Both the position numbers and the translations under genes were made by a program. The notes below the pieces were generated by a model. The model had not been told where the DNA came from, ran no database searches, and worked only from the letters and a program-made list of their open reading frames with translations. 64,000 nucleotides of DNA. Source: an uncultured Lachnospiraceae bacterium (GTDB lineage: Bacteria > Bacillota > Clostridia > Lachnospirales > Lachnospiraceae). The stretch is from assembly GCA_946632055.1 (NCBI GenBank), contig CAMPAR010000001.1:43730-107729 (forward strand), read 5' to 3'. Of the stretch, positions 1-64,000 are shown piece after piece (position 1 is the stretch's first letter; each line of letters starts with the position of its first letter).

Positions 1-730
1 TGAGAAGAAGATCTTCGTCGAGCAGGATTTCCCGCGTACAGTGCGGAATGATTTTCGGGGCGGTTCCGCCGGTCGCGACGGCAGTGCAGGACATTCCGAG
101 CTCCTTCTCGATTCTCCCGATCATGCCGTCGATCATCGAGGCGGTGCCGTAGACCGCGCCGGAACGCATGGCGTCGACCGTATTCGAGCCGATGACTTTC
201 TTCGGCGCCGAAATCGAGATGTCCGGCAGGAGGCTTGTCCCGGCGGAAAGCGCGGCATAGGAAAGACTGGTGCCGGGCACAATCACGCCGCCGCGGTAGC
301 AGCCCTTGTCGTCCACGACCGTCAGCGTGACGGCCGTACCCATGTCGATGATGACGACGGGCAGGGGATAGAGATTCATGGCTGCGACGGCGCCGACGAG
401 AAGATCCCCCGCGAGCGTGCCGGGATCATCGATCCGCACGTTCAGGCCGGTTTTGAGGCCGGGGCCGATCACCCTGCAGCGGACCTTTAAGAGGGAGCTC
501 ACCGCTTCCCGGAAGGACTCCGTCACGGAGGGCACGACGGAGGACAGAATGGCGCCGGAGAACGCGTCTTCCCGGATTCCGTAAAAATCCAGCACGCCTT
601 TTAAGCGAACCGCGCTTTCCGCGGCGGTTTCCCGGGACTTTGTGGTAAGGCGGATGGTCTCAAGCACCGATCCGTTTTCGACGCAGCCGAGGACCGTATT
701 CGTATTGCCAATATCGATGCAGAGTATCAT
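1..730 (-). CDS. coaX: Type III pantothenate kinase (3' end runs off the window)
   Basis: Reverse strand from ATG at 730 reads MILCIDIGNTNTVLGCVENGS..., the CoaX N-terminal D-x-GNT motif; frame stays open to the window edge. Confidence 0.9.
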   Translation of the reverse strand, partial: MILCIDIGNTNTVLGCVENGSVLETIRLTTKSRETAAESAVRLKGVLDFYGIREDAFSGAILSSVVPSVTESFREAVSSLLKVRCRVIGPGLKTGLNVRIDDPGTLAGDLLVGAVAAMNLYPLPVVIIDMGTAVTLTVVDDKGCYRGGVIVPGTSLSYAALSAGTSLLPDISISAPKKVIGSNTVDAMRSGAVYGTASMIDGMIGRIEKELGMSCTAVATGGTAPKIIPHCTREILLDEDLLL

Positions 731-751
731 AAAAACCTCCTTTGAAAGAAG

Positions 752-790
752 AAAACCGGCCGGGACCTCATGGTTTGTCCGGCCGGTTTT
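752..790. terminator. Bidirectional terminator hairpin between the ECF S-component gene and coaX
   Basis: AAAACCGGCCGG / CCGGCCGGTTTT, 12-bp perfect stem with flanking A/T tracts. Confidence 0.75.
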
Positions 791-797
791 TCGTGAT

Positions 798-1421
798 TTA
801 TCTGGCTGTGCGCTTTCCGAGGTGGATGAGCTGAACGATCACCGGACTCAGAATGACATTGAAAAGAAGTTCAAACAGGAAATTTCCGCCGACAAAGCCG
901 TAGATCATATAGGCGCCGACATTCGGATATCCCGCAGCTTCGCCCCATCCGCGGATGGTCGGAAGGAAGAAGATGAGACAGCCGAGAAGGAAGATGCCGG
1001 TATTGACGACCGGGCAGACGATGGCGGCGACGATGACGCCGAGATTGATCTGCCAGTTTTCCTTTCCGGATTCAAGGTTTTTGAAAACGAATGCCCATTT
1101 CTTCAGAAGGTCATAAACAAGACCGGCGAGCAGTCCTGCCAGAGTACCCTTGAGGAGTACGGTGACAATGGTTCCGAAAATGCTTACGGCGAGGAAAGCC
1201 GACGCATCGGTGATCAGAACGACCACGCTGAAGACGAAGCCGAGCCAGGCACCGGCCCACTTTCCATAAATGGCTGCGCCGACAACGATCGGAATCAGTA
1301 CCAGAGAAATGGAGAAGGGACCGAATCGTAAAGGTGCCCCGAGAAGCTGCAGTACCACAACGACTGCGGTCAGAATTGCGAGGCCCGCGATGGTGCGGAC
1401 ATTGATGCTGCTTTTGTTCAT
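798..1421 (-). CDS. ECF transporter S component, possibly pantothenate-specific (PanT-like)
   Basis: MNKSSINVRTIAGLAILTAVVVVLQLLGAPLRFGPFSISLVLIPIVVGAAIYG... multi-TM S-component pattern; pantothenate specificity inferred only from adjacency to coaX. Start moved inside the 798..1532 ORF because a promoter overlaps the longer N-terminus. Confidence 0.8.
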   Translation of the reverse strand: MNKSSINVRTIAGLAILTAVVVVLQLLGAPLRFGPFSISLVLIPIVVGAAIYGKWAGAWLGFVFSVVVLITDASAFLAVSIFGTIVTVLLKGTLAGLLAGLVYDLLKKWAFVFKNLESGKENWQINLGVIVAAIVCPVVNTGIFLLGCLIFFLPTIRGWGEAAGYPNVGAYMIYGFVGGNFLFELLFNVILSPVIVQLIHLGKRTAR

Positions 1422-1476
1422 GAGATTTGCCTTTCTGCTGTCGCTCCGCCATAGGCTGCGGATGCGGCGCAGCTTT

Positions 1477-1505
1477 ATTGTAAAAGATCCGGACGTCGAT
1501 GTCAA
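1477..1505 (-). promoter_or_regulatory. Sigma-A promoter for the ECF S-component gene
   Basis: Reverse strand TTGACA-N17-TACAAT. Confidence 0.7.
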
Positions 1506-1638
1506 GCGCCGGGAGGCCTGAAAAAGTGACAAAATTCAGACGGTTTTCGAAAGAACTGTTGGACATCTGTCAAACTCTCGCTCAATTTCAATCTATAATT
1601 GCTCCGTAAGAGAAGTACGGACGGATTTCGTAAAACGG

Positions 1639-1667
1639 TTTACGAAGAAGAGAATTGGTGGTATAAT
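1639..1667 (+). promoter_or_regulatory. Promoter upstream of the structured leader and alarmone synthetase
   Basis: TTTACG-N17-TATAAT. Confidence 0.55.
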
Positions 1668-1683
1668 GACGATATCAGGGTTA

Positions 1684-1846
1684 AAAGCCTTCTCACACGG
1701 CAAGCTTGCTTGCCGGTGGGAGAAAGGCTTTGTGACCCGCCCCACATGGAGCACGAAGTGGAAATTTGTTTCCACGGGAGTGCGGAATGTGGGGAGGAGC
1801 GTGGGAGCACGAAGTGCGAAACGCTCCGGAAATCAGCTGTTGAGAC
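1684..1846 (+). ncRNA. Highly structured 5' leader / candidate cis-regulatory RNA, family unassigned
   Basis: Consecutive hairpins: AAAGCCTTCTC..CGGCAAGC-tt-GCTTGCCG..GAGAAAGGCTTT; CCCCACAT-gga-GCAC-gaa-GTGGAAA-tttg-TTTCCAC-ggga-GTGC-gga-ATGTGGGG; GGAGCGT-ggga-GCAC-gaa-GTGC-gaa-ACGCTCC. Confidence 0.65.
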
Positions 1847-1896
1847 TGATGTCATAAAAGCCTAAAGCCATAAAATGAACGGAGTTGTAAACCGCC

Positions 1897-2556
1897 ATGA
1901 CAGACAGCGAATACCTTTTAACAGGAAATGATGTCAAAGACTGGGAAACCCTGATGTTTCTCTATAATTCCGCGATCAAGGAGATCAATACCAAGATCGA
2001 TATCCTGCGTTCGGAATTTCAGATTACGCATCACTATAATCCGATCGAGCACGTGACCTGGCGTCTGAAAAGCGCGAAGAGCATCGTCCGCAAGCTTCAC
2101 CGGGAAGGGCATGAGACGGATATTGCGAGCATGCAGCAGTATCTGAATGATATCGCGGGCGTTCGAATTGTCTGCTCCTTTACCTCGGATATTTACAAGA
2201 TCGCGGATATGATCAGCAACCAGGACGATATCAAGGTGCTGATCATCAAGAACTACATCGCGAGCCCCAAGGCGAACGGCTATAAGAGCTATCACATGAT
2301 CGTGACGGTGCCGGTCTTCCTCGCAAACGGCCCGGTGGAGACCAAGGTGGAGATCCAGATCCGGACGATCGCGATGGACTTCTGGGCCTCGCTGGAACAC
2401 AAGATTTACTACAAATTCGAAGGAGACGCGCCGGACTACATTAAGGACGAGCTTGCGGCCTGCGCCCGCATGATCAACGCGCTGGACGACCGCATGCTCT
2501 CGCTGAACGAGGCGATTCAGGCGCTCGTCGGCGCGGAGTCCGCGGAAGGAGAATAG
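1897..2556 (+). CDS. GTP pyrophosphokinase, small alarmone synthetase (RelA/SpoT domain)
   Basis: YNPIEHVTWRLKSAKSIVRKL...LNDIAGVRIVCSF...NYIASPKANGYKSYHMIV...VEIQIRTIAMDFWASLEHKIYYK, RelA/SpoT synthetase signature. Confidence 0.93.
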   Translation: MTDSEYLLTGNDVKDWETLMFLYNSAIKEINTKIDILRSEFQITHHYNPIEHVTWRLKSAKSIVRKLHREGHETDIASMQQYLNDIAGVRIVCSFTSDIYKIADMISNQDDIKVLIIKNYIASPKANGYKSYHMIVTVPVFLANGPVETKVEIQIRTIAMDFWASLEHKIYYKFEGDAPDYIKDELAACARMINALDDRMLSLNEAIQALVGAESAEGE

Positions 2557-2591
2557 GAGAGAAAAGCGCTCTTTTTTCGGGATACTTTTAC

Positions 2592-2635
2592 AGAAGGGAA
2601 AGGTGGTTTACTTTTCCCTTCTCTTTTGTTATAAT
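2592..2635 (+). promoter_or_regulatory. Terminator hairpin overlapping a promoter (-35 in the loop, -10 after the T-tract)
   Basis: AGAAGGGAAA..TTTCCCTTCT followed by CTTTTGTT; TTTACT-N17-TATAAT overlaps it. Confidence 0.65.
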
Positions 2636-2663
2636 ACTGATATTACGAACCTGGAGGAATTCC

Positions 2664-3014
2664 ATGATGGAAGACAATAAGAAGAACAGTCTCGGCGAAG
2701 TCAAAATCGCCGATGATGTAATTGCGGCGATCGCGGGACTGGCCGCGACGGACGCGGAGGGCGTTGTGTGCCTCGCGGGCGGTCTGACCCACGATATGAT
2801 TACGAGCAGCAACGTCCGGAACCTGCGTAAATCCGTCCGCATATCGATCGAGGACGGGAAGGCGGCAGTGCGTCTTGCGCTGATCCTGACCGGAAACCGG
2901 AGCATCCCGGAAGTGACCTCGGATGTGAAGGAAAAGGTGGTAAGCGCCATCGAATCGATGACCGGACTGCCGGTTACGGATGTGAATATTACGATTGCCG
3001 GAGTGAATGTATGA
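2664..3014 (+). CDS. Asp23/Gls24 family envelope stress response protein (YqhY-like)
   Basis: [24 protein letters not shown]...; adjacent to nusB as in many Firmicutes. Confidence 0.88.
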
Positions 3015-3433
3015 CGATATCCCGTAAAAAACTCCGTGATCTGACTTTCAAGATCATTTTCTCCTGTAATTTTTATACCGGTTCTGAGCTGGAGGAGGAA
3101 GCCGGCGTCTTCCTTGAACAGCAGGAAGAGCTGACGGAGGAGGACCGGCAGGAAATCCTCGCAAGATGCAGGGAGATCTTTTCCAGAATCGAAGAGCTGG
3201 ACGCACAGATTTCGGGGAAGACCGAAGGCTGGAAAATCAGCCGCTTCTCCCGGGTGGATCTTTCGATCGTGCGTCTGGCACTCTATGAAATCCTTTACGA
3301 TGACGAAACGCCGGAAAAGGTCGCGATCAACGAGGCCGTGGAACTGGCGAAAACCTACGGCGGAGACGATTCACCGAAGTTTGTCAACGGCGTGCTTGCG
3401 CGGCTGGTGAAAAAGGAAGGTCCTGAAGCATGA
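3011..3433 (+). CDS. nusB: Transcription antitermination factor NusB
   Basis: [52 protein letters not shown]. Confidence 0.93.
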
Positions 3434-4317
3434 CATTTGAAGAGGAACTGGCGCTGAAAACCGAAGAGGTGGAGGAGATTATCGAGCGCTTCCTTCCCAG
3501 GGAAGAGGGACTGCAGAAGACGATCTTCGAGGCGGTCAATTACAGTGTGAGAGCCGGCGGCAAGCGCCTCCGGCCGATTCTGATGCTCGAAACCTTCCGG
3601 CTGTTCGACGGACACGGGAAAACCATTGAGCCCTTTATTGCCGCTGTCGAATTTATCCATACCAGTTCCCTGATTCATGACGATCTTCCCTGCATGGACA
3701 ACGATACACTGCGCAGGGGAAAGGAAACGACCTGGCACAAATACGGGGAGGACATGGGCGTCCTTTCCGGAGACGCGCTCATGATGTACGCGATGGAAAC
3801 CGCGTCCGACGCTTTTTCCTATAATCTGAACACGAGAAACGTCGGGACCGCGCTCGGAATTCTCGCGAAGAAAACCGGCATCTACGGCATGATCGGCGGA
3901 CAGACCGTCGACGTGGAGGAGACCGGAAAGAAGCTGACGGAAGAGCAGCTGGACTTTATCTACAGCCTGAAGACCTGCGCGCTTCTTGAGGCCGCCATGA
4001 TGTGCGGCGCCGTTCTCGCGGACGCCTCTCACGAGGACGTTCTGAATGTGGAGAAAATCGCGCATAAAATCGGCATGGCTTTCCAGATCCGCGACGATAT
4101 CCTGGATGTGACGGCCACGACCGAGGAGCTCGGCAAAAACGCGGGCTCCGACGAGAAGAATGAAAAGACCACCTACGTCACCCTCTACGGAATCGAAGAG
4201 GCGGAGAAAAAGGTGGAGGCGCTGACGGAAGAGGCCGTGCATGAAATGGAAAATCTGACCGGGGAAAACCGCTTCCTTCGGGAGCTTCTCTTATCCCTCG
4301 TTCGAAGGAATAAATAA
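3430..4317 (+). CDS. ispA: Polyprenyl (farnesyl/geranyl) diphosphate synthase
   Basis: GGKRLRPIL...[10 protein letters not shown]...IRDDILD isoprenyl synthase motifs. Confidence 0.93.
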
Positions 4318-4319
4318 AC

Positions 4320-6179
4320 ATGATCGATCAAATCCCTTCGCCCGAAGAGATCCGACGGATGCAGGCGGCCGATTACCGGAAGCTCGCGGCAGATCTTCGG
4401 GAGTTTATTATTGATAAGGTGTCCAAAAAAGGCGGGCATCTGGCGTCCAGCCTCGGAACCGTGGAGCTCACGATTGCTCTGCTTGCCGCCTTCGATTTCC
4501 CCTCCGATAAGATCATCTGGGACGTCGGCCATCAGTCCTATGCCTGGAAAATCCTCACGGGAAGAAAGGACGGCTTTGATTCCCTGCGGGATTTCGGCGG
4601 ACTTTCGGGCTTTCCGAAGCGGCGGGAATCCGTCTATGACAGTTTTGATACCGGGCACAGCTCCACCTCGATTTCCGCCGGGATCGGCTTTGTGAAGGCG
4701 CGGGATCTTCAGCAGGAAGACTACCGCGTCGTCAGTGTGATCGGAGACGGATCCATGACCGGCGGGATGGCCTACGAGGCGCTGAACAACGCCTCCTCCC
4801 TGAAATCGAATTTCATCATGATTCTGAATGACAACAACATGTCCATCGGCGAAAACGCGGGCGGCATGCACCATTATCTGATGAATATGAGGGCAGGGCG
4901 CGGCTACAACCGTGCGAAAAGAAGCGTGAAAAGGACGCTGAACCAGATTCCCGGCGTCGGCGCCGGGCTCGTGAATTTTATTTCGAATACCAAGGATTCC
5001 ATGAAGGAAATGGTGGTTCCGGACGGCATGGTTTTCGAAAATCTCGGCATTACCTATCTCGGCCCCGTGGACGGTCACAACGTGCCGGAAATGAAAAAAA
5101 TCTTTGCCCGCGCAAAGGAACTGGATCGCGCGGTGCTGATTCATGTCAAGACGAAGAAGGGCAGGGGCTATCCGCCGGCGGAAAAGAACCCCGGCGCCTG
5201 GCACGGCGTCGGCCCCTTTGACGTGGAAAGCGGGAAGCCGCTTTCGGCGCCCGGAAAGCCCGAGTATTCCGCGGTTTTCGGCGAGTGCCTGTTAAAGGAA
5301 GCCGCGAAGCGCCCGGAAGTCTGCGCTATTACGGCCGCGATGGGCGACAACACCGGCCTCTCCGCGTTTGAGAAGAAATTCCCGGAGCGCTTTTTTGACG
5401 TCGGAATCGCCGAGCAGCATGCGGTGACCTTTGCCGCGGGGCTTGCGGCGGCCGGCATGCATCCGGTCTGCGCGATTTATTCCTCCTTCCTGCAGCGCGC
5501 CTACGACCAGATCGTACACGACGTGTGCATGCAGGAGCTCCCGGTTCTGTTCTGTATTGACCGGGCGGGCCTCGTGGGAAGGGACGGCGAGACGCATCAG
5601 GGTGTCTTTGATATCAGCTTCCTCACGTCCTTCCCGAATATGACCGTCATGGCGCCGAAAAACGCGGCCGAACTGGAGGACATGATCCGGCTCGGGCTGG
5701 AGATGAAGTCTCCCGCGGCGATCCGTTATCCGCGCGGCGAGGCCTGCACGGAGAATCCGGGAACTTATGTTAAGCCGGAATACGGAAAGGCGGAGATCGT
5801 CGAGAAGGGGCAGGAAGTCCTGATTCTGTCGGTCGGAAACCGGCTTCCGGCGGCGCTTGAAATCCGAAAAGAACTGATTCTAAGCGGTCATGACGCCGCA
5901 GTTCTGAACATGCGCTTCATCAAGCCCTGGGACCGGGAAACGGTTTCTGAGATGGCGCGCGGCTGCCGGCTTATCGTCACGCTGGAGGACGGCGTTATCC
6001 GCGGCGGATTCGGCGAGAGCGTTGCGGCGTATTTTGCCTCCGAAGGGAACAGAATTCCGGTGCTGAATATCGGCATACCGGATGAATTTGTCCCGCAGGG
6101 CAATGTGCCGGAGCTTGAAAGAGCGCTTCATGTCGATCCGAAAAGTGTCACGGAAAAGATTCTCGGGAGGCTGTCATGA
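4320..6179 (+). CDS. dxs: 1-deoxy-D-xylulose-5-phosphate synthase
   Basis: [16 protein letters not shown]...[16 protein letters not shown]...[13 protein letters not shown]. Confidence 0.96.
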
Positions 6180-6973
6180 AGGAACGACTCGACGTGCTTC
6201 TCACGAATCTCGGGCTCGCGGAGTCCAGGGAGAAGGCGAAGCGCCTGATCATGGAAGGCATCGTGTATGTCAACGGGCAGAAGGAAGACAAGCCCGGCCA
6301 GAGCTTTGATATCTATTCGCCCATCGAGGTGCGCGGCAAAACGCTGAAGTATGTGTCGAGGGGCGGTCTGAAGCTGGAAAAAGCCATGGAAATCTGGCCG
6401 ATTGAGCTCACGGAAAAGGTCTGCATGGATATCGGTGCGTCAACCGGCGGCTTCACGGACTGCATGCTGCAGTGCGGCGCTTCTAAGGTGTACGCGGTGG
6501 ATGTCGGACACGGACAGCTCGCCTGGAAACTTCGGAATGATCCGAGAGTCGTGAACCTCGAGAAGACCAATGTCCGGTATCTCACGGAAGCGGAAATCCC
6601 GGAGCCGGTTTCCTTCGCGTCCATCGACGTCAGCTTCATCTCGCTCTGCCTCGTGCTTCCGCCGGTGCAGGCGCTGCTTTCTCCGGGTGCGGAGCTCGTG
6701 GCTTTGATTAAACCGCAGTTTGAAGCCGGGCGGGAGAAGGTCGGAAAGAAGGGCGTCGTCCGGGAACGGAGCACGCATCTGGAGTGCTGCAGGAAAGTCA
6801 TGGACTTTGCCGAAAGCCTGGGATTTACGGTGCTCGGACTGGACTTTTCCCCGATCAAAGGCCCGGAGGGAAATATCGAATATCTGCTGTATCTCTCTAA
6901 CAGGAAAAAAGAGGAAAACGCGCCCGGAATCGATCCGGAAGCGGTTGTGAATCTCTCCCATGAACTGCTGTGA
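6176..6973 (+). CDS. TlyA family 16S/23S rRNA (cytidine-2'-O)-methyltransferase
   Basis: S4 domain ERLDVLLTNLGLAESREKAKRLIMEG followed by DIGASTGGFTDCMLQCGASKVYAVDVGHGQL. Confidence 0.93.
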   Translation: MKERLDVLLTNLGLAESREKAKRLIMEGIVYVNGQKEDKPGQSFDIYSPIEVRGKTLKYVSRGGLKLEKAMEIWPIELTEKVCMDIGASTGGFTDCMLQCGASKVYAVDVGHGQLAWKLRNDPRVVNLEKTNVRYLTEAEIPEPVSFASIDVSFISLCLVLPPVQALLSPGAELVALIKPQFEAGREKVGKKGVVRERSTHLECCRKVMDFAESLGFTVLGLDFSPIKGPEGNIEYLLYLSNRKKEENAPGIDPEAVVNLSHELL

Positions 6974-6982
6974 AGGATTGGA

Positions 6983-7819
6983 ATGAAAAAGTTTTTTATT
7001 ATTCCGAATGTTGAAAAGCCGGAGGCCATGGCCTTTTCCGGCAGGCTGCGCACCTATATCGAGGAACAGGGCGGAGAAGCGGCGGTCGCCGGAAACCGGG
7101 ACTTTGACGGAGAACGCTTCGTCAGCGTCTCGGAGGTGCCGGCGGGAACGGAAGGCATCATTACGCTCGGCGGCGACGGGACGATCATCCAGGCCGCGCG
7201 CGATACGGATGAGCTGATGCTGCCCGTCCTCGGCGTGAACATGGGAACCCTCGGATTCCTGGCAGAAACGGATTCCCGGCGCGCCTTCGATGCGGTCAAC
7301 CGGCTGTTCCGGGACGAATATATGGTGGAGGAGCGGATGATGATCCGCGGAAAAGTGATCCGCGGCGGTGAAGTCATCTGCGAGAACGCCAGCCTGAATG
7401 ACGTGGTGCTTCGGACCGCCGGGCTTTCCACGGTGGAATTTGACTTCTGCGTCAACGGCGAACTCATTAAAACCTATCACGGGGACGGCATGATCCTCTG
7501 CACCCCGACGGGCTCAACCGCCTATAATCTGTCTGCAGGCGGTCCGATCGTGATGCCGAGCGCGAGCATGATTCTCGCGACGCCCCTGAACCCCCATACG
7601 ATGCTTCAGCGGAGCATTGTGCTCCCGGATGACGCATCCGTCTCCCTCCGGATATCCGGAACCCGGACGGGAGAGGTGCTGGTCAGCTTTGACGGCACCG
7701 TGTACCCCGGCCTCGCATGCGGCGACGAGATCCAAGTCAGGAAAGACGAGAAGAAGGTGCGCCTTCTGAAGCTGGAGAAAGACAGCTTCCTGGAGGTCCT
7801 TCGGAACAAACTGGAGTAA
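6983..7819 (+). CDS. nadK: NAD kinase
   Basis: GGDGTIIQAAR...GVNMGTLGFLAE...TPTGSTAYNLSAGGPIV. Confidence 0.95.
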   Translation: MKKFFIIPNVEKPEAMAFSGRLRTYIEEQGGEAAVAGNRDFDGERFVSVSEVPAGTEGIITLGGDGTIIQAARDTDELMLPVLGVNMGTLGFLAETDSRRAFDAVNRLFRDEYMVEERMMIRGKVIRGGEVICENASLNDVVLRTAGLSTVEFDFCVNGELIKTYHGDGMILCTPTGSTAYNLSAGGPIVMPSASMILATPLNPHTMLQRSIVLPDDASVSLRISGTRTGEVLVSFDGTVYPGLACGDEIQVRKDEKKVRLLKLEKDSFLEVLRNKLE

Positions 7820-7822
7820 AGC

Positions 7823-9493
7823 ATGCTGGAATACTTACATGTCAGGAACATTGCGCTGATCCGGGAAGCGGAGCTTGTGCTCTCGGATCATCTGAACATT
7901 CTTTCCGGTGAAACCGGCGCCGGAAAATCGATTCTGCTCGGGTCACTGGGCTTAGCGCTCGGCGAGCGTGGAAGCACGGATCTTCTCAGAACCGGCGAAA
8001 GCGAAGGCTTTGTGGAGCTCGTCTTTTCCGTCACGGACCCGGACACGCTTGCAAGGCTCGCGGAGGAATCCGTACAGCCGGAGGACGGGAAGCTGATCCT
8101 GTCCCGGCGAATTTCGGACAAGCGGAGCATCCTGCGCCTGAACGGAGAAGTGGTCTCCGCGTCCTTTGTGCGGAAAATATCCTCGTTGCTTCTTGATATC
8201 CACGGGCAGCACGAGCATCAGTCGCTCCTTAACGAGGAAAACCATCTTTCGGTGCTGGACGGCTACGCGAAGGAGACGATCCGGGAGGCGCTTCTTGCCT
8301 ATCAGGACTGCTATGCGTCCTACCGGAAGCTGAAGGAGGAGATCCGCGCGCTCGGCGGCGGAGACGATGAGGAACGGCGCAGGCGCATGGATTTCATCGG
8401 GTTCCAGATTTCGGAAATCGAGGAGGCGGGAATCCGGCGCGGCGAAGAAGAGGCGCTGACGGAGGAGCTGAAAAAACTATCCTCCGCGGCGGCGATCACG
8501 GCCGGTTTGCAGGAAACGTCCGATGCGCTTTCCGGGCAGAACGCCGACGGAATATCATCCTCGATCCGCGCGCTTCAGGCGCTCCTTGGCGTTGACCCCT
8601 CGCTTTCGGCGCTCGTTTCGGAGCTTCGGGATATCGAATCGCTGATGCAGGATGCCGCTGAGGACGCTAAGGAGCGGCTTCAGAATCTGGAGTCCGACCC
8701 GGCGCGACAGGACGAGGTCGAAACGCGGCTCGCGCTGCTTTCCCGGATGAAGCGAAAGTACGGAAACTCGGAGGAGGAGATTTTACGGACCTGCGATCAG
8801 CTTCAGTCCGAATACGACCAGCTCCGGGACTTTGATGAAAACAAAGAGGAAATGCTCCTGCGGCTTTCGGAGCTGAAGAAAAAGCTGATCGAGGCCGCGA
8901 AGGCGCTGCATGAGCGGAGGCTTCTCGCCGCCCGGGATTTCGAGGGGGAAATGACGGAAGCCCTGAAGGATCTCAACTTCCTGCAGGTGGTTTTCAGCGC
9001 CGAAGTGACGGAGACCAACCGCTTTACGAAGAACGGGGCGGATGAGGTGCGCTTCCTCATCTCCACGAATCCCGGCGAACCGGTGAAGCCCCTTTCGAAG
9101 GTGGCTTCCGGCGGCGAGCTTTCCAGAATCATGCTGGCGATCAAGTCGCTTTCGGCGGATACGGACCGGATCGGGACACTGGTGTTCGATGAAATCGACT
9201 CCGGAATCAGCGGAAAAACCGCGGCGAGCGTGGCGCGCAAGATGCGCCGCATCGCGAAAAACCACCAGGTGATCTGCATCAGCCATCTGCCGCAGATCGT
9301 CTCGGCCGCGGATCATCACTTCCTGATCGAGAAGACCGCGGAGGACGGAAGCGCCGTGACAAAGGTCACTGAGCTTTCCGAAGAGGAGAGCGTCCGGGAG
9401 ATCGCGCGGCTTCTCGGCGCCGGAGAGGAAACCGAGGCGGGGCTTGAAAACGCGCGGGAAATGAAGGGCATGATGAATACGGACCGGACGTAA
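7823..9493 (+). CDS. recN: DNA repair protein RecN
   Basis: MLEYLHVRNIALIREAELVLSDHLNILSGETGAGKSILLGSLGLALG..., C-terminal VFDEIDSGISGKTA. Confidence 0.95.
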   Translation: MLEYLHVRNIALIREAELVLSDHLNILSGETGAGKSILLGSLGLALGERGSTDLLRTGESEGFVELVFSVTDPDTLARLAEESVQPEDGKLILSRRISDKRSILRLNGEVVSASFVRKISSLLLDIHGQHEHQSLLNEENHLSVLDGYAKETIREALLAYQDCYASYRKLKEEIRALGGGDDEERRRRMDFIGFQISEIEEAGIRRGEEEALTEELKKLSSAAAITAGLQETSDALSGQNADGISSSIRALQALLGVDPSLSALVSELRDIESLMQDAAEDAKERLQNLESDPARQDEVETRLALLSRMKRKYGNSEEEILRTCDQLQSEYDQLRDFDENKEEMLLRLSELKKKLIEAAKALHERRLLAARDFEGEMTEALKDLNFLQVVFSAEVTETNRFTKNGADEVRFLISTNPGEPVKPLSKVASGGELSRIMLAIKSLSADTDRIGTLVFDEIDSGISGKTAASVARKMRRIAKNHQVICISHLPQIVSAADHHFLIEKTAEDGSAVTKVTELSEEESVREIARLLGAGEETEAGLENAREMKGMMNTDRT

Positions 9494-9539
9494 AAACCGG
9501 GTATAAGACAGAATAAATTGGGCGAAGGAGAGGTGCTTT

Positions 9540-10772
9540 ATGAGTCAGAGAGAAGATGTGATTGCGATTGTTAAGAAATCCGTTCAGGCCGTTATGCCGC
9601 AGCGTTCCGTCCGGGACGCGCTTGCCGGGATGAACTTTGCGAGCGACCGGCTGTACCTTGTGGCGGCCGGAAAAGCGGCTTATTCCATGGCAAAGGCGGC
9701 GGAAGCCGTGCTCGGCGAGAAGATCCGCGACGGCGTGGTCATCACAAAATACGGGCACGCAAAGACGCCGCTCCAGCATTCCAGAATCTTCGAGGCCGGA
9801 CATCCCACGCCGGACCGGAATTCCTATGAAGCCACGCAGAAGGCGATCGACATGGTCTACGGGCTTTCGGAGCAGGACGAGGTGCTGTTCCTTCTGTCCG
9901 GCGGCGCGTCCAGCCTTTTCGAGGTGCCGATCATCGCGGAGGACGACCTGAAAACGATCACGGACAAGCTCCTCGCGTCCGGCGCGGACATTCATGAAAT
10001 CAACATGGTCAGAAAGCACCTGTCGCAGGTAAAGGGCGGCCGTTTCGCGCTCGCCTGCTTCCCGGCGAAGGTTCATGTGATCGCCCTTTCCGACGTCATC
10101 GGAAACGATCTTTCGACGATCGGCTCCGGCCCATGCTATCCGGATAAATCTACCGGAGAAGAGGCCTTCTCGGTCCTCGAGAAATACCATATCAAGCTGA
10201 ACGCGGATATCATCGAGACCCTGATGCTCGATACGCCGAAGTCGCTCAGCAACGCCGATCATCAGGTGATCGGGGATGTGTCGAAGCTCTGTGCGGCCGC
10301 GAAAGACGCCTGCGAGGCGCTCGGCTACCGCACGGTCGTCCTGACCGATTCCCTGAACTGCGAGGCGAAGGATGCCGGGGCCTTCCTGGCGTCAATCGCG
10401 CGTTTCTATCAGGGAACGAAGAAGAGCCTCGCCTTCATCGCCGGCGGAGAAACCGTGGTGAAGCTCACGGGAGACGGCCTCGGCGGCAGAAACCAGGAGC
10501 TTGCGCTTTCCGCGGCGGACGGCATCGCGGGACTCAAGGACACGGTAATTTTCAGCTTCGGCTCCGACGGGACGGACGGCCCGACCGACGCGGCGGGCGG
10601 CTTTGTCGACGGAACAACGAAGGAGAAGCTGGAGGAAGCCGGTCTGAAGATCTATGAGGTTCTCCGGAAGAACGATTCCTATCACGCACTTCAGGCTGTA
10701 CAGAGCCTGATCGTGACGGGACCGACGGGCACCAACGTGAACGACGTCGCCGTGGTCCTGATCAAAAGATAA
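9540..10772 (+). CDS. Glycerate 2-kinase family (DUF4147/MOFRL type)
   Basis: AAGKAAYSMAKAAE...LSGGASSLFEVP...GGRNQELALSAA...GSDGTDGPTDAAGGFVDG. Confidence 0.9.
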   Translation: MSQREDVIAIVKKSVQAVMPQRSVRDALAGMNFASDRLYLVAAGKAAYSMAKAAEAVLGEKIRDGVVITKYGHAKTPLQHSRIFEAGHPTPDRNSYEATQKAIDMVYGLSEQDEVLFLLSGGASSLFEVPIIAEDDLKTITDKLLASGADIHEINMVRKHLSQVKGGRFALACFPAKVHVIALSDVIGNDLSTIGSGPCYPDKSTGEEAFSVLEKYHIKLNADIIETLMLDTPKSLSNADHQVIGDVSKLCAAAKDACEALGYRTVVLTDSLNCEAKDAGAFLASIARFYQGTKKSLAFIAGGETVVKLTGDGLGGRNQELALSAADGIAGLKDTVIFSFGSDGTDGPTDAAGGFVDGTTKEKLEEAGLKIYEVLRKNDSYHALQAVQSLIVTGPTGTNVNDVAVVLIKR

Positions 10773-10812
10773 ATGATTTTTCTGCAACCCTTCCTGACCG
10801 GACGCTGTCTGT

Positions 10813-11403
10813 ATGTTTGAAGAGAAAAGAGGGACCCGAATCTTGGAAGACGCAAAGATTGTCGAGCTCTATTTTGACCGGGATGAAGCCGCCGTGGCGG
10901 AAACCGCCGTGAAATACGGCAGCTACTGCCACACGGTGTCCTACAATGTCCTCCGGGATGCGGAGGACGCCGAGGAATGTGTCAACGACACCTGGCTTCA
11001 TACCTGGAACGCCATTCCGCCGACGCGGCCGGATTCCCTGAAGGCCTTTGTCGGGCGGATCGCGCGGAATCTCTCCCTGAACCGGCTGAAGGAGAAGAAC
11101 GCCCTGAAACGGGGTGCCGGAGAGGCGGACGCGGCGCTCGAAGAGCTGGACGAATTCATTGCATCCGGTGCGACGGTGGAAGATGAGGTTGAGGGGCGGC
11201 TGTTAAAGGACGAGATCAACCGTTTTCTTGGCGGACTTTCCAGGAATATGCGGGTGGTTTTTGTGCAGCGCTATTTCTATTTCAGTACGGTAAAGGAAAT
11301 TGCGGCGAATCTCGGATTGACGGAGAATAATGTCAAATCCCTTCTCTTCAGGGCAAGAAACAAACTGAAAGAGCATCTTGAGAAGGAGGGCTTTGTGCTG
11401 TGA
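10813..11403 (+). CDS. RNA polymerase sigma-70 family (ECF-type) sigma factor
   Basis: YCHTVSYNVLRDAEDAEECVNDTWLHTWNAIPP...VKEIAANLGLTENNVKSLLFRARNKLKEHL. A TTG at 10843 preceded by AGAGGG may be the true start. Confidence 0.9.
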   Translation: MFEEKRGTRILEDAKIVELYFDRDEAAVAETAVKYGSYCHTVSYNVLRDAEDAEECVNDTWLHTWNAIPPTRPDSLKAFVGRIARNLSLNRLKEKNALKRGAGEADAALEELDEFIASGATVEDEVEGRLLKDEINRFLGGLSRNMRVVFVQRYFYFSTVKEIAANLGLTENNVKSLLFRARNKLKEHLEKEGFVL

Positions 11404-12167
11404 AGGACAATCGAATCATTCAGGCGGTTTCGGATATCGATGACGCCTATATTCTGGAGGCGGACCCCGAAAACGCGGGAAAAAGAATACGCGCGGGACG
11501 GATTCGTGTGATCCGGACGCTCAGCATCGCGGCAGCGGCGCTCCTTGTGACGCTGGCGGGCGTTTTCGCGGGGATTCTTCTCATCCGTCCCTCGAAGAGC
11601 AGTGACAACAAAGCAGCAGCGGATATGCAGGCGGAGGCCGCGGCGGAGGAGTACGAATACGCCGAAGAAACGCGGGCAGAGAGCGCGATGCGGACGGAGG
11701 AGAAATCTGCCGGAATGCTGACGGAAGCCGCGATGGACGCGGAAGCGGACGCCGAAATGCTGATGGATGATGCAGCGGGAGCGCCGGCCGATGCGGAAGA
11801 GGTACCTGACGGTGCGCTGAACGAAGCGGTCACGGCGGGAGCAGAACGCTTCACCTTTGCCGAAGTGTCGGACGGAGCGCTGGTTCTTCTTGTACAGGCC
11901 GGATTTCAGGACATCACGATTACGGAGGAGAACGCCGCCTTTACGCTGCTCCTTTCGGACGGAACGAAGTCGCTGTACCGCGTGGAGCCCGCAGACAACG
12001 CGGCGGAGGACGCCGGGTACGGCACGGTGGAGGTCCGGACGGAGGAAGGCGCCGGGGAGGAAATCTTCCTGGTTTCCCGGGAGATGCTTGCGGCGGAAAC
12101 CCCGGAGGAACTGCAGGCACTTTATGACGGAGCCTTTGAGATGTGCACGGCTCCGCAGGAAGAATAA
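11400..12167 (+). CDS. Predicted membrane-anchored partner of the upstream sigma factor (putative anti-sigma)
   Basis: Overlaps the sigma-factor stop codon; single TM (AAAALLVTLAGVFAGILLI) then Ala/Glu/Met-rich linker. Anti-sigma role inferred from position and topology. Confidence 0.5.
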   Translation: MKDNRIIQAVSDIDDAYILEADPENAGKRIRAGRIRVIRTLSIAAAALLVTLAGVFAGILLIRPSKSSDNKAAADMQAEAAAEEYEYAEETRAESAMRTEEKSAGMLTEAAMDAEADAEMLMDDAAGAPADAEEVPDGALNEAVTAGAERFTFAEVSDGALVLLVQAGFQDITITEENAAFTLLLSDGTKSLYRVEPADNAAEDAGYGTVEVRTEEGAGEEIFLVSREMLAAETPEELQALYDGAFEMCTAPQEE

Positions 12168-12185
12168 TTCAGGAGAGTACCCCAC

Positions 12186-12734
12186 TTGTCCAATTTTACC
12201 GAAAATGCGATTAAACGGTCGTTTATCCGGCTGCTGGAAAAAAAGCAGCTGAAAAACATTACGATCCGTGATATTGTGGATGACTGCGGCATCAACCGCA
12301 GTTCTTTCTACTACCATTTTCAGGACATTCCGGCGCTTCTCGAGAAGATTATTCAGGAGGGCTCGGACTCGATCATCCGGAAGAACGCAAGCGGTTCTCT
12401 TGTCGAATGCATGGACGGCGTGGTGAAGTTCCTTTCCCGCTATCAGAAGTCCGTGATTCATGTCTATAAGGCCGTGGACCGCGAGGTGTTTATCCAGTGG
12501 ACCGAGCGGGCATGCAGCTATTTTGTATCCAGCTATCTGGACCGCGCGCTGACGGAAGGGGAGATTACGGAGCGCACGAAGCACCGGATTACCCAGTATT
12601 ATCTGTATCTCGTGACCGGCTTCATGCTCCGGTGGATCGACGCCGGGCTGGACGAAGGAATGCCGGCGGAATTCATCGAGCTCCTGGAAAAGACCTGCGA
12701 CGTCAGGGAGCTCGTCACCCGGTTTTCTTCATAA
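12186..12734 (+). CDS. TetR/AcrR family regulator (TTG start)
   Basis: ENAIKRSFIRLLEKKQLKNITIRDIVDDCGINRSSFYYHFQDIPALLEKI HTH signature. Confidence 0.88.
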   Translation: MSNFTENAIKRSFIRLLEKKQLKNITIRDIVDDCGINRSSFYYHFQDIPALLEKIIQEGSDSIIRKNASGSLVECMDGVVKFLSRYQKSVIHVYKAVDREVFIQWTERACSYFVSSYLDRALTEGEITERTKHRITQYYLYLVTGFMLRWIDAGLDEGMPAEFIELLEKTCDVRELVTRFSS

Positions 12735-12740
12735 AAAATC

Positions 12741-12818
12741 GAGCCGAGGGGTATGGGTATCCTCACAAGGCGTATGTGAAACCGCGCCGCAGGAGGATAC
12801 CCATCTCGCAGGCGAGTT
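12741..12818 (+). repeat. Copy A of a three-copy structured 3'-UTR element
   Basis: GAGCCGAGGG; stem ATGGGTATCCTC(12753-12764)/GAGGATACCCAT(12793-12804); inner GGCG-tat-GT-GAA-AC-cg-CGCC; then CTCGCAGGCGAGTT. Confidence 0.8.
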
Positions 12819-12830
12819 TCGCGATACACA

Positions 12831-12866
12831 GAGGAGGCCCCGGGCAGTAATGCCCGGGGCCTCCTC
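12831..12866. terminator. Bidirectional terminator-type hairpin between TetR gene and PAP gene
   Basis: GAGGAGGCCCCGGGCA gtaa TGCCCGGGGCCTCCTC, 16-bp perfect stem. Confidence 0.8.
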
Positions 12867-12892
12867 TGTTCATTATATATACAAAATTTCAG

Positions 12893-14374
12893 TTACTTCT
12901 GCTCCTTGCAGGCCTTCTTGCAGGCGTCAATCACAATCCGGAGCGCCTTCAGGCGGGCGTAGCGTTTGTCGTTGGATTCCAGAATATACCAGGGCGCGAA
13001 GACGGTGGAGGTCTTCTGAAGCATCTCGTTCACGGCTTCCTCATAGAGATCCCACTTTTCGCGGTTCCGCCAGTCCTCATCCGTGATTTTCCACTGCTTT
13101 TCGGGCGTGTTCTGGCGGTCGGTGAAGCGCTCGAGCTGGGTCTCGTTATCGATCTGCACCCAGAACTTGATGACCACCGCACCCCAGTCCGACAGTTCCT
13201 TCTCAAATTCGTTCATCTCGTTGTAGGCGCGCTGCCAGTCATTCTCGGAGCAGAAGCCCTCGAGACGCTCGACCATGACCCGGCCATACCAGGTGCGGTC
13301 AAAGATGGCGATGTGTCCGGTCTTCGGCAGTCGGTTCCAGAAGCGCCAGAGGAAATGACGCGCCTTTTCGTGAGGCTCGGGACTCGCGATCGGGTGCACC
13401 ACATAGCCGCGCGGGTCCAGAGCGCCGGCGATCCGCTTGATATTGCCGCCCTTGCCGGCCGCGTCCCAGCCCTCGTAAGCGATGATGACCGGAATCTTAC
13501 GGCGGTAGAGCTCGTTGTGAAGGCTGCGGAGCTCCTTCTGCAGCTTGTCGAGTTCGCTGCGGTATTCCTCCTCGGAGACGGTCTTGTCCTTCAGGGAGAT
13601 TTCGCTTAAGAGCGGCATCTCAACGAGCGGGAAGGTGTTCTGCAGAATCGGCACGGCGAGCGCGTGGTTCTTGAGCGCGGTATCGATGCCCTGATTCAGG
13701 AATTCCAGCACCTGCAGCTCCGCCCATTTCCGGTCTTTGGCGTCGATGATGTACCAGGGAGAGGTCGAGCGGTTCGTGCCTTCGAGATACCGGTCGTAGA
13801 GCTTCTCATAGCGGTCGTAGTGCTTGTTCTGCTCTTCGTCGGCGTGACTCACGCGCCAGCTCGTGTTCTTGTCGGACAGCAGATCCTTCAGGCGCTTTTT
13901 CTGCTCCTTGCGGTCGATCTGGAAGAAGAATTTCATGACAAGATAGCCGTTGTCCGTGAGAGACCGTTCGGTGGTATTAATGCTGCGGATCCGCTTCTCA
14001 TAGTCTTTTTCGGAGAGCTCTCCGTCCGCGAGCCCCTGAATGATTTCCTCCATCCAGTAGCCGTCGAAGAATTCGAACTTGCCGGCTTCCGGAATTTCCA
14101 GCATGTAGCGGTACAGGAAGGGGTAGCGCTTTTCTTCTTCGGTCGCGGGCGCCATGGTTTTCACGCGGAAGAAGCGGGGGTCGATATTCCTGATGACCCG
14201 GCCGATCACGCTGCCTTTGCCGGCGGCTCCCCAGCCTTCAAAAATCACCATGACCGGGAGCTTCGCCTCTTTGATCTTATTCTGGTATCCGGCCAGCGTT
14301 TCCTGTTCCTTTTTGAGTGCAAGACGCAGGGTCTCGTCATCGGGCTTTGCGGCTTTCACAAAATCTTTCAACAT
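12893..14374 (-). CDS. pap: Polyphosphate:AMP phosphotransferase (duplicated PPK2 domain)
   Basis: Two PPK2 modules: VMVIFEGWGAAGKGSVIGRVIRNIDPR and VIIAYEGWDAAGKGGNIKRIAGALDPRGY. Confidence 0.9.
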   Translation of the reverse strand: MLKDFVKAAKPDDETLRLALKKEQETLAGYQNKIKEAKLPVMVIFEGWGAAGKGSVIGRVIRNIDPRFFRVKTMAPATEEEKRYPFLYRYMLEIPEAGKFEFFDGYWMEEIIQGLADGELSEKDYEKRIRSINTTERSLTDNGYLVMKFFFQIDRKEQKKRLKDLLSDKNTSWRVSHADEEQNKHYDRYEKLYDRYLEGTNRSTSPWYIIDAKDRKWAELQVLEFLNQGIDTALKNHALAVPILQNTFPLVEMPLLSEISLKDKTVSEEEYRSELDKLQKELRSLHNELYRRKIPVIIAYEGWDAAGKGGNIKRIAGALDPRGYVVHPIASPEPHEKARHFLWRFWNRLPKTGHIAIFDRTWYGRVMVERLEGFCSENDWQRAYNEMNEFEKELSDWGAVVIKFWVQIDNETQLERFTDRQNTPEKQWKITDEDWRNREKWDLYEEAVNEMLQKTSTVFAPWYILESNDKRYARLKALRIVIDACKKACKEQK

Positions 14375-14407
14375 GGAGCGTCCTCCTTTTTACGTGCAAT
14401 CATATTC

Positions 14408-14424
14408 TTGTGAATCATTCACAA
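14408..14424. promoter_or_regulatory. Perfect inverted repeat in the pap leader (candidate operator)
   Basis: TTGTGAA-TCA-TTCACAA, 7-bp arms, just downstream of the pap promoter. Confidence 0.5.
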
Positions 14425-14447
14425 TTGCTTTCGCATTCCTGATTCTA

Positions 14448-14476
14448 TTTATAGCCATATTTCATGAATCTGTCAA
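14448..14476 (-). promoter_or_regulatory. Sigma-A promoter of pap
   Basis: Reverse strand TTGACA-N17-TATAAA. Confidence 0.75.
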
Positions 14477-14517
14477 GAGAAATCGGCCCGGAACCCGGTA
14501 AATTTACGAAAAAACGG

Positions 14518-14547
14518 TTGACGGAGCCTTCTTCCCTATGGTATTCT
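14518..14547 (+). promoter_or_regulatory. Promoter for the small ORF at 14563
   Basis: TTGACG-N18-TATTCT. Confidence 0.55.
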
Positions 14548-14562
14548 TTTTCTGATAAGGGG

Positions 14563-14787
14563 GTGAGTGATCTGTTTGGCAGAAAACGTACCGCTCCTGA
14601 AGCGGTTTTTGATCCGAAGACCATGGAAGCGGTCCTTTTATCCAGTATCTGCACCGGAGAGAAAACGGCCGGATTCCGGGACCGCGAAACCGGGAAGTTT
14701 ACGGGCGTCTGCGCCATCCGTGACGAGAAGGACCTGAAGCGCTTTATGAAGACCTACGGCGTGGAGGATCTGAGGACCATCTACTGA
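14563..14787 (+). CDS. Small conserved-type hypothetical protein (~74 aa, GTG start)
   Basis: VSDLFGRKRTAPEAVFDPKTMEAVLLSSICTGEKTAGFRDRETGKFTGVCAIRDEKDLKRFMKTYGVEDLRTIY; AAGGGGG just upstream. The ORF-track start at 14464 lies upstream of a promoter. Confidence 0.55.
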   Translation: MSDLFGRKRTAPEAVFDPKTMEAVLLSSICTGEKTAGFRDRETGKFTGVCAIRDEKDLKRFMKTYGVEDLRTIY

Positions 14788-14888
14788 AGTTCGTTCCCGC
14801 AATTACAATTTGCACCCTTCGGACGGAAAAGATGCTATAATACAATCATGGCCGGAAGGCCTGAGATCATATTTTCAGGAGGTTTTCA

Positions 14889-15569
14889 ATGTCAGAAGCG
14901 ATTATTTTCATCCTGGTTTTTCTGATCTGGATCATCTGCTGCTTCGCGGTGCTCGTCGCCATCGGCCTGTATATTCTGCGGGCGGTCGCGTTCCAGAAGC
15001 TTCTCAGAAAGTATAACTACCGGAAATCCTGGATGGCCTGGATTCCTTACGCGCAGTACTATGCGCTGGCCGACGCGGCCGCCGAAGGCCGTCCGACGAT
15101 GAAACTGTTCAGCGCAGACTGTCCGGTCTGGTGGTTCAAATTCTGGTATATCATCACGAATGTGGCGGCTTATCTGCCCTTTGTCGGTCCGGTCGCGATT
15201 TTCATCTTCAAGATGTTCTTCCTCGGAAGCGTGTACCGCACGATCTACGCCCGGGTCGAGGGACGGACGCTCGGAAGCCGGACGGCGCTCGGATTTTTCT
15301 CCGCCATCATCGGCCTGATTCCGATCATCAAATTCCTGCACTACGACAGCAGCAAAATTGCGGGCTGCGAAGAGAAGAAGCCCGCCGAAGAGGCCGTCCC
15401 GGTTCCGCTGATCGAAGCCGTGAAGGCCCCGGCTCAGGAGGCTCCGGTTTCAGAAGCGCAGGCTCAGGCAGCACCGGTTCAGGCAGCACCTGTTTCAGAA
15501 GCGCAGGCTCCAGAAGCGCCGGAAGCCACGGGAAACGCTGCTCCGGAAGAGGAGAAGAGCGAAGAATAA
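14889..15569 (+). CDS. Hypothetical membrane protein (resembles DUF5684-type) with Ala/Pro/Glu-rich tail
   Basis: Three or four TM segments, KLLRKYNYRKSWMAWIPYAQYYALADAAAEG; repetitive EAPVSEAQAQAAPVQAAPVSEAQAPEAPEA tail; SD AGGAGG. Confidence 0.7.
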   Translation: MSEAIIFILVFLIWIICCFAVLVAIGLYILRAVAFQKLLRKYNYRKSWMAWIPYAQYYALADAAAEGRPTMKLFSADCPVWWFKFWYIITNVAAYLPFVGPVAIFIFKMFFLGSVYRTIYARVEGRTLGSRTALGFFSAIIGLIPIIKFLHYDSSKIAGCEEKKPAEEAVPVPLIEAVKAPAQEAPVSEAQAQAAPVQAAPVSEAQAPEAPEATGNAAPEEEKSEE

Positions 15570-15600
15570 AGAAAGCTGACAATCAAATCATATCCATGTA

Positions 15601-15709
15601 GACAGAGTAGGAATGCATGTGTGAAATAGTGCCGGAAAGACGGGGAGTTGCTTTCCGGACGAAACGGTCATAAGGATGACCTGCAGTATGTGTTCCGCAT
15701 CCCGCTGTC
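15601..15709 (+). ncRNA. Tetrahydrofolate (THF) riboswitch aptamer
   Basis: GACAG-AGTAG...GCATCCCG-CTGTC outer stem; CCGGAAAG-acGGGGAGTTG-CTTTCCGG; GACGAA; GGTCAT-aagg-ATGACC; located directly upstream of folT. Confidence 0.87.
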
Positions 15710-15723
15710 GCATAGCAGGCAGT

Positions 15724-15790
15724 GAAAGGATCCTTTCTTCTATGCGGCATGCTCGAATTATGAGCTGTCCCGTGGAAGAAAGGATTTTTT
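15724..15790 (+). promoter_or_regulatory. THF riboswitch expression platform (alternative hairpins; terminator/SD sequestration)
   Basis: ATCCTTTCTTC(15730-15740)/GAAGAAAGGAT(15775-15785) followed by TTTTT and ATG; competing palindrome GAAAGGATCCTTTC (15724-15737). Confidence 0.7.
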
Positions 15791-16495
15791 ATGAACGAAA
15801 GAGAACGCACCCTGTTTAAACACCCCTTCTCAAAAGCGTACTGGGCACTGGCCGCGAAGGAATTCACCTCGGTCCGCATGCTTACCGTCGCTGCGATGCT
15901 GACGGCACTTCGGATCGCGCTGAAGGCTGTGCAGATCCCGGTCGCCTTCAACCTGAATATCACCTTCGGATTCCTCGTGAATTCCGTGGGCTCGATGATT
16001 TACGGGCCGCTCGTCGCGATCGCCGCCTCCGCGGTCAGCGATACGGTCGGCGCGATCCTGTTCCCCTCCGGACCGTATTTCTTCCCCTTCATTTTCGTGG
16101 AAATCGCGGGCGGCCTGATCTTCGCGCTGGTCTATTACCGGGCGAAAATGACGGCCTTCCGGATCATTCTCGGACGCTTCCTCGTCACGCTTATCTGCAA
16201 TCTCCTGATGAATCCGGTGATCCTGTATTACTATTACGAGCTCGTGCTCGGGAAGAGCTATACGCTCTTCACGCTGCCCCGGATCGTCAAGAATCTCGTG
16301 CTGTTCCCGGCCGAATCCGTGGTGCTGATCCTGTGGTTCAACGCGCTTCTTCCGGTGACCAACCGCCTGAAGCTGACCTTTACCGGCAATACGAAAATCC
16401 GGGCCGAAAAGAAGGACATCATCATCCTGATCGTCATGACCGTGGCGGCGGTTCTCGCTGTAGCTGGCTGGATCATTTACAAGTCAAAGAGCTGA
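15791..16495 (+). CDS. folT: Folate ECF transporter S component
   Basis: VRMLTVAAMLTALRIALKAVQIPVAFNLNITFGFLVNSVGSMIYGPLVAIAASAVSDTVGAILFPSGPYFFPFIFVEI; THF-riboswitch-like leader. Confidence 0.9.
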   Translation: MNERERTLFKHPFSKAYWALAAKEFTSVRMLTVAAMLTALRIALKAVQIPVAFNLNITFGFLVNSVGSMIYGPLVAIAASAVSDTVGAILFPSGPYFFPFIFVEIAGGLIFALVYYRAKMTAFRIILGRFLVTLICNLLMNPVILYYYYELVLGKSYTLFTLPRIVKNLVLFPAESVVLILWFNALLPVTNRLKLTFTGNTKIRAEKKDIIILIVMTVAAVLAVAGWIIYKSKS

Positions 16496-16504
16496 ATTTT
16501 CGCG

Positions 16505-16533
16505 TTGTCAAAAAAGGCGGTCTGTGGTATAAT
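16505..16533 (+). promoter_or_regulatory. Sigma-A promoter for the 16587 gene
   Basis: TTGTCA-N17-TATAAT. Confidence 0.7.
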
Positions 16534-16586
16534 AACAATTCATTGTGAGATTATTTTACCGGTCGTTTCAGGGAGATTATAAACTT

Positions 16587-17639
16587 ATGTTTCGGAGTAA
16601 AGCATTTACCATCGCATTTTCGATTCTGTCGGTACTGATTATCGGTCTGACGATTATATTCTGCTATCTGGTATTCGGAAGCGGAAGAGCGGCGCTGCAG
16701 GAAGCGCTGACAGGGACGACGGAAGCGGCAGCGGAAGACACAGGCGCGCCCGCTAACGAGACGGCGCCTTCGGAATCCATCGAAGCCGCCGCTTCTCAGG
16801 ACAGTTCCGAAAGCGGCAGCTCCCTGAAAGAGGAGACGGAAGAAGAGACGAAGAAAAGCTCGGAGACGGAAACGGAAGAAAAGAACAGCACGAAGGAAAC
16901 GACGGAAGAGAGCACGGAAAAACCGGATGAAAGTACGGAAACGGAAGAGTCGACGGCGGCGCTTGCGGAAGAATCCGCCGATCAGACCGTGCGGGCGCTC
17001 CGCGCGGACGAAGATCACAGCTGTCCGGTGCTTCTGGAGGATATTCCGGAGTCGGGAATCGCCACGATCATCAAGTCCGGCGATAACGGCGAAGGAATCG
17101 TGTTCCATCTCTCGCCGCAGTTCGACGCCGCGGATACGCCCGGAAACCTGACGAATTACAGCGGGGCTTTCGATATCGGATCGAAGATCTACATGCTGAA
17201 CAACGGAACACCATTCCTGATGTATAAGACGATCGACGGCTATTATGTGACGAGCAGCGCGAACTACATCTCATATGAGGCGAAGAACGTCACGCAGAAG
17301 CCCGATCCCGTAAGGATCGGCGACTACGGCTACTCCGAGGGCGAGGAAATCGTGGTGCGGGTATTCCATGAGGACGGCAATACGGTGGCCTTTACCGTCT
17401 ATAATTTCAGTCCGGCGGCCGGAGAGCTGCTGCCGGTCCTTGAGAATGTGATTGCGCGCTATGACGGAAGCGGTTTCGCGCTTTTTGAGTATCACAATAC
17501 CGACGGACAGAACCATCAGGGAAAGATCGGCTTCGAGAAGGTCGAAGGCGCGGGATACTCAAGACGCGTGGATGTGGTTTTCGACAGCCCGGTCGCTTTC
17601 CGCACCGGGGAACGCTCGGAAATCGTGCTTCACAATTAA
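16587..17639 (+). CDS. Hypothetical membrane-anchored protein with Thr/Glu/Ser-rich linker
   Basis: N-terminal TM (IAFSILSVLIIGLTIIFCYLVFG), ~90-residue T/E/S/K linker, C-terminal unclassified domain; SD AGGGAG 5' of ATG 16587. Confidence 0.65.
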   Translation: MFRSKAFTIAFSILSVLIIGLTIIFCYLVFGSGRAALQEALTGTTEAAAEDTGAPANETAPSESIEAAASQDSSESGSSLKEETEEETKKSSETETEEKNSTKETTEESTEKPDESTETEESTAALAEESADQTVRALRADEDHSCPVLLEDIPESGIATIIKSGDNGEGIVFHLSPQFDAADTPGNLTNYSGAFDIGSKIYMLNNGTPFLMYKTIDGYYVTSSANYISYEAKNVTQKPDPVRIGDYGYSEGEEIVVRVFHEDGNTVAFTVYNFSPAAGELLPVLENVIARYDGSGFALFEYHNTDGQNHQGKIGFEKVEGAGYSRRVDVVFDSPVAFRTGERSEIVLHN

Positions 17640-17701
17640 ACACGGCGCTTAACCTAAGCGCCGCCCATCTGTTCTGACATTATTACCAAGGAAATCATTT
17701 C

Positions 17702-19120
17702 ATGAATCAGAATCCATCGGCGGAGGAAAGCCTCCGCCAGCAGGAATATATCCGGAAGGTCCGGGAACTCACCAAAGAAAAAGAAGAAAAACTCGGCAGG
17801 AAGCTGCGCTTTCACATTGAAACGCTCGGCTGCCAGATGAATGCCAAGGATTCCGAGAAGCTTGCGGGCATCCTGACGGAAATCGGCTATGTGAGTGAAG
17901 AGGAGGAGGAAAAGGCGGACTTCGTGCTCTACAATACCTGCACGGTCCGGGAAAACGCCAACCTGAAGATTTACGGGCGCCTCGGATACCTCCACTCCCT
18001 GAAGAAGCGGAAGAATCCGGGGCTTCGGATTGCGGTCTGCGGATGCATGATGCAGGAGCCGGACGAGGTCCAGACGATCCGCGAGAAGTACAGCTTCGTG
18101 AATCTCGTCTTCGGGACGCATAATATTTTCCGCCTGGCGGAACTGATGTACCGCATGGAGACGGAAGAGGGCATGATCATCGACGTCTGGGAGGGCACCG
18201 ACGAAATCGTCGAGGACCTGCCGGCCGTCCGCAAATACCCTTTCAAATCCGGCGTCAACATCATGTACGGCTGCAACAATTTCTGCACCTACTGTATCGT
18301 TCCGTATGTCCGCGGACGCGAACGGAGCCGCACGCCGGAGGATATCCTTTCGGAGATCCGCGCGCTTGTTTCGGACGGCGTGAAGGAAGTCATGCTGCTC
18401 GGGCAGAATGTGAATTCCTACGGGAAAACGCTGGAGAAACCGGTATCTTTCTCGGAGCTTCTCAGAAGAATCGAAGAAGTGGAGGGCCTCGAGCGCATCC
18501 GCTTTATGACCTCGCATCCGAAGGATCTCTCGGACGAACTGATCGAGACCCTCGCGCATTCCAAGAAAATCTGCAATCATTTCCACCTGCCGCTGCAGTC
18601 CGGCTCCACGAGAATTCTGAAAGAGATGAACCGGCATTATACGAAGGAACAGTATCTTGAAATCGTCCGGAAGCTCAGGGAAGCGGTGCCGGATATTTCG
18701 ATCACGACGGATCTCATCGTCGGATTCCCGGGTGAAACCGAGGAGGATTTTCAGGAGACGATGGACGTGGTCCGCAGGGTTCGCTACGACTCCGCCTTTA
18801 CCTTCATCTATTCAAAGCGCACCGGAACCCCGGCGGCGAAGATGGAGGACCAGGTGCCGGAGGAGATCGTGAAGGACCGCTTTGACCGGCTGCTTGCCCT
18901 TGTGCAGACGATCGGGCAGGAGGTCTCCGGACGGGACCTCGGGAAGGTGCTTCCGGTACTGGTGGAAGAAGTGAACCGGCAGGACGGAACGATGGTCAGC
19001 GGAAGGCTTACGAACAATACCCTCGTGCATTTCCCCGGGAAAAAAGAGCTCATCGGCTCCATCGTACCGGTGAAGCTCATGGAAAGCAGGGGCTTTTACT
19101 ATATCGGCGAGCAGGCCTGA
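17702..19120 (+). CDS. miaB: tRNA-2-methylthio-N6-dimethylallyladenosine synthase
   Basis: FHIETLGCQMNAKDSEKL...YGCNNFCTYCIVPYVRGRERSR radical SAM and C-terminal TRAM region. Confidence 0.95.
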   Translation: MNQNPSAEESLRQQEYIRKVRELTKEKEEKLGRKLRFHIETLGCQMNAKDSEKLAGILTEIGYVSEEEEEKADFVLYNTCTVRENANLKIYGRLGYLHSLKKRKNPGLRIAVCGCMMQEPDEVQTIREKYSFVNLVFGTHNIFRLAELMYRMETEEGMIIDVWEGTDEIVEDLPAVRKYPFKSGVNIMYGCNNFCTYCIVPYVRGRERSRTPEDILSEIRALVSDGVKEVMLLGQNVNSYGKTLEKPVSFSELLRRIEEVEGLERIRFMTSHPKDLSDELIETLAHSKKICNHFHLPLQSGSTRILKEMNRHYTKEQYLEIVRKLREAVPDISITTDLIVGFPGETEEDFQETMDVVRRVRYDSAFTFIYSKRTGTPAAKMEDQVPEEIVKDRFDRLLALVQTIGQEVSGRDLGKVLPVLVEEVNRQDGTMVSGRLTNNTLVHFPGKKELIGSIVPVKLMESRGFYYIGEQA

Positions 19121-19171
19121 TCGGGACTTCTATAACAAATCAGGCCTGAAGCAGGAAGAAAGGGGCATCCC

Positions 19172-21823
19172 ATGGCGCTTTCTCCGATGATGGAGAAATA
19201 TCTGGAAACCAAAAAAGAATATCCTGACTGTATCCTATTTTACAGGCTCGGCGACTTCTATGAAATGTTCTTCGAAGATGCCGAGCTTGTCAGTAAAGAG
19301 CTGGAGCTGACGCTGACCGGAAAGGACTGCGGCCTCGAGGAGCGCGCGCCGATGTGCGGCGTTCCGTATCACGCGGTGGAATCGTACCTCACCCGGCTCG
19401 TGGAGAACGGCCACAAGGTGGCGATCGCCGAGCAGATGGAGGACCCGAAGCTCGCGAAGGGACTCGTGAAGCGGGAGGTCATCCGCGTCGTGACGCCGGG
19501 AACGCTGACCGATACCGGCGCGCTCGATGAAACGCGGAACCGTTATATCATGTGCATTGTGTACGAGCGGGGCCTTTTCGGCGTTTCTTTTGCCGACGTC
19601 ACAACGGGCGATTTCTACGCGGCCGAGCTCGAAAAGAGGGAACAGCTCTACGACGAAATCAGCCGCTTTTCTCCGGCGGAAATCATTACGAACGAGGCAT
19701 TTACGGTCTCCGGCGCGGATCTGACGGAGCTTCGGCACCGCCTGAACTTCTCGCTCAGTACGGAAGGCGCCTGGAGATTCCGGGAGGACAATGCCGTCGG
19801 CGCGCTTCTGAAGCATTTCGGCGTGCTGTCCGTTGAAAGCCTCGGTCTCTCCATCCTGCCGACAGCAGCCTCTGCCGCGGGCGCGCTTCTTTCCTATCTT
19901 CTCGATACCCAGAAAACCGAACTGCGTCATATTTCCCACCTTCAGGTCTACACGCTGAACCGCTTCATGCTGCTCGACGCCGCCACGAGGCGGAATCTGG
20001 AGCTTACGGAAACCATGCGGGAGAAGCAGAAGCGGGGGAGCCTTCTGTGGGTGCTCGATCACGCGCGGACCGCGATGGGCGCGCGTACGGTCCGAAGATA
20101 CCTCGAACAGCCGCTTCTTGAGCGAGAGGAAATCGTCCGGCGGCAGGATGCCGTGGAGGAGCTGAAGGAGGACCAGATCCTTCGGGAGGAGCTTCGCGAA
20201 TACCTGAATCCGATCTATGATCTCGAGCGTCTTCTTGGAAAAATCAGCTACCGGAGCGCGAATCCCCGGGATCTTCTCGCGTTCCGGAACTCGCTTGAAA
20301 TGGTTCCGCACATCAAAACCCTTCTCGGAAACGCGCACAGCGCGCTCCTTTCCGAGCTTCGGGACTCGATTGATCCGCTGGATGATCTGTTCACACTGAT
20401 CCAGGAATCCATCTCCGAGGACCCGCCGATCCTGGTGCATGAGGGCGGAATCATCAAGGACGGCTTCAATGATACGGTTGACCAGTACCGGAAGGCAAGA
20501 AGCGAGGGGAAAAACTGGATCGCGGACATCGAGGCGGAGGAGAAGGAAAAAACCGGCATCAAGAACCTGAGGATCCGCTTCAACAAGGTGTTCGGCTATT
20601 ATCTGGAGGTCACGAATTCCTTCAAGGATCTCGTGCCGGATTATTTCGTGAGAAAGCAGACCCTGACCGGGTCGGAGCGCTATATTACGCCGCGTCTGAA
20701 GGAGCTGGAGGACATGATCCTCGGCGCCGAGGACAAGCTGAATTCGCTCGAATACGAGCTCTTTACGACGGTGCGGGACACGATTTCCGGAGAAATCGAC
20801 CGGGTGCAGAAGACGGCTGCGGCGATCGCGGCGCTGGACGCGCTGGCGTCCTTCGCGTATGTCGCGGAAAGGAACCGCTATGTGCGCCCGAAGATCAACG
20901 AGAAGGGCGTGATCCGGATTAAAAACGGCCGTCATCCCGTGATTGAGCGCATGATCCAGTCCGAGCAGTTCGTGCCGAACGATACGCTTCTTGATACGAA
21001 GAACAACCGGATTGCGATCATCACCGGCCCCAATATGGCCGGAAAGTCCACCTATATGCGCCAGACAGCGCTGCTTGCTTTGATGGCGCAGACCGGCTCC
21101 TTCGTGCCGGCGGATGAGGCGGATATCTGCATTTCCGACCGGATCTTCACCCGGGTCGGCGCTTCGGACGACCTTTCCTCCGGCCAGTCCACCTTCATGG
21201 TGGAGATGACGGAGGTCGCGAATATCCTGAGGAACGCCACGAAGAAGAGCCTGATCATCCTGGACGAGATCGGGCGCGGAACCTCCACCTTTGACGGACT
21301 GTCGATCGCCTGGGCGGTGGTGGAGTATATCGCCGATCCGAAGATCATCGGCGCGAAAACCCTGTTTGCGACGCACTATCACGAACTGACCGAGCTGGAA
21401 GGCGCGATTCCCGGCGTCAACAACTACTGCATTTCCGTGAAGGAGCAGGGAGAGCATATCACATTCCTTCGGAAAATCGTACGCGGCGGCGCGGACAAGT
21501 CCTACGGAATCCAGGTCGCGCGGCTTGCGGGCGTCCCGAAGCCGGTGCTGCAGCGCGCGGATGAGCTCGTGGACGAGCTGATCGATACCGATATCGCGCA
21601 GCGGGCGAAGGAGATTGCCTCCTACGCGGCGGTCGGCATGAACACGAAGAAGCGCGTCGAACGGCCGGACGACGTGGACGCGAACCAGATGAGTCTCTTC
21701 GAAACCGTGAAGGACGAGGACGTGCTGAAGGAAATCCGGGAGCTGAACCTGTCCAATATGACGCCGCTCGACGCCATCAATACCCTCTACCGGATTCAGT
21801 CGAAGCTGAACAACCGGGTCTAG
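19172..21823 (+). CDS. mutS: DNA mismatch repair protein MutS
   Basis: MMEKYLETKKEYPDCILFYRLGDFYEMFFEDA...ITGPNMAGKSTYMRQ...LDEIGRGTSTFDGLSIAWA. Confidence 0.97.
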   Translation: MALSPMMEKYLETKKEYPDCILFYRLGDFYEMFFEDAELVSKELELTLTGKDCGLEERAPMCGVPYHAVESYLTRLVENGHKVAIAEQMEDPKLAKGLVKREVIRVVTPGTLTDTGALDETRNRYIMCIVYERGLFGVSFADVTTGDFYAAELEKREQLYDEISRFSPAEIITNEAFTVSGADLTELRHRLNFSLSTEGAWRFREDNAVGALLKHFGVLSVESLGLSILPTAASAAGALLSYLLDTQKTELRHISHLQVYTLNRFMLLDAATRRNLELTETMREKQKRGSLLWVLDHARTAMGARTVRRYLEQPLLEREEIVRRQDAVEELKEDQILREELREYLNPIYDLERLLGKISYRSANPRDLLAFRNSLEMVPHIKTLLGNAHSALLSELRDSIDPLDDLFTLIQESISEDPPILVHEGGIIKDGFNDTVDQYRKARSEGKNWIADIEAEEKEKTGIKNLRIRFNKVFGYYLEVTNSFKDLVPDYFVRKQTLTGSERYITPRLKELEDMILGAEDKLNSLEYELFTTVRDTISGEIDRVQKTAAAIAALDALASFAYVAERNRYVRPKINEKGVIRIKNGRHPVIERMIQSEQFVPNDTLLDTKNNRIAIITGPNMAGKSTYMRQTALLALMAQTGSFVPADEADICISDRIFTRVGASDDLSSGQSTFMVEMTEVANILRNATKKSLIILDEIGRGTSTFDGLSIAWAVVEYIADPKIIGAKTLFATHYHELTELEGAIPGVNNYCISVKEQGEHITFLRKIVRGGADKSYGIQVARLAGVPKPVLQRADELVDELIDTDIAQRAKEIASYAAVGMNTKKRVERPDDVDANQMSLFETVKDEDVLKEIRELNLSNMTPLDAINTLYRIQSKLNNRV

Positions 21824-21864
21824 GCGCTTGATTTTGATATCAGAAACTGAGGAAAGGAACCTGT

Positions 21865-23766
21865 ATGCCTCCGATCCATGTGCTGGACAAATTAACGGTG
21901 GACCAGATTGCCGCCGGCGAAGTCATTGAGCGCCCGAGCTCCATCGTGAAGGAACTCGTGGAAAACGCGATCGACGCCGGCGCGACTGCCGTCAGCGTGG
22001 AAATCAGAAACGGCGGAATTGATCTCGTGCGCGTCACGGACAACGGCTGCGGAATTCCGAAGTCCGAGATTTCGACGGCCTTCCTCCGTCATTCGACGAG
22101 CAAGATCGAAAACGCCGGGGATCTCTCCGAAATCCGCAGTCTCGGCTTTCGCGGAGAAGCTTTAAGCTCGATCGCCGCGGTTACGAGGCTCGAAATGATT
22201 ACGAAATGCCGGCAGGAAGTGACCGGCAGCTCCTATGAGATCAACGGGGGCGAGGAGGTTTCGCTCACGGAGATCGGGGCGCCGGACGGGACGACCTTCC
22301 TCGTGAAGGACATTTTCTACAATACGCCCGCCCGCAGGAAATTCCTGAAAACGCCGATCACGGAGGCGAGCTATATCGCCGAGCTTCTGGAGAAAATGGC
22401 GCTGTCCCGGCCGGACATCAGCTTCCGGCTGATCGCAAACGGCAAGACCCGGCTTTCAACCTCGGGAAACGGCCGTGTCCGGGACCTGATCTACTCGATT
22501 TACGGGCGGGAGACGGCGTCTTCCCTCGAGGAAACGGACGCTCGGGCAGGAGAAATCCGCATCACGGGCTTTGTCGGGAAGCCGGTTCTTGCGAAGGGAA
22601 ACCGCGGCTTTGAGAACTATTTTGTCAACAGCCGCTATGTGAAGAACAAGGTGATCACAAAGGCCATCGAGGACGCGTACCAGCCCTTCATGATGCTGCA
22701 CCGCTATCCCCTGACGGTCCTGTACATCGATATGCCGCCGGAGATGTTTGACGTCAACGTGCATCCGCAGAAGATGGAGCTTCGCTTCCGGAACGAACAG
22801 ACCGTCTACGACGCGGTGCTTGCGGCGGTGCGCGATTCTCTATCGAAGAAGGAATTCATTCAGGAAACGCGGCTTTCGGAAGAAGAGGAGAAGCCGGAGC
22901 CAGTCTATGCCGCGCCGGAGCCCTTTGAGGAAAAGCGCAGAGAAAGCTCTGTGCCCGCATACCACGCCTTTCCGGATAAAACGGATTTTGTGCGTGAAAA
23001 AAATACAGTTCCGTTTGACAGCGGGCAGGGTCAGGGGTTATTATTAAAAGAGACTGCTTCCGAAAAGGAGGAGGAGACTCCCCGGACGATTCCGGGCTTC
23101 GAAAACGTGACGCATACCGTCCGTGTGAAGCCGGAAAAACCTGTGCAGGAGAGCCTGTTTGAAACGAAGCTGATTTCCGAAGAGGGATACAAAAAGCACC
23201 GGCTGATCGGGCAGGTTTTCGACACCTACTGGCTCCTGCAGATGGAGGACAAGCTCTATATCATGGACCAGCACGCGGCGCATGAGAAGGTCCTCTACGA
23301 GCGGAAGATGAAGGAACTCGAGGAGAGAAAGCATCCCTCCCAGACCGTGTCCCCGCCGATCATGATTTCCTTAAGTTCACGCGAGGAGCTGCTTCTCAAC
23401 CGCTACATGGATGCCTTTTCCGGACTCGGCTACGAGATTTCCTCCTTCGGAGGCCGGGAATACGCGATTTCCGCCGTTCCCTATGATCTGTACGGGCTGG
23501 ACGTCCGGGCGCTTTTCGAAGATATTCTCGGAGAGCTCGAGGCGGAACTCGGCGAAAAGAAGCCGGAGATGATTCTTTCGAAGCTCGCCTCCATGTCCTG
23601 CAAGGCGGCGGTAAAGGGGGAAAACGCCTTAAGCTTTGACGAGGCGGACGCGCTTCTTAAAGAGCTTCTCACGCTGGAAAACCCTTATGCCTGCCCCCAC
23701 GGGCGGCCGACCATGATTTCATTATCCCGGACGGAACTCGACCGGAAATTCAAGCGAATCGTATAA
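21865..23766 (+). CDS. mutL: DNA mismatch repair endonuclease MutL
   Basis: IHVLDKLTVDQIAAGEVIERPSSIVKELVENAIDAGA...; C-terminal ACPHGRPTMISLSRTELDRKFKRIV. Confidence 0.97.
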   Translation: MPPIHVLDKLTVDQIAAGEVIERPSSIVKELVENAIDAGATAVSVEIRNGGIDLVRVTDNGCGIPKSEISTAFLRHSTSKIENAGDLSEIRSLGFRGEALSSIAAVTRLEMITKCRQEVTGSSYEINGGEEVSLTEIGAPDGTTFLVKDIFYNTPARRKFLKTPITEASYIAELLEKMALSRPDISFRLIANGKTRLSTSGNGRVRDLIYSIYGRETASSLEETDARAGEIRITGFVGKPVLAKGNRGFENYFVNSRYVKNKVITKAIEDAYQPFMMLHRYPLTVLYIDMPPEMFDVNVHPQKMELRFRNEQTVYDAVLAAVRDSLSKKEFIQETRLSEEEEKPEPVYAAPEPFEEKRRESSVPAYHAFPDKTDFVREKNTVPFDSGQGQGLLLKETASEKEEETPRTIPGFENVTHTVRVKPEKPVQESLFETKLISEEGYKKHRLIGQVFDTYWLLQMEDKLYIMDQHAAHEKVLYERKMKELEERKHPSQTVSPPIMISLSSREELLLNRYMDAFSGLGYEISSFGGREYAISAVPYDLYGLDVRALFEDILGELEAELGEKKPEMILSKLASMSCKAAVKGENALSFDEADALLKELLTLENPYACPHGRPTMISLSRTELDRKFKRIV

Positions 23767-23792
23767 GTTAAGATGGAAGGAAATAGAATTCA

Positions 23793-25526
23793 ATGGCAGA
23801 ACTGGTAAAAGAAACGGAAGCTCCGAAGAGCAGCAATTTTATCTGGGACTTCATCAAGGAAGATCTCGCTCCGGGCGGACAGTTTGAAGGAAAGACCGTC
23901 CATACGCGTTTTCCGCCGGAACCGAACGGCTATCTGCATATCGGACACTGCAAGGCACTGTGCATCGATTTCGGAACCGCGGAGGCCTTCGGAGGACTTT
24001 GCAACCTGCGCATGGACGACACCAATCCCGCGAAGGAAGACACCGAATACGTGGATGCGATCCAGCAGGATATCCACTGGCTCGGCTTCGACTGGGGAGA
24101 CCGTTTTTTCTACGGCTCGGACTATTTTGAAAAGGACTATGAATATGCGGTGGAGCTGATTAAGAAAGGCCTCGCCTATGTCTGTGAGCTCACGCCCGAG
24201 GAATTCAGGGCCAACCGCGGCGATATCGGCATTCCGGCGACCTCTCCGTACCGGGACCGTCCGATCGAGGAGAGCCTCGCGCTGTTTGAGAAGATGAAAA
24301 ACGGAGAGATCGAGGAAGGAAAGATGACGCTGCGCGCGAAGATTGACCTTGCGAGCGGCAATTTCAACATGCGCGATCCCGTCATCTACCGAATCCGCTA
24401 TATCAACCATCACCGCCAGGGCACGAAGTGGTGCATCTTCCCGATGTATGATTTCGCGCATCCGATTCAGGACGCGCTGGAGGGCATTACGCATTCCCTG
24501 TGTTCTCTCGAGTACGAGGAGCACCGTCCGCTGTACGACTGGGTGGTGAACAATGTATCGATTCCTTATCACAAGCCACGCCAGATCGAGTTCGCGCGCC
24601 TCAACATCGACCATACGGTCATGTCGAAGCGGAAGCTGAGAAAGCTCGTGGAGGAAGGCTATGTTTCGGGCTGGGATGATCCGAGAATGCCCACGCTCTG
24701 CGGCCTTCGGAGACGCGGCTATACGGCGCATTCCATCCGCCGCTTCATCGATGAAATCGGCGTCGGAAAGACGACCGGCATCGTGGAGCTTGCGATGCTG
24801 GAGCACTGTCTGAGGGATGACCTCAACATGAGCGCCGAGCGCACCATGGCGGTTCTGAAGCCCGTGAAGCTGACCGTGACCAATTATCCGGAAGGGCAGA
24901 GCGAAAGCTTTGAACTGGAAAACAATCCGACCGATCCCGCGGCCGGCACGCATACGATCACCTTCAGCCGGAATCTTTGGATTGAGGCGGAGGACTTCCT
25001 CGAGACCCCGATTCCGAAGTACAAGCGCCTGTATCCCGGCAACGAGGTGCGCCTGAAGGGCGCGTATCTCGTGACCTGCACGGGCTGCGTGAAGGACGAG
25101 AACGGAAACGTGACGGAAGTGCTCTGCGAGTACGATCCGGATTCGAGGGGCGGCGATCCCGCGGACGGACGCAAGGTGAAGGGCGCCACGATTCACTGGG
25201 TGGATCAGGCGACCGCGGTCGATGCCGAGGTGCGTCTCTACAACAACCTCTTCCTCGACGAGCAGCCGGACGGCCCCGACAAGAATTTCCTCGAGTGCAT
25301 GGATCCGGAGAGCCTCGTCGTGCTTCAGGGCTGCAAGGTGGAGCCGGAGATGGTGAAGGTGGCGGAAGCCTTTGACGGCGTGGAAAACCGCAGCGGCGTC
25401 AATGCGCCGACCTTCCAGTTTATGCGAAACGGCTATTTCTGCCTCGACAACCGCGACAGCCGGAAGGATCATCTCGTGTTCAACCGCAGCGTATCTCTGA
25501 AGGACAGCTTCAAACCGGCAAAATAA
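23793..25526 (+). CDS. glnS: Glutaminyl-tRNA synthetase
   Basis: VHTRFPPEPNGYLHIGHCKALCIDFGTA...LRMDDTNPAKEDTEYVD...VMSKRKLRKLV. Confidence 0.95.
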   Translation: MAELVKETEAPKSSNFIWDFIKEDLAPGGQFEGKTVHTRFPPEPNGYLHIGHCKALCIDFGTAEAFGGLCNLRMDDTNPAKEDTEYVDAIQQDIHWLGFDWGDRFFYGSDYFEKDYEYAVELIKKGLAYVCELTPEEFRANRGDIGIPATSPYRDRPIEESLALFEKMKNGEIEEGKMTLRAKIDLASGNFNMRDPVIYRIRYINHHRQGTKWCIFPMYDFAHPIQDALEGITHSLCSLEYEEHRPLYDWVVNNVSIPYHKPRQIEFARLNIDHTVMSKRKLRKLVEEGYVSGWDDPRMPTLCGLRRRGYTAHSIRRFIDEIGVGKTTGIVELAMLEHCLRDDLNMSAERTMAVLKPVKLTVTNYPEGQSESFELENNPTDPAAGTHTITFSRNLWIEAEDFLETPIPKYKRLYPGNEVRLKGAYLVTCTGCVKDENGNVTEVLCEYDPDSRGGDPADGRKVKGATIHWVDQATAVDAEVRLYNNLFLDEQPDGPDKNFLECMDPESLVVLQGCKVEPEMVKVAEAFDGVENRSGVNAPTFQFMRNGYFCLDNRDSRKDHLVFNRSVSLKDSFKPAK

Positions 25527-25538
25527 AGGAGCGATTTT

Positions 25539-26267
25539 ATGGCTGAGAAACTCTATACGATCCCGGTCAACGACGCCTTTGACGAGCAGTCGGAGTGTCC
25601 GATCTGCTCGATGTACAAGAAGCTCGAGGATGACTCCATCGCTTTCATGATGGGACCGAGCTATATGGAAGACGATATCCGGATGGAGACGGACCGCGTC
25701 GGCTTCTGCAAGCCGCACATGCTGATGCTCTCGAAGCAGGAGAACCGGCTGGGGCTCGCGCTGATCCTGAAGACGCATCTGGACCGCCAGAAGAAGGAAG
25801 CGCTGCAGATCGCGGAAAAGCCCGTCAAGGCCTCGAAGCTCTTCCGGAAGGCGGAGGAGCCGGAAATCGTGAAATGGGCGCGGGAAAAAACCGTCTCCTG
25901 CTATATCTGCAATCGGATCAATGTGATGTTTCCCCATTATCTGGACACCGTACTCCGGCTGTACCAGAAGGACAGCGCGTTCCGTGAAAAATACGCGCAG
26001 TGCAAGGGCTTCTGCCAGGAGCATTTCGGTCTTCTGATCGAAAAAGCGCAGGAAGTCCTGAAAGAACAGGAACTGCAGAGCTTTGTCACGCTGACAGCAA
26101 AGCTCTACACAGATAACCTTCAGCGCCTCTCCGACGATCTGGACTGGTTTACGGACAAGTTCGATTACCGGTACCGGGACGCTCCATGGAAAAACTCGCG
26201 CGACGCAATCGAGCGGGCGGTCACTAAAACCAATGGTATACTACAGGAGAAAGGAAAAGAAAAATGA
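25539..26267 (+). CDS. DUF6062-like protein with two CxxC...CxxH modules
   Basis: CPIC...GFCKPHM and CYIC...GFCQEHF. Confidence 0.7.
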   Translation: MAEKLYTIPVNDAFDEQSECPICSMYKKLEDDSIAFMMGPSYMEDDIRMETDRVGFCKPHMLMLSKQENRLGLALILKTHLDRQKKEALQIAEKPVKASKLFRKAEEPEIVKWAREKTVSCYICNRINVMFPHYLDTVLRLYQKDSAFREKYAQCKGFCQEHFGLLIEKAQEVLKEQELQSFVTLTAKLYTDNLQRLSDDLDWFTDKFDYRYRDAPWKNSRDAIERAVTKTNGILQEKGKEK

Positions 26268-26689
26268 AAAAGTTTTTTAAGGAATTCAAGGAATTCGCGC
26301 TGAAAGGCAATGTCATGGATCTTGCAATCGGCATGATTATCGGTGCCGCTTTCACTGCGATTGTCACCAGTCTTGTGAATGACGTCATCATGCCCCTGCT
26401 GTCCCTGATTACCGCAGGTTATCTGGACTTCAGCAACATCGTCTGGCACGTCAACAATGTGGACATCAACTTCGGCACGCTTTTAACTGCGATCGTCACC
26501 TTCATCTGCATCGCGCTCGTTCTGTTCCTGCTGATCAAGCTGATCAAGAAGGTGGAGAGCCTGAAGAAGAAGGAAGAGGAAGCGGAGCCGACCACGAAGG
26601 AATGCCCCTTCTGCAAGTCTGAAATTCCGCTTATGGCTTCCCGCTGCCCTCACTGCACCAGCGAGCTTCCTGAAGAAGAGAAGAAGTAA
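26264..26689 (+). CDS. mscL: Large-conductance mechanosensitive channel MscL with C-terminal zinc ribbon
   Basis: EFKEFALKGNVMDLAIGMIIGAAFTAIVTSLVNDVIMPLLSLI; tail ECPFCKSEIPLMASRCPHCTSELP. Confidence 0.92.
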   Translation: MKKFFKEFKEFALKGNVMDLAIGMIIGAAFTAIVTSLVNDVIMPLLSLITAGYLDFSNIVWHVNNVDINFGTLLTAIVTFICIALVLFLLIKLIKKVESLKKKEEEAEPTTKECPFCKSEIPLMASRCPHCTSELPEEEKK

Positions 26690-26829
26690 AACGCAAGCGA
26701 TAATTGCGAAGATGTTCACAGCCTGTTCACACTTGTGTTTTATGATGTCAGCGTACAGGGTGAAAGCAGGGAACTTTCGAAAGCCCCTGTCTTACAGATC
26801 GTGAACGAATCAGGAAGGAGATTATAGCG

Positions 26830-27594
26830 ATGGGAAAAATCAGTAATCTTATTTTAGGCGGCGCGGCACTCGGCGCAGTGGCGGCGGCTGCTTATACCTA
26901 CATCAAGAAATACAACTCCATTGAGCCGAAGCGTGCGATGGCCGCTGAAGGCGGGGAGGAGAGAAGCTACGCGAATCTTGACACCGACCGCATGAAGGAA
27001 GCGGCGAAGCTGACCGCGGAAAGCATCAAGAACAGCAGCGTCAAGGCCTGGGGCGTCGCCAAGGACTCCGCAAAGGCCGTCGGCGGCATTGTGAAGGACA
27101 ACTACGGCGAGGAATTCAGCGAGAAGAAGGAAAAAGCCGCGGCAGCCTTCAATGACGTCAAGGAAAAGGCAAGCGTGAAGTTCAGCGAATTCAAGGAAAC
27201 CGCAGTGGAGAATTTCGACGCGGCGAAGGAAAGCGCTCAGGAGAAATTCGACGAGAAAAAGGAACAGCTCAAGGACAAAATCGACGATCTGAGAGATGAC
27301 AATCCGGCGGTTTTCGAGAAGGTGGACAAGGCGAAGGAAGCCGTTCGCGGCGCCTTTGATAGCGCGAAGGAAAAGGTCGAGGATGTGGTCCGCAGCGCGA
27401 AGGAGCAGGTGTCCGACGCGGTTGTGAACGCGAAGGAAGAAGCGGAAGAAGCCGCGGACGATGTGAAGGAAGCTGCGGAAGAAGCCAAAGACGCGGCGGA
27501 AGACCACTATACCTCCCTCGAAGAGGAAGTGGAAAAGACCGAAGCCTTTGAAAATGTGGAGAAGGCGGCGGATGACTTCATCCAGAACATCTGA
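26830..27594 (+). CDS. Hypothetical Lys/Glu/Ala-rich amphipathic helical (coiled-coil/YtxH-like) protein
   Basis: Hydrophobic N-terminus (LILGGAALGAVAAAAYTYIKKY) then long K/E/A-rich 11-residue-like repeats. Confidence 0.65.
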   Translation: MGKISNLILGGAALGAVAAAAYTYIKKYNSIEPKRAMAAEGGEERSYANLDTDRMKEAAKLTAESIKNSSVKAWGVAKDSAKAVGGIVKDNYGEEFSEKKEKAAAAFNDVKEKASVKFSEFKETAVENFDAAKESAQEKFDEKKEQLKDKIDDLRDDNPAVFEKVDKAKEAVRGAFDSAKEKVEDVVRSAKEQVSDAVVNAKEEAEEAADDVKEAAEEAKDAAEDHYTSLEEEVEKTEAFENVEKAADDFIQNI

Positions 27595-27671
27595 TGATAC
27601 AAGGGAACTAATCCTATAAGCCGTGTCTGCTTGCAGACATCGGGCGCAGGGATGCGGTTTCTTTAAAACGG

Positions 27672-27703
27672 GAATACCGGCAATCACCTGGTTGCCGGTA
27701 TTC
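27672..27703. terminator. Hairpin abutting the next promoter
   Basis: GAATACCGGCAA tcacctgg TTGCCGGTATTC, 12-bp perfect stem. Confidence 0.6.
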
Positions 27704-27732
27704 TTGACGATTTAGTATTATTCATATATAAT
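27704..27732 (+). promoter_or_regulatory. Sigma-A promoter of the surface protein-mcsA-mcsB region
   Basis: TTGACG-N17-TATAAT. Confidence 0.75.
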
Positions 27733-27781
27733 AAGAGTGGGTTGGAAATTCAGTCTCTTTTTCATCGAGGAGAAACATAAA

Positions 27782-29698
27782 ATGAAAAACATTGGAAAAA
27801 TCTGCTTCACATATATGATCATCCTGATGCTCCTTTTGTCCGCTTTCCGGATCAGCGCCTCGGCTTCCGAGGAGCCGCCGTCGGAGTCCGCGGAAGCATC
27901 GGAAAACAATACGGATGCGACTGCCACGGAAGCGCCGCCGGCGACGGAGACTCCTGCCCCGCAGGAATTTCTCGTGACCGTAGTGAACGGCGGGGCCTAT
28001 GACGCCGAATCCGGCGGAAATCATATTGCTCAGGCGCCGGCGGGAACTCAGTTGTGGTTCCGCTTTGACGACTCCCTGCTGGATGAATATCACATGCTGA
28101 CCGGCTGGACGATCAACGGGGCGGAAGCCGGTTTCGGCAGCGCGAAGGTGGTTCCTTTTACGATGCCGAACTATGCCATCACGATCGAAGCCGTGATCGG
28201 AGAGAACCCCGAGGCGATTGCTTCCTCGGAGGAGGCCGCATCCAGAAGCGTGAGTGAATCGGAGTCGATCTCCGAGTCGGAAAGCATCTCGGAATCCGAA
28301 CGCATCTCCGAGTCGGAGTCCGCAAGTGAATCGGCTTCCGCGAGCGAGTCGGAGTCGATCCGGGAGTCCGAGGAAAACGCGAGCCGCGAGTCGGCCATCG
28401 AGCAGATGTCCATCGACGCGAGTATTGCCCAGTCGGAAAAGGAGTCCGCGCGTCTTGACGTGGACGGCTATCAGATTGTCCAGTATCTCAGGAAGATTCA
28501 GGCGCCGGCGGGCTTTACCAGGGCGAACGATAATCGGACCTTTGACGAGAGCACGGAGAGCTTTTACAGTTCGAAATACCGCCTGTACGTCTATTATGCC
28601 GAGAAGGACGATACCGAAGGCTATTATGTTTACGACAGGCTTCACGATACAATGATCCCCTTCGTTTCCTTCAGCGGAAGCGACGGACTGAAGTATATCA
28701 TTTCCGCGCCGGATTACAGCTCCGACCTCCCGAACGAGGTGATCGGAGAGACGCGGGTCAATTTGAGCATGCCCGGAAGCACCTCCTCCGCGGTTGTGCC
28801 CGGATGGAATGTGGAAGGCAGCGATGCGAGACTGTATCCGCTGCTGTATCTTGCCGGAGAAGACGGTTCCCGGAGCTTTTTCGTCTACCAGGAGTCGGAG
28901 GGCGCGATTTCCCTGACGCCCTGGGAGGATTTCAGGGAAGAAATGCAGGAGGCGGAGGAAACCGAGACCTCTTCGGAGGAAAGCGTCTCCGAGAGCGAAA
29001 CGGTGAGCGTTTCGGAAGAAAGCACGGAAACCGCGACGGCCGCGCCGGAGAGAAGGCAGGAGTCCCTGCTCGGAAACTATGTGCTCTGGATTGTGGTCGG
29101 GGCTTTGATTGTGATGCTCCTCGTGGCCGCGATTATCATCGTGGTGCAGATGAGCCGGAAGCAGGAAGAAAAGGAACGCGAGATCGACTTCGAGGAAATC
29201 CCCGAGGACGATGAGCTCCTGATTCAGGATGAGCCTGTGGACCGGGACCGCTTCGATACGGCCTATACGCAGGAGGACAATGATCTCGAGCCCTTCGATA
29301 TCAGCTTTGAAGACGCCTTCCCGGAGGAAATGGGCGTATCCTCCTTCGCGCCGCCGAAGGAAGAAGCAGCAAGCGTAACGGTGCAGGAGGACGACGTCCC
29401 CGCGGTCGAAAAGGTGGAGGGAGAGGTGGTAACGCCGGAGCCCTTCGACGCGGAACCGATTGAAATTGACGGACCTGACGACGACAGCGTGGAGGAAGTC
29501 CGCGTGCGGGTTCGCCGGACGGAAATCAAGGATACGGAAGTCTATGTGCGCCGCAGGGGCGGACGAAGAGCCGGCTCCTCGGCGGAAGACCGGCAGGATA
29601 CGGCTTCCGAGGGGAGCGACGGCTCCGGAATGCCCGCGATTTACGACGAAGTGCTTCAGGATGACTTTGAAGTGGTGGACTTCAAGAAAAGAAACTAA
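27782..29698 (+). CDS. Predicted surface protein with Ser-Glu repeat region, TM anchor and acidic cytoplasmic tail
   Basis: Signal peptide MKNIGKICFTYMIILMLLLSAFRISASA; SESESISESESISESERISESES repeats; late TM LWIVVGALIVMLLVAAIIIVV. Confidence 0.7.
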   Translation: MKNIGKICFTYMIILMLLLSAFRISASASEEPPSESAEASENNTDATATEAPPATETPAPQEFLVTVVNGGAYDAESGGNHIAQAPAGTQLWFRFDDSLLDEYHMLTGWTINGAEAGFGSAKVVPFTMPNYAITIEAVIGENPEAIASSEEAASRSVSESESISESESISESERISESESASESASASESESIRESEENASRESAIEQMSIDASIAQSEKESARLDVDGYQIVQYLRKIQAPAGFTRANDNRTFDESTESFYSSKYRLYVYYAEKDDTEGYYVYDRLHDTMIPFVSFSGSDGLKYIISAPDYSSDLPNEVIGETRVNLSMPGSTSSAVVPGWNVEGSDARLYPLLYLAGEDGSRSFFVYQESEGAISLTPWEDFREEMQEAEETETSSEESVSESETVSVSEESTETATAAPERRQESLLGNYVLWIVVGALIVMLLVAAIIIVVQMSRKQEEKEREIDFEEIPEDDELLIQDEPVDRDRFDTAYTQEDNDLEPFDISFEDAFPEEMGVSSFAPPKEEAASVTVQEDDVPAVEKVEGEVVTPEPFDAEPIEIDGPDDDSVEEVRVRVRRTEIKDTEVYVRRRGGRRAGSSAEDRQDTASEGSDGSGMPAIYDEVLQDDFEVVDFKKRN

Positions 29699-29717
29699 GA
29701 AAAAGCGGTGACTGAAA

Positions 29718-30278
29718 ATGCTTTGCGAAAAATGTCATGAAAAAGAAGCAACCGTGCGGATCACGCGGATTCATAACGGCAGTTCGGAAACGCATAATCT
29801 GTGTCAGGACTGCGCGAATTCCTTCCGTGCCGACGACCCGGAAGCACAGGATTTTTCCAAGGCGATCTTCAAGCTGCTTGCGGATGCGCTCATGAAGCAT
29901 CTCGGGCAGAATGCCGGGACCGAGGAGGACGAGCGGGCGAAAAAGCTTTCCTGCCCGACCTGCGGCAAAACCTACGGAGAAATCCTGGAGGACGGCGCCT
30001 TCGGCTGCGCGGACTGCTACGAGTCCTTTGAGCCCTATATCCGGCCGATGCTCCTCAGAATGCAGGGCGCGGATACCCATACCGGGAAGAAAGCCGGCGC
30101 GTCCGGAAAAAAATCCGTGAAGAAGCAGCAGAAAATCACCGAGGACGTTTTAAGCCCAAAGGAGGAGCTTTCCGTGCTTTCGGACCGCCTGAAGCTGGCG
30201 GTTTCCGAAGAAAACTACGAAGAGGCGGCGCGGCTTCGGGATGAAATCAACCGCCTGAAGGAGGAGAAGCATGGATGA
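29718..30278 (+). CDS. mcsA: McsA, activator of protein-arginine kinase (UvrB/UvrC motif)
   Basis: MLCEKCHEKEATVRITRIHNG...NLCQDCA, CPTCGKTYGEI...GCADCYESF; followed by mcsB. Confidence 0.9.
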   Translation: MLCEKCHEKEATVRITRIHNGSSETHNLCQDCANSFRADDPEAQDFSKAIFKLLADALMKHLGQNAGTEEDERAKKLSCPTCGKTYGEILEDGAFGCADCYESFEPYIRPMLLRMQGADTHTGKKAGASGKKSVKKQQKITEDVLSPKEELSVLSDRLKLAVSEENYEEAARLRDEINRLKEEKHG

Positions 30279-31311
30279 ACGCTGGTATCACCGGCCCGGT
30301 GAGAATGACGATATCATTCAGGTCAGCCGCGTCCGTCTTCTCCGGAATTTCAAAAAGTGGGTTTTCCCGGGCAGAATGACGGAAAAGGACCGCGAGGAGC
30401 TGATGACGGAGGTCGATACCCGGCTTCCGCGGCTCCCGGAAATTCTCGGTCAGAGCATTCAGAAGCTCAGGACGGACGAGCTTACGGAGGCTGAAAAGCT
30501 GACGCTGCAGGAACGGCTTCTCATCAATAAAGCGACGCTGGAGCAGCAGGAAAAGGCGCTGGTCTATGCGAGCGCCGACGAGGCCTTCAGCATGACGGTT
30601 GGCGGCGCGGATCATGTGCGGCTCCTTCTTTCGGAGCACGGACAGAATCTCTATTCGCTCTACGAGCGCCTTGAACAGGTCGACAGCTATATCGACAGCC
30701 GGATTCCCTACGCCTTCAGTAAGAAAATCGGCTTCAAGACCTCGACGCTTGCCAACGTCGGCACCGGAATGCGCGCCTATTATGTGATGCACCTGCCGCT
30801 TCTTTCGGAAAGCCGGAATTTCCAGACGCTGTCCCGGGAAATGATCAAATTCGGCGTGGTGATGAAGGAGGCCTGGATCTCCGGCGCGAAGACCATCGGC
30901 GGCCTGTATGTCCTGTATAACCAGCGAACGCTCGGCCTGCAGGAAAAGGAGCTGATGGACATCCTGACGAACGTCGCAAACCGGCTGATGGGGGAGGAGC
31001 GCGAGCTTCGGGACAAGCTGCAGCAGCTGTCTTTGGAGGACCGCGTCTGCCGCTCCTACGGAATTCTGAAATATGCGAAGCAGCTGGACTTCCCGGAGGG
31101 CTGCAAGCATCTTTCCAATATCCTGCTCGGCGCGTCCACGGGGCTTCTTACGGTCCGCGGAGATCTGTCTGTATACGAGCTCATGCTCGGAATATTCCCG
31201 GGAAATCTGCAGTTTTATTATAAAACTCAGGCCGATGATGCTGAAGTGCGCGTGCTCCGCGCAAAGTATCTGCAGGAGTATCTGAAGTTTATCAGCCTGG
31301 AAGAAAGCTGA
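30271..31311 (+). CDS. mcsB: Protein-arginine kinase McsB
   Basis: ISRVRLLRNFKKWVFPGR-type guanido phosphotransferase N-terminus (IIQVSRVRLLRNF), VGTGMRAYYVMHLP; between mcsA and clpC. Confidence 0.92.
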   Translation: MDERWYHRPGENDDIIQVSRVRLLRNFKKWVFPGRMTEKDREELMTEVDTRLPRLPEILGQSIQKLRTDELTEAEKLTLQERLLINKATLEQQEKALVYASADEAFSMTVGGADHVRLLLSEHGQNLYSLYERLEQVDSYIDSRIPYAFSKKIGFKTSTLANVGTGMRAYYVMHLPLLSESRNFQTLSREMIKFGVVMKEAWISGAKTIGGLYVLYNQRTLGLQEKELMDILTNVANRLMGEERELRDKLQQLSLEDRVCRSYGILKYAKQLDFPEGCKHLSNILLGASTGLLTVRGDLSVYELMLGIFPGNLQFYYKTQADDAEVRVLRAKYLQEYLKFISLEES

Positions 31312-31323
31312 AAATAAAAGCAG

Positions 31324-31355
31324 AAGGGAGAAGCTTTTTATCGGCTCTCCCTTTT
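31324..31355 (+). terminator. Intrinsic terminator between mcsB and clpC
   Basis: AAGGGAGA agctttttatcggc TCTCCCTT TT. Confidence 0.65.
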
Positions 31356-31389
31356 AAGAAACTATACACAGAAAAGAGACAGTCTGAAC

Positions 31390-33852
31390 ATGGTTAATCG
31401 TTTTACGGAAACAGCGAAAAAGGCGCTGAATCTTTCGAAAAAGGCTGCGGAGGAGCTGGGCGCGGGGCCGGTCGGGACCGAGCACCTGCTTCTCGGGCTT
31501 ACGAGAGTCTCGGAAGGCCTCGCCTACGAGGTGCTCTCTGCCAACGGAATTTTCGCTCAGGATATTCACGACCTGATCACCAAATACCTGGTGCAGGACT
31601 ACTCGGTCGTGGAGTTTGCGGGCTACGAGTATACCCCGATGTCCACCCGGATCCTGAATGAATCCGTGGAGAAGGCGCGGCTTTATAAATCCAGCCTTGT
31701 CGGGACGGAGCATCTTCTGATGGCCATTCTGGCCTTCCCGAACTGCTCGGCGTGCAAGCTTCTGACCGCATTCAATATTTCTCTCGAGCGGCTGCACGTG
31801 GATCTTGTGACCGCGATCCAGGAAGGCGCCGGGAAATCCGCGGGGAACCGGGAAGACGGAAGCGCTGCCCGTCGTCAGGGAAGCCAGAAGACGCCGACGC
31901 TTGACATGTACAGCCGGGATCTGACCGCGCAGGCATCCGCAGGGCTTCTCGACCCCGTGATCGGGCGCGAGCATGAAATCCAGCGGATCATCCAGATCCT
32001 TTCCCGCCGCACGAAGAACAACCCCTGCCTCATCGGCGAGCCGGGCGTCGGAAAGACGGCGGTCGTCGAGGGACTCGCGAACCGGATCGCGGAAGGCAAT
32101 ATTCCGGACATCATGAAGGATAAGCGCCTCCTGACGCTCGACCTTTCCGGCATGGTCGCGGGCTCCAAGTACCGCGGCGAATTCGAGGAGCGCATCAAGA
32201 ACGTCATCGCGGAAGCGGCCTCGGATAAGTCGATCATCCTGTTTATCGATGAAATCCACACGATTATCGGTGCCGGCGGGGCGGAAGGCGCGCTCGACGC
32301 CGCCAACATTATCAAGCCCTCCCTCGCACGCGGCGAGATCCAGCTGATCGGCGCCACGACGATATCCGAATACCGCAAGCACATCGAAAAGGACGCCGCG
32401 CTCGAGCGCCGTTTCCAGCCGGTCACGGTGGAGGAGCCGACGGAAGAGGAGACTGTGGAGATCCTGAAGGGCCTCCGGAAAGCCTACGAAGACCATCACC
32501 GGGTCATCATCACGGACGACGCCCTGACGGCCGCCGCAAAGCTTTCCACGCGTTATATCTCGGACCGGTTCCTTCCCGATAAGGCGATCGACCTCATCGA
32601 TGAAGCGGCGAGCAAGGTCCGGCTCTCGACCTACGTGCAGCCGAAGAAGATCCGGTCAGCTTCGGATGAACTGAAGGCGCTTGAAAAGGAAAAGGAAGAC
32701 GCGGTCTTCAAGCAGGAATTCGAGCGCGCGGGCGATATCAAGCGCGCGCAGGACAAGCTCCGCGCGAAGCTGAACAAGCTGAAGGAAAGCTGGGAAAAGG
32801 AACAGAATGAGGCGCGTCCTCTCGTAACGGAGGAGGAAATCGCCGACGTCGTAAGCGGCTGGACGAAGATCCCGGTCAAGTCTCTGAAGGAAACCGAGGC
32901 TAACCGCCTGAAGAACATGGAGGGAACGCTCCACAAGCGCGTCGTCTCGCAGGACGAGGCCGTGAGCGCCGTAAGTAAGGCGATCCGCCGCGGGCGCGTG
33001 GGCCTCAAGGACCCGAAGCGTCCGATCGGCTCCTTCCTCTTCCTCGGACCCACCGGCGTCGGAAAAACCGAGCTTTGCAAGGCGCTCGCCGAAGCCATGT
33101 TCGGCTCCGAAAACGCCATGATCCGTGTCGATATGTCTGAATACATGGAGAAGCATTCGGTCAGCAAGCTGATCGGTTCGCCTCCCGGATACGTCGGCTT
33201 TGAAGAGGGCGGCCAGCTCTCCGAAAAGGTGCGCCGGAACCCGTATTCGGTGCTGCTTTTCGATGAAATCGAGAAGGCGCACCCGGATGTCTTCAACATC
33301 CTCCTGCAGGTGCTCGACGACGGTCAGATTACCGATTCGCAGGGGCGGAAGATTGACTTCAAGAATACCATCATCATCATGACCTCGAACTGCGGCGCGG
33401 AGAATATCATTACTCCCAAGGTGCTCGGCTTCGGCTCCAAGAAGAACGACGAAGCGGACTACCAGGTGATGAAGGAGCGCGTGATGGAGGCCGTCCGCCG
33501 TACCTTCAAGCCGGAATTCCTGAACCGGATTGATGAGATCATCGTGTTCCATCCGCTGAATAAGGAGAACATGAAGGACATCGTTAACATCATGCTGAAA
33601 GACCTCTCGAGAAGGGCGAAGGAACAGATGAGCCTCACGCTTCGTTTCAGCGCTTCCGCGAAGGATCTTCTGATCGAGAAGGGCTATGACCCGAAATACG
33701 GCGCGCGTCCCTTAAAGCGTGTGATTCAGAACCTCGTGGAGGATGAGCTCGCCGGAAAGATTCTGGACGGCAGCTTCAAAGAGGGTGATGTCGTCAGTGT
33801 AGGAAAGGCAAAGGATGCGCTGACCTTTAATAAGAGTGAACATCATGGCTAA
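31390..33852 (+). CDS. clpC: ATP-dependent Clp protease ATP-binding subunit ClpC
   Basis: Clp N-domain repeats, GEPGVGKTAVVEGLA, GPTGVGKTELCKALAE, UVR region KEKEDAVFKQEFERAGDIKRAQDKLRAK. Confidence 0.96.
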   Translation: MVNRFTETAKKALNLSKKAAEELGAGPVGTEHLLLGLTRVSEGLAYEVLSANGIFAQDIHDLITKYLVQDYSVVEFAGYEYTPMSTRILNESVEKARLYKSSLVGTEHLLMAILAFPNCSACKLLTAFNISLERLHVDLVTAIQEGAGKSAGNREDGSAARRQGSQKTPTLDMYSRDLTAQASAGLLDPVIGREHEIQRIIQILSRRTKNNPCLIGEPGVGKTAVVEGLANRIAEGNIPDIMKDKRLLTLDLSGMVAGSKYRGEFEERIKNVIAEAASDKSIILFIDEIHTIIGAGGAEGALDAANIIKPSLARGEIQLIGATTISEYRKHIEKDAALERRFQPVTVEEPTEEETVEILKGLRKAYEDHHRVIITDDALTAAAKLSTRYISDRFLPDKAIDLIDEAASKVRLSTYVQPKKIRSASDELKALEKEKEDAVFKQEFERAGDIKRAQDKLRAKLNKLKESWEKEQNEARPLVTEEEIADVVSGWTKIPVKSLKETEANRLKNMEGTLHKRVVSQDEAVSAVSKAIRRGRVGLKDPKRPIGSFLFLGPTGVGKTELCKALAEAMFGSENAMIRVDMSEYMEKHSVSKLIGSPPGYVGFEEGGQLSEKVRRNPYSVLLFDEIEKAHPDVFNILLQVLDDGQITDSQGRKIDFKNTIIIMTSNCGAENIITPKVLGFGSKKNDEADYQVMKERVMEAVRRTFKPEFLNRIDEIIVFHPLNKENMKDIVNIMLKDLSRRAKEQMSLTLRFSASAKDLLIEKGYDPKYGARPLKRVIQNLVEDELAGKILDGSFKEGDVVSVGKAKDALTFNKSEHHG

Positions 33853-35218
33853 AAAAACCACTGTATTTTTCTGCAAGGAATGCGGCTATGAGAGCAGCAA
33901 ATGGATGGGGCAGTGCCCCGGCTGCAAATCGTGGAACAGCTTTGTGGAAGAACCTGTCAAAATTTCGAAACCCGCCGGAACCGCACGCGATTCCGGCGGT
34001 CTTCGCCGCAGCGCCGCCACATCGCTTAAAGAGGTGTCGGTCGCGGATCACTACCGGATTCCTTCCGGCATGGGGGAACTCGACCGCGTGCTCGGCGGCG
34101 GCATCGTCCCGGGATCCCTCGTGCTTCTCGGCGGCGATCCGGGCATCGGAAAATCCACGATTCTCCTGCAGGTCAGCAAATACCTGACCGAGCACGGCAC
34201 CAAAGTCCTGTATGTGTCCGGGGAGGAGAGCCTGCAGCAGATCCGCCTTCGGGCGGACCGGATGGGGGAATTCGGGGGCGACGTGCGAATGGCCTCGGAG
34301 ACGAGCCTGGACGTCATTGAAGAGCTGATTGCGGCGGAAAAGCCGGATTTCTGTGTGATCGATTCGATTCAGACGATTTACCGGGAGGACGTTTCCTCGG
34401 CGCCGGGCTCGGTCTCCCAGGTCCGGGAATGCACCAACATCCTGATGCAGACCGCGAAACAGAACAATATCACGATCTTCCTTGTCGGCCATGTGACGAA
34501 GGAAGGCATGGTGGCGGGACCGCGCGTGCTGGAGCACATGGTGGATACGGTGCTGTACTTTGAAGGCGACCGCTCGGCGGTGTACCGCCTTCTTCGGGCG
34601 GTCAAGAACCGCTTCGGCGCCACGAATGAGGTGGGCGTGTTCGAGATGGGAGAGAACGGCCTGACGGAGGTGGAGAACCCTTCGGAATATATGCTGAACG
34701 GACGGCCGCTCGGCATGTCGGGCTCCTCCGTCACCTGCGTGATGGAAGGAACGCGGCCGATGCTTCTCGAGATCCAGGCGCTCGTCGCGCGCACGGCCTT
34801 CGGGCTTCCGAGGCGCACGGCCGTCGGCATTGACTTCAACCGCCTCAATCTTCTGATTGCCGTCATCGAAAAACGCGCCGGGATTTCTCTCGGCGAGTAT
34901 GATGTGTATGTGAATATTACCGGGGGAATGCGGGTATCGGAGCCGTCGATTGACCTTGCGGTGGTGCTGTCGATCATATCCGGCTATTATGACGTACCGG
35001 CGGGAGAGCATGACATCGCCTTCGGGGAGATCGGGCTGACGGGTGAAATCCGCGGCATTTCAAACGCGCCGATGCGCGTCCGCGAAGCCGTGAAGCTCGG
35101 GTACACGCGCGTCATTCTGCCGGAGGTTTCCATGCAGCGGATGCCGAAGGAACTCCGGGACTGCTGCGTGCCGGTCCGTACGATCCGCGACGCCGTGCGC
35201 CTCCTCTCGAAGAAGTGA
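33845..35218 (+). CDS. radA: DNA repair protein RadA
   Basis: CKECGYESSKWMGQCPGCKSWNSF zinc finger, GGDPGIGKSTILLQ, KNRFGATNEVGVFEM. Confidence 0.96.
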   Translation: MAKKTTVFFCKECGYESSKWMGQCPGCKSWNSFVEEPVKISKPAGTARDSGGLRRSAATSLKEVSVADHYRIPSGMGELDRVLGGGIVPGSLVLLGGDPGIGKSTILLQVSKYLTEHGTKVLYVSGEESLQQIRLRADRMGEFGGDVRMASETSLDVIEELIAAEKPDFCVIDSIQTIYREDVSSAPGSVSQVRECTNILMQTAKQNNITIFLVGHVTKEGMVAGPRVLEHMVDTVLYFEGDRSAVYRLLRAVKNRFGATNEVGVFEMGENGLTEVENPSEYMLNGRPLGMSGSSVTCVMEGTRPMLLEIQALVARTAFGLPRRTAVGIDFNRLNLLIAVIEKRAGISLGEYDVYVNITGGMRVSEPSIDLAVVLSIISGYYDVPAGEHDIAFGEIGLTGEIRGISNAPMRVREAVKLGYTRVILPEVSMQRMPKELRDCCVPVRTIRDAVRLLSKK

Positions 35219-35245
35219 TGCGGGGAGAGCGCCTGTTTACTGTAA

Positions 35246-35324
35246 AACTCGCCTGCGAGATCAGCCTCCCTCTTCGGCGTGACTTCGTATCCGCCTCATG
35301 AGGGAGGTTGATTACCCTCGGCTC
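35246..35324 (-). repeat. Copy B of the three-copy structured 3'-UTR element
   Basis: Reverse strand GAGCCGAGGG; ATCAACCTCCCTC/GAGGGAGGCTGAT (one mismatch); GGCG-gat-AC-GAA-GT-ca-CGCC; CTCGCAGGCGAGTT. Confidence 0.82.
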
Positions 35325-35367
35325 GGAATCTCTATGCTTTAAGGAGGTCTTTGGGCAGGACGGCTCT

Positions 35368-36204
35368 TTAGTACCTCTCGAGGAAGCTGTGATGTTCGCC
35401 CTCCGTTTTGAAGCCGGGGAAGGTATCGAGCTGCACGTTGTGAAGTGCGTTAAAGAGGTTCTTCTCGATGTCGGGATTGACGGCACGGAGAGTCCTGATC
35501 AGCTCCTTCACTTCCCGGCGCTTGGAGAGGGATTCCTTGTCCTTCAGAAGCTCGGCTTTTTCCGTGAAGCGGCAGGCGCAGCGGATGAATTCCAGCCCGT
35601 TGTAGCTGGCCCAGGAAATGATGTCCTCCTCGCGGATGCCGTACATCGGCCGGATGAGCTCCATGCCCTCGAAGTTTTGTGAATGCACCTTCGGAATCAT
35701 GGTTTCGATTTTGGAGGAATAGAACATCGACATCAGGACGGTTTCGACGGCGTCATTCAGGTGATGGCCGAGGGCAATCTTGTTGCAGCCGAGACGCTGC
35801 GCCTCGTGATACAGATATCCGCGGCGCATCCTGGCGCAGAGATAGCAGGGATTCTCGGAGACGGAATTTGCCGCGTCGAAAATCGAGGTCTCGAAAATGG
35901 TGAGAGGAATCGAAAGCAGTGCGGCGTTTTCCTCGATTTTCCGTCGGTTTTCGGCGTTGTAGCCGGGATCCATGACGAGGAAGGTCAGACGGAAGGGATA
36001 GTCGGAAATGCGCTGCAGCTGCTGGAAGAGCTTCGCCATCAGCATGCTGTCCTTGCCGCCGGAAATGCAGACGGCCACGTGGTCGTCCGGACGAAGAAGC
36101 TCATAGCGCGTGACGGCGGCGGTAAAAGGATTCCAGAGCTCCTTGCGGTATTTTTTGATGATGCTGCGTTCGGCTGCTTCAGCAGGCGTAAATTCACGGG
36201 CCAT
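35368..36204 (-). CDS. TtcA/TilS-like ATP-binding tRNA thiolation-type protein
   Basis: VAVCISGGKDSMLMAKL PP-loop, CYLCARMRRGYLYHEAQRLGCNKIALGHHLNDAVET. Confidence 0.88.
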   Translation of the reverse strand: MAREFTPAEAAERSIIKKYRKELWNPFTAAVTRYELLRPDDHVAVCISGGKDSMLMAKLFQQLQRISDYPFRLTFLVMDPGYNAENRRKIEENAALLSIPLTIFETSIFDAANSVSENPCYLCARMRRGYLYHEAQRLGCNKIALGHHLNDAVETVLMSMFYSSKIETMIPKVHSQNFEGMELIRPMYGIREEDIISWASYNGLEFIRCACRFTEKAELLKDKESLSKRREVKELIRTLRAVNPDIEKNLFNALHNVQLDTFPGFKTEGEHHSFLERY

Positions 36205-36280
36205 GAGAGAATCCTTTCGTTCATGGAAGTATAGGATAATACAAAAGCGGAACCCAGAAGAGGATTCCGCTTTTTTACAG

Positions 36281-36352
36281 TAGCTCGTACGAGAATCGAA
36301 CTCGTGTTTCCGCCTTGAGAGGGCGGCGTCTTAGCCGCTTGACCAACGAGCC
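36281..36352 (-). tRNA. tRNA-Glu (anticodon CTC)
   Basis: Reverse strand GGCTCGTTGGTCAAGCGGCTAAGACGCCGCCCTCTCAAGGCGGAAACACGAGTTCGATTCTCGTACGAGCTA; anticodon loop CTCTCAA; T-arm GTTCGAT. Confidence 0.95.
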
Positions 36353-36370
36353 AAAATTGACAACATCGGT

Positions 36371-36399
36371 ATAATAGCACAAGTCGGGCGCTGTGTCAA
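36371..36399 (-). promoter_or_regulatory. Sigma-A promoter of tRNA-Glu
   Basis: Reverse strand TTGACA-N17-TATTAT. Confidence 0.85.
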
Positions 36400-36447
36400 G
36401 CGGAAAATCACGAAAACTTTTTTACTGAACTTTTCGCCAGTTGGGAA

Positions 36448-36476
36448 TTGACAGGAACAGAAGAAGAGGGTATAAT
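36448..36476 (+). promoter_or_regulatory. Consensus sigma-A promoter of upp
   Basis: TTGACA-N17-TATAAT, exact consensus. Confidence 0.9.
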
Positions 36477-36624
36477 CTTCGGTTAGAAGATGTTGTTGCA
36501 GCCGGATGTTAAAGCTACTATATCTTGATCATGCCGGGAAGCGTGCGAAGCGCGAAGCCTGACATGGCATATCTTTTTAATCCAATCGTATTTGGATCAG
36601 CCCAAAAAGAAAGGATGTACAGCC

Positions 36625-37281
36625 ATGGCTATTGAAAACATTTACGGACCGGAAGACGGTGTATTTATTCAGACGCACCCGCTGATTCAGCACAAAATCA
36701 CCATGCTCCGTTCGGTGAATACGGGAACGAATGAGTTCCGCAAACTGATTGAAGAAATCGCAATGCTGATGGGCTTCGAAGCCCTGCGAGATCTGCCCCT
36801 TGAGGATATCGAGGTGGAGACGCCGATTGAGAAATGCATGTCTCCGGTCATCGCCGGAAAGAAGCTCGCGATTGTCCCGATTCTGCGTGCCGGTCTCGGC
36901 ATGGTAAGCGGAATCACGGCGCTGGTGCCGACGGCCAAGATCGGCCACATCGGCCTGTACCGGGACGAAGTGACGCATGAGCCTCACGAATACTACTGCA
37001 AGCTTCCGAGCCCGATCGAGCAGCGCACGATTATCGTCGTGGACCCGATGCTCGCGACCGGCGGATCCGGCGCGGACGCGGTTACGCTGATCAAGCAGCA
37101 CGGCGGCGTGCATATTAAGTTCCTGTGCATCATCGCGGCGCCGGAAGGCATCAAGAAGCTGCACGAGACGCATCCGGACGTGGAGATCTACGTCGGACAT
37201 CTGGACCGGGAGCTCAACGAAAACGCCTACATTTGCCCGGGACTCGGCGATGCCGGCGACCGGATTTTCGGTACCAAGTAA
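36625..37281 (+). CDS. upp: Uracil phosphoribosyltransferase
   Basis: [29 protein letters not shown]...[15 protein letters not shown]...[15 protein letters not shown]. Confidence 0.95.
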
Positions 37282-37388
37282 ATTCAGCCATCTGATATAC
37301 GGCCTTTAATTCGCTACGGGATAGCGGCAAGGCAAAGGAAAAGCGGTTCGAAGGAGAGCGGTCTGTCTCTCTTTCTTTGGATCGTTCA

Positions 37389-37435
37389 AGCCCTGCCCCT
37401 TGCGTTGCCCGCGTAGGAGCAGGGCTTTTCTATTT
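37389..37435 (+). terminator. Intrinsic terminator/attenuator in front of pyrR
   Basis: AGCCCTGC..GCAGGGCT followed by TTTCTATTTG; pyrR ATG 13 nt after the stem. Confidence 0.8.
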
Positions 37436-37439
37436 GCCT

Positions 37440-37973
37440 ATGACGGAAAAAGTAATTGTGGACGAACGGACGATGCTTCGCACGCTGACCCGCCTGTCCC
37501 ACGAAATCATTGAACAGAATCAGAGCGGGGAGCCGCTGTACCTCGTCGGCATCCGGCGGAGGGGCGTCTCCATTTCGAAGGTCATCCGCGAGAATATCGA
37601 GAAGTTTTCCGATATCCGGGTTGAAACCGGGGAGATCGATATCACCTATTACCGGGATGATCTGAAGAAGCACTCCGAGGATCCGAAGATCAATGAATCC
37701 CTGATCGATTTTGACGTGAACGGGAAGAACATCATTCTCGTCGACGACGTGCTCTATACCGGGAGAACGGCGCGGGCGGCGCTTGAAGCTTTGATGGCGC
37801 TCGGCCGGCCTTCGCGCGTGGAGCTTCTCGTCATGATCGACCGCGGGCACCGGGAGCTTCCGATTTCCGCGAATTACGTCGGGAAGAACATTCCGACCGC
37901 GCGGAACGAGTTTGTGAGCGTACGCGTGCCGGAATTCGACGGAAAGACGGAGGTCGCGATCGTGCGGAACTGA
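37440..37973 (+). CDS. pyrR: Bifunctional pyr operon regulator/uracil phosphoribosyltransferase PyrR
   Basis: LYLVGIRRRGVSIS...VDDVLYTGRTARAALEAL...DRGHRELPISANYVGKNIPTARNE. Confidence 0.95.
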   Translation: MTEKVIVDERTMLRTLTRLSHEIIEQNQSGEPLYLVGIRRRGVSISKVIRENIEKFSDIRVETGEIDITYYRDDLKKHSEDPKINESLIDFDVNGKNIILVDDVLYTGRTARAALEALMALGRPSRVELLVMIDRGHRELPISANYVGKNIPTARNEFVSVRVPEFDGKTEVAIVRN

Positions 37974-37998
37974 AAAAAGTCCGCTTATTGTGATGAAG

Positions 37999-38045
37999 AC
38001 AACCGGAGCACCCCTCAAAGGGGACGGTTCCGTTGTACTATTTTT
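37999..38045 (+). terminator. Terminator-like attenuator in the uraA leader
   Basis: ACAA(C)CGG agca CCCCT caa AGGGG acggtt CCGTTGT then ACTATTTTT. Confidence 0.6.
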
Positions 38046-38069
38046 AATTTACCACGGGAGGGTAAAAAG

Positions 38070-39473
38070 ATGAATTTAGTTTATGGAGTAAAGGACAGAC
38101 CCAAATTCGGGCAGCTGATCGTCTTCGCGTTCCAGCAGCTTTTGGCGATTCTCGCGGCAACCATTGCAGTTCCGACGATTGTCGGAAACGGCATGTCCCA
38201 GTCCGCAGCGCTGTTCGGCGCCGGCGTCGGTACGATTGTGTATCTGGCATTCACGAAGTTCCGGAGCCCGGTGTTCCTCGGATCTTCCTTTGCGTTCCTC
38301 GGCTCGATGTTTGCGGCCTTCGGCGGCGCGGTCAGCGTTTCCGTCGGATATGCGGGTCTTCTGATCGGCGCCTGCTTCGCGGGACTGGTCTATGTCGTAA
38401 TCGCGCTGATCGTCAAGGCGGCCGGCGTCAACTGGATCAATAAGCTGATGCCTGCGGTTGTCATCGGACCCACGGTCGCCATCATCGGACTGTCGCTTGC
38501 CGGCAACGCGATCGGCGACCTGATGAAGGGCAGCGTCACGAAGGAAGTCGTGGAGCAGGTTGCGGTCATCGCGGAAGACGGCACGGCGCAGATCGTCGAG
38601 CAGACCTCTACGGTTCCCGTCGCTTCCCACTGGATCGCGCTTCTGTGCGGCCTTGTGACCATGTTCGTCGTCATTCTCTGCTCGGTGTACGGAAAGAAAA
38701 TGGCGAAGCTGATTCCCTTTGTCATCGGTATTGCGGCCGGCTACTGCGTGGCAGCCATCTTCACCCTGATCGGCAACGCCACCGGCAATGAAGCCCTTCA
38801 GATCATCAATTTCTCTCTGTTCCAGAACATGAAGTGGGTTCCGGACTTCGCGTTTATCGAAGCCTTCAAGGGCTTCGGCGAAGGCGGCGTGAACGGCGGA
38901 TACATCGCGACCGTGGCGGTTGCCTATATCCCGGTGGCCTTCGTGGTTTTCGCGGAGCACATTGCGGACCATAAGAACCTTTCCTCGATCATCGGACAGG
39001 ATCTCCTCACCGAGCCGGGCCTGCACCGCACGCTTCTCGGCGACGGTGTCGGTTCCATCGCGGGCGCCTTCTTCGGCGGATGCCCGAATACCACCTACGG
39101 CGAATCCGTCGGCTGTGTCGCCATTACCGGCAACGCTTCCGTCGTAACGATTCTCTGCACGGCTTTCCTCGCGATCGCGGCTTCCTTCTTCGGACCCTTT
39201 GTGACCGCGCTTGCGACCATTCCGAGCTGCGTCATGGGCGGCGTCTGCATCACCCTGTACGGCTTCATCGCGGTGTCCGGCCTCAAGATGCTGCAGCCGG
39301 TGGACCTGAACGACAACCGGAACCTGTTCTCGGCTTCGGTCATCCTGATCGCCGGTGTCGGCGGCATGGCGCTCACGATCGCCGGCACGATCACGCTGAC
39401 GGAAGTGGCCTGCGCCCTGATCCTCGGCATCATCGTCAACCTTCTGGTCAACCTGAAGAAGACGAAAAACTGA
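38070..39473 (+). CDS. uraA: Uracil permease (NCS2 family)
   Basis: FQQLLAILAATIAVPTIVG...GGCPNTTYGESVGCVAITGNASV; adjacent to upp/pyrR. Confidence 0.92.
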   Translation: MNLVYGVKDRPKFGQLIVFAFQQLLAILAATIAVPTIVGNGMSQSAALFGAGVGTIVYLAFTKFRSPVFLGSSFAFLGSMFAAFGGAVSVSVGYAGLLIGACFAGLVYVVIALIVKAAGVNWINKLMPAVVIGPTVAIIGLSLAGNAIGDLMKGSVTKEVVEQVAVIAEDGTAQIVEQTSTVPVASHWIALLCGLVTMFVVILCSVYGKKMAKLIPFVIGIAAGYCVAAIFTLIGNATGNEALQIINFSLFQNMKWVPDFAFIEAFKGFGEGGVNGGYIATVAVAYIPVAFVVFAEHIADHKNLSSIIGQDLLTEPGLHRTLLGDGVGSIAGAFFGGCPNTTYGESVGCVAITGNASVVTILCTAFLAIAASFFGPFVTALATIPSCVMGGVCITLYGFIAVSGLKMLQPVDLNDNRNLFSASVILIAGVGGMALTIAGTITLTEVACALILGIIVNLLVNLKKTKN

Positions 39474-39505
39474 GAAAGTCCCTGAATAACACGGGACTCC
39501 CGCTA

Positions 39506-39535
39506 TTGACAGTCTCGGCGCATTTGTGCTACAAT
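39506..39535 (+). promoter_or_regulatory. Sigma-A promoter of the leader peptide-aromatic oxoacid operon
   Basis: TTGACA-N18-TACAAT. Confidence 0.8.
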
Positions 39536-39569
39536 ACGCGGGAAGGCTTTTGAAAGAAGGTTTCTTATC

Positions 39570-39650
39570 ATGAAAAGAACCGGATTATACTTTACATATT
39601 TTGACGGCGTCGGCTTTCGATTTAGCGGATGCGGGAGAAATACGCGGTAA
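39570..39650 (+). CDS. Candidate regulatory leader peptide, aromatic-rich (26 aa)
   Basis: ATG...TAA = MKRTGLYFTYFDGVGFRFSGCGRNTR; SD AAGAAGG 9 nt upstream; 35 nt after the -10 box; 6 of 26 residues are Phe/Tyr. Confidence 0.6.
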   Translation: MKRTGLYFTYFDGVGFRFSGCGRNTR

Positions 39651-39681
39651 AGGAATGGTTCTTCGATAATTAAATGAAAAG

Positions 39682-39719
39682 AAGGGGGACTCATTCGTGC
39701 TGTGCGGATCGGTCCCCTT
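39682..39719. terminator. Attenuator-like hairpin downstream of the leader peptide
   Basis: AAGGGG(G)AC...GTCCCCTT; T-tract on + strand is only TTT. Confidence 0.5.
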
Positions 39720-39757
39720 TCATGCACATCGAATAATAACGGCAGGAGAGACGTAAT

Positions 39758-41395
39758 ATGCCTATTTTTGAGACACTGGAACGAAACGCGGAACTTTATC
39801 CGGACGAGACGGCTCTCGTCGAAATCAACCCGAAATTCGAGCCCAAGAGCCGCATTACCTGGCGTGACTACGCCCTGATGCAGCCGATCCCGGGAGAACC
39901 CTTCAGGAGAGAGATCACCTGGAAGGACTTTGACGTGAAGGCCAACCGCTTCGCGAATCTTCTTTTCACGCGCGGCGTGAAGAAGGGCGACAAGGTGGCG
40001 ATCCTTCTCATGAACTCAATCGAATGGCTGCCGATCTACTTCGGTATCCTGAAGACCGGCGCGATCGCGGTTCCTTTGAATTTCCGTTATACGGCGGATG
40101 AAATCCGCTACTGCCTGAAGAAGGCCGACTGCAGCCTCCTCGTGTTCGGACCGGAATTCATCGGACGTATCGAGGAAATCTACGATCGGCTTCCGTTTAT
40201 CCGCCATATGTTCTATGTGGGAGAGGAATGCCCCTCCTTCGCGGACAGCTATGACCGGATGATCGCCTACTGCACCTCGAAGCGTCCCGAGATGGGCATT
40301 ACGGACGACGACGACGGCGTCATCTATTTCTCCTCCGGCACGACCGGATTTCCGAAGGCGATCCTGCACCGCCACCGCTCCCTTATGCACGCGATGAACT
40401 GCGAGCAGGCCCATCACGGGCAGACCCATGAGGACGTCTTCCTCTGCATTCCGCCGCTGTATCACACCGGCGCGAAGATGCACTGGTTCGGCTCCCTGAA
40501 GGTCGGCGGAAAGGCCGTGCTCTTAAAGGGCGTGGAGCCGGAGTGGATCATCAAGGCGGCCTCCGAGGAAAAGTGCTCGATCGTGTGGCTCCTCGTGCCG
40601 TGGGCGCAGGATATTCTGGACGCGATCGAGTCGAATGAAATCAACCTCGGCCAGTACGACCTGTCGCACTGGCGGCTCATGCATATCGGCGCGCAGCCCG
40701 TGCCGCCGAGCCTCATCAAGCGCTGGCTCAAGGTCTTCCCGAACCATGATTATGACACGAACTACGGACTTTCGGAATCCATCGGACCCGGCTGCGTGCA
40801 TCTCGGAATCGGCAACGTGCATAAGGTCGGCGCGATCGGAAAGGCCGGCTACGGCTGGGAGGTGAAGATCGCGGATTCTTCGGATCAGCCGGTGAAGCAG
40901 GGCGAGGTCGGAGAGCTCTACGTGAAGGGCCCCGGCGTGATGAAGTGCTATTACCATGACGAGCAGGCGACGAAGGAATCCCTGACGGCGGACGGCTACC
41001 TCCGGACGGGCGATATGGCGATGGAGGACCCGGACGGCTTCATCTATCTCGTGGACCGCAAGAAAGACGTCATTATTACCGGCGGCGAGAACCTCTATCC
41101 AGTTCAGATCGAGGACTTCATCCGCGGTCACAGGGCCGTCAAGGACGTGGCGGTCATCGGACTTCCGGACACGCGTCTCGGGGAGATCGCGGCGGCGATC
41201 ATCGAAGTAAAGGACGGCTTTACGCTGGAAGAAGAGGAGATCCGCGAATTCTGCATGGATCTTCCGCGCTATAAGAGACCGAGAAAGTATATCTTTGCCG
41301 ATGTTCCGAGGAATCCGACCGGCAAGATCGAGAAGCCGGTGCTTCGGCAGCGCTACTGCGGAGAGTCGCTCGTGGCGCAGCAGGTGGAACTGTAA
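39758..41395 (+). CDS. AMP-forming acyl-CoA synthetase / CoA ligase
   Basis: YFSSGTTGFPKAILHRHRSL...GYLRTGDMAMEDPDGFIYLVDRKKDVIITGGENLYPVQIED...NPTGKIEK. Confidence 0.9.
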   Translation: MPIFETLERNAELYPDETALVEINPKFEPKSRITWRDYALMQPIPGEPFRREITWKDFDVKANRFANLLFTRGVKKGDKVAILLMNSIEWLPIYFGILKTGAIAVPLNFRYTADEIRYCLKKADCSLLVFGPEFIGRIEEIYDRLPFIRHMFYVGEECPSFADSYDRMIAYCTSKRPEMGITDDDDGVIYFSSGTTGFPKAILHRHRSLMHAMNCEQAHHGQTHEDVFLCIPPLYHTGAKMHWFGSLKVGGKAVLLKGVEPEWIIKAASEEKCSIVWLLVPWAQDILDAIESNEINLGQYDLSHWRLMHIGAQPVPPSLIKRWLKVFPNHDYDTNYGLSESIGPGCVHLGIGNVHKVGAIGKAGYGWEVKIADSSDQPVKQGEVGELYVKGPGVMKCYYHDEQATKESLTADGYLRTGDMAMEDPDGFIYLVDRKKDVIITGGENLYPVQIEDFIRGHRAVKDVAVIGLPDTRLGEIAAAIIEVKDGFTLEEEEIREFCMDLPRYKRPRKYIFADVPRNPTGKIEKPVLRQRYCGESLVAQQVEL

Positions 41396-41427
41396 GAGGA
41401 TATGAGGCGGTAAGAGAGGGAAACAAC

Positions 41428-43194
41428 ATGAAAAAACTGATGCTTGGCAATGAAGCCGTGGCACGCGGCGCGTATGAGGCGGGAGTGCGTTTCGTCTCCT
41501 CCTATCCCGGTACGCCGTCGACCGAAATCACGGAAAGCATTGTACAGTACAAAGACGATATTTTCGCCGAGTGGGCGCCGAATGAGAAGGTCGCCTGCGA
41601 GGCGGCTGCCGGCGCGGCTATCGCCGGCGCCCGGGCCATGACCTGCTGCAAGCACGTCGGCCTCAACGTAATGGCGGACCCGGTATTTACGATGAGCTAT
41701 ATCGGTGCGAACGGCGGTCTGGTCATCGCGGTCGCGGACGATCCCGGCATGCATTCCTCGCAGAATGAGCAGGACTCCCGGCACTATGCGAAGGCCTCTA
41801 AGATTCCGATGCTCGAGCCCTCGGATTCCGGCGAATGTAAGGAATTCACAAAGGCGGCCTTCGAACTGTCGGAGCAGTACGACACGCCGGTATTCCTGCG
41901 GCTGTCGACCCGGGTTTCGCATTCCCAGAGCCTGGTCGAACTGGAGGAGAGAGCGGCGCTTGACCTGAAGCCCTACGAAAAGAACATTCCGAAGAACGTC
42001 ATGATGCCGGCGATGGCGGTGAAGAAGCACGTTATCGTCGAGGAGCGGCAGAAGAAGCTCGCGGAACTTGCGGAGCGCACGCCGCTGAACAGCATCGAGG
42101 ACAACGGCTCGGAAATCGGCGTGATTACCTCCGGTATTTCCTATCTCTACGCGAAGGAAGCGCTCGGCGACCGGGTGAATTACCTGAAGCTCGGTCTCGC
42201 TTATCCGATGCCGGAGGACATGATCCGCCGCTTTGCGAAGAAGTGCAGGACGCTCTATGTCATCGAGGAGCTGGATCCGTTCATCGAAGAGCACGTGAGA
42301 GCGCTCGGCATTCCCTGCATCGGGAAAATGGTTTCCCCGGGGAAGGAAAAGTTCAGTTATCTCTATGAATATACGGCGGCGATGATCCGGAAGGCGGTCT
42401 TCCCGGAAGAGGCGGAGGACGAAGCTTTTGCAGCGCCCGAAGCCCCGATGCGCCCGCCGGTTCTGTGTCCCGGCTGCCCGCACAGAGGCACCTTCTATGT
42501 GCTGAAGAAGCTGGGCCTGACGGTTTCGGGCGATATCGGCTGCTACACGCTTGGCGCAACGGCGCCTCTTCAGGCCGTCGATTCCGTCATCTGCATGGGT
42601 GCTTCGGTTTCCGCGGCGCACGGCATGGCGAAGGTGCGGGGAGAGGAGTTCAACCATAAGCTGGTTTCCGTAATCGGCGACTCCACCTTCATGCACTCCG
42701 GTATTACCGGCCTCATTGATATTGTTTACAACCACGGCGCGAATACCGTGATCATTCTCGACAATTCCATCACCGGAATGACCGGCCATCAGGACAATCC
42801 GCTGTCCGGAAAGGACATTTACGGAAATCCCGCGAAGCAGGTTGATCTGGAGATGCTTTGCCGCTCGATCGGCGTGGAGCGGGTTGTCGTGGCGGATCCC
42901 TTCGACGTGAAGAATTTCGAGAGGGTCGTGAAGGAAGAAACCGCGGTGGACGAACCCTCCGTCATCATCGCACAGCGTCCCTGCGCGCTCTTAAAGTATG
43001 TCAAGTACGAAGGAAAGTGCTGCGTGAATCCCGAGACCTGCCGCAAATGCAAGATGTGCATGAAGATCGGATGTCCCGCGATCAGCTGGAAGGAAGACGG
43101 GGAGGGCGGTCACATCGAGATCGACCAGACCCAGTGCAACGGCTGCGGCCTCTGCATGAATATCTGCCCCTTCGGCGCGATTGAGAAACATTAA
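41428..43194 (+). CDS. iorA: Indolepyruvate:ferredoxin oxidoreductase, alpha subunit
   Basis: MLGNEAVARGAYEAGVRFVSSYPGTPSTEI...CPGCPHRGTFYVLKKLGL...GDSTFMHSGITGL, C-terminal CxxCxxC ferredoxin motifs. Confidence 0.95.
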   Translation: MKKLMLGNEAVARGAYEAGVRFVSSYPGTPSTEITESIVQYKDDIFAEWAPNEKVACEAAAGAAIAGARAMTCCKHVGLNVMADPVFTMSYIGANGGLVIAVADDPGMHSSQNEQDSRHYAKASKIPMLEPSDSGECKEFTKAAFELSEQYDTPVFLRLSTRVSHSQSLVELEERAALDLKPYEKNIPKNVMMPAMAVKKHVIVEERQKKLAELAERTPLNSIEDNGSEIGVITSGISYLYAKEALGDRVNYLKLGLAYPMPEDMIRRFAKKCRTLYVIEELDPFIEEHVRALGIPCIGKMVSPGKEKFSYLYEYTAAMIRKAVFPEEAEDEAFAAPEAPMRPPVLCPGCPHRGTFYVLKKLGLTVSGDIGCYTLGATAPLQAVDSVICMGASVSAAHGMAKVRGEEFNHKLVSVIGDSTFMHSGITGLIDIVYNHGANTVIILDNSITGMTGHQDNPLSGKDIYGNPAKQVDLEMLCRSIGVERVVVADPFDVKNFERVVKEETAVDEPSVIIAQRPCALLKYVKYEGKCCVNPETCRKCKMCMKIGCPAISWKEDGEGGHIEIDQTQCNGCGLCMNICPFGAIEKH

Positions 43195-43209
43195 AGGAGG
43201 GAGGCCCAT

Positions 43210-43779
43210 ATGAATACGAAAAGTGTCATGATTACAGGTGTCGGCGGACAGGGAACGCTTCTCGCCGTGCGTGTTCTCGGCAATATGGCCCTCCGTCAGG
43301 GCTATGACGTGAAGGTCAGCGAGGTCCACGGCATGTCGCAGCGCGGCGGCTCGGTCGTCACCTACCTTCGCTACGGAGAGCGCGTCTACTCGCCGATTAT
43401 CGAAAAGGGAGAGGCGGACGTGATCCTCGCCTTTGAAATGCTTGAAGCGCTCCGTTCGCTTCCCTATGTGAAAAAGGGCGGACGGATCGTCGTGAACGAT
43501 CAGAAAATCGACCCGATGCCGGTGATCACCGGCGCGGCGAAATATCCGGAAGGGATTCTGGAAAAGCTCGGGGAACGCGCCGAAGTCACCGTCGTTCCGG
43601 CGATTGAGATCGCGGAAGAGGTCGGAAACACCCGCACGGCGAACGTCGTGCTTCTCGGCTCCTACGCGAAGACCTCCGGCATTCCGAAGGAGGAGTGGCT
43701 GGAAGTCCTGAAGGAAACCGTTCCGGCGAAATTCATCGAGGTGAACATCGCGGCGTTCGAAAGAGGATACGCACTCTGA
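43210..43779 (+). CDS. iorB: Indolepyruvate:ferredoxin oxidoreductase, beta subunit
   Basis: GVGGQGTLLAVRVLGNMALRQGYDVKVSEVHGMSQRGGSVVTYLRYG. Confidence 0.94.
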   Translation: MNTKSVMITGVGGQGTLLAVRVLGNMALRQGYDVKVSEVHGMSQRGGSVVTYLRYGERVYSPIIEKGEADVILAFEMLEALRSLPYVKKGGRIVVNDQKIDPMPVITGAAKYPEGILEKLGERAEVTVVPAIEIAEEVGNTRTANVVLLGSYAKTSGIPKEEWLEVLKETVPAKFIEVNIAAFERGYAL

Positions 43780-43836
43780 CGCAGAAATAAAACTGGGTAA
43801 AAATTTTTATACACCATCAGGAGGACTTGAAAAGAC

Positions 43837-45141
43837 ATGGGCTACTGGGATGAGAAAAAAGAAACAATGTCACGCGAGGAGCTGACGGCTTATCAGAGCG
43901 AGAAGCTTGTGTGGCAGGTGAAGCGCTGCTACGAGAATGTGGAGTGCTTCCGCACGAGAATGGACGAGCTCAAGCTGAAGCCGGAGGATATCCACGGCAT
44001 CGAGGACCTGCCGAAGCTTCCCTTCTCGTACAAGAAGGACCTGCGGGATTATTACCCCTACGGGCTCTTCGCGGCGCCGATGAAGGACATCGTCCGGATT
44101 CACGCTTCCTCCGGCACGACCGGAAAGCGCATCGTGGCGGGCTATACGAGAAATGACCTCGATATCTGGGCGGACGGCGCGGCGCGCGTCCTGACTTCCG
44201 TCGGACTCGGCGAGGGGGACATTATCCAGATTTCCTACGGCTATGGCCTTTTCACCGGCGGCCTCGGTCTGCACGGCGGCGCGGAGAAGATCGGCGCGAC
44301 CGTTATCCCGATGTCTTCGGGCAACACCGCGCTTCAGATCCAGACGATGATTGACTTAAAGGCAACGGCGCTCTGCTGCACGCCTTCCTACGCGATGTAC
44401 CTCGGCGAAGAGGTCCAGCGCCTGGGCGTTCAGGATCAGCTGTCCCTGAAGGTCGGCATTTTCGGCGCGGAGCCCTGGTCCGAGGAGATGAGAAAGAATA
44501 TCGAAGCGGCGCTCGGCATCAAGGCCTATGATATCTACGGACTCACCGAGATCATCGGGCCCGGCGTTTCCGGTGAATGCGAATATCAGGCCGGCATGCA
44601 CGTCTGGGAGGACAATTTCATCCCGGAAATCATCGATCCGGACACCCTGGAGCCGCTTCCCGTGGGGTCGGAGGGCGAACTCGTCTTCACGACGATCACG
44701 AAGGAAGGCATGCCGATGATCCGCTACCGCACGCGCGATATCTGCCGCCTCGACCCGACCCCCTGCAAATGCGGACGGACGCATTACCGCATGATGAAGC
44801 CGCACGGACGCACGGACGACATGCTGATCATCCGGGGCGTCAACGTCTTCCCGTCGCAGATCGAAGAGGTGCTGCTCGGCTTCAACGACGGCGAAATCAC
44901 GCCGAACTACCAGATCATTGTCGACCGCGTGAACCATACCGACACCTTCGACATCAACGTCGAGATGAGCGAGAAGTTCTTCGCGGATGACATGAAGTCC
45001 ATTCAGAAGCTTGAAAACGCGATCGTGGCGAAGCTGCGTTCGGTCCTCGGCATCGGCGCGAAGGTGCACCTCGTATCCCCGCAGTCGATCACCCGTTCCG
45101 AAGGCAAAGCCAAGAGAGTCATTGACAAGAGAACGATTTAA
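43837..45141 (+). CDS. Phenylacetate-CoA ligase family protein
   Basis: LPKLPFSYKKDLRDYYPYGLFAAPMKDIVRIHASSGTTGKRIVAGYTRNDLDIWAD...YGLTEIIGPGVSGEC. Confidence 0.94.
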   Translation: MGYWDEKKETMSREELTAYQSEKLVWQVKRCYENVECFRTRMDELKLKPEDIHGIEDLPKLPFSYKKDLRDYYPYGLFAAPMKDIVRIHASSGTTGKRIVAGYTRNDLDIWADGAARVLTSVGLGEGDIIQISYGYGLFTGGLGLHGGAEKIGATVIPMSSGNTALQIQTMIDLKATALCCTPSYAMYLGEEVQRLGVQDQLSLKVGIFGAEPWSEEMRKNIEAALGIKAYDIYGLTEIIGPGVSGECEYQAGMHVWEDNFIPEIIDPDTLEPLPVGSEGELVFTTITKEGMPMIRYRTRDICRLDPTPCKCGRTHYRMMKPHGRTDDMLIIRGVNVFPSQIEEVLLGFNDGEITPNYQIIVDRVNHTDTFDINVEMSEKFFADDMKSIQKLENAIVAKLRSVLGIGAKVHLVSPQSITRSEGKAKRVIDKRTI

Positions 45142-45158
45142 GGAGAAAGGAGAATCCC

Positions 45159-45545
45159 ATGTTTGCAACCCAGCTGTCTGTTTTTGTTGAAAATAAGACC
45201 GGACGACTTTCCGAGATTCTGAACACCTTCAGCGAGCATCACATCGATATCCGCGCGCTTTCGATCGCAGAGAACTCCGAATTCGGCATTCTCCGTCTCA
45301 TCGTTTCCGAAACGGAGCGCGCCTACGACATCCTGAAGCGCGAAGGCTTCATCGTAAAGAAAACCGAAGTTCTCTCCCTTCAGATGGAGGATAAGCCGGG
45401 AGCTCTGGCGCAGCTTGTCGATAAGCTGAGCGACGCCGGTGTCGGAATCGAGTATCTGTACGCCTTTGTGAGCCGCGAGGACGGCGGCGCGAATGTCGTA
45501 CTGCGGCTGGATGATACCGAAGCCGCACAAAACCTTTTTAAATAA
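45159..45545 (+). CDS. ACT domain-containing (amino-acid-binding) protein
   Basis: Tandem ACT repeats: LSVFVENKTGRLSEILNTFSEHHIDIRALSIAE and LSLQMEDKPGALAQLVDKLSDAGVGIEYLYAF. Confidence 0.9.
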   Translation: MFATQLSVFVENKTGRLSEILNTFSEHHIDIRALSIAENSEFGILRLIVSETERAYDILKREGFIVKKTEVLSLQMEDKPGALAQLVDKLSDAGVGIEYLYAFVSREDGGANVVLRLDDTEAAQNLFK

Positions 45546-45560
45546 GAATCGGGGCAGGGT

Positions 45561-46748
45561 ATGGAATACAGAGTATCTGATAAGATGGTCAATATGAAGC
45601 CCTCGGCGATCCGTGAGATTTTCAAGAGTCTCGGGACGCCGGGCGCAATTTCCTTTGCCGCCGGCAATCCGGCGCCGGAATCCTTCCCGGTGGAGGACAT
45701 GGCCAGGATCGGCGCGGACATTTTCGAAAGCAGCGCGGTGCAGGCGCTGCAGTACAGCGTCACGGAAGGCTATCCGAGACTGAGAGAGCAGGTCCGGGCG
45801 CGGCTCCTTGATAAGTTCGGCATCGGGACGGAAAACGATGATCTCATCATCGTGACCGGCGGCCAGCAGGGAATCGAGCTTTCCTGCAAGGTTCTCTGCA
45901 ACGAGGGCGATACCGTCATTGCGGAAAATCCGAGCTTTATCGGCGCACTGAACGCCTTCCGTTCGCTCGGCGCGAAGATCCGTGGCGTGGAGCTTACGGA
46001 CAAGGGCATGGATACCGCGGCGCTCGAGCGCACGCTGCAGGAAAATCCGGACACGAAGATGATCTATGTGATCCCGACCTTCCAGAATCCCGCCGGCTCC
46101 ACGACGAGCCTCGAGACCCGGAAGGAAATCTACCGGATTGCGGCGAAGTACGACGTCATCATCCTCGAGGACAATCCCTACGGCGAGCTTCGCTTCGCGG
46201 GGGAGGATCTTCCGACCATCAAGAAGCTGGACACGGACGGAAGAGTGCTGTACTGCGGCTCCTTCTCGAAGGTGCTTTCCGCCGGCATGCGCATCGGTTT
46301 CCTTCTCGGACCGAAGGAGCTGATCCAGAAGATTGTCGTCGCGAAGCAGGTTGAGGATGTTCATACGAATATCTATTTCCAGATGCTCTGCTCCCGCTAT
46401 ATGGACGAGTGCGATATGGACGCGCATGTGGAGGAAATCCGCGCGCTGTACCGGAAGAAATGCGGCTGGATGCTGGAGTGCCTCGATAAATACATGCCTT
46501 CCTGCGTGAAATACACGCGTCCGGAAGGCGGCCTGTTCCTCTGGTGCACGCTGCCGGAAACGGTCGCGCTGATGGACTTTGTCATGGCAGCGAAAGAAAG
46601 GCTGGTCTTTGTCGTTCCCGGCACGGCCTTCAACTGTGATGAAAGCGCCCCCTCTCAGTCCTTCCGGCTGAACTACTCGATGCCATCGATGGAAGAAATC
46701 GAGAAAGGCATCCGGATCCTCGGGGATCTGGTGCGGGAAATGGCTTAA
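45561..46748 (+). CDS. PLP-dependent aminotransferase, class I/II (LysN/aromatic-aminotransferase-like)
   Basis: ISFAAGNPAPESFPVEDM...VTGGQQGIELSCKVLCNEGDTVIAENPSFIGAL...GSFSKVLSAGMRIGF. Confidence 0.9.
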   Translation: MEYRVSDKMVNMKPSAIREIFKSLGTPGAISFAAGNPAPESFPVEDMARIGADIFESSAVQALQYSVTEGYPRLREQVRARLLDKFGIGTENDDLIIVTGGQQGIELSCKVLCNEGDTVIAENPSFIGALNAFRSLGAKIRGVELTDKGMDTAALERTLQENPDTKMIYVIPTFQNPAGSTTSLETRKEIYRIAAKYDVIILEDNPYGELRFAGEDLPTIKKLDTDGRVLYCGSFSKVLSAGMRIGFLLGPKELIQKIVVAKQVEDVHTNIYFQMLCSRYMDECDMDAHVEEIRALYRKKCGWMLECLDKYMPSCVKYTRPEGGLFLWCTLPETVALMDFVMAAKERLVFVVPGTAFNCDESAPSQSFRLNYSMPSMEEIEKGIRILGDLVREMA

Positions 46749-46764
46749 CGAATATCCGATTGGC

Positions 46765-46806
46765 ATACCCTCTTGACTTTTCATAGTCCGGAGGGTATAT
46801 TTTTTG
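46765..46806 (+). promoter_or_regulatory. Terminator hairpin with an embedded sigma-A promoter
   Basis: ATACCCTC..GAGGGTAT + T-tract; TTGACT (46773-46778) in the loop, N17, TATATT (46796-46801) across the stem end and T-tract. Confidence 0.7.
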
Positions 46807-46914
46807 TAATGGTTCAGCATAGGAGATCAGAAAAAGGCAACTCCTATGCACTGCACGGAGAAAAACTGATTAAAATCACACAGTCATCGATAAAGACTGA
46901 AAAGGAGGCACATC

Positions 46915-48060
46915 ATGTATCATTTTGAACCCTTAACCGCTTTTCTTGACAGTATCGAGGCCAATTTCGGAACGCCGGCCGTCGATATGCTGATTATGAA
47001 GGAGGGGAAGGAAATCTACCGGCATTCGGCGGGCCATCCGGACCCGGAGAAGCAGAAAACGGTCAGCGACAAAGACCTGTACTGGATCTATTCCGCCAGC
47101 AAGATTTCCACCTGCACCGCGGCGCTGACGCTGATGGAGAAGGGGAAGCTCGCGCTCGATGATCCGGTCAGCAAGTATCTTCCGAAGTACGCGAATCTCA
47201 CCGTGAAACAGGAGGACGGCAGCGTCGCCCCGGCAAAGAATGTCATGACGATCCGCCACCTGATGACGATGACCGGCGGCCTGGATTATGACCAGATGCG
47301 TGGCTCTGTGAAGGAAGTGGTCGATGAAAAGGGCGAAGAGGCCGGCACGGTGGACGTCGCAAACGCCTTTGCGGACGGCCCGCTCGTATTTGAGCCGGGA
47401 ACCCACTATCTGTACTCGCTCTGCCACGACGTTCTCGGCGCGGTGATTGAAGTCGCTTCCGGCATGCGCTTCGGTGAATATCTTAAGAAGGCGATCTACG
47501 AGCCGCTCGGCATGACGGATACGACCTTCCATCCGACCGAGGAGCAGCTTTCGCGGGTGTCCACGCTCTGGCGCGTGAATAATGAGACGCAGAAGCTTGA
47601 GAAGGCCGGAAACCGCCGGGAAGACCGTAAAATCCCCGAGGCCTATGAATCGGGCGGCGGCGGACTCGTAAGCTCGGTGAACGATTATATCAGGCTCGGC
47701 TCTGCGCTTGCGAATTACGGAAAGGCCTGGAACGGCTATCAGCTTCTGAAGCCGGAGACCGTCGAACTCTACCGTTCCTGCCAGCTCGGTCCCGTGCAGC
47801 AGGAGGATATGCTGAAGATTTTCGCGCAGAACAAGGGCTATACCTACGGCCTCGGCGTGCGGCGCTTTATCGATCCCGCGGATTCCACCTGTCCGCTCGG
47901 ACATTTCGGCTGGGACGGCGCAGCGGGCTTCTACCTCATGATCGATCCGACGAACAACTTAAGCTATGTCTTCGCGCAGGACGTGCTGAACTCCGGAATC
48001 ACCTTCCATCTGGTGCACCGCCAGCTACGTGACCTGGTGTATCTGTGCATGAGAGAGTAA
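46915..48060 (+). CDS. Serine hydrolase / beta-lactamase-family (class C-like) esterase
   Basis: YSASKISTCTAALTLMEKGKLALDDPVSKYLP (SxxK), HLMTMTGGL. Confidence 0.9.
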   Translation: MYHFEPLTAFLDSIEANFGTPAVDMLIMKEGKEIYRHSAGHPDPEKQKTVSDKDLYWIYSASKISTCTAALTLMEKGKLALDDPVSKYLPKYANLTVKQEDGSVAPAKNVMTIRHLMTMTGGLDYDQMRGSVKEVVDEKGEEAGTVDVANAFADGPLVFEPGTHYLYSLCHDVLGAVIEVASGMRFGEYLKKAIYEPLGMTDTTFHPTEEQLSRVSTLWRVNNETQKLEKAGNRREDRKIPEAYESGGGGLVSSVNDYIRLGSALANYGKAWNGYQLLKPETVELYRSCQLGPVQQEDMLKIFAQNKGYTYGLGVRRFIDPADSTCPLGHFGWDGAAGFYLMIDPTNNLSYVFAQDVLNSGITFHLVHRQLRDLVYLCMRE

Positions 48061-48145
48061 AGAAACCGGCGCCGTCCAGACTGTGCGGCGCTCCAAGTTA
48101 AATCATTTCATCCGGAATGGACTGATCTTTGGACATTTGGCACAA

Positions 48146-48174
48146 TTGACAGAAAGGGAGGAATCGGTTAGAAT
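48146..48174 (+). promoter_or_regulatory. Sigma-A promoter of the pyrC-carB-pyr cluster
   Basis: TTGACA-N17-TAGAAT. Confidence 0.8.
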
Positions 48175-48240
48175 ACAGGAGATGGATTTTTAATGCGGTA
48201 CGGGATACCGCGAAGACCCAAATAAGAAGGAGAATCCTGT

Positions 48241-49455
48241 ATGGCAGAACTGAAGAAGCTCCATATCATGACCAGTCCGGATACGATGAATTTTCATCCG
48301 GATCTTGAGAGCATTTCAGCCATTCTTCCGGACGATGATTTTGATTATTATATTTTTCCCGGCTTCACTGATGTGCATGTGCACATGAGGGAGCCGGGAT
48401 TTTCATATAAAGAGACCATCCGTACCGGAACCATGGCTGCGGCGCGCGGCGGATACACCTGCGTATGCGCGATGCCGAATCTGAATCCGGTCCCGGACAG
48501 CACGGAGCACCTCCGGGAAGAACAGGAAATCATTGACCGGGACGCTGTTGTTGAGGTGCTTCCCTACGCTTCGATCACGGTCGGCGAAAAGGGGCAGGAG
48601 CTCGTGGATTTCGAAGCGCTTTCGGAGCGCTGCATTGCCTTCTCGGACGACGGAAAGGGCGTGCAGTCGGAAGAAATGATGCGGGAAGCGATGAAGAAGG
48701 CGAAGGCCTGCAATAAAATGATTGTCGCGCACTGCGAAGTCGACTCGATGCTGCACGGCGGGTATATTCACGAGGGCGCCTACGCAAAAGCGCACGGCCA
48801 CAGGGGAATCTCCTCAGAGAGCGAATGGGCTGAAATCGAGCGGGACGTGCGCCTCTCCGGAGAAACCGGCTGCGCCTTCCACGTCTGCCATATTTCGACA
48901 AAGGAGAGCGTGGAAATTATCCGTAAGGGCAAGGCTGCCGGGCTCAACATCAGCTGCGAAACCGGCCCGCATTACCTCGTGATGGACGAAAATGACCTTC
49001 AGGAAGACGGCTGGTTCAAGATGAATCCGCCGCTTCGCGGGACGGAGGACCGGGAAGCGCTGATTAAGGGAATTCAGGACGGCACGATCGACTGCATCGC
49101 GACCGATCACGCGCCGCACAGCGCCGTGGAGAAAGCAAAGGGGCTCGAAAATAGCGCCTTCGGCATCGTCGGGCTCGAGACCGCCTTTCCGCTTCTTTAT
49201 ACCAGACTGGTCCGGACCGGCGTGATTTCGCTGGAAACTCTACTGAAGCTTCTGACGACGGGCCCGAGGAAGCGCTTCGGGCTTTCGGAAACGCAGGACT
49301 TTACGGTCTGGCGGCTCGATGAGAAATTCACGGTGGACCCCGACGAATTCCTGTCGATGGGCAAGGCCCAGCCTTTCACCGGCATGGAGCTTTACGGCAG
49401 ATGCATGCTGACCGTCCATGACGGGAAGATTGTATACCGAAGAGAAGAGAAATAA
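48241..49455 (+). CDS. pyrC: Dihydroorotase
   Basis: FPGFTDVHVHMREPGFSYKETIRTGTMAAARGGYTCVCAMPNLNPVPDS...CIATDHAPHS. Confidence 0.93.
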   Translation: MAELKKLHIMTSPDTMNFHPDLESISAILPDDDFDYYIFPGFTDVHVHMREPGFSYKETIRTGTMAAARGGYTCVCAMPNLNPVPDSTEHLREEQEIIDRDAVVEVLPYASITVGEKGQELVDFEALSERCIAFSDDGKGVQSEEMMREAMKKAKACNKMIVAHCEVDSMLHGGYIHEGAYAKAHGHRGISSESEWAEIERDVRLSGETGCAFHVCHISTKESVEIIRKGKAAGLNISCETGPHYLVMDENDLQEDGWFKMNPPLRGTEDREALIKGIQDGTIDCIATDHAPHSAVEKAKGLENSAFGIVGLETAFPLLYTRLVRTGVISLETLLKLLTTGPRKRFGLSETQDFTVWRLDEKFTVDPDEFLSMGKAQPFTGMELYGRCMLTVHDGKIVYRREEK

Positions 49456-49497
49456 CTGCTTTTTTACGATATTGTTACGATTCAGGAGGACATGAAC

Positions 49498-52400
49498 ATG
49501 GCAAAACGCACAGATATCAAAAGGGTACTGATTATCGGCTCCGGCCCGATCGTGATCGGCCAGGCGGCTGAATTCGACTATGCCGGAACCCAGGCCTGCC
49601 TTGCCTTGAAGGAAGAGGGCTACGAAGTCATTCTCTGCAATTCCAACCCCGCGACGATCATGACCGATACGCAGATCGCGGATAAGGTCTATATGGAGCC
49701 GCTGACACTGGAATATATTGCGAAAATCCTGCGCTACGAGCGTCCGGACGCGATCGTGCCGGGCATCGGCGGACAGACGGGACTCAACCTTGCGATGCAG
49801 CTTGAGAAAAAGGGCGTCCTCGCCGAGTGCGGCGTGGAGCTCTGCGGCACTCCCTACGACAGTATCGAGCGCGCGGAGGACCGCGAGCTTTTCAAGGAAA
49901 TGTGCGAATCGATCGGCGAGCCGGTCATCCCTTCTGAAATTACCTATGACCTGGAATCCGCGAAGGAGGCGGCAAAAAGGATCGGCTATCCGGTCGTGCT
50001 GCGTCCGGCCTTCACGCTCGGCGGAACGGGCGGCGGATTTGCCTATAACGAAGAGGAGCTCGTGCAGATCGGCACGAACGCCTTCCGGCTTTCGCCCGTG
50101 CATGAGGTTCTCGTCGAAAAGAGCGTCAAGGGCTACAAGGAAATTGAATTCGAAGTCATGCGCGACTCCGAGGACAACGCGATCACGATCTGCGGCATGG
50201 AGAACGTGGACCCCGTGGGCGTGCATACCGGTGACTCCATCGTCGTGGCGCCGATCCTTTCCCTGAACGACCACGACCTGAAGATGCTGAACGACTCCGC
50301 GATCAAGATCATCCGCGAGCTCAAGATCGCCGGCGGCTGCAATGTGCAGTTCGCGCTGAATCCCGAGAACTCCGAATACTTCCTGATCGAGGTCAACCCG
50401 CGCGTCAGCCGCAGTTCGGCGCTCGCGTCAAAGGCTTCCGGCTATCCGATCGCGCGCGTGACCGCGAAGATCGCGATGGGCATGCTGCTTTCCGAGATTC
50501 CGGTCGCGGGCGGCCTTGCCTCCACCGAGCCTTCCCTCGACTACATCGTGGCGAAATTCCCGCGCTTCCCCTTCGATAAGTTCACGGAGGCGCCGAACAC
50601 GCTCGGCACCCAGATGAAGGCAACCGGCGAAGTCATGGGCATCGGCGCAAACCTCGAGGAGTGCTTCCTGAAATCCGTGCGTTCGCTCGAGGTGGGCGTT
50701 AACCACCTGTATATCCCGAAATTCGACAACTATACCGTGGACGAGCTGAAGGACTACCTGAGGGAATTCCACGCGGATTCACTCTTTGCGGTCGCCGAGC
50801 TCCTGTATCACGGCGTATCGGTACAGGAAATCCACGAAATCACGATGATTACGGAGATTTTCCTGGAGGCCCTGAAACGGATCATCGACATGGAGGAGAC
50901 GCTGAAAAACCACGTTTTCGACCTTCCGACCCTGACCGCCGCGAAGAAGATGGGCTTCTCGGACGGCTATGTCGCGAGAATGTGGAAGTGCACAGAAATC
51001 GAGGTGTACCATTTCCGGAAGGAACATGCGCTGACGCCGATCTTCAAAATGGTCGACACGCTGCATACCGGAAAGTACATACCCTATCTGTACTCCAGCT
51101 ATACCGGCGAGAACGAGTCGCGCCTGACGGACAAGAAGAAGGTCATCGTGCTCGGCGCGGGCCCGATCCGTATCGGACAGGGCGTGGAATTTGACTATTC
51201 GACGGTTCACGCGGTGCAGACGATCCGCCGCGCAGGCTACGAAGCCATCATCATCAACAACAACCCGGAAACGGTTTCGACGGACTATACGACTTCGGAC
51301 AAGCTGTATTTTGAGCCGCTGACGCCGGAAGACGTAATGGCGATTATTGATTTCGAACAGCCGGAGGGCGTCATCGCTTCCCTCGGCGGCCAGACCGCCA
51401 TCAACCTTGCGCAGCCGCTCTTTGACCGCGGCGTCAAGATCATCGGCACGGACTGTGCGGCGATCGAGCGCGCGGAAAACCGCGACAGCTTTGAAAAAAT
51501 CCTGCTGGAGCTGGACATCCCGCAGCCGAAGGGCCAGGCGGTGACGAATCTGGAGGACGGCCTGAAGGTCGCGAACGAGATCGGCTATCCGGTACTCGTG
51601 CGTCCGAGCTTCGTGCTCGGCGGCCGCGCGATGCAGATCGTCTCGAAGGACGAACAGCTGGTCCGCTACTTAAAGAGCGCCGTGGAAATCGACACCGACA
51701 AGCCGGTGCTGATCGACAAGTACATCTTCGGCAAGGAGGTCGAGGTCGACGCGGTCTGCGACGGAAGAGACGTGTTCGTTCCCGGCATCATGGAGCTTGT
51801 TGAGCGCACGGGCGTGCATTCGGGCGACTCCATCAGCGTCTACCCGAGCTACTCGATTTCCGACAAGGTCAAGGGAAAGATCCTGACCTTCGCGAAGAAG
51901 CTCGGACTCGGAATCGGCATCATCGGCCTTTACAACATCCAGTTCATCGTGACGCCGGAAGAGGACGTCTATATCATCGAGGTGAACCCGCGTTCCTCCC
52001 GGACGGTTCCCTTCCTTTCGAAGGCGACCGGATATTCGCTCGCGGATATCGCGACCGAGGTCATCCTCGGAAAGACGCTGAAGGAGCAGGGCATCTTCGA
52101 CCTGTATCCGGAAGAGAAGAAGCGCTACTATGTGAAGGTGCCGGTATTCTCCTTCAACAAGCTGAAGGGCCTGGATTCCTACCTTTCGCCCGAGATGAAG
52201 TCGACCGGCGAAGCGATCGGCTACGATAAGACCCTGCACCGCGCAATGTACAAGGCGCTCGTTGCCTCCGGCATGAATCTGCAGAATTACGGAACCGTCC
52301 TCGTGACGCTTGCGGACGAGGACAAGGAGGAGGCGCTGCCGCTGATCCGCCGCTTCTACAACCTCGGCTTCAACATCGAGGCGACGATCGGCACCGCGAA

Positions 52401-52674
52401 CTTCCTCAAGGAGAACGGCATAAGGACGCGTGTCCGCGGAAAGATCAGCGAAGGCTCGGACCAGATTCTCGAATCCATCCGCGCCGGCTACGTGAGCTAT
52501 ATCATCAACACCCGTGCGATCCTTTCCGGCGTGCATTATGACGACGGCGTGGCGATCCGCCTGGCGGCGACCGAGAACAACGTGACGCTCTTTACCTCGC
52601 TCGACACGGTCCGGGTGCTCCTCGACGTCCTCGAAGAGACCACCCAGACGATCTCGACGATCGACGCGAAGTAA
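49498..52674 (+). CDS. carB: Carbamoyl-phosphate synthase large subunit
   Basis: RTDIKRVLIIGSGPIVIGQAAEFDYAGTQACLALKEEGYEVIL..., two ATP-grasp halves; SD AGGAGG fits ATG 49498 better than 49492. Confidence 0.97.
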   Translation: MAKRTDIKRVLIIGSGPIVIGQAAEFDYAGTQACLALKEEGYEVILCNSNPATIMTDTQIADKVYMEPLTLEYIAKILRYERPDAIVPGIGGQTGLNLAMQLEKKGVLAECGVELCGTPYDSIERAEDRELFKEMCESIGEPVIPSEITYDLESAKEAAKRIGYPVVLRPAFTLGGTGGGFAYNEEELVQIGTNAFRLSPVHEVLVEKSVKGYKEIEFEVMRDSEDNAITICGMENVDPVGVHTGDSIVVAPILSLNDHDLKMLNDSAIKIIRELKIAGGCNVQFALNPENSEYFLIEVNPRVSRSSALASKASGYPIARVTAKIAMGMLLSEIPVAGGLASTEPSLDYIVAKFPRFPFDKFTEAPNTLGTQMKATGEVMGIGANLEECFLKSVRSLEVGVNHLYIPKFDNYTVDELKDYLREFHADSLFAVAELLYHGVSVQEIHEITMITEIFLEALKRIIDMEETLKNHVFDLPTLTAAKKMGFSDGYVARMWKCTEIEVYHFRKEHALTPIFKMVDTLHTGKYIPYLYSSYTGENESRLTDKKKVIVLGAGPIRIGQGVEFDYSTVHAVQTIRRAGYEAIIINNNPETVSTDYTTSDKLYFEPLTPEDVMAIIDFEQPEGVIASLGGQTAINLAQPLFDRGVKIIGTDCAAIERAENRDSFEKILLELDIPQPKGQAVTNLEDGLKVANEIGYPVLVRPSFVLGGRAMQIVSKDEQLVRYLKSAVEIDTDKPVLIDKYIFGKEVEVDAVCDGRDVFVPGIMELVERTGVHSGDSISVYPSYSISDKVKGKILTFAKKLGLGIGIIGLYNIQFIVTPEEDVYIIEVNPRSSRTVPFLSKATGYSLADIATEVILGKTLKEQGIFDLYPEEKKRYYVKVPVFSFNKLKGLDSYLSPEMKSTGEAIGYDKTLHRAMYKALVASGMNLQNYGTVLVTLADEDKEEALPLIRRFYNLGFNIEATIGTANFLKENGIRTRVRGKISEGSDQILESIRAGYVSYIINTRAILSGVHYDDGVAIRLAATENNVTLFTSLDTVRVLLDVLEETTQTISTIDAK

Positions 52675-52696
52675 GCTTCAGGAAAGATAAAACCTT

Positions 52697-53437
52697 ATGA
52701 AGGAATCTCTGTTCAAGATTATCACCAATAAAGCCCTTACAGGTTCCGTGTATGAAATGAATCTGCAGGGCGACACCTCCGAAATCACGGGACCCGGACA
52801 GTTTGTCAATGTCCGGATCCCCGGTTTCTACTTAAGACGCCCGATTTCCGTAGCCTTCGTCCAGAACGACATCCTGACCCTGACCTATAAAACCGTCGGG
52901 AAGGGAACCATGGAAATGTCCGGCTTCCGGGAGGAAGAAGAGCTTGACCTCCTGACCGGCCTCGGAAACGGCTACGATCTTTCGCGCGCGGGAGAGCATC
53001 CCATTCTCCTCGGCGGAGGCGTCGGCGTGCCGCCGCTTCTGTATCTCGCGAAAAAGCTGCGGGAAAAGAAGCTTCCCATCGACGTGGTGCTCGGCTTCAA
53101 TACGGCCTCCGAAGTGTTCTACCGGAAGGAATTCGAGCTTCTCGGCTGCCGGACGGAAGTGACGACGGCGGACGGCTCTTATGGAACGAAGGGCTTTGTC
53201 ACGGACGCGGCGCTGTTCAGGGAGAATCACAGCTATTTCTACACCTGCGGACCGCTGCCGATGCTGAAGGCGGTATACGAAAAGAGCGCTTCGGACGGAG
53301 AGTTCAGCTTTGAGGAGCGCATGGGCTGCGGCTTCGGCGCCTGCATGGGCTGCTCCGTGAAGGTCAAGGGCGGTTGCAAACGGATCTGTAAGGACGGGCC
53401 GGTGCTCAGGAAGGAGGAAATCCTGTGGGAGAACTGA
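52697..53437 (+). CDS. pyrK: Dihydroorotate dehydrogenase electron transfer subunit
   Basis: GPGQFVNVRIPGFYLRRPISVA...GGGVGVPPLLYLAKKL...MGCGFGACMGCSVKVKGG...RICKDGPVL. Confidence 0.95.
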   Translation: MKESLFKIITNKALTGSVYEMNLQGDTSEITGPGQFVNVRIPGFYLRRPISVAFVQNDILTLTYKTVGKGTMEMSGFREEEELDLLTGLGNGYDLSRAGEHPILLGGGVGVPPLLYLAKKLREKKLPIDVVLGFNTASEVFYRKEFELLGCRTEVTTADGSYGTKGFVTDAALFRENHSYFYTCGPLPMLKAVYEKSASDGEFSFEERMGCGFGACMGCSVKVKGGCKRICKDGPVLRKEEILWEN

Positions 53438-54384
53438 ATTTTGCCGATAAGGCCCGGATGAACGGAGAAACCGTAGAACGCGACCGTCTTGCCGTCGAGC
53501 TCTGCGGCATCCCGCTCGAGAATCCGGTGATTCCGGCCTCCGGAACCTTCGGCTACGGCGCGGAATTTGCGGAGCTTTACGATATCAACATCCTCGGAAC
53601 CTTTTCCTTCAAGGGCACCACGCTGGAGCCCCGCTACGGAAACCCGGTCCCGAGAATTGCGGAATGCACGGCCGGCATGATCAACGCGGTCGGGCTTCAG
53701 AACCCGGGTATTTCTCATGTGATCGCGGAGGAGCTTCCGCGGATGAAAGCGTATTTTCACAAGCCGGTCATGGCGAATGTCAGCGGCTTTTCCCTTGAGG
53801 AATACGCCGAAACCTGCCGGCTCCTCGGAAAAGAAGAGCAGGTCGGCTGGCTGGAAGTCAATATCAGCTGTCCGAACGTGCACGGCGGCGGCATGAGCTT
53901 CGGGACCGATCCTTCGGCCGCGGCTGAAGTCGTGCGGACGGTGCGGAAGGTGACGGACAAGCCGGTGATCGTGAAGCTGACGCCGAACGTCACCGACATC
54001 GTATCGATCGCCAGGGCCTGCGAAGAGGCCGGCGCGGATGGAATCAGCCTGATCAATACGCTTCTTGGCATGCGGATCGATCTGAAGACCCGGAAACCGG
54101 TCATTAAAAATGTCATGGGCGGCTTTTCCGGCCCGGCGGTTTTTCCGGTGGCCCTTCGGATGGTCTATCAGGTTTCGCACGCCGTATCGATTCCGGTGGT
54201 CGGCATGGGCGGCGTCTCTTCGGCGGAGGACGTGCTGGAGATGATGATGGCCGGCGCTTCGGCGATCGAGGTGGGCTCCCAGAATCTTGTCGACCCCTTT
54301 GCCTGCAAAAAGATCATCGAAGCCCTTCCGGAGACGATGGACCGCTTCGGAATCCGGAGGCTTTCCGAGCTTTCGGCACTTTGA
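53425..54384 (+). CDS. pyrD: Dihydroorotate dehydrogenase catalytic subunit (GTG start)
   Basis: LAVELCGIPLENPVIPASGTFGYG...EVNISCPNVHGGG...PVVGMGGVSSAEDVLEMMMAGASAIEVG. Confidence 0.95.
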   Translation: MGELNFADKARMNGETVERDRLAVELCGIPLENPVIPASGTFGYGAEFAELYDINILGTFSFKGTTLEPRYGNPVPRIAECTAGMINAVGLQNPGISHVIAEELPRMKAYFHKPVMANVSGFSLEEYAETCRLLGKEEQVGWLEVNISCPNVHGGGMSFGTDPSAAAEVVRTVRKVTDKPVIVKLTPNVTDIVSIARACEEAGADGISLINTLLGMRIDLKTRKPVIKNVMGGFSGPAVFPVALRMVYQVSHAVSIPVVGMGGVSSAEDVLEMMMAGASAIEVGSQNLVDPFACKKIIEALPETMDRFGIRRLSELSAL

Positions 54385-54426
54385 TCAGAATCGTTTGGAT
54401 CAACAGAGAGAAGATCAGGAGAAACT

Positions 54427-55128
54427 ATGGGAAAAGACGTTATTATCGCTTGTGATTTTTCAAGTGCGGAAAAGGTGTACAGCTTCCTCGACCTTTTTAC
54501 CGAGGAGAAGCCCTTTGTGAAAATCGGCATGGAGCTGTTCTATGCGGAAGGACCCGCCATCGTGCGGGAAATCAAGAAACGCGGGCACAGGATCTTTCTC
54601 GACCTGAAGCTGCATGACATCCCGAACACCGTCAAAAAAGCCATGTCGGTGCTGCGCGATCTCGACGTGGACATCACGAATGTCCACGCGGGCGGAACCG
54701 TGCGGATGATGGAAGCCGCACTGGAGGGCCTGACGCGCCCGGACGGGACGAGACCGCTCCTCATCGCCGTGACGATGCTGACCTCCACCGATCAGGAAGC
54801 CATGGAAGAGGACCTTCTGATCCGCGGAACGGACATTTCGGACGTCGTCATGCACTACGCCGAGAACGCGAAAAAGGCCGGACTCGATGGAATCGTCTGT
54901 TCGCCCCTCGAGGCCGGAAAGGTGCATGAGAAACTCGGCACGGACTTCCTTACCGTGACGCCGGGCGTACGCTTCCCCGGCGGAGAGGTCGGAGACCAGA
55001 AGCGCGTCATGAGCCCGGAGGAAGCAGGGAAGATCGGCTCCGACTACATCGTCATGGGGCGGCCGATTACCGCCGCGCCGGACCCCGTCGCCGCCTACCG
55101 CCGCGCGATGCGCGAGTTCGTCGGGTGA
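54427..55128 (+). CDS. pyrF: Orotidine-5'-phosphate decarboxylase
   Basis: [18 protein letters not shown]...[14 protein letters not shown]...[23 protein letters not shown]. Confidence 0.94.
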
Positions 55129-55167
55129 GTACGCAGGCTGCGAAGAACGAAAGAAAGATAACGATTC

Positions 55168-55246
55168 GAGCCGAGGGTCATCCTGCTTCCTCATGAGGCG
55201 GATACGAAGTCACGCCGAAGAGGAAGCAGGATCACGCAGGCGAGTT
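55168..55246 (+). repeat. Copy C of the three-copy structured element (between pyrF and pyrE)
   Basis: GAGCCGAGGG; ATCCTGCTTCCTC(55180-55192)/GAGGAAGCAGGAT(55220-55232) 13-bp perfect stem; GGCG-gat-AC-GAA-GT-ca-CGCC; CACGCAGGCGAGTT. Confidence 0.83.
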
Positions 55247-55272
55247 CAGAGATACAGAGAAAGGAAGAGAGT

Positions 55273-55917
55273 ATGAAAAGAGAAGAAGTCATCGCACGCG
55301 ACCTGCTGAAGATCAAAGCGGTGTTTTTCAGACCCGAGGAGCCCTTCACCTGGGCTTCCGGCATTAAAAGCCCGGTTTACTGCGACAACCGGCTCACCCT
55401 GTCGGATACCGCCGTACGCGCGGACGTGGAAAACGGGCTGGCGGAAATGATCCGGGAGAACTACCCGGAGGCGGAAGTCCTGATGGGCACCTCGACAGCC
55501 GGAATCGCTCACGCGGCGATCACCGGATACCTCATGGATCTTCCGATGGGCTACGTGCGCTCCGGCGCCAAGGACCACGGCCGTCAGAATCAGATTGAAG
55601 GAAAGCTGCTGCCCGGACAGAAGGTCGTCGTGGTGGAAGACCTGATCTCCACCGGCGGCTCGGTTCTTGAGGTCGTTGAGGTCTTGAGAAACGCCGGCGC
55701 CGAAGTGCTCGGAATCGCTTCCATCTTCACCTACGGGATGGAAAAGGGTCTGAAGCGGCTTTCGGATGCGAAGGTCAAAAACGTCTCCCTGACGAATTTC
55801 GACGTCATCGCGAAGGCAGCGGCAGAGGAAGGCTATATCCGGCCGGAGGACGTGGAGCGGCTGATCCGTTTCCGCAACAATCCCTCGGATGAAAGCTGGA
55901 TCGGAGGCGAAAAGTGA
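55273..55917 (+). CDS. pyrE: Orotate phosphoribosyltransferase
   Basis: [20 protein letters not shown]...[30 protein letters not shown]. Confidence 0.95.
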
Positions 55918-56861
55918 GATCGGTCATCGATATTCTGGACCTCTCGACGGAAGAGCTGTCGGAGCTGATCAAAACGGCGGAGGACATCATCGCGAATCCG
56001 GAGAAGTATCAGGAGGTCTGCCGGCATAAGAAGCTCGCGACCCTCTTCTTTGAGCCCTCGACCCGGACGCGCTTAAGCTTCGAAGCCGCCATGTACGAGC
56101 TCGGCGGAAACGTGCTTTCCGTATCGAGCGCCGGCTCGAGCTCGGCCGCCAAGGGAGAGAGCGTCGCCGATACGGCAAAGACCGTAAGCTGCTATGCGGA
56201 CATTATCGCAATGCGTCATCCGAAGGAAGGCGCGGCCTATGTGGCGGCACAGAACGCGGGCGTGCCGGTCATCAATGCCGGTGACGGCGGACATCTGCAT
56301 CCGACGCAGACGCTCGCGGACCTCCTGACGATCTGGCGTGAAAAGGGAAGATTTACAGGACTCACGATCGGCCTCTGCGGAGACCTCAAGTTCGGACGCA
56401 CGGTACACTCCCTGATCGCGGCCATGAGCCGCTACGAGGGAAACCGCTTCGTGCTGATTTCCCCGGAGGAGCTGAAGGTTCCGAGTTACGTCAAGAACAT
56501 TCTGAAGGAACAGAACATCCCCTACGAGCAGACGGAGGACCTGATGTCCGTGATCGGCGATCTGGATATTCTGTACATGACGCGCGTGCAGCGCGAGCGC
56601 TTCTTCAACGAGGAGGACTACCTTCGCCTGAAGGACAGCTATATCCTGACGCCGGAAAAGATGAACGAGGCGAAAGCCGATCTTGCCGTGATGCATCCGC
56701 TTCCCAGGGTCAACGAAATCAGCGTGGCCATCGATAAGGACCCGAGAGCCTGCTATTTCAAGCAGGTCCTGAACGGAAAATACATGCGGATGGCGCTGAT
56801 TCTCAAACTTCTTTATGAGGCGGGGACGCTGAAGGAACTGCCGGAAAGGAGCAGGGCATGA
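55914..56861 (+). CDS. pyrB: Aspartate carbamoyltransferase catalytic subunit (GTG start)
   Basis: [25 protein letters not shown]...[23 protein letters not shown]...[11 protein letters not shown]. Confidence 0.95.
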
Positions 56862-57277
56862 ATGTCGATTCGATTCAGAACGGAATTGTCATCGATCACC
56901 TGAAGGCGGGCTACGGCATGCGCCTGTACGAGCTTCTCGGGCTGTCGGATCCGGAGCTCACCGTGGCTATTATGAAAAACGTCACGAGCCATAAGCTCGG
57001 GCGGAAGGACATCATCAAGATCGACGGAATCACCGACGTGGATCTGGATGTCATCGGCTTCGTGGACCCGGACGCCACGGTGAATATCATTCGGGACGGC
57101 AGACTGATCGAAAAGAAGAGCATCGAAGCGCCGGAGCGGCTGACGAATGTTCTCCGGTGCAAAAACCCGCGCTGCATCAGCACGACGGAGCAGGAGCTTC
57201 CGCAGATTTTCGTGCTGAGCGACCGGAAAACGAAAACCTACCGCTGCCTCTACTGCGAGACGAGAGCGGAAAAATAA
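56858..57277 (+). CDS. pyrI: Aspartate carbamoyltransferase regulatory subunit
   Basis: [24 protein letters not shown]...[12 protein letters not shown]...YRCLYCE zinc site. Confidence 0.95.
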
Positions 57278-57354
57278 TTCAGGGGCTTCTCAAAACAGGG
57301 ATTTTTTGGTATCATATAGACGGGCTTCATCGCCTGTAGAAAGGAAGCTGCAAA

Positions 57355-58218
57355 ATGATTTACGACTGTGCAGTCATCGGAACCGGTCCCGCGGGCGTTT
57401 CCAGTGCGCTGAACCTTAAGATTCACAACAAAAACTTCATCTGGTTCGGATCGAAGAGCTTGAGTGAAAAAGTTCAGAAAGCCGAACAGATTCTGAACTA
57501 TCCGGGCTTCTATGCCGCGAGCGGAGACACGCTTCAGGCTGCCTTCCGGGATCAGATTGAGAAGATGGGTATCGAAATCACCGAGTCCATGATCAATGAG
57601 ATCGTGAAATTCGGCGATCACTACGCCCTGATGGCGGGCGCGGATTTCTATGAAGCGAAGACGGTCATCCTGACGACCGGCGTGTCCGTGAAGGCGACGC
57701 TCGAAAACGAGGCGGAATACATCGGCCGCGGCGTCAGCTACTGCGCGACCTGCGACGGCTCGCTGTACCGCGGGAAGAAAATCGCGGTGCTCTGCAATAA
57801 CGCGCGCTTCGAACATGAGGTCCGGTATCTGGCTGAAATCGCCGCCGACGTGCAGTATTTCCCGCAGTACAAGGAACTCGGAGCTTTTCCTGAGAATGTG
57901 ACGATCCGGCGGGAGCGGGTTCTCGGGGTGCAGGGCGCGATGAAGGTGAATGCCATTGTGACCGCGTCCGGTACGACGGAGGTGGACGGCGTCTTCATTC
58001 TCCGGGACAGCATCAGCCTGTCGAGTCTGCTGAAAGGCCTCGCGTCCGAGGACAATCACATCCTTGTGAACCGGCGGATGGAAACCAATATGCCCGGCGT
58101 CTATGCCGCAGGCGACTGCACCGGACGGCCGTATCAGTATACGAAGGCCGTCGGGGAAGGCAACGTGGCTGCGCACAGCGCGATCGAATATCTGGATGAA
58201 ACAGGAAACGCACCGTGA
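57355..58218 (+). CDS. NAD(P)/FAD-dependent oxidoreductase, thioredoxin-reductase-like
   Basis: YDCAVIGTGPAGVSSALNLKIHNK...GVSYCATCDGSLYRGKKIAV...PGVYAAGDCTGRPYQYTKAVGEGNVAAHSA. Confidence 0.9.
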   Translation: MIYDCAVIGTGPAGVSSALNLKIHNKNFIWFGSKSLSEKVQKAEQILNYPGFYAASGDTLQAAFRDQIEKMGIEITESMINEIVKFGDHYALMAGADFYEAKTVILTTGVSVKATLENEAEYIGRGVSYCATCDGSLYRGKKIAVLCNNARFEHEVRYLAEIAADVQYFPQYKELGAFPENVTIRRERVLGVQGAMKVNAIVTASGTTEVDGVFILRDSISLSSLLKGLASEDNHILVNRRMETNMPGVYAAGDCTGRPYQYTKAVGEGNVAAHSAIEYLDETGNAP

Positions 58219-58841
58219 ACGAAATCAATATATCCAAGGCAATTATCCGGCGTCTGCCGCGTTACTACCGGTATCTCGAGGAGCTGAAAAGCGAAGGCAT
58301 TGAGCGGATTTCCTCCGGAGAGCTGTCCGAACGGATGAAGGTGACGGCCTCCCAGATCCGGCAGGACCTGAACCACTTCGGCGGATTCGGCCAGCAGGGC
58401 TACGGCTATAAGGTGAATTACCTTTATGAGGAAATCGGAAAGATCCTCGGGCTGGACCGTGTGAACCGGCTGATCCTGATCGGCGCGGGAAATCTCGGCA
58501 CGGCGCTTGCCAATTATACGAATTACCGGAACCGGGGCTTCATGATCGAAGCGATTTTCGACCGGGATCCTTCGAAGGTCGGAACCCGGGTTCATGATAT
58601 TCCGGTCTATTCCATTGACGAACTGGAAGCCTATCTTTCAGAGAACAGCATTGATATCGCTACCATTACCATTCCGAAAGAAGAGGCGGTCAAGGTGGCG
58701 AAACGCCTGACAGACGCGGGAATCCGGGCCATCTGGAACTTCGCGCACACCGATCTTCCGGTGCCGGACGACGTGGCGGTTGAGAATGTCCATCTTTCGG
58801 AGTCTTTGATGAGCCTGTCATACAAGTTGAAGAATATGTAG
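58215..58841 (+). CDS. rex: Redox-sensing transcriptional repressor Rex (GTG start)
   Basis: ISKAIIRRLPRYYRYLEELKSEGIERISSGELSERMKVTASQIRQDLNHFGGFGQQGYGY...IGAGNLGTALANY. Confidence 0.96.
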   Translation: MNEINISKAIIRRLPRYYRYLEELKSEGIERISSGELSERMKVTASQIRQDLNHFGGFGQQGYGYKVNYLYEEIGKILGLDRVNRLILIGAGNLGTALANYTNYRNRGFMIEAIFDRDPSKVGTRVHDIPVYSIDELEAYLSENSIDIATITIPKEEAVKVAKRLTDAGIRAIWNFAHTDLPVPDDVAVENVHLSESLMSLSYKLKNM

Positions 58842-58851
58842 GGGATTGGAA

Positions 58852-60534
58852 ATGTTTGTGATTTTAGTCTCCCTGATCGGAGGACTCGGCCTGTTTATCT
58901 ACGGCATGAATCTGATGAGCCGGGGAATTGAGCGTGTCGCCGGCAACAAGCTGCGCGACATCCTGAAGAAATTTACCAGAAACAGGTTTTTCGGCCTGGT
59001 TGTCGGCACCTTCTTTACGGCCGTGATTCAGTCTTCGAGTGCCGCGACGGTGATGGTCGTCAGCTTTGTCAACTCCGGGCTGATGACACTTGCGGAGGCT
59101 TCCGGCGTAATCATGGGCGCCAATATCGGCACCACGGTCACGGCCATGCTCGTTGCCTTCCGTCTCGGGGCCATCGCGCCGATCTTTGTATTCCTCGGCG
59201 CGATCATGTCGAATTACATCAAGCGCCCGACGATCCGAAAGAGCGGCGACATTGTGCTCGGCTTCGGCATTCTGTTCCTCGGCATCAGCTCGATGTCCGA
59301 GGCCATGTCCCTTTTGAAGGAAGTCCCGGCCGTCGCAAATGTGCTGAAGGGATTTACGAACCCGTTCATCGGACTGCTCCTCGGACTTGCGATCACATCG
59401 ATCGTGCAGAGCTCTTCCGTGACGGTTTCCATCCTCGTCGTCATGGCATCCCAGGGCCTCGTGGACCTGCATATCTGCCTGTATGTGATCCTCGGCTGTA
59501 ATATTGGCGCCTGCACCTCGGCCCTGATTTCCGGCCTGAACGGCTCGAAGAACGCGAAAAGAGCGGCGCTCATCCACCTCCTCTTCAATATCTTCGGTTC
59601 GATCCTGCTGTTCGCGCTGATTGCGCTCTTCGGCGAATACATCGAAAGGATTATCGTGACCGTAAGCGGCGGTAATTCCGACGCCGGGTCGCTCGGACGG
59701 AACATCGCCATGGCGCATTTCCTGTTCAAGGTCTTCATGGTGATCGTATTCTATCCCTTCATGAACTGGATCATCCGGCTGACCTACGTACTGGTGCCGG
59801 GCGACGACGAGGAAGGGAACGAAGGGCAGCTTGTTACGCGCTTCATTTCGAACGCCTTCCCGAATCCCGCGATTGCCGTGTATCTGGCGGTTCAGGAAAT
59901 ATACCGGATGGCGCACATGGCGAAGGACAACCTGAACCTCGCGATGAGCTGCCTGTATTCCTCCGACGCCGAGAAGGTATGTGCCGTCGAGGATACGGAG
60001 CTGTATATCGATTTCCTGAACATTAAAATCAGCGACTATCTGGTCAAGATCAACCAGAACACCCTGCCGCTGGCCGACGCCGGGCGAATCTCGGGCTATT
60101 TCCACGTCGTAAGCGACATCGAGCGCATCGGCGATTACGCGGACAATATCCGCGAGTATACGATCCAGATGTCGGAGAACAATGTGAGCTTCTCGGACGA
60201 AAGCATCGCCGAACTGAAGCAGATGATGGAAAAGGTCAATCTGATGATCGACGAAGCGCTGGAGATGTTCGGGGAGAAGGAAAACGATGTCCACATGGAG
60301 GAAATCCGGCGTCTCGAGGACGAGGTGGACGCGATGGAGCAGTCCCTGCAGCAGTCGCATATCGACCGCCTGAATCAGGGCCTCTGCACCGCGGAAGCCG
60401 GCATCTTTTTCTCCGATACCGTTTCGGCGCTCGAACGGATCGCGGACCACTCGATCAATATCGCCTTCGCCGTTTCCGAATCCGCCGCGAACGAAAAGCT
60501 CGCGCGCTTCGGCGGCCGCGTACAGCTGAAATAA
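58852..60534 (+). CDS. Na/Pi cotransporter family protein (NptA/PhoU-like tail)
   Basis: GGLGLFIYGMNLMSRGIERVAGNKLRDILKKFTRNRFFGLVVGTFFTAVIQSSSAATVMVVSFVNSGLM; second QSSSVTVSI repeat. Confidence 0.93.
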   Translation: MFVILVSLIGGLGLFIYGMNLMSRGIERVAGNKLRDILKKFTRNRFFGLVVGTFFTAVIQSSSAATVMVVSFVNSGLMTLAEASGVIMGANIGTTVTAMLVAFRLGAIAPIFVFLGAIMSNYIKRPTIRKSGDIVLGFGILFLGISSMSEAMSLLKEVPAVANVLKGFTNPFIGLLLGLAITSIVQSSSVTVSILVVMASQGLVDLHICLYVILGCNIGACTSALISGLNGSKNAKRAALIHLLFNIFGSILLFALIALFGEYIERIIVTVSGGNSDAGSLGRNIAMAHFLFKVFMVIVFYPFMNWIIRLTYVLVPGDDEEGNEGQLVTRFISNAFPNPAIAVYLAVQEIYRMAHMAKDNLNLAMSCLYSSDAEKVCAVEDTELYIDFLNIKISDYLVKINQNTLPLADAGRISGYFHVVSDIERIGDYADNIREYTIQMSENNVSFSDESIAELKQMMEKVNLMIDEALEMFGEKENDVHMEEIRRLEDEVDAMEQSLQQSHIDRLNQGLCTAEAGIFFSDTVSALERIADHSINIAFAVSESAANEKLARFGGRVQLK

Positions 60535-60567
60535 TTTGAGGCGCTTTAAAAAGCACCGAAGAAATTC

Positions 60568-60605
60568 CCCCGGGACTTCCTGTTTATGAAGCTCCGGGGG
60601 AATCT
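60568..60605. terminator. Terminator-type hairpin after the Na/Pi transporter gene
   Basis: ATTCCCCCGG...CCGGGGGAAT. Confidence 0.6.
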
Positions 60606-60614
60606 CTTATGTAC

Positions 60615-60643
60615 TTGCAAATTGGCGGAAAATCCTGTATAAT
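60615..60643 (+). promoter_or_regulatory. Sigma-A promoter of priA-def-fmt
   Basis: TTGCAA-N17-TATAAT. Confidence 0.7.
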
Positions 60644-60677
60644 GCTATATCAGCTATGGCCATAAAGCAAAAGAGGA

Positions 60678-62918
60678 ATGGAGGGATCCGACAGGAAGAT
60701 GTATGCAGAGGTTGTGATCGACATAAACAGCAAAGAAGTCGACCGGCCGTTTACCTACCGGATTCCCGAAGAACTGCAGGAGAGGGCGATTACCGGCGCC
60801 CTGGTGTCGGTGCCCTTCGGACGGGCGAATAAGCTGCGTCAGGGCTATATTCTCGGACTCAGGCGGGAGGCGCCGGAGGGAATGGAGCCGGAACGGATCA
60901 AGGAGATTGATTCGGTCGTCGAGCGGGGCTTCAGCGTGGAGGAGCAGATGCGAAAGCTTGCCCTTCTCATGCGGGAGCGCTACGGCGGGACGCTGTATCA
61001 GGCGCTGTCCGTGGTTCTGCCGAACAAGCTGCAGGTGAAGCCGAAGAGAGAACGCTATTTCGAGTTCACGGGGTCGGAAGAAACGCTGAATGCGCTGCTT
61101 TCGGAAGCCGAAAGGAAAAAGCACTACGCGAAGCAAAGACTGCTGCAGGCCTTCTCGGAAAGCCGCGTGCTTCCGGGCTCCATCGTGACGGACCGGCTGA
61201 ATATTTCGGCGGCCACGATCAAATCCCTGACGGGCGCTGGCGTCCTGACGATCCGCTCCGAAGAAGCCGGCGATGATCTGAAATCGCTCGCCGAGGAGAT
61301 CGGAAGGCGGAAGAAAGAGGGCCGTAAGACCCTGAACGAAGAGCAGCAGATCGCCGTGGACGGAATCCTGCAGGAATCCCGTACGGTATCGGTGCTCTTC
61401 GGCATTACCGGCTCCGGAAAGACAGAGGTCTATCTGGAACTGATCGACCGCGTCCTTCAGGAAGGAAAAGAGGCCATCGTCCTGATTCCGGAAATCGCGC
61501 TGACCTATCAGACCGTCATGCGTTTCTATGAGCGCTTCGGCGACCTCGTGTCCGTCGTGCACTCCAGGCTCAGCAAGGGCGACAAATGCGAACGCTTTCT
61601 GAAGGCGGAGCGGGGCGAAATCCGGGTGATGATCGGCCCGAGATCCGCTCTATTTACGCCGTTCCAGCATCCGGGCCTGATCATTGTGGACGAATTCCAC
61701 GAGCCCAGCTACATTTCGGAGCAGGTGCCGAAATACGACACCGTCGAAACGGCGGAAATGCGGGCCTCGCTTTCCGGGGCGAAGCTCGTGCTCGGTTCGG
61801 CGACGCCGACGGTGGATGCCTATTACCGCGCGCAGAAGGGCGAGGTAGCCCTGTTCCGCCTCACACACCGGGCGGTTTCCGGCGCGGCGCTTCCGAAGGT
61901 TCAGGTTGTCGATATGCGGGAAGAGCTGCAGGCCGGGAACCGGAGCATGTTCTCCGGCGTCCTGAAGGAGAAAATCCGGGACCGGCTGGACCGGAAGGAG
62001 CAGGTGATGCTGTTCCTGAACCGGAGAGGCTATTCCGGCGCTGTGAGCTGCCGCTCCTGCGGGGAGCCCTTAAACTGCCCGCACTGCAGCGTGGCGATGA
62101 AAATGCACCGCTCAGGGCGGCTGCACTGCCATATCTGCGGCTATGAAGCGGATATGCCGAAAGCCTGTCCGCACTGCGGCTCAGGGCTTCTCGGCGCCTT
62201 CGGGACCGGAACGGAAAAGGTGGAGGAGATGGTGAAGTCCTGCTTCCCCGACGCCCGCGTGCTCCGGATGGACGCGGATACGACCGGCGGAAAGGACGGA
62301 CACCGGGAAATTCTCGAAAAGTTCCTGCACCGGGAGGCGGACATTCTTGTCGGCACGCAGATGATCGTGAAGGGACACGATTTTCCGGACGTGACGCTGG
62401 TCGGCGTCCTCGCGGCGGATTTATCGCTGAATGTGCCGGATTACCGCGCCTCCGAGCGCACCTTCCAGCTTCTTCTGCAGGCGGAAGGCCGGGCGGGCCG
62501 CGCCTCGCATCCGGGCGAATGCATCGTCCAGACCTATCTCCCGGAGCACTACGCGGTGCAGGCCGCGGCGGAGCATGATTTCTACGCCTTTTACCGGCAG
62601 GAGATGATTTTCCGCCGCCAGATGACCTATCCGCCCTGCGGCTTTTTCACCGCCTTTACCCTGTCCGGCGCGGATCAGGGGAAAACCGAGGAGACCATGC
62701 TTCGGATTTTCAATGAAGCGAAAACGCGCGCCTCGGTTCCGGTGCGTTTCCTCGGGCCGACGGAGATGAGCATTTACAAGGTGAAGGACATGTACCGTCA
62801 GGTCCTCTACTTCAAGACGAGGACGACGAAGGACCTGTTCGAAATCAAGCGGCTTCTCGAGAAGCTCAGCGAAGCCCTGATCGGAAAAGAACGGCTGTTT
62901 ATCAGCTTTGAAAGATAA
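60678..62918 (+). CDS. priA: Primosomal protein N' (replication restart helicase PriA); start may be ATG 60699
   Basis: MYAEVVIDINSKEVDRPFTYRIPEEL...GITGSGKTEVYLEL...CRSCGEPLNCPHCSVAMKMH zinc region. Confidence 0.95.
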   Translation: MEGSDRKMYAEVVIDINSKEVDRPFTYRIPEELQERAITGALVSVPFGRANKLRQGYILGLRREAPEGMEPERIKEIDSVVERGFSVEEQMRKLALLMRERYGGTLYQALSVVLPNKLQVKPKRERYFEFTGSEETLNALLSEAERKKHYAKQRLLQAFSESRVLPGSIVTDRLNISAATIKSLTGAGVLTIRSEEAGDDLKSLAEEIGRRKKEGRKTLNEEQQIAVDGILQESRTVSVLFGITGSGKTEVYLELIDRVLQEGKEAIVLIPEIALTYQTVMRFYERFGDLVSVVHSRLSKGDKCERFLKAERGEIRVMIGPRSALFTPFQHPGLIIVDEFHEPSYISEQVPKYDTVETAEMRASLSGAKLVLGSATPTVDAYYRAQKGEVALFRLTHRAVSGAALPKVQVVDMREELQAGNRSMFSGVLKEKIRDRLDRKEQVMLFLNRRGYSGAVSCRSCGEPLNCPHCSVAMKMHRSGRLHCHICGYEADMPKACPHCGSGLLGAFGTGTEKVEEMVKSCFPDARVLRMDADTTGGKDGHREILEKFLHREADILVGTQMIVKGHDFPDVTLVGVLAADLSLNVPDYRASERTFQLLLQAEGRAGRASHPGECIVQTYLPEHYAVQAAAEHDFYAFYRQEMIFRRQMTYPPCGFFTAFTLSGADQGKTEETMLRIFNEAKTRASVPVRFLGPTEMSIYKVKDMYRQVLYFKTRTTKDLFEIKRLLEKLSEALIGKERLFISFER

Positions 62919-62930
62919 AGAGGTAAGATT

Positions 62931-63467
62931 GTGGCAATTCTGAATGTGCGCCAGCTCGGCGATGAAATTCTGACGAAAAAGTGTAAACCGGTCAAGCTTA
63001 TTACGCCCAGAATCCGGCAGCTTGTCGAGGATATGTACGACACCATGTACGAATCCGGCGGCGTGGGGCTTGCGGCGCCTCAGGTAGGCATCCTGAAGCG
63101 GATCGTCGTGATCGACGTGACGCCGGACCCGGAAGAGGGCGAGGAGATTCCGGAAGAGGAAATGATGCGCTATACGATGATTAACCCCGAAATTCTCGAG
63201 TCCTCGGGCGAGCAGCGGGGATATGAGGGCTGCTTAAGCTATGTCGGCATGAGCGGCATCGTTACGCGTCCGAGCCATGTGAAGGTGCGCTTCACGGATC
63301 TTGACGGCGACGAATACGAGCTGGAGGGCGAGGGGCTTCTTGCGCGCTGCATCTGCCACGAGCTCGACCATCTGGACGGTCATATGTATACGGAACGCGC
63401 CGAGGAGGGCTCCGTCGTTTCCAACGAGGAGCTTGCGAAGATGCAGGAAGAAAGCGAAGAGGAATAA
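62931..63467 (+). CDS. def: Peptide deformylase (GTG start)
   Basis: GGVGLAAPQVG...EGCLSYVG...CICHELDHLDGHMYTER. Confidence 0.96.
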   Translation: MAILNVRQLGDEILTKKCKPVKLITPRIRQLVEDMYDTMYESGGVGLAAPQVGILKRIVVIDVTPDPEEGEEIPEEEMMRYTMINPEILESSGEQRGYEGCLSYVGMSGIVTRPSHVKVRFTDLDGDEYELEGEGLLARCICHELDHLDGHMYTERAEEGSVVSNEELAKMQEESEEE

Positions 63468-63488
63468 GACGAGGATAGTGAAGCGGGT

Positions 63489-64000
63489 ATGAGAATTGTC
63501 TTTATGGGGACGCCGGATTTCGCGGTGCCGACGCTGGAAGCGCTGATCCATAGCCGCCATGAAGTGGCGGCGGTTTATACACAGCCGGACCGGGAGCAGG
63601 GACGCGGGAAAAAGATATCGTACTCCCCGGTGAAGACCTGCGCGCTGGAGCACGGAATCCCGGTGCTGCAGCCGAAGGGCCTGCGTAAGCCGGAGACCGT
63701 GGAAAAGCTGAAGAGCTTTGAGCCGGACGTGATTGTCGTCGTGGCCTACGGCGTCATACTCAGGACGCCGGTCCTTGAGGCCGCGAAATACGGCTGCATC
63801 AATGTGCACGCCTCGCTCCTTCCGAAATACCGCGGCGCGGCGCCGATCCAGTGGGCTATCCTGAACGGCGAAAAGGAAACCGGCGTGACGATCATGCAGA
63901 TGGACGAAGGACTCGATACCGGCGATATCCTTGCCGTTTCCCGCCTCCCGATCGAGCCGGACGAAACCGGCGCCTCGCTGTTTGACAAGCTTTCGCTCCT
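63489..64000 (+). CDS. fmt: Methionyl-tRNA formyltransferase (3' truncated by window)
   Basis: [42 protein letters not shown]...[45 protein letters not shown]. Confidence 0.95.

Follow-up and report, generated by a model that had tools for sequence, protein, structure and literature searches.

The window, that is, the whole stretch of 64,000 nucleotides analysed here, derives from an uncultured Lachnospiraceae bacterium (source genome G000, 2.28 Mb, ~90% complete) and holds three copies of a structured element, of which copy C lies in the gap between pyrF and pyrE (Table 1). Re-reading of the window sequence bore out the positions and stems given for these copies in an earlier note, and added that copy B, whose strand the note had left unstated, is encoded on the minus strand. 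The element is ~78 bp long and has fixed, unpaired ends (CGAGCCGAGGGT ... CNCGCAGGCGAGTT) on either side of a stem of 12-14 bp whose shape is constrained but whose sequence hardly is. Inside the stem follow an internal loop, in which several subtypes have GA facing GA, and then a short inner helix (e.g. GGCGT/ACGCC) that carries a conserved loop of ~10 nt. On the element strand, the 5' side reads YCGAGCC-GAGGGTN before the stem, which starts with AT/AT in regular copies, and the 3' side reads CNCGCA-GGCGAGTT. The GCC and GGC of the two ends could pair with each other, and the right motif CTCGCAGGCGAG is a near-palindrome by itself. Variation is greatest in the stem and almost absent from ends and loop, while the GGCG/CGCC helix varies among copies with compensation. 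Loop subtypes are GTGRAAC, ACGRAGT, and TTGGRACC; what had been described as an invariant GAA is GAA, GGA, or GGG, depending on the copy.

Table 1 Element copies and associated features; positions are those of the window unless a locus or contig is named
Feature	Position	Strand	Remark
Clostridiales-1 RNA (RF01699)	1670-1835	+	115.6 bits
Copy A (subtype A)	12741-12818	+	covariance model 105.5 bits
Copy A, left end	12741-12752
Copy A, stem arms	12753-12764 and 12793-12804		12 bp
Copy A, right end	12805-12818
GC-rich terminator-like hairpin after copy A	12830-12869		associated, outside the core
THF riboswitch (RF01831)	15601-15709	+	76.5 bits
Copy B	35246-35324	-	covariance model 84.2 bits
Copy B, right end	35246-35259
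Copy B, stem arms	35260-35272 and 35300-35312		13 bp, one A.C mismatch
Copy B, left end	35313-35324
Extra left half-site GAGCC	35362-35366	-	42 bp upstream of copy B left end
Copy C, pyrF-pyrE gap	55168-55246	+	covariance model 82.8 bits
Copy C, left end	55168-55179
Copy C, stem arms	55180-55192 and 55220-55232		13 bp
Copy C, right end	55233-55246
UG26-type reverse transcriptase	L243:1177-2451 (G000:C25)
UG26-type reverse transcriptase	L242:1114-2331 (G002:C17)
UG26-type reverse transcriptase	G005:C218:4857-5474
Y1 gene	L093:1150-2250 (G000:C2)		REP-type transposase
Y1 gene	L094:1020-2190 (G000:C13)		REP-type transposase
Y1 gene	L091:1270-2310 (G010)		REP-type transposase

A covariance model trained on eight copies identified the element at 22 places in G000, the weakest of which (C116, 45 bits) is visibly decayed, and the end-to-end pattern GAGCCGAGGGN{40,60}CGCAGGCGAGTT gave 16 exact matches across the 2.28 Mb (reversed control, 0). 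The supposed three-copy family, for which the earlier note had proposed a genome-wide model search for further covarying homologs, is therefore considerably larger. The note's failure to recognise a riboswitch or ribozyme family agrees with our comparison to Rfam 15, in which no family matched at gathering score and a relaxed search returned only chance-type matches; literature searched for a described Lachnospiraceae repeat held nothing relevant. The note's preference for selection over recent sequence copying is not supported, since near-identical cores at unrelated loci, head-to-tail pairs, a truncated copy, iterated ends, and the lack of the element at the window-A site of the related genome G002 indicate a dispersed repeat.

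The iteration concerns both ends. Some loci carry upstream repeats of the left end with ~38 bp attached, in units of 43-45 bp, and some carry downstream repeats of the right end with ~10 bp attached, in units of 19-23 bp. Counted over all copies, 9 loci have a left half-site between -40 and -46, against 0.4 expected, and 8 have a right half-site between +18 and +23, against 0.1 expected; many copies have no extra half-sites. Whole copies stand head to tail 103-107 bp apart (~104 bp), C37 holds an extra copy without its 3' part, and half-site and tandem spacings approximate whole helical turns. A left end in G002 that mirrors its right end could be read as a template switch, a reading that we rejected because loss of the DNA between two left half-sites accounts for it almost equally well. 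Right-end motifs (CGCAGGCGAGTT) also occur alone, without hairpin, at G000:C16:18788, C21:12015, C26:11912, C73:9785, and C106:1361, some of which immediately follow a stop codon or neighbour a terminator-like hairpin. Three further loci were noted: L050 near 1830-1960 (G000:C39) has a palindrome of the Y1-linked type (GACAGGGGGACGGTTCTT..AAGAACCGTCCCCCTGTC) among element-like half-sites, L074:1440-1660 (G000:C116) has a decayed copy adjoining another such palindrome (GGGGACAGGTTCC..TAATTTAGTC), and L081:1380-1490 (G005:C154) has, 103 bp before a regular copy, an element-like one in which the stem AATAAGGCAGCCCTTC..GAAGGGGCTGCCTTATTTT resembles an intrinsic terminator.

The compensatory stem changes first seen in three copies extend to the larger family, in which covariation is very strong. 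In the alignment of 33 copies, standard pairs fill 91.2% of pair cells, two-sided changes number 146 cells vs 42 in shuffles, and the covariation score is 0.646 (shuffled, 0.214; slid, ~0.1), figures that are favoured by an alignment fitted to the model's structure and lowered because three outer model pairs are set one column off, one of them unpaired; a gapless subset agrees by eye. Copies B and C differ in four stem pairs and in 0 of 27 loop bases, and among close copies stem changes are two-sided, with one-sided states almost absent. The regions around C15 and C40 are 83% alike over 236 bp, their cores are 99% alike with one base different, and their stems are identical, so that after dispersal the core was either under constraint or made uniform by conversion. 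The idea that stems are rewritten at each move was dropped, as these two stems are identical despite much-diverged surroundings.

In a double-stranded palindrome, or under template-switch repair, G.T and A.C mismatches are expected to be equally frequent. On the element's own strand, however, stem mismatches are 18 G.T and 2 A.C (p = 0.0004), small counts with partly shared descent among the changes, obtained from an arm-to-arm alignment with equal price for every mismatch, from which three A.C at a position bordering the stem were omitted and in which a duplicated copy entered only once. Without possibly shared mismatches the ratio is 15:2 (p = 0.002), and under an assumed 2:1 mutational strand bias the 18:2 ratio has p = 0.02. 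Folding of one single strand therefore appears to matter. Copies antisense to both neighbours show the same bias (6:0), and thus the favoured strand follows the element and the neighbour's mRNA is not the selected molecule in these copies. The strand-biased wobbles favour single-strand folding, without telling RNA from single-stranded DNA.

Copies are intergenic wherever their neighbours could be called with a simple codon-usage gene caller, except for one G005 copy that overlaps a predicted ORF, and they adjoin gene 3' ends; about one-third are antisense to both neighbours. The 25 independent loci include no divergent gap and ten convergent gaps; in the window, two convergent gaps were called, and each holds the element. 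Measured against a background of only 27 gaps, the enrichment in convergent gaps is suggestive (p = 0.008). The neighbours are unrelated housekeeping genes, among them pyrF/pyrE, a RadA-like gene, PPK2, an MnmA-type gene, ribosomal protein L10, a ClpC-type gene, and HypA; they have no common theme, and those scanned include no adjacent transposase. Most subtype-A copies have a stop codon on one side and, on the other, a strong terminator-like hairpin, the spacing of which, as after copy A, recurs after other copies of this subtype. In several other convergent gaps with the element, a scan for intrinsic terminators found none. Regular copies have CNCGCAGGCGAGTT directly after the stem and no T-run, and copy C likewise has neither a terminator-like site nor a T-run after its stem.

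Forty relatives were searched, and copies were present only in G002 and G005, which belong to the same genus as the source and were deposited as uncultured Lachnospiraceae bacterium and uncultured Clostridiales bacterium (RUG series). These two closest relatives among the genomes searched have 4 and 8 covariance-model matches. Their PyrE identities to the source are 92 and 87%, compared to at most 82% for other relatives; the carriers are thus, among the genomes searched, the closest relatives by PyrE as well, and the distribution of the family follows that of a clade. Of 397 genomes drawn evenly from the Lachnospiraceae, a draw that did not include G005 and to which stricter filters applied, only G000 and G002 were positive; 395 further Lachnospiraceae genomes and the other genus members searched yielded no copies. 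A pattern scan of genome contigs gave 95 stretches, with strong scores among the loci fetched only from G002 and G005. A wider taxonomic spread was rejected, as the best other match, on an Akkermansiaceae contig, reached a far weaker 26 bits, and both it and the remainder, mostly from GC-rich genomes, look chance-like; an origin from phages, plasmids, or viral contigs was likewise rejected, with no copies found there by sequence search. Individual sites differ in state between the carriers. The pyrF-pyrE gap holds a decayed inverted copy in G005 and only a right-end-like remnant in G002, and at the window-A site of G002 the genes abut without the element. G000 and G005 have one site in common, at which their loop subtypes differ; another is common to G002 and G005, whose stems there are the same.

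No mobilising enzyme was found. Long Y1 (RAYT) genes are flanked by other palindromes (GGGGACAGGTTC or GGGGACGGTTC), the covariance model found no element copy at them, and G005 has element copies and no Y1 match (84% completeness); a REPIN/RAYT partnership was rejected as the RAYT genes of the genome carry other palindromes. The Y1 genes in Table 1 have palindromic repeats of their own (GGGGACAGGTTCC.., GGGGACGGTTCTTTTGTCTCG, or arrays of GGGGACGGTTCTC..). The integron integrase TIGR02249 had no match above the curated cut-off in six genomes and none whatever in G000 (~90% complete), and an integron was discarded on this ground. All three carriers encode a UG26-type reverse transcriptase (PADLOC RT_UG26, E ~1e-160). 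The gene is also present in G012 (G012:C15, 59% identity), a genome in which no element copy was found, and searches of G004 and G008 did not find it; none of the loci has a copy of the element alongside. Its co-occurrence with the element is confounded by the relatedness of the carriers by descent.

Our preferred reading, at a probability of roughly 0.55, is that the element is a non-autonomous, interspersed structured repeat (REP/BOX-like) of one Lachnospiraceae clade, whose ends and loop are read on the folded strand. Its dispersal, its pairs and iterated ends, the empty window-A site in G002, and the differing states of the pyrF-pyrE gap speak for a repeat. Covariation, the excess of G.T over A.C on the element strand, the lack of divergent gaps among the loci, and the near-identical cores of C15 and C40 within diverged regions also support this reading. 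Against it count the RAYT genes, which have other palindromes and no element copies, the copies of G005 without a Y1 match, and the lack of a definable target-site duplication; some sites are common to species and the carriers form a single clade, which gives no evidence of recent movement. Under the interspersed-repeat reading, a putative protein would recognise ends and loop on one folded strand, either single-stranded DNA during copying or RNA, and would thereby spread or maintain the element. Sense-direction copies would place the hairpin in the 3' untranslated region, where it could slow 3'-to-5' decay or read-through, an effect that would be a by-product, maybe useful between convergent genes without a terminator of their own. 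Both the reading of ends and loop by an enzyme and the modulation of mRNA 3' ends by sense copies are steps that we infer. An improbable extension is a new class of mobile hairpin that surrounds itself at gene ends with ladders of half-sites at near-helical spacing, and whose ends and loop a non-Y1 enzyme reads from a single folded strand; the UG26-type reverse transcriptase is one conceivable candidate for it.

The gene-3'-end position, the convergent enrichment, and the convergent gaps without a detected intrinsic terminator, together with strongly conserved cores and the preference for G.U-type wobbles, could instead reflect a cis-acting RNA kept by the host, i.e., a hairpin in 3' UTRs or between genes that is bound by a host RNA-binding protein and stabilises mRNA or acts as a transcription barrier. 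We hold this to be possible, though clearly the less probable reading, because the wobble bias stays on the element strand in the approximately one-third of copies antisense to both neighbours, the element is confined to a single clade although its neighbouring genes are widespread, and such an RNA has no need for iterated ends. The riboswitches, leaders, and intrinsic terminators to which a structured, intergenic element with a copy in the pyrF-pyrE gap might also be assigned were rejected as very improbable: besides the lack of an Rfam match and of a neighbour theme, downstream genes are mostly antisense and the stem of copy C has no T-run.

Perfect hairpins with multi-base compensatory changes are known to arise and persist through template switching (PMC8794818), and the element could be a functionless mutational by-product, its palindrome perfected by quasipalindrome correction and its repeats produced by slippage at stalled forks. 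The near absence of one-sided states among close copies and the tandem repeats on both sides of the hairpin fit this. It is nevertheless unlikely, since it leaves the fixed unpaired ends and loop, the dispersal, the constant spacing across loci, the gene-end location, and the strand asymmetry of mismatches unexplained; template switching may help to keep the stems perfect whatever the main reading. Less probable still is a recombination or DNA-binding site, either attC-like or nucleoid-organising, at which a dimeric protein would occupy near-helical arrays of half-sites and the hairpin would belong to the complex. Half-sites at ~43 and ~20 bp, the near-palindromic right motif, and its solitary occurrences are as expected for such a site, whereas the lack of an integron integrase above the cut-off, the many copies without extra half-sites, and mismatches biased to one strand, unexpected for double-stranded DNA, are not.

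Interspersed structured repeats of uncultured Lachnospiraceae are little catalogued, and this one separates its sequence-constrained parts (ends and loop) from its shape-constrained stem unusually cleanly. The family is a test case for hairpin upkeep by single-strand folding vs template switching, and its copies are natural variants for gauging effects on mRNA 3' ends.

Among described systems, integron attC sites are folded single strands recognised by shape, with poorly conserved stem sequence and strand selection (PMC2727003). The element shares the poorly conserved stem and the strand bias, but its right end carries GAGTT and its left end is YCGAGCC without an AAC-type box, in place of the attC boxes GTTRRRY and RYYYAAC, and no cassettes were seen beside it. 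Compared to MITEs, pairing between its ends is limited to GCC/GGC, though it extends further in some copies, and a target-site duplication was not definable, with no clean empty site with matching flanks among the sites compared. SPRITE and terminator-like repeats are hairpin repeats enriched near gene 3' ends (PMC3049150); the element is likewise a hairpin near gene 3' ends, but no U-rich tract follows it. REP/REPIN sequences tagged GTAG or CGTC are hairpins scattered through intergenic DNA that combine an unpaired, conserved tag with variable stems and form dimers, and CGTC REPs have no dedicated transposase and stems that start with AT (PMC3733652, PMC3116915). The element resembles them in its intergenic dispersal (22 copies with a common hairpin structure), its conserved unpaired sequence, its variable stem starting with AT, and its pairs. 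It differs in being larger (~78 bp, two helices) and conserved on both sides, in having direct rather than head-to-head pairs, in its stem foot, which in regular copies reads GGGTA/GGGTT-AT and TGCGAG-AT (or TGCGTG-AT) on the other strand instead of a REP tag, and in its absence from the flanks of the Y1 (RAYT) genes of its genome. The BOX element of pneumococcus is a modular small repeat with iterated ~45 bp modules and strong secondary structure, restricted to close relatives and arranged as boxA-(boxB)n-boxC with the middle module iterated (PMC3049150). Without claiming any sequence relation, we note that our element is likewise modular, strongly structured, and confined to close relatives, but iterates its two ends, outside the hairpin. 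It is an undescribed family of an already known kind, with unusual iterated ends, and not a gene switch.
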